Of a stretch of DNA of 17,141 nt, positions 1-17,141 are shown piece after piece (the first letter of the stretch is position 1; every line of letters begins with the position of its first letter). The notes below the pieces were generated by a model. That model was not told the origin of the DNA and made no database searches. It worked only from the letters and a program-made list of their open reading frames with translations. Origin of the DNA: an uncultured Lachnospiraceae bacterium (GTDB taxonomy: Bacteria > Bacillota > Clostridia > Lachnospirales > Lachnospiraceae); the NCBI GenBank assembly GCA_937915975.1, contig CALGGL010000145.1, positions 1 to 17,141 on the forward strand, in the 5' to 3' direction. A program made the position numbers and the translations under genes.

Positions 1-11
1 TACGGTGCTGT

Positions 12-50
12 GGGAGGTCGGTAGATAAAATAATTATCTACCTCCTACCC
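12..50. other. Inverted repeat / RNA hairpin upstream of the kinase gene
   Basis: GGTAGATAA (20-28) pairs perfectly with TTATCTACC (34-42) around a 5-nt AT loop. Outer GGG (12-14) and CCC (48-50) plus AGG/CCT pairs extend the stem with small bulges. No U-run follows, so it is not a convincing intrinsic terminator on the plus strand. It sits about 30 nt before the kinase start and could be an operator, a 5' leader structure, or the end of an upstream gene lying outside the window. Confidence 0.5.
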
Positions 51-79
51 GATTGAATTTAATCAGAATAGGAGAGTAG

Positions 80-1342
80 TTGGTGTCTTATTATACTGCT
101 ATTATTTTGATGTCATGGATAGCCCTTGGTGTTCTGTGTATATCGATTCATGAGAATTATCGAATTTCAAAAAAAGACAAAAGAATGCTTTATCTTACGT
201 GTGTGCTTATAGCAGTATCGGCACTTGCGGAGTGGCTGGGAGAGCGGTTTAGCGGAGACACATCTGTTCCCACATGGTTACTTCGTATGACAAAATGTGC
301 GGATTATACTTTAACGCCGATAGTAGGAGGAGCATTTATCGCCCAATTCCATAGCAATAGCATAAGAGTAAAATTGATAAAGTGGGTTTTGGTAGTTAAC
401 AGTGTATTTCAGGTGACAGCATGCTTCAATAACTGGATGATAATCATAGATGATGAAAATAATTACATACACGGACCGCTTTATCCGATCTATATGACAT
501 TTTATCTTGTAATAACTGCATTGATTGCGATAGAGTTTGCGGTTTACGGAAGACATTTCAGACGTCAAAACAGAGGCTCCTTGTACGCAACGATGTTTCT
601 TGTGTTTTTCGGAATATTTATCCAGGAGATTTTTGGTGGTGAGATAAGAACAGCATATATATCCCTTACACTGGGAATGACAGCACTTTATATACACAAT
701 GCTGAATTCTCACAGATTGTTGCGGACGATACTATAAGGACGCAGGAGTTTCAGATACTTGTAAATCAGATACAGCCGCATTTTATGTTTAACTGTCTTT
801 CAGTTATAAGGGAAACCTATCATGAGAATGTTGAAAATGGTGATAAGGCCATCACACAGTTTGCAAAATACCTCCGTCACAATATGGACTCGCTGATTGG
901 AAAACAGATAGTTTCATTTTCGGAAGAATTGGAACATGTAAAAGGCTATGTTTCACTACAGAAGCTTCGATTTGGTGATGAGCTTGATGTAAGATATGAG
1001 TTTGAATGTACGGACTTTTCGCTGCCGACACTTACACTCCAGCCAATTGTTGAAAATGCCATAACATACGGTGTGAGAAAACAGCGTGAGCATATAGGAA
1101 TTGTTACGGTACAAACACATGATTATAAAGACCGTGTCGAAGTTGTCGTAAATGACAATGGTCCCGGTTTTGATTATAAAGATATAAAAGAAGATGATAA
1201 AACCTCTCATATCGGAATAACCAATGTAAAAGAACGTTTGCGCCATGCATGTGGCGGCGAGCTTATTATAGATTCCGTACCGGGAGAGGGAACTACCGTA
1301 ACAATAATCATCCCAAAAAATCAAGGGGAGGTTAATAGATAA
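80..1342 (+). CDS. LytS-like sensor histidine kinase (membrane)
   Basis: Predicted membrane sensor kinase that autophosphorylates on His and passes phosphate to the regulator encoded next. Residues 1-206 hold about six or seven hydrophobic segments (roughly 4-24, 36-54, 98-116, 134-156, 168-186, 190-206). The His_kinase (LytS/YehU-type) box QIQPHFMFN carries the likely phospho-acceptor His234. The ATPase domain shows the N box PIVENA (Asn326), the G1 box DNGPGF (359-364), HIGITNVKERL (from 377) and PGEGTTV near the C terminus. The start is non-ATG: TTG at 80 or, with better spacing from AGGAGAG (70-76), GTG at 83. The stop is 1 nt before the regulator ATG, so the pair is a translationally coupled operon. 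The sensed signal is unknown; no extracytoplasmic ligand domain is visible. Confidence 0.88.
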   Translation: MVSYYTAIILMSWIALGVLCISIHENYRISKKDKRMLYLTCVLIAVSALAEWLGERFSGDTSVPTWLLRMTKCADYTLTPIVGGAFIAQFHSNSIRVKLIKWVLVVNSVFQVTACFNNWMIIIDDENNYIHGPLYPIYMTFYLVITALIAIEFAVYGRHFRRQNRGSLYATMFLVFFGIFIQEIFGGEIRTAYISLTLGMTALYIHNAEFSQIVADDTIRTQEFQILVNQIQPHFMFNCLSVIRETYHENVENGDKAITQFAKYLRHNMDSLIGKQIVSFSEELEHVKGYVSLQKLRFGDELDVRYEFECTDFSLPTLTLQPIVENAITYGVRKQREHIGIVTVQTHDYKDRVEVVVNDNGPGFDYKDIKEDDKTSHIGITNVKERLRHACGGELIIDSVPGEGTTVTIIIPKNQGEVNR

Positions 1343-1343
1343 A

Positions 1344-2147
1344 ATGCTGATATTTGTAATTGATGATGAACAGCCTTTACTTAACTCTGCAAGGTGTATA
1401 ATAGGAGAGGCGGCACCCGATGCCGAGATAGTGACATTTAATGATGCTCTTGATGCGATTAATCATATAATCGAAAAGGGACAGAAGCCGGATGTGGTTT
1501 TCAGCGATATAGAGATGCCGGGGATAGACGGACTTGATCTGGCGGTAAGACTAAAGAGCCTTTCGCCGGAGACAAGAGTGGTATTTGTGACCGGTTATCT
1601 GAAGTACGCAGTCGATGCATTTAAAGTGCGTGCGCAGGGGTATATCATGAAGCCTCTTTCCGTTGAAGATGTAGTCGATGAACTTGCAGCTATTCCACAA
1701 AAAGAGGTTATAAAACACGATAAACTGTTTGTGCGCTGCTTTGGACATTTTGAAGTGTTCTGGCAGGGTGAACCGCTTATATTTCAGAGAAAGAAGACTA
1801 AAGAGATGCTGGCATTTCTGGTTGATCGTGAGGGCGCAACCTGTACTGCTTCCGAGATTGCAGGTTCGCTCTGGGAAGAGAGAATGGATGCAAAGAAAGC
1901 AGGACAAAATGTGCGAAACCTTATCAGTGATTTAAAAAATACTCTTACTCAGATAGGTATGGAGGATGTGCTGATACGAGACAGGCAGCAGGTGGCAATT
2001 CGACGCGATATGATAGACTGTGACTACTACAATATGCTCGCAGGCGATATGGCATGGTTAAATGCATATAAGGGAGAATATATGGTAGACTACAGCTGGG
2101 CAGAGATTACCGCCGGAAAGCTGTATTTTCGAGATGATGATAAATAA
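1344..2147 (+). CDS. Response regulator: receiver domain plus SARP-like winged helix
   Basis: Cytoplasmic transcription regulator of the upstream kinase. The receiver domain (about 1-120) has the acidic pocket Asp7/Asp8, phospho-acceptor Asp55 in FSDIEMPG, Thr83 in FVTGY and Lys103 in MKPLS, so all key receiver residues are present. Residues from about 128 (VRCFGHFEVFWQG...) to 267 resemble the OmpR/SARP-type winged-helix domain: a beta-rich FGxFEV start, then KKTKEMLAFLVDREG and the helix pair around ASEIAGSLWEE. LytS-like kinases are classically paired with LytTR regulators; this one has no LytTR domain. The ribosome-binding site GGGGAGG lies inside the end of the kinase gene (1325-1331). 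A terminator follows 23 nt after the stop. Targets are unknown; the large surface-protein gene next door is a reasonable but untested candidate. Confidence 0.87.
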   Translation: MLIFVIDDEQPLLNSARCIIGEAAPDAEIVTFNDALDAINHIIEKGQKPDVVFSDIEMPGIDGLDLAVRLKSLSPETRVVFVTGYLKYAVDAFKVRAQGYIMKPLSVEDVVDELAAIPQKEVIKHDKLFVRCFGHFEVFWQGEPLIFQRKKTKEMLAFLVDREGATCTASEIAGSLWEERMDAKKAGQNVRNLISDLKNTLTQIGMEDVLIRDRQQVAIRRDMIDCDYYNMLAGDMAWLNAYKGEYMVDYSWAEITAGKLYFRDDDK

Positions 2148-2170
2148 TATTATTTATTTTTATATTTATT

Positions 2171-2199
2171 AAAAACTCACGAAAATTCGTGAGTTTTTT
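2171..2199 (+). terminator. Intrinsic terminator of the two-component operon
   Basis: ACTCACGA/TCGTGAGT stem with a short A/T loop, preceded by a run of A (2171-2175) and followed by TTTTTT (2194-2199). It separates the kinase-regulator operon from the downstream surface-protein gene. The flanking A-run makes it potentially bidirectional. Confidence 0.88.
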
Positions 2200-2370
2200 G
2201 TATAAAAACAATAAATATCATCGCTTTTTGTTACGTTTATGAACGGTATATGTCTTATATTATAACAGTTATGTTAGATGGGTTTAATATGTCTATGATT
2301 ACTAATATTTGTAGGAGGTGAACTTTATTAGTAAATTAAAGGGTTTATTAAAAGAAAAAGGAGGAGAAAC

Positions 2371-5300
2371 ATGGAAGTTAAAAGAACATGGAAACGAATA
2401 ATAGCGGCGTTCCTTACGTTTGTAATGGCATTCTGCTTTATTCCGAATATTCCGGCGTTAGCTGCTGATATTGATCCTGCAACGGATGAATGGCAAAGTT
2501 ACAAAAGAGAATGTACACCTATAACTGGCGATAATGATGCTTCGCGTATATATGGTGATACAGGTACATATTCTACGCATTATTATTATGATGACAATGA
2601 ATCTGGTGACTTTGAATTGTATTTTAGAATTAATGGTAGCGACTATGGTAGAAACAACAGCAAAAATAATGTAAGTGTACAACATAATAATATTACGTTT
2701 GAAGCACACGCTAGTGGTAATGACATTTATATTAACATTACTAATGCATGGAATGGAGCTGCCGGAACTTATGAATGGTCACTTTATGAACAAGATGATG
2801 ATAATAATACAAGTAGCGATGACCCTATAACTGGTGGTACTTTTACAATTAGTCCACGTCCGGTCACTCTTCATGTGTGGCCTATAGATATGTATTATGG
2901 TGAAAATAATAAGGTCATTCAATATAAATATACGGTTGAGGGTGTTGTTCCTGGTGATTCGGCTGAATCAGTCATTGCAAATGTGTATTCGAGTGCAGAG
3001 GGAACTGTACCTGATGCCAATCATACGGTAGAAATGACAAAGCATACAGTTGGTAAGATTGATAGATATGTTGCCGGAATTAATAAAGGCAATTATTCTA
3101 TATCAGGAGTTTCAACTTCTGATAATTACTCGATTGCAAATGCTGCTGATTTTAATATTCGTCAGGTTGACTTGAGTAAAATAACGGTTTCTTTTAACGA
3201 TAAAATATCAAAAGTATATGATGGTAACGACTTTGAAGTTGCTCCTACATTTTCATATTACAATAAACCGATAACTCTGACCGAAGAAACTGATTATAAT
3301 TTTACCTGGAAGAAGGCAGGTACATCTGAAACTTTTAATGCACCTAATACAGCCGGTGAATATACTGCTATAATTACGGCTTGTGACAGTCAGACAAATA
3401 CAACAAATAATAACACTGGTTTTAATTTTACGGTAGAAAAGAAACCGATAACTATTGTTACAAAAGATCAGGGATATGTTTTTGATGGTACACCAAAGGC
3501 TAAGACAGCGCCGGGCGATTATGATATCGCTGTATTATGCGGAAGAGATAAAAATGGTGATGATATAGCAATTGATCTTGCAGAAACTGACGTCATGTCA
3601 GGATATACTTTAGTTGTCGGAGATGGTTCAGAAGATGATTTAAAGTTCAGTACTTATGTTGCTGATACAGAAGATGCTGACGGAGATGGTGATACAACTG
3701 AAAAGATTAGGGGCTCTAAAGATATTACTTTACTTGAAGACAGTATAGTAATTAATAGAAATGCAGCTTCTGAATCGGGCGATTTACCGGCAGGTACTAA
3801 TGTTACAGACAGTTACGATATAACTATAGTTTCAGAAGGAAAACTTACAATTGCTCCTAAGGAAAATGCAGGAAGCGTAGCTGCTGTTGATACAGATTCT
3901 GAATATTTTGCTAAGATTAATGATGCGGAATATGACTATGATGGCAGCAAAAAATCTTTAGATGATGTTGAATATACAAATATCGATAACGTAATATTTG
4001 CTGCAAGAGACTTAACAGTTGAATATTCTGTAGATGGCGGTAAAACATGGACTACTAAGAAGCCTTCATTTACAGATGCCGGAGTATATGAGATACAATA
4101 CAGAATTGCTCACGGTGCGGATTACAACAACGGTTATCCTAATGCAGATGTACATTGTTATGACTTGCTCTTCTCTGAAATAAAAGGAGAAGCAACTTTA
4201 ACAATAAATGGTACAGCACAAACCGATGCTTCTGTAGCTGTGTTAAATGTAAGTGAAGAATCTGAAACACCTGGTTGGACTTACGGTGATGATATTACCG
4301 GTAAGATTACTGTTAAAGATGCGACCGATGAGGATATCACAAATAAGACAGACTTTACAGGTGGTGAAGCTATAACTTACAGATATATAGCTGGTGAACA
4401 ACCGAATAGTGATGAACATCCGGACGAGAATAATAATGCTTGGAAAGCTGTAGCAGATGATGTAAATGACTCAGGTGAATGCGTAATACCTGCAGGTAAC
4501 TATTGGCTTGAAGCTACAATTCCTGCATATGGCAGTTATGCAGAGACTAAGGTTTATACTCAGTTTACAGTTGAAAAGAAAGCAATAAAAGTAGGTCTTA
4601 ACAGATTTGAAGAGACTGTTGCAGATGGTTTTACAGCTGAGGACTACAATAATACTGAATATGTAAAGAATTCTGAGAAGTATACATATGACGGAGTTGT
4701 CGGAAATGAAGATCCGTTGGATGTAGCAGTAAATCCTGACGATCCTACTGGAGGAAAATACAGCAATGTAAAAATTATTAAGAATTCAGACAATAAAGAT
4801 GCACTTGCATTTAGCAATGAGTTTGATGGAGACGAAGATATTTTTGACAACTATGTAATTACTGTAGTTGATCAAATCGGTGAAGGCGAAGATGCTATAA
4901 TAACCGACGGTCTTATAACTTTAGTTCCGGTTGATATTGATGATACTCTTAAGTCTAATAATAATAAATTTACCGGTACTGTAGGTCGCAATTTCGTAGA
5001 GTATAATGGACCTTGGCAATTAGGTGAAGATGATTCCATCTATTTCCAGTGGACAGGAGAACCGGCAGGCCCTGAAATTAATTCTTTATACCTTAAAAAG
5101 ACAAAAGTAACTGAGCCCCCACTTGAAGATAATGATAAAATTGCACTTACTGCTGACGATTATACTGCTCAGTATTTTAAGTTGGATGATGATGGTTTGA
5201 TAAGTGTTCAGCCTTTGGAGGGACTTCCGACAGATGCAGGTGATTACGTGCTTGTACTTAGCGGAAAAAATGTTAAACCTGGTTCTACCGATGAACCGGT

Positions 5301-8300
5301 AAATGCAGAGGCTAAAGTTTATGGCACAACAGAGATAAAATTCTCTATTACTGATCGTATTTTTGTTTTAGATGTTAGACCGAAAGATCGTGAATATAAG
5401 TTTAATAATACATCTGTTGAGATGGATTTAGAGCATGCAACTTTATATTCATATAATAATCAAACCGGGGACTATGATACGGTTGTAGATGGTGAATTAA
5501 AAGCAGCTATTTTAGCTGATGATAATGTAAAAAATATTACTGGCGAAATGGAAGATGACAGCGTAGGCGATAACAAACCGGTAACTGTTAATGACGGTAA
5601 AAGTGATGTTTCACTTGCAACTGATGGATATGAGAATTGTAAAGTAATTCTTCAGTGTTCTGAAGATATTAATAATGCTGAAGATTATGATCCATGTGCT
5701 GCAACTGTAACTATTACTAAAGCAAGTCTTGATGGTGCAACGTTAACAATCGGAGGTAAAAACCCTCAATCATGGCAGTACGGTGACTTTGAAAATGCAA
5801 TGGCAGAAGCCGTTTTGACACCTGCTGTTCAAAGTGCAGAAATTGATGGTGAAACTGTAGTAGATCCGACATTTGATAATACCGTAACTTATTACTATGT
5901 TGCGACATCGCTTGAATTTGACAGTGGAACTCAGGCTCTTACTTATAACAATAGTTGCAGAACCATCGAAGAGTTACAGGCATGGATTAAGAGTAATAAG
6001 GATAATGTCGGTAAGTATTGGATAAAGGCAGTTATTAGTGACGGAACAAATTATAACGGAACTACAGTCTATGCAACAGTAACTGTTAATAAGAGAAATA
6101 TTACTATAACAGCAAACGAACAATATCGTTATTACATGGATGATTATGTGGCTGATACTGTAGCAACAATGGGTACTAATAATTATACTGTTACTCATGT
6201 AAAGGATGACGGAACTGTAGTTGAAAATAAAGATGCAAACAAGCTTCTCTATAAGGCGAATGAGGGTCTTAATGCTGTTATATCGGGAAATCCAAGCTGT
6301 GCTGATGTTACTTCCGAACGTACACTTGATGTAGGCGACTACGTTATTAGTCAAGGTGACCCTGAAAATGGTGGTCTTAAAGTAGCTGAAGATTACTCAA
6401 ATAATTATGAACTTGTATTTGAAGAAGGAATATTTAGAATACTTCCGCTTCCTCTTGATAATGAGTATGATGATGAGAACTATCCAAAGAGAGAAGCTTC
6501 TGAGGACTTTGAAGTAAAAGTAAGATTAGAGAAGTCGGAATATGTATATGATGGTACAGAGAAAAATCCTCAGTTTACTGTAGTATATACAGACGGAAAT
6601 GAGTCCTATACTATACCTCAGGAACAGTATCAGTATTACTATACATTAGCCGATAAGGATTCTCAGACTACCGTAAAAAATCCTGCTGAATATAATGTAT
6701 ATGTATACAAAGCTAACGGAAAGAATAATCTGAAGGATGGACATATTACCAGAGGAGAATTCGAGATAACCAAAATTCCTGTAACGGTCAAAATTACAAT
6801 GACTCAAGATAGTACACATCCTGTTTTTGATGGGGCAACAACTACAATAAGTGATGTTACATATACCACAGAGCTTCTTTACAGACCTAGTGAAGATGGA
6901 GGCTATGAAGAGATTCCTGATTTGGATTCTTTAAGTACACTTAAAAATAAATTTGCAAATGGCCAGGATGAAGACTATATTGCACAACTTTATGCTATGG
7001 TTCTTCCAAGTACAAATGCAGGTATATATGCTTTAGGAACCGGTGAGAATAATATCAATGTATCAGATTTGAATGATTACCTCGCAAGCCAGATTGATGA
7101 TGATACACATGAGTACTGTCTTGACGATGTTATCTATGAAGGAAGATATGTTGTAGAAAAGGCTCCGCTTAATGATGCACAGGTGTCAATGGTAGAAAGT
7201 GTAGAATACACCGGTGATTATCAAAGACCGGAAGTAACTGTAACACTTACAAGAGATGGTAAAGACATACCTATAACAGACAAAGATTTAGTAATAACTT
7301 ATGGTAATAACAAAAAGGTATCTACAACAGATAGTTCGGCAGTTGTTACAATTAAGCCTTCTAATACCGGAAACTTCGTTCTTGTTGAAGAACCATCAAT
7401 AACAAAGAACTTTGAGATTACACCTAAGGTTATCACTGTAAAGAGCAATCTTGCCCTTGAGGATAAGACGTATGATGGTAATGCACAGATGAAGGTAGTC
7501 GGTGATTATGAAGCTACTGATTTCATTGAAGACGAAGAAGCTGAGCTTGTATTTACTTACGGTGATGACACAGATATCACAAATCTTAATCTTGATGGAG
7601 AAGATGTCATTGAAGTAAGTCAAGGACCGTCTGCGGGAGAAAAAGAAGAAGTAATTAATGTTGAAATTCAAGGTGAAGATGCAACCAATTATAAGTTGGA
7701 GGTAGAATATGCAGATGATGACAATGACGACAATGGTTTATTAATGCGTCCTCTTCTTCCAAACGATGAAATAACTGTTAAAGGAACCATTCTTCCTAAG
7801 GAAGTTAAAGTTGTAAGTACTCTTGCACTTACTGACAAGACTTATGACGGTTCTAAGGCAATGAAAGTTACCGGTGAAGTAACTACAACTGATTTTATTG
7901 ATGGTGATGATGTTGAGATTACCGGTGCAGATGACAGAACCGTAAATGTTGCAAATGCATCAGCAGGAGATAAGACATACACGTTTAATCTTTCACTTAC
8001 AGGTGACGATAAGGCTAATTATAAGCTCACAAATAATGCCATAACTGCAAAGGGTAAGATTAATAAGAAAGATGTAACCGCTACAAGTACATTGGCACTT
8101 GTTGATAAGGCTTATGATGGTAATACAAAGATGTCTGTAACCGGTAGTGTTAAGTTGTCGGGAGTTATCGGACAGGATGATGTTAAGGTTGCAGAATCTG
8201 ATGTGAAGACTGTAAACGTAGCAAGTCCAGAGGCCGGAGATAAGACTTATACATTTAAGTTTACACTTTCGGGCTCCGCAAAGGATAACTACAACCTTAA

Positions 8301-8928
8301 GACAACAAGCGCAACTGCGAAGGGAAAGATTATTTCAACAGGAACACTTACTGAAAAAGGTATTTACTGTATGCAGGTTAGTCCTAATATAGTTGCGGGA
8401 ATGGTTGTTGAAAAGAGCGATGCGAAAGATGTTGTAGAGTACAGATGGGAGGCTATTGATGCCGATCATCCTGAAAAAGGATGGTTTGAGGTAAGCTCAT
8501 GGAAGAAAGACAATGAATGGCTTGACTGGACTCCAAGCAAAGCAGGAAATTATGTAATAGTAGGTCATGCAAGAATTGTAGGAAATCCTAAGACTGAGGT
8601 TACATCTTCGTTCGGTACACCATACAAGGTAATTAAGGGTACAGCCCAGATGCCTAACTCGGACGGTGGTTATCTCATTGGATTAGAAACATACAATAAT
8701 CCTAACCAGTCTTACAGATATGAGATCCTTATACTTGACTGTACATTATATGCACAGGGACTTCCTGCTTGGACATATACTACAAATCCACAGACTGTTG
8801 CTTCAGGAAATGCTTTCTGGACAGTATGGCAGCCTGAATACGGATATTACTGGACATTGTTCAGAGTATATGATGCACAGGGTAACTTAGTTGATGAAGA
8901 GGTATTCGGATTCGCAAATACACAATAG
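2371..8928 (+). CDS. Giant secreted YDG/MBG-repeat surface protein (adhesin-like)
   Basis: 2185-residue exported protein. Residues 1-32 form a Sec signal peptide: basic RTWKR, hydrophobic core, then PALA before ADID. The rest is acidic and rich in Asn, Asp, Thr and Gly, built of beta-type Ig-like modules of the YDG/MBG kind. YDG or FDG motifs stand at residues 283, 371, 523, 773, 1393, 1486, 1701, 1825 and 1915. Two related WxYGD modules start at Trp636 and Trp1135. An Asp-rich loop DADGDGD (435-441) resembles calcium-binding loops. The C terminus (about 1945-2185) is a different, Trp/Tyr-rich region, possibly two related halves (EYRWEA.., YRYEIL..). No LPXTG, SLH, dockerin or C-terminal membrane segment is seen, so the means of surface attachment is unclear. 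AGGAGG (2359-2364), 6 nt before the ATG, fixes the start. A role in adhesion or surface architecture is inference. Confidence 0.85.
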   Translation: MEVKRTWKRIIAAFLTFVMAFCFIPNIPALAADIDPATDEWQSYKRECTPITGDNDASRIYGDTGTYSTHYYYDDNESGDFELYFRINGSDYGRNNSKNNVSVQHNNITFEAHASGNDIYINITNAWNGAAGTYEWSLYEQDDDNNTSSDDPITGGTFTISPRPVTLHVWPIDMYYGENNKVIQYKYTVEGVVPGDSAESVIANVYSSAEGTVPDANHTVEMTKHTVGKIDRYVAGINKGNYSISGVSTSDNYSIANAADFNIRQVDLSKITVSFNDKISKVYDGNDFEVAPTFSYYNKPITLTEETDYNFTWKKAGTSETFNAPNTAGEYTAIITACDSQTNTTNNNTGFNFTVEKKPITIVTKDQGYVFDGTPKAKTAPGDYDIAVLCGRDKNGDDIAIDLAETDVMSGYTLVVGDGSEDDLKFSTYVADTEDADGDGDTTEKIRGSKDITLLEDSIVINRNAASESGDLPAGTNVTDSYDITIVSEGKLTIAPKENAGSVAAVDTDSEYFAKINDAEYDYDGSKKSLDDVEYTNIDNVIFAARDLTVEYSVDGGKTWTTKKPSFTDAGVYEIQYRIAHGADYNNGYPNADVHCYDLLFSEIKGEATLTINGTAQTDASVAVLNVSEESETPGWTYGDDITGKITVKDATDEDITNKTDFTGGEAITYRYIAGEQPNSDEHPDENNNAWKAVADDVNDSGECVIPAGNYWLEATIPAYGSYAETKVYTQFTVEKKAIKVGLNRFEETVADGFTAEDYNNTEYVKNSEKYTYDGVVGNEDPLDVAVNPDDPTGGKYSNVKIIKNSDNKDALAFSNEFDGDEDIFDNYVITVVDQIGEGEDAIITDGLITLVPVDIDDTLKSNNNKFTGTVGRNFVEYNGPWQLGEDDSIYFQWTGEPAGPEINSLYLKKTKVTEPPLEDNDKIALTADDYTAQYFKLDDDGLISVQPLEGLPTDAGDYVLVLSGKNVKPGSTDEPVNAEAKVYGTTEIKFSITDRIFVLDVRPKDREYKFNNTSVEMDLEHATLYSYNNQTGDYDTVVDGELKAAILADDNVKNITGEMEDDSVGDNKPVTVNDGKSDVSLATDGYENCKVILQCSEDINNAEDYDPCAATVTITKASLDGATLTIGGKNPQSWQYGDFENAMAEAVLTPAVQSAEIDGETVVDPTFDNTVTYYYVATSLEFDSGTQALTYNNSCRTIEELQAWIKSNKDNVGKYWIKAVISDGTNYNGTTVYATVTVNKRNITITANEQYRYYMDDYVADTVATMGTNNYTVTHVKDDGTVVENKDANKLLYKANEGLNAVISGNPSCADVTSERTLDVGDYVISQGDPENGGLKVAEDYSNNYELVFEEGIFRILPLPLDNEYDDENYPKREASEDFEVKVRLEKSEYVYDGTEKNPQFTVVYTDGNESYTIPQEQYQYYYTLADKDSQTTVKNPAEYNVYVYKANGKNNLKDGHITRGEFEITKIPVTVKITMTQDSTHPVFDGATTTISDVTYTTELLYRPSEDGGYEEIPDLDSLSTLKNKFANGQDEDYIAQLYAMVLPSTNAGIYALGTGENNINVSDLNDYLASQIDDDTHEYCLDDVIYEGRYVVEKAPLNDAQVSMVESVEYTGDYQRPEVTVTLTRDGKDIPITDKDLVITYGNNKKVSTTDSSAVVTIKPSNTGNFVLVEEPSITKNFEITPKVITVKSNLALEDKTYDGNAQMKVVGDYEATDFIEDEEAELVFTYGDDTDITNLNLDGEDVIEVSQGPSAGEKEEVINVEIQGEDATNYKLEVEYADDDNDDNGLLMRPLLPNDEITVKGTILPKEVKVVSTLALTDKTYDGSKAMKVTGEVTTTDFIDGDDVEITGADDRTVNVANASAGDKTYTFNLSLTGDDKANYKLTNNAITAKGKINKKDVTATSTLALVDKAYDGNTKMSVTGSVKLSGVIGQDDVKVAESDVKTVNVASPEAGDKTYTFKFTLSGSAKDNYNLKTTSATAKGKIISTGTLTEKGIYCMQVSPNIVAGMVVEKSDAKDVVEYRWEAIDADHPEKGWFEVSSWKKDNEWLDWTPSKAGNYVIVGHARIVGNPKTEVTSSFGTPYKVIKGTAQMPNSDGGYLIGLETYNNPNQSYRYEILILDCTLYAQGLPAWTYTTNPQTVASGNAFWTVWQPEYGYYWTLFRVYDAQGNLVDEEVFGFANTQ
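7429..8337 (+). repeat. Three tandem YDG modules in the surface-protein gene
   Basis: Three consecutive coding modules share the pattern VxSxLALxDKxYDGxxxMxVxG, then a conserved AGxKxY/EV segment, then NYxL and a K-G-x-I boundary. They start near 7429, 7801 and 8071, with YDG at residues 1701, 1825 and 1915. The first is longer (124 versus 90 residues) because of acidic insertions. Similarity is clear at protein level and partial at DNA level, consistent with duplication of one domain. Confidence 0.82.
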
Positions 8929-8962
8929 TTTATAAGTCTGATACCTAAAGGAATAAAAAAAT

Positions 8963-8999
8963 AATAACCGAGGAGTTTTATCTCCTCGGTTATTTATTT
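8963..8999. terminator. Bidirectional terminator between convergent genes
   Basis: A 13-bp perfect stem, AATAACCGAGGAG (8963-8975) with CTCCTCGGTTATT (8982-8994), has a 6-nt loop. A T-rich tract follows on the plus strand and an A-run precedes (T-run on the minus strand). It lies 34 nt past the surface-protein stop and 58 nt beyond the stop of the convergent minus-strand gene, so it can serve both. Confidence 0.9.
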
Positions 9000-9052
9000 T
9001 TTATATGGTTACTTTATAATTATAAGGTGCTTTATAAGTTATATTTTATAAG

Positions 9053-9853
9053 CTATTTCTTTTTTATATAAAGAATATTGCTGAATAAAAAGTTATCATG
9101 CTTTTTTACGAAGCTTATATATTCATCAAAATTTATATAATATTTCTTTCCCCATGATGATATCTCAAGCATGGTTGTGAGATTTGAGTTTTTTTCTTGG
9201 GGTATGTTTGCAGATGCTATTGTATCTGTTATTGTACCTGTTGTTACATCTGTATCATTATCTTCGTATATCTCATATATTCCTGTTACATTTACATAGT
9301 GGTCTTTGACGGAGTTTATCTGTTCAAAACTAACATGATTTTCATGATTGACGGCATCAACGGTATTACCGGAAATTTGCTGCTTTAGTGAATAAAGTGG
9401 CAGTTCCTTCTTTCGCCCCCGTATAAAACATGGACCTACGGAAAGCACAACGGGTATATCATTTTCAAGCATTTCTGAAATTTTGGTTAGAATTTTTCGG
9501 GAGCTGACACGCCAACGAACTTTATATCTTGACTTGAAATGCTTTTTGTGAAGAAAAAGATAGAGCTTCATGTAAAAGCTCATAAGTATACCGGACAGCC
9601 CTAAAAAGGGCAGCACTCTAAAATAGCGGCGATTCATATCACGAATTGCCGCTATGTATTTATCTTTTGATGGAGCAACCGGCAAATCGGATATATAAAG
9701 CAGGACATCGTTTGCAGATATAAGTCCGCAGCCATAATCCGAGAGGGTATTGGCTTTTTTCTCATCCACACGAAGCCACCTCTGGTTTCCGCCGAAGGAA
9801 CCGTCAACAGATATATATTCACTTTTTAAGGTTGTTTTATTGACAATTTCCAT
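9053..9853 (-). CDS. Papain-like C39-type cysteine peptidase homologue
   Basis: A 266-residue protein with the layout of the peptidase C39-like fold: NQRWL with a possible oxyanion-hole Gln24, then DYGCGLISANDVLLYI with nucleophile candidate Cys42, then DHYVNVTGIYE with His185, then ISSWGKKYYINFDEYI near the C terminus. In active relatives the residue just before the SWG/PWG motif is often Asp or Asn; here it is Ser232, so catalysis is uncertain. There is no signal peptide, but residues 79-101 (VLPFLGLSGILMSFYMKLYLF) are hydrophobic and may bind membrane. It lies 36 nt downstream of the DUF4236 gene on the same strand, probably one operon. The RBS is weak (AAGGA about 11 nt before ATG). The substrate is unknown; it could be a peptide-processing enzyme or a pseudo-enzyme. 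Confidence 0.62.
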   Translation of the reverse strand: MEIVNKTTLKSEYISVDGSFGGNQRWLRVDEKKANTLSDYGCGLISANDVLLYISDLPVAPSKDKYIAAIRDMNRRYFRVLPFLGLSGILMSFYMKLYLFLHKKHFKSRYKVRWRVSSRKILTKISEMLENDIPVVLSVGPCFIRGRKKELPLYSLKQQISGNTVDAVNHENHVSFEQINSVKDHYVNVTGIYEIYEDNDTDVTTGTITDTIASANIPQEKNSNLTTMLEISSWGKKYYINFDEYISFVKKHDNFLFSNILYIKKK

Positions 9854-9889
9854 AAACAGTCAAATCCTTGTTTTATATTATGCAGAGCG

Positions 9890-10516
9890 TCAGTGACACT
9901 TTTTGCATGGTGTAAGTCCTCTTTGCTCCGCTTCTTCAAGCGTTATCTGATATGCATTGCTTATACCGCCGCAATCACTCTTTGAGTGATATTTGGAGCC
10001 GCTTGCGGTTACCCATACCTTTTCACTCTTATCAGTGGATGAGCTTGATGAATCTGAATTTTGATTGTCATTTGCATTTACGGTTTCGGTTATGGCTGTG
10101 TTGCTTCCGGATGTATCGGCTTTTTTGCTGTGGTTTGACACAAGCTTAACAAGTCCCCATATTCCAAGTACAATAAGTGCAAGTATAGCTACCGCTGCAA
10201 CTGCAAGGATTATACAGCCTGAATTGTTTGCTGCTGCCTGCGTTGCGTTCTCTATGGTTTCGCCTGCCGACGAACCGCTTTCGGCAGCGCCTTTCTTTGA
10301 TGAAGAAGCTTTTTTGCTGCTTTTCTTTTTACCGCCAAATGATTTTGAATAAGAAAGACCTGTTCCCGGAAGACCGACAGAAGCTGTCTGTTTACCTGTT
10401 GTGTTTATGGTGTAGTGAGCACCTTTTTTTCCAACCGTAACACCGGCGCTCTTTTTATTGATATTTACCTTGACACCCTTGGCTACGGATATGCTTTTTC
10501 TGAATCTTAATCCCAT
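9890..10516 (-). CDS. DUF4236 membrane protein with C-terminal Cys/His motif
   Basis: A 208-residue protein. Residues 1-60 (MGLRFRKSI, VNINKKSAGVTVGKKG, GLPGTGLSYS) match the DUF4236 family, a short beta-rich N-terminal domain of unknown function. A Lys/Ser-rich linker follows, then one strong membrane segment (about 100-126), a second Ser/Asn/Asp-rich linker, and a C-terminal motif VWVTASGSKYHSKSDC with EAEQRGLTPCKKCH. His177, Cys182, Cys204, Cys207 and His208 could bind a metal such as zinc, as in the small YHxxxxC...PCxxC modules found at the end of some nucleases and surface proteins. RBS GGAGGA (10522-10527) is 5 nt before ATG. It is the first gene of the minus-strand pair. The biochemical role is unknown. 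Confidence 0.75.
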   Translation of the reverse strand: MGLRFRKSISVAKGVKVNINKKSAGVTVGKKGAHYTINTTGKQTASVGLPGTGLSYSKSFGGKKKSSKKASSSKKGAAESGSSAGETIENATQAAANNSGCIILAVAAVAILALIVLGIWGLVKLVSNHSKKADTSGSNTAITETVNANDNQNSDSSSSSTDKSEKVWVTASGSKYHSKSDCGGISNAYQITLEEAEQRGLTPCKKCH

Positions 10517-10602
10517 TTTTATCCTCCGGTTTAATTGCGTATTTTTATTGCGAATTTTAAATTTACATATTATGTTTTAATATTTTCTTATCTGATATGC
10601 AC

Positions 10603-10632
10603 ATTATAACCTCTAACGTTATTTTATTGCAA
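10603..10632 (-). promoter_or_regulatory. Predicted promoter of the minus-strand pair
   Basis: Read on the minus strand: TTGCAA (10632-10627), 18-nt spacer, then a consensus TATAAT (10608-10603). It would give an mRNA starting near 10596, about 80 nt before the DUF4236 gene. The -35 box overlaps the left arm of the inverted repeat at 10629-10647. Confidence 0.5.
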
Positions 10633-10647
10633 GGGTTTTATCCTTGC
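10629..10647. promoter_or_regulatory. Inverted repeat spanning both divergent -35 regions
   Basis: GCAAGG (10629-10634) and CCTTGC (10642-10647) are separated by 7 nt. The left arm overlaps the predicted minus-strand -35 box and the right arm overlaps the plus-strand -35 box (10644-10649). This placement suggests a shared operator, though a 6-bp arm could also be chance. Confidence 0.4.
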
Positions 10648-10672
10648 TTAATTTTATATTTTATAATATAAT
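10644..10672 (+). promoter_or_regulatory. Predicted promoter of the SPFH/TPM cluster
   Basis: TTGCTT (10644-10649), 17-nt spacer, then consensus TATAAT (10667-10672), a good sigma-A-type promoter. The expected start is near 10679, leaving a leader of about 75 nt before the first gene of the cluster. Confidence 0.62.
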
Positions 10673-10753
10673 ATATTTTGTCTGAATATGATATTTTATG
10701 AGTGTTAGATTATCATATAATCGGCTTATTAAAATGTATGGGAGATATGGTCT

Positions 10754-11536
10754 ATGGGTTCCGGTTTTGCATCGGCAGGTTTAATTATAGCAGCAGCTAT
10801 CGTGTTCGCAGGCTTTGGCGGAGTGCTTTATGTGAGACATAAGATACGGGTTTTCAACCAGAAGATGTTTGGCGTAAAAAAGATTCCGCTCGATGAGGCT
10901 TTTGCAGGCTTTAGAGAGGGGCTTGACGATACCGATATGAGTCCTAAATCTGTTTCCGGTGTGACCAATATGATGCTCCCCGCTATAATGAGAGACTTTC
11001 CTGAATTCAATTATGAAGAGATGAAGGAAAAAGCAAAAAATGTTTTGGTTACATTTCTCCGTGCCATAGACGAAAGGCATTCTTCGGTTTTATCCGAGGG
11101 TACAAGCGAGCTTAGGAGAACTCTTGCTGACAGGATAGAAAAGAACTCGGTAAACCGTCAGCATGAGCATTATAAGGATGTAAAGATACACCGCATGGAG
11201 ATTGCAAGATATGACAAGCGTGCCGGCCGATGTACCGTAAGATTTCAGGCGGCGGTTCAAAGCTATCATTACATAACCGATGAGGAAGATGAGTCTAAGA
11301 TTAAGAAAGGCTCGAAAGACAGATACGAGCAATCCAAGTATGAGGTCGATATGATTTACATACAGGATCGAGATGTGGTGGAAAATGCCGATGAAAAGGG
11401 TGCATCCTTAACATGTCCGCAGTGCGGTGCTCCGATTAAAATGCTCGGAGCCAAAAAGTGCGCATATTGTGATGCGCCAATCATAGCATTTAATATAAAG
11501 ACATGGGAGTTTTCCAGATGCGAGCAGGTGGAGTAA
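10754..11536 (+). CDS. Membrane-anchored Tim44-like protein with zinc ribbon
   Basis: A 260-residue protein: one N-terminal membrane segment (about 5-27), a short basic stretch, then a soluble domain (about 75-210) whose helix DFPEFNYEEMKEKAKNVLVTFLRAID and following strands (KIHRMEIARYD, CTVRFQAAV) resemble the Tim44-like/NTF2-type fold. A C-terminal zinc ribbon follows: CPQC (221-224) and CAYC (236-239). In bacteria, Tim44-like domains occur in small membrane-tethered proteins of poorly known function. The gene is first in a cluster with SPFH, zinc-ribbon and TPM genes, implying a shared membrane-associated role. ATG at 10754 has GGAG 9 nt upstream; another ATG at 10747 is out of frame. The Tim44 assignment rests on motif appearance only and is less certain than the zinc ribbon. 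Confidence 0.72.
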   Translation: MGSGFASAGLIIAAAIVFAGFGGVLYVRHKIRVFNQKMFGVKKIPLDEAFAGFREGLDDTDMSPKSVSGVTNMMLPAIMRDFPEFNYEEMKEKAKNVLVTFLRAIDERHSSVLSEGTSELRRTLADRIEKNSVNRQHEHYKDVKIHRMEIARYDKRAGRCTVRFQAAVQSYHYITDEEDESKIKKGSKDRYEQSKYEVDMIYIQDRDVVENADEKGASLTCPQCGAPIKMLGAKKCAYCDAPIIAFNIKTWEFSRCEQVE

Positions 11537-11546
11537 AGGAAGGAAA

Positions 11547-11600
11547 TTGCTAACATATATTACCCTGAAGGATCATATTTAACAGGTAATTGGTAAGCAA
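11547..11600 (+). other. Possible mRNA hairpin between Tim44-like and SPFH genes
   Basis: ATTACCCTG (11559-11567) pairs with CAGGTAAT (11583-11590) with one bulged C, and outer TTGCT (11547-11551) can pair with AGCAA (11596-11600). No U-run follows. It may affect the relative expression of the two genes. I see no other gene in this 171-nt gap. Confidence 0.35.
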
Positions 11601-11707
11601 AGGTTTATATTTGTTTTGAGTGTAAAGGATATCCATACAAAAGCTGTATGAGATATATTTCACATATGTATTTAAACATAATTTATTTAAAAGAAGGGAG
11701 ATACAAA

Positions 11708-13099
11708 ATGGGATTAATTAAAGCATTAGTCAGCTCAGCAGCAAGTACTATGGCAGACCAGTGGAAAGAGTATTTTTACTGTGAGTCACTTCCTGATGAA
11801 GTGCTGATGAAAAAAGGTCAGAAGAGAACTGACAAGGGGTCATCCAATACTAAAGGAAGAGATAACATTATTACCAATGGTTCCGTTATCGCTGTAAATG
11901 AAGGACAGTGTATGATAATTGTTGACCAGGGTAAGGTCGCAGAAATCTGTGCCGAGCCGGGTGAGTTTACATACAATTCTTCAACTGAACCAAGTTTATT
12001 TACAGGTAGTCTCGGTCAGAGTATCAAGCAGACCTTTGCTACTATGGGTAAGCGTTTTACATTTGGCGGTGATACCGGCAAGGATCAGAGAGTTTATTAT
12101 TTCAACATAAAGGAAATCAAGGAGAAGCTTTTCGGAGCTTCACAGCCGATACCATTCAGAGTAGTAGACAGTAAGATTAATCTTGATATAGACACTGCTG
12201 TAAGAGTAAGCGGTAAGTATTCTTATCATATAACTAATCCTATACTTTTCTATACAAATGTATGTGCAAACGTTGCTGATGAGTATAAGGCATCAGAAGT
12301 TGAGGGTATGATGAAGGGAGAACTTATCGACGCACTTACGCCTGCATTTTCTGAGATTTCAAATCTTGAAATCAGACCGAACCAGATTTCAGCTCATAAG
12401 GATGAGATGGTTCAGATTCTTAACAATCAGCTCAGTGAGAAATGGGCTCAGTTAAGAGGTATTGAGATAGTATCCGTAGCATTTAACCCTATGACCTTAC
12501 CGGAAGAGGATCAGCAGCTTATCAAAGAGGCTCAAAAGACAGGTATGCTTCAGAGTCAGACTATGGCAGCAGCTACTCTTGTTGGAGCACAGGCAGATGC
12601 TATGAAGGCAGCAGCTTCCAATCAGGGTGGAGCTATGATGGGCTTTATGGGTATGAATATGGCTCAGAATGCAGGCGGATTTAATCCACAGGCTCTTTAT
12701 GCAGGAGGACAACAGCAGCAGATGATGCAGCAACAGCAGATGCAGCAACAACAGATGATGCAACAGCAGCAGATGCAGCAACAGGCAGCACCTCAGCCAC
12801 AGGCTCAGGCACCTGCAGGTGACAGCTGGACTTGCGAATGCGGCACTGTAAATACTGCAAAGTTCTGCAGTGAGTGTGGTAAGGCTAAACCTATACCTGC
12901 ACCTTCAGCAGACGGATGGAGTTGTGAGTGCGGTACTGTTAACAAGGGTAAGTTCTGTCAGAATTGTGGCAAGCCAAAGCCGGCAGGAGCTCCGCTTTAC
13001 AAGTGTGACAAGTGTGGTTGGGAGCCTGAGGATCCTAAGAACCCACCTAAGTTCTGTCCACAGTGCGGCGATCCGTTTGATGATAATGATATACAGTAA
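11708..13099 (+). CDS. SPFH-domain protein, YdjI-like, with three C-terminal zinc ribbons
   Basis: A YdjI-type SPFH (band 7/flotillin-related) protein, often labelled 'virion core protein' in databases. Residues about 25-300 form the SPFH region (ITNGSVIAVNEGQCMIIVDQGKV, later SEKWAQLRGIEIVSVAFNPM). An Ala/Gly/Met-rich stretch follows, then a Gln/Met tract (335-359), then three zinc ribbons: Cys376/378/387/390 and Cys406/408/417/420, two near-copies of the pattern CxCGTVN..KFCxxCGK, and Cys433/436/450/453. The start is placed at 11708 because AAGGGAG (11694-11700) lies 7 nt upstream; the in-frame ATG at 11648 has no ribosome-binding site. Such proteins assemble at membranes. In B. subtilis, YdjI works with YdjG and YdjH alongside PspA; homologues of both neighbours follow here. 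Length from the chosen start is 463 residues. Confidence 0.88.
   Translation: MGLIKALVSSAASTMADQWKEYFYCESLPDEVLMKKGQKRTDKGSSNTKGRDNIITNGSVIAVNEGQCMIIVDQGKVAEICAEPGEFTYNSSTEPSLFTGSLGQSIKQTFATMGKRFTFGGDTGKDQRVYYFNIKEIKEKLFGASQPIPFRVVDSKINLDIDTAVRVSGKYSYHITNPILFYTNVCANVADEYKASEVEGMMKGELIDALTPAFSEISNLEIRPNQISAHKDEMVQILNNQLSEKWAQLRGIEIVSVAFNPMTLPEEDQQLIKEAQKTGMLQSQTMAAATLVGAQADAMKAAASNQGGAMMGFMGMNMAQNAGGFNPQALYAGGQQQQMMQQQQMQQQQMMQQQQMQQQAAPQPQAQAPAGDSWTCECGTVNTAKFCSECGKAKPIPAPSADGWSCECGTVNKGKFCQNCGKPKPAGAPLYKCDKCGWEPEDPKNPPKFCPQCGDPFDDNDIQ
12710..12784 (+). repeat. Gln/Met-codon tract in the SPFH gene
   Basis: Imperfect repeats of CAG/CAA and ATG codons encode residues 335-359, almost only Gln and Met, linking the SPFH core to the zinc ribbons. 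The CAG/CAA mix breaks perfect triplet identity but the pattern QQQQM(M) recurs four times, so length variation by slippage or recombination is plausible. Confidence 0.85.
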
Positions 13100-13103
13100 G
13101 TAA

Positions 13104-13143
13104 AGGTTTGGTAATTGTGGGTTTTCCTGCGATTACCAAATCT
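13104..13143 (+). other. Long mRNA hairpin between SPFH and zinc-ribbon genes
   Basis: TTTGGTAAT (13107-13115) pairs perfectly with ATTACCAAA (13132-13140). The inner part continues (GGG with CCT/C, G-U pairs) to a TTTT loop at 13122-13125, and outer AG/CT pairs extend it. It starts 4 nt after the SPFH stop and has no following U-run, so it is better read as a processing or stability element than as a terminator. Confidence 0.5.
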
Positions 13144-13197
13144 GTATAGAGGATAAGATTTGTATTGAACTGATAGATTTTATCTATGGAGGTAAGT

Positions 13198-14274
13198 ATG
13201 GCAGGATTAATAGAATATAATTGCCCCGCCTGCGGAGGTAAGGTTCAATTTGACAGTGCCACACAGCAGATGAAGTGCCCTTATTGTGAGTCTGTATTTG
13301 ATATGGCGGCACTTAAGGAAAGAGACGAGATATTAAATCAGCCTGAAACAGAGATGGAGTGGGGTAATAAGGCCGGTCAGGACTGGGTTCCGGGTGAGAC
13401 TGACGGTATGAGGGTTTACTCCTGTAATTCCTGTGGCGGTGAGATAATAGTTGATCAAAATGTCGGTGCAACAAAGTGTCCTTACTGTGACAGCCCGGTT
13501 GTTATGACGGGACAGTTCAGGGGTGCACTTAAGCCTGATTATGTTATACCGTTCAAGATTGATAAGAACGCAGCTAAGAATGCTCTTAACAATCATCTTA
13601 AGGGCAAGAAGCTTTTACCAAAGGTATTTAAGGATCAGAATCATATAGATGAGATAAAGGGCATATATGTTCCTTTCTGGCTCTTTGATGCTGATGTAGA
13701 TGCCGATATGAGCTTCAATGCCACTAAGGTTAAGCATTGGAGTGACAGTAGCTTTAATTATACAAAAACTGAGCATTATCTGTTAAGAAGACGTGCGGAT
13801 TTATCTTTCAGGAGAGTTCCTGTTGACGGCTCTACACAGATGGAGGATTCTCTTATGGAGTCAATCGAGCCGTTTGACTTCAATGAGGCTGTTGATTTCC
13901 AGACTGCATATCTTTCCGGATTTTTGGCTGATAAGTATGATGTTACTGCTGAACAAAGTATTACGAGGGCTAATCAGAGAATTAAACAAAGTGCAGAGGA
14001 TGTAATGAAAGAATCGGTTCAGGGATATTCTACTGTATCGACTGCAAGCAATAATGTACGTATCAATCAGGGTGTTACCAAGTATGCGCTCTACCCGGTA
14101 TGGCTTCTTAATACTACATGGAATGACCAGCATTATTATTTTGCCATGAACGGGCAGACCGGAAAATTTGTCGGAGATCTGCCTTGTGACAAGAGTGCAT
14201 ATAAGAGGGGCTTATTTGCATGGACAGCTATTCTTGGTGCTATTATAACCTGTATTTCGCTTTTAATTATATAA
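13198..14274 (+). CDS. Double zinc-ribbon membrane protein, YdjG-like
   Basis: From the chosen start the protein is 358 residues. Two N-terminal zinc ribbons are explicit: Cys9/12 with Cys27/30 (CPAC, CPYC), and Cys76/79 with Cys94/97 (CNSC, CPYC). The middle region includes the family-typical segment DYVIPFKIDKNAA...LLPKVF and GIYVPFWLFDADV; a final membrane segment occupies about 338-358. Homologues are often mislabelled as PriA-like helicase or TFIIB-type zinc ribbon; there are no helicase motifs here. B. subtilis YdjG has the same plan and acts with YdjH as a membrane partner of YdjI and PspA. The start at 13198 is preferred because GGAGG (13188-13192) precedes it; the in-frame ATG at 13186 overlaps that ribosome-binding site. 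It is 12 nt from the next gene, so probably co-transcribed and co-translated. Confidence 0.85.
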   Translation: MAGLIEYNCPACGGKVQFDSATQQMKCPYCESVFDMAALKERDEILNQPETEMEWGNKAGQDWVPGETDGMRVYSCNSCGGEIIVDQNVGATKCPYCDSPVVMTGQFRGALKPDYVIPFKIDKNAAKNALNNHLKGKKLLPKVFKDQNHIDEIKGIYVPFWLFDADVDADMSFNATKVKHWSDSSFNYTKTEHYLLRRRADLSFRRVPVDGSTQMEDSLMESIEPFDFNEAVDFQTAYLSGFLADKYDVTAEQSITRANQRIKQSAEDVMKESVQGYSTVSTASNNVRINQGVTKYALYPVWLLNTTWNDQHYYFAMNGQTGKFVGDLPCDKSAYKRGLFAWTAILGAIITCISLLII

Positions 14275-14286
14275 GGAGGTAATAAG

Positions 14287-15156
14287 ATGAAGAAAAGAAT
14301 TTATGCATTGCTTATACTTTTGCTTTTGGTTCTTGTTCCTTATGTACCTACCTTGGCGGCAAGCGATAACGGAACACCAAGAGTGACGGATGATGCGGAT
14401 TTGCTTACCGACAGCGAGGAAAAACAGCTGGAGGATAAGCTTGAAAAGATAAGTAAGAAATATAAATGTGATGTAATAGTAATTACAACGGAGTCAATTG
14501 GAAGTACAGATCCGAATAAGGCTGCAAACGATTTCTTTACAAAAAACGGTTTTGGAATCGGAAAGCAGGGTAACGGAGTAAGTCTTCTCATCAGTATGGA
14601 GGGAAGAGATTGGGCGGTAACCGCACACAGTAAGTCTGCTAAGAAGGGTGCCCAGAAGATTTTCTCATATAATAAAACAGATGCCATAGGTGAGGCTATT
14701 ATAGATGATTTGGCTGCAGGCAGATATTACAATGCCTTTGATGAGTATGCAAGTCAGGTTGAAAGCTATCTTAAAAAGCATCAGATGAAGAGAATAGCTG
14801 CGATACCTATATCCTTTGTAGTAGCTTTTGTAATAGCTCTTATTATAATGGGTGGTCAGAAGTCTACTCTTAAGAGTGTTCACAGCCAACCGGCAGCCAG
14901 AAGTTATCTGGTTACTTCCAATGTCAGCGGAAATGATATGCAGACCGGTATAGCCAACAATGCAGGAAATGTTGCAGGTAAGGTTGCGGGAGGAATTGCT
15001 GCAGGTGTTGCGGCAGGTATCATAATGGGTATCTGTACGGATCAGTTTATGTATAGCAATGTAAGCAAGACACCTAAACAAACCGGCAGCTCAGGCGGTG
15101 GTTCCATATCACATTCATCCGGTGGCGGATATCATGGTTCACATGGAAAATTTTAG
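14287..15156 (+). CDS. TPM-domain exported/membrane protein, YdjH/YgcG-like
   Basis: A 289-residue protein. A signal peptide (1-25, basic KKR, long Leu-rich core, TLAA) is followed by a TPM domain (about 32-164: RVTDDADLLTDSEEKQLEDKL, CDVIVITTESIG, FFTKNGFGIG, GVSLLISMEGRDWAV). A membrane segment follows (169-188), then a loop, an Ala/Gly-rich hydrophobic stretch (about 230-250), and a Gly/Ser/His tail ending GGGYHGSHGKF, as in many YgcG-type proteins. The TPM domain would lie outside the membrane and the tail inside if residues 169-188 span once. TPM stands for TLP18.3/Psb32/MOLO-1; some plant members have phosphatase activity, but the bacterial role is unsettled. AGGAGG (14274-14279) overlaps the upstream stop codon. 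It is last gene of the cluster; a 94-nt palindrome follows 12 nt after the stop. Confidence 0.87.
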   Translation: MKKRIYALLILLLLVLVPYVPTLAASDNGTPRVTDDADLLTDSEEKQLEDKLEKISKKYKCDVIVITTESIGSTDPNKAANDFFTKNGFGIGKQGNGVSLLISMEGRDWAVTAHSKSAKKGAQKIFSYNKTDAIGEAIIDDLAAGRYYNAFDEYASQVESYLKKHQMKRIAAIPISFVVAFVIALIIMGGQKSTLKSVHSQPAARSYLVTSNVSGNDMQTGIANNAGNVAGKVAGGIAAGVAAGIIMGICTDQFMYSNVSKTPKQTGSSGGGSISHSSGGGYHGSHGKF

Positions 15157-15168
15157 TTTGTGATATAC

Positions 15169-15262
15169 CGACAGGCACCTTGACACACTTTATAGGTACA
15201 CGCAAATCCATCTTCCGCTCACGATTTGTTTTGCACCTAAAAGTGTGTCAAGGTGCCTGTCG
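15169..15262. repeat. 94-nt palindromic element (REP/MITE-like)
   Basis: The terminal arms are 22-nt perfect inverted repeats, 15169-15190 and 15241-15262 (left arm begins CGACAGGCACCTTGACAC). Pairing continues inward with one bulge (TAGGT/ACCTA) and again at AAATC/GATTT, so nearly the whole element can fold. There is no U-run for termination and no ORF. Long near-perfect stems of this kind are typical of REP-like hairpins moved by Y1/RAYT transposases or of short MITEs; no transposase is present in the window. It may also stabilise the 3' end of the cluster mRNA. Confidence 0.72.
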
Positions 15263-15382
15263 TTGTATTACACAGAGTAAAATATAGTGGTTTTGAAAAA
15301 CAAGCTGAAAATGGTTTTGACTTTGTTTTCTCAAGTTAAAAAGACTGTTTTTGTGTGAAACGAATAAAGAATGTGGGGAATA

Positions 15383-15410
15383 TTGACGAATAAATTTAAT
15401 TTGTTAAAAT
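15383..15410 (+). promoter_or_regulatory. Predicted sigma-A promoter for a small RNA or leader
   Basis: TTGACG (15383-15388), 16-nt spacer, then TAAAAT (15405-15410). This is the best promoter-like sequence in the 649-nt stretch without a protein gene (15157-15805). Transcription would begin near 15417. Between the palindrome and this promoter (15263-15382) I see only AT-rich sequence without clear features. Confidence 0.6.
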
Positions 15411-15416
15411 AATCAT

Positions 15417-15517
15417 AACGTGTTGATTAGTTCGTCTCCCTAGTGCATTTATACGAATTATCTACACACAATTCAGCATATGTCAAAAAGCGGAATCCGA
15501 GAGGGTTCCGTTTTTTT
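15417..15517 (+). ncRNA. Candidate small RNA (or attenuated leader), about 100 nt
   Basis: The unit has a good promoter just upstream, no credible coding sequence, and a textbook terminator at its end. TAGTTCG (15428-15434) can pair with CGAATTA (15454-15460, one G-U pair), presenting a 19-nt loop that contains TCTCCCT (15435-15441), an anti-Shine-Dalgarno-like C-rich motif of the kind used by several Firmicutes small RNAs. The same transcript could instead be the 5' leader of the AsnC gene, with the terminator as an attenuator. No known RNA family was recognised. Expression is inference. Confidence 0.45.
15485..15517 (+). terminator. Strong intrinsic terminator with GAGA tetraloop
   Basis: CGGAATCC (15491-15498) pairs with GGGTTCCG (15503-15510; one G-U pair) around the stable GNRA loop GAGA, followed by seven T (15511-15517) and preceded by five A. 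There is no protein gene directly upstream, which is the main reason for proposing a small RNA or attenuator here. Confidence 0.88.
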
Positions 15518-15579
15518 GTGTTTTATGGTAATATATTATGTGCGTTTACGGACGGTAATCGGTTTAACTTGATGCATTT

Positions 15580-15766
15580 ACCTATAAGAGAGGATGCGGG
15601 CTATAGTTTTATAGGTAAAATAGGAATTGATACAGCAGGAAGTTTATGGAATTTACCTATAAGAGAGGATGCGGGCTATAGTTTTATAGGTAAAATAAAA
15701 ATTATGACAGCATGAAAACTTAATATTTTACCTATAAGGTAGGTCGAGGATGATAGTCTTATAGGT
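15580..15766 (+). repeat. Three hairpin units at an exact 75-nt period
   Basis: Three 37-nt hairpin units start at 15580, 15655 and 15730, exactly 75 nt apart. Each begins ACCTATAAG and ends TTATAGGT. Units 1 and 2 are identical over 47 nt (15576-15622 and 15651-15697). Unit 3 has a diverged interior but keeps length and arms; a GAGGATG core can be aligned in all three with a shift. The two 38-nt intervals are themselves about 63% identical (shared AAAATA, AATT, ACAGCA), so the whole 75-nt unit was duplicated. In units 1 and 2 a central CTATAG could compete for pairing with the left arm. The array lies directly before the AsnC-family gene. Confidence 0.85.
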
Positions 15767-15772
15767 GTTTTT
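15730..15772 (+). terminator. Third hairpin as possible attenuator before the AsnC gene
   Basis: ACCTATAAG (15730-15738) pairs perfectly with CTTATAGGT (15758-15766), followed by GTTTTT. It ends 20 nt before the ribosome-binding site of the AsnC-family gene, with no obvious promoter in between, so it could act as a conditional terminator. The stem is AU-rich and the loop 19 nt, so efficiency is doubtful. Confidence 0.35.
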
Positions 15773-15805
15773 AATTATTTTGGATTAGATCTAAGGAGAA
15801 GGATA

Positions 15806-16318
15806 ATGGAAAAAAGAGAATTGATTTATTACAAGCTTGATGAGGTGGACGAGAAGATACTTGAAATCCTGCAGGATAATGCAAGGACTTCTCTTAAGGA
15901 TATTGCAGAGCAGGTGTTCCTTTCACCGACTGCGGTAGGAACACGTATAGACAGGATGCTTGAGGAAGGAGTTCTTGAAGGCTTTACCACAAGGCTTAAT
16001 CCGGAGGCTATGGGACATTATGTAAAAGCTTTTATTAATCTTCAGGTTGAACCGGCACAAAGAGAAGAGTTCTACGAGTATATAGACGGAGTTTTAAATG
16101 TAATCGAGTGTAACTGTGTTACCGGCGATTACTCTATGCTAATTGAAGTGAGATTTCCGACTACCACGGAGCTTGATCATTTCATAGTTGAGCTTCAGAG
16201 ATTCGGAAAGACCAAAACGCAGATAGTATTTTCAACCTGCGTTAAGCACAGGTGCAGATATTGGCGAGAGGATTCAAGGACCTTAAGCAGAGGACTTGAA
16301 AAGGAAAAAATACAATAA
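15806..16318 (+). CDS. Lrp/AsnC-family transcription regulator
   Basis: A 170-residue DNA-binding regulator. An N-terminal helix-turn-helix (about 11-60: LDEVDEKILEILQDNARTSLKDIAEQVFLSPTAVGTRIDRM, then LEGFTTRLNPE) is followed by the ligand-binding RAM domain (about 72-146), with the family-typical turn CVTGDYSMLIEV (Gly107, Asp108) that usually lines the amino-acid effector site. The ligand is not predictable. Cys102 and Cys104, and Cys145/His148/Cys150 near the end, are a notable set of possible metal or thiol ligands. A charged 20-residue tail extends beyond the core. RBS AAGGAG (15793-15798) is 7 nt from ATG. Lrp-type proteins often regulate their own gene, which makes the array at 15580-15766 a candidate binding or RNA control region. 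Confidence 0.9.
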   Translation: MEKRELIYYKLDEVDEKILEILQDNARTSLKDIAEQVFLSPTAVGTRIDRMLEEGVLEGFTTRLNPEAMGHYVKAFINLQVEPAQREEFYEYIDGVLNVIECNCVTGDYSMLIEVRFPTTTELDHFIVELQRFGKTKTQIVFSTCVKHRCRYWREDSRTLSRGLEKEKIQ

Positions 16319-16350
16319 TTATAATATTTACTTTAAATATAAAAAATGGT

Positions 16351-16408
16351 AAAATATGCACAGATGCAGATTTTAAGTAGGTTAAAATATGCATCTGTGC
16401 ATATTTTT
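16351..16408. terminator. Long-stem terminator after the AsnC gene
   Basis: An 18-bp perfect stem, 16351-16368 with 16390-16407 (AAAATATGCACAGATGCA and its complement), continues after one mismatch with a 7-bp inner stem ATTTTAA/TTAAAAT and a 5-nt loop. It ends in TTTTT. It lies 32 nt past the AsnC stop and is symmetric enough to work in both directions. Confidence 0.78.
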
Positions 16409-16415
16409 GTGAGTT

Positions 16416-16445
16416 TTGGGTTTAGATAAAAAATAAACATATAAT
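16416..16445 (+). promoter_or_regulatory. Predicted promoter of the ATPase gene
   Basis: TTGGGT (16416-16421), 18-nt spacer, then consensus TATAAT (16440-16445), giving a start near 16452 and a short leader before the AAGGGAG ribosome-binding site at 16467-16473. The -35 match is only fair. Confidence 0.42.
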
Positions 16446-16482
16446 TAAATTATTTAATATTGGATAAAGGGAGTAAATATCT

Positions 16483-17141
16483 ATGTTAAAAAGAAGTATA
16501 GAATTAAAATTAAAAGAGTGGAAGGAAAATAAAGCAAAGAAATGTCTTCTGGTGAGGGGAGCAAGACAGGTAGGAAAGACTTATTTAATAGAATATTTTG
16601 GGGAAAAAGAATATAAATCATGTATAACAATTAATTTTTTAAAAAATCCATCATATAAGAAAATCTTTGAAGGAGATTTGGATGTAAAAACATTACTAAT
16701 GAATATCTCATTATATGTAAACGATGCTAAACTAATACCTGATGAAACATTAATATTTCTTGATGAGATTCAAGAATGTCCGGAGGCTATTACATCACTT
16801 AAATTTTGGAATGAAGAAAAAAGGTATGATGTGATAGCGTCAGGGTCTATGCTTGGAATAGATTATAAAAGACCTTCTTCATATCCTGTCGGCGCAGTAG
16901 AATATGTTGATATGCACCCGCTAAGTTTTTATGAATTTCTGATAGCATCGAATGTAAACGATGAAGTAATAGAAAAAATGAGAGAGTGTTTTGAAAATAT
17001 AGAACCTGTTCCGTTTGCGCTGCATGACAAGATGATGGAACTTTTGAGACTTTATATAGTACTTGGAGGTATGCCGGAAGTATTAAATATTTTTTTGGAA
17101 GAAAATGATTTGCAAAAAGCTGATAAAAAGCAACGGGATAT
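16483..17141 (+). CDS. AAA_14/DUF4143-type ATPase, partial (3' end outside window)
   Basis: An open reading frame from ATG at 16483 runs off the window; about 219 residues are visible. It shows the AAA_14 ATPase pattern: Walker A GARQVGKT (26-33), Walker B LIFLDEIQ (90-97), then DVIASGSMLGI with a sensor-type GS, and PLSFYEFL and GGMPEVL, which are typical of the AAA_14 plus DUF4143 family. Full-length members are usually about 400 residues, so roughly the DUF4143 half is missing. Family function is unproven; members are patchily distributed, often in many copies, and have been linked loosely to mobile DNA or defence. AAGGGAG lies 9 nt before ATG. Codon use is more AT-rich than in the preceding genes, compatible with recent transfer. 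Confidence 0.88.
   Translation, partial: MLKRSIELKLKEWKENKAKKCLLVRGARQVGKTYLIEYFGEKEYKSCITINFLKNPSYKKIFEGDLDVKTLLMNISLYVNDAKLIPDETLIFLDEIQECPEAITSLKFWNEEKRYDVIASGSMLGIDYKRPSSYPVGAVEYVDMHPLSFYEFLIASNVNDEVIEKMRECFENIEPVPFALHDKMMELLRLYIVLGGMPEVLNIFLEENDLQKADKKQRD

What the first reader, a model, noticed from the sequence alone, without database searches (positions are those of the whole stretch)
15580..15766. Exact 75-nt-period hairpin array in front of an AsnC-family gene
Three 37-nt hairpin units start at 15580, 15655 and 15730, with no drift in period. The first two are identical over 47 nt; the third has a changed interior but keeps arm sequence, total length and spacing, and gains a U-run. 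75 nt is close to seven helical turns, so a dimer-forming regulator of the Lrp/AsnC type could bind all copies on one DNA face. Alternatively the units act as RNA, with the central CTATAG in units 1 and 2 allowing two exclusive folds and unit 3 acting as terminator. I do not recognise a known riboswitch.
Basis: partly seen in the sequence, partly recalled or inferred. Interest (0 to 1): 0.72.

Follow-up and report, generated by a model that had tools for sequence, protein, structure and literature searches.

The report
Phased inverted-repeat arrays beside nuclease genes
The repeated hairpins in front of this regulator gene belong to a family of evenly spaced DNA arrays scattered between genes in related gut bacteria; their short arms, not their RNA folding, are what evolution preserves, and two versions of the array each sit beside a gene for the same kind of predicted DNA-cutting protein.

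Summary
The array is real: three 37-bp units, exact 75-bp period. It is not an asnC feature. The same arms (ACCTATAA/TTATAGGT) form arrays between unrelated genes in 6 of 37 species of the genus; only two other asnC orthologues carry it. In 15 homologous pairs arms differ at 1.1% of positions, interior 18%, linker 17%. Linkers are 38 bp in 81 of 88. No compensated arm change in 105 distinct units argues against a purely structural RNA hairpin.

A geometry-only search found a second family with unrelated arms (GGTAACAA/TTGTTACC) but the same linker: 38 in 60 of 62. One array of it lies in another genus, directly upstream of a gene for a predicted Vsr/I-Bth0305I-like nuclease; the same holds at the orthologous place in G004. 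A 35-41% identical paralogue follows a family-1 array in three species.

Best reading: BIME/NIME-like dispersed DNA-binding-site arrays, with this uncharacterised nuclease family as candidate partner. Sequence constraint is shown; binding, cutting and spread are inferred; the gene link rests on two independent places. AsnC-operator and riboswitch readings are not supported.

The parts
15580..15616 (.). unit 1: arms ACCTATAA / TTATAGGT, 21-bp interior (family 1)
15617..15654 (.). linker 1, 38 bp
15655..15691 (.). unit 2, identical to unit 1
15692..15729 (.). linker 2, 38 bp
15730..15766 (.). unit 3, interior changed, same arms; aligns with the single unit in L002 and the last unit in L005
15806..16318 (+). 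asnC/lrp-family gene, 170 aa; a neighbour, not a conserved partner of the array

Best explanation
The window array is one copy of a dispersed intergenic element made of phased DNA dyads. Each unit is a pair of inverted half-sites (TTACCTATAAG) about 29 bp apart centre to centre; neighbouring units are held at a 38-bp linker, so the same contacts recur every 73-75 bp (about seven turns). Shown: the arms are conserved as DNA sequence at fixed places while interior and linker drift, spacing is conserved, and units multiply in register (1, 3 and 7 units at asnC in three species; 3 and 5 between the same two genes in G004 and G003). Inferred: a protein binds the half-sites as a dimer or higher oligomer. 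The best candidate is the uncharacterised nuclease encoded directly beside one family-1 array and one family-2 array (a Vsr/I-Bth0305I-like PD-(D/E)XK domain behind a coiled-coil with a beta-hairpin; called OrfX here). In this model each paralogue reads its own arm sequence; cutting or nicking in the array and repair from another copy would duplicate units and spread arrays, much as RAYT transposases are thought to do with REPs; the array in front of the nuclease gene could also control that gene. At asnC the array is then a passenger just upstream of the gene, with at most a local effect on expression.
Confidence: 0.5

Rival explanations
1. The arrays are sites of a host DNA-binding protein (nucleoid or chromosome-organising, or a global regulator) unrelated to the nuclease; the nuclease genes are chance neighbours.
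For: In-place purifying selection on arms and fixed spacing fit a host function; contexts are mixed (17 tandem, 5 convergent, 2 divergent of 24 classifiable among 32 places).
Against: Restricted to 6 of 37 species of the genus, with whole arrays copied to new places and unit numbers that vary at one place, which is unusual for host architecture; the same nuclease family lies beside both arm families.
Confidence: 0.25
2. RNA elements: each unit acts as a hairpin of up to 13 bp with a loop of about 20 nt in a transcript (leader, processing site or protein-bound RNA).
For: All five units folded give the hairpin (-11.5 to -15.6 kcal/mol); the window array may lie in the asnC leader; both arm families are complementary; one compensated unit in G197.
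Against: 0 compensated changes in 105 distinct family-1 units and 62 distinct family-2 units; outward positions 3-4 pair less often than expected (0.27 against 0.45 at position 4); linker length is kept too; arrays lie in all gene orientations; no Rfam family covers an array.
Confidence: 0.15
3. Operator array for AsnC or autoregulation of asnC.
For: The array ends 39 bp before the start codon; Lrp-type proteins form oligomers that wrap DNA (recalled).
Against: Same HTH without the array at asnC in L001, L003, L004; arrays beside many unrelated genes; an orthologue and no arrays in G007.
Confidence: 0.04
4. Degenerate CRISPR-like or coding repeat.
For: Period 73-75 with about 37 + 38 split; the first two window units lie in one open frame (15443-15715).
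Against: The 37-bp unit is variable inside, so no repeat is constant; linkers recur within family-2 arrays; that frame stops before unit 3, and periods of 73 and 74 and interiors of 19-22 break any frame.
Confidence: 0.01

Closest known systems
REP / BIME with RAYT (Y1 transposase)
   Same: intergenic, regularly spaced palindromes in clusters, species-specific, amplified, with a nuclease-type gene directly flanked by the cognate repeats (PMC2817692: abstract and passages seen)
   Different: here only about 9 bp of each arm is conserved round a variable 19-21 bp interior; the linker is fixed at 38 bp (inter-REP segments vary substantially in length in the Stenotrophomonas BIMEs of that paper); no Y1_Tnp hit in G001-G005; the neighbouring enzyme is Vsr-like
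Neisserial NIME / dRS3 arrays
   Same: conserved inverted arms (ATTCCC-N8-GGGAAT) round a variable interior, in intergenic arrays with segments between them (PMC3898611: passages seen; PMC3733652: one passage seen)
   Different: arms, interior (19-21 against 8 bp) and linker length (38 fixed against 30-160 bp RS elements) differ; whether phages integrate here was not tested beyond
I-Bth0305I, EDxHD/Vsr-like homing endonuclease
   Same: predicted nuclease fold of the neighbouring gene product; I-Bth0305I is described as dimerising on a target of nearly 60 bp (PMC3943268: passages seen)
   Different: OrfX has an N-terminal coiled-coil with a beta-hairpin; no intron seen; no target or activity known

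Membership tests
REP/BIME | intergenic palindromic units in clusters, dispersed in the genome | tested here: met
REP/BIME | cognate RAYT (Y1_Tnp, PF01797) in the same genome | tested here: not met
   no match in G001-G005; in G006 one match, whose locus (L106) holds no arm
REP/BIME | palindrome kept by complementary changes (reported for REPs in PMC2817692) | tested here: not met
   none in 105 and 62 distinct units; one exception in G197
NIME/dRS3 | ATTCCC-N8-GGGAAT arms | tested here: not met
   arms are ACCTATAA and GGTAACAA
NIME/dRS3 | conserved arms, variable interior, arrays with segments between units | tested here: met
CRISPR | constant repeat with unique spacers | tested here: not met
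   unit interior variable, linkers recurring
Riboswitch / known RNA family | match to an Rfam covariance model | tested here: not met
   no family over an array at gathering score; three weak hits far below gathering scores
Lrp/AsnC operator array | fixed position before lrp/asnC genes | tested here: not met
   present in the window, L005 and L002; absent at L001, L003, L004, L006, L007; no unit of the pattern in L008-L030 apart from one off-site match in L009 (some of these loci are cut by contig ends)
Vsr/EDxHD-type nuclease (OrfX) | PD-(D/E)XK-like nuclease domain | tested here: met
Homing endonuclease | cleaves a cognate target and drives copying of its own locus | not testable with these tools
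   needs biochemistry

The most novel reading that the evidence does not exclude
A two-part system: a Vsr-like nuclease gene with its own array in front of it, each paralogue reading a different arm sequence on one shared 38-bp geometry set by the protein (perhaps by its coiled-coil), and seeding phased dyad arrays across the chromosome. This would be a RAYT/REP-like system built on an unrelated enzyme, with orthogonal arm codes coexisting in one genome (both paralogues and both array families in G004).
Probability: 0.38. Interest if true: 0.85.

Novelty: new variant of a known kind. Interest (0 to 1): 0.62.

Why it matters
Only one enzyme-repeat pairing, RAYT with REP, is known to me (recalled) to explain dispersed palindrome arrays in bacteria. 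Here two arm sequences without evident likeness share one geometry, and homologous nucleases lie beside both. If the pairing holds, it gives a large hypothetical family (1007 and 2290 relatives found in two searches) a testable substrate, a second origin of intergenic repeat arrays, and a natural set of long-site DNA readers with different specificities.

Tried and rejected
AsnC operator, riboswitch/terminator, coding repeat, CRISPR: see rivals. Y1 transposase (PF01797): no hit in G001-G005. IS110 (PF01548): 36 of 37 genomes match at E <= 0.001, 30 over the cut-off; the strong matches (E below 1e-15) are uneven, 5 of the 6 array-bearing genomes (not G005) and 8 of the other 31 by my count; but the fetched IS110 loci of five array-bearing genomes (L225, L226, L228, L229, L232) hold no arm, so I set it aside without excluding it. 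Transposon ends with these arms: in G001 7 of 64 half-sites lie outside arrays, against 6 for the reversed control. Plasmids: no match to the window array. Viral contigs: 51 stretches hold the family-1 linker pattern, none with a unit; family 2: 0. Global polarity of arrays: not above null. Geometry finder on 1.16 Mb of other DNA (327 kb G006, 145 kb G007, 400 kb G023, the rest small loci): only the known L005 array; on 724 kb of G003 and G004: the two known families, no third. Nuclease relatives: six plasmid records match in part (23-44% of the query; not followed up); nine viral loci match in the nuclease part only (not searched for arrays); two phage records, no array. PDB by sequence: nothing convincing. 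Papers: searches are listings and the rows shown report no such arrays; only open-licence papers are held. (literal arm letters): 125 papers, 10 seen, unrelated by title.

Rows dropped: L090 and L094 (no exact unit); L059 and the single-unit place L096/L002 left out of the counts; L391 fell out because it has no unit perfect in all 16 arm bases. Pairs share members (L055 twice in 76), so they are not independent; L055 lies near a contig end, so only one flank was compared. G159, G164 and G321 have one family-2 linker match each and no unit. G023 and G030 share one 36-bp match inside what I read as coding DNA; G027 has one match not followed. Overlap with ORFs: 2 of 32 family-1 places (102 and 104 aa) and 4 of 25 family-2 places (83-128 aa); I take these ORFs as spurious.

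Full report
WHAT IS THERE. The window holds three 37-bp units at 15580, 15655 and 15730. Each is ACCTATAA, 21 bp, TTATAGGT; the two linkers are 38 bp. The array ends 39 bp before an asnC-family gene.

NOT AN asnC FEATURE. Thirty loci encode a relative of the protein, two of them distant. Upstream of it the array is present in L005 (7 units) and L002 (1 unit) and absent in L001, L003, L004, L006 and L007. The HTH is identical in L001, L003 and L004. G007 has the gene and no unit. The asnC places with arrays show growth in 75-bp steps: 1, 3 and 7 units.

A DISPERSED FAMILY. The arms occur 40, 20, 16, 19, 12 and 3 times in G001-G006 (reversed control 0 or 1), 0 times in G007 and 2 in G008; with a stricter pattern in 6 of 37 genomes of the genus. 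The linker pattern occurs in 2 of 397 genomes sampled from the family, one being G001 and the other a hairpin without a unit. Arrays have 1-7 units and lie between unrelated genes; 2 of 32 places overlap an ORF of about 100 aa that I take as spurious. One array, of up to four units, has relatives in five genomes, with three copies in G001 beside different genes, so blocks move or are copied.

WHAT IS CONSERVED. Of 105 distinct family-1 units, 90 have both arms perfect, 13 have one change in one arm, 2 have one decayed arm; none is compensated. In 15 homologous pairs arms changed at 13 of 1140 positions, interior 219 of 1189, linker 240 of 1423, flank 414 of 1443 (pairs share members). In five same-place pairs: arms 3 of 440, interior plus linker 103 of 1033 (taken alone, three pairs give P below 0.03, one 0.04, one 0.18). 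Linker 38 in 81 of 88, interior 21 in 98 of 119. Positions 3-4 outside the arms are mostly A or T but pair less often than expected. This is what a DNA-reading protein leaves, rather than a stem kept for its fold. Arrays were found through at least one exact unit, so arm decay is somewhat underestimated.

A SECOND FAMILY FOUND BY GEOMETRY ALONE. A finder that asks only for repeated inverted 8-mers at a 55-110 bp period recovers 29 of 29 known arrays and also found GGTAACA-type arrays beside two family-1 arrays. The pattern GGTAACA/TGTTACC occurs 44 and 38 times in G004 and G003, 2 in G001, 1 in G005, and once each in G023, G027 and G030. In 25 places 60 of 62 linkers are again 38; of 62 distinct units 47 are perfect and 15 changed on one side only. 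Three composite arrays join family 2 to family 1 over 47 bp. In a sample of 397 family genomes 5 hold the family-2 linker pattern: G001, three single matches without a unit, and G197, which has a real array of five units with 4 of 4 linkers 38. Its first unit has a compensated arm change, the only one seen. G197 is not among the 37 genomes of the genus. Departures from 38 include 17, 47 and 48, close to whole helical turns, but also 36, 37, 39, 50, 74, 96, 97 and 104.

MECHANISM, MARKED. Shown: sequence-level constraint on arms, fixed geometry, growth in register, two arm codes, dispersal. Inferred: a protein binds the dyads; OrfX is that protein or part of it; cutting and repair spread the arrays. 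Not shown: binding, cleavage, any effect on asnC.

KNOWN KINDS. It works like BIME or NIME arrays but meets neither definition (see the membership test). The Y1 enzyme of BIMEs is missing in G001-G005. Hence new variant of a known kind; if the nuclease pairing is confirmed it would be a distinct system.

Noticed in passing
window 15383-15516: A block with a promoter-like TTGACG-16-TAAAAT and a 14-pair terminator-like stem, very well conserved in L002, L005 and L007: a likely small RNA of about 100 nt upstream of asnC; no Rfam family at gathering score.
   Followed up: partly
window 15159-15272: 33-nt inverted repeats, 91% complementary, 48 nt apart; the part 15183-15248 recurs at L053:811-876 at 88%: MITE-like element next to the array.
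   Followed up: partly
L058:2444-2495 and tens of places in G001 and G004: A separate dispersed repeat of about 50 bp that borders some four-unit arrays.
   Followed up: no
L057:493-689 and copies in G002 and G006: Further short dispersed repeats in two related genomes.
   Followed up: no
L001, last 200 bp before asnC (start 4001): Tandem repeats of about 19 bp (GACGATTGTGGGCTCGAAT-like) in front of asnC where others carry the array: the asnC upstream region is a variable spot.
   Followed up: no
L053:2857-3111: T-box leader (132 bits) in front of a 559-aa gene, on one side of a four-unit array.
   Followed up: no
window 2371-8928: 2185-aa protein with YDG domains and, by my reading, a signal-like start: probably a large surface protein.
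   Followed up: no
family-1 linkers, positions 16-23: Weak central dyad YCAG-CTGR in linkers but not in outer flanks; may mark a second contact.
   Followed up: partly
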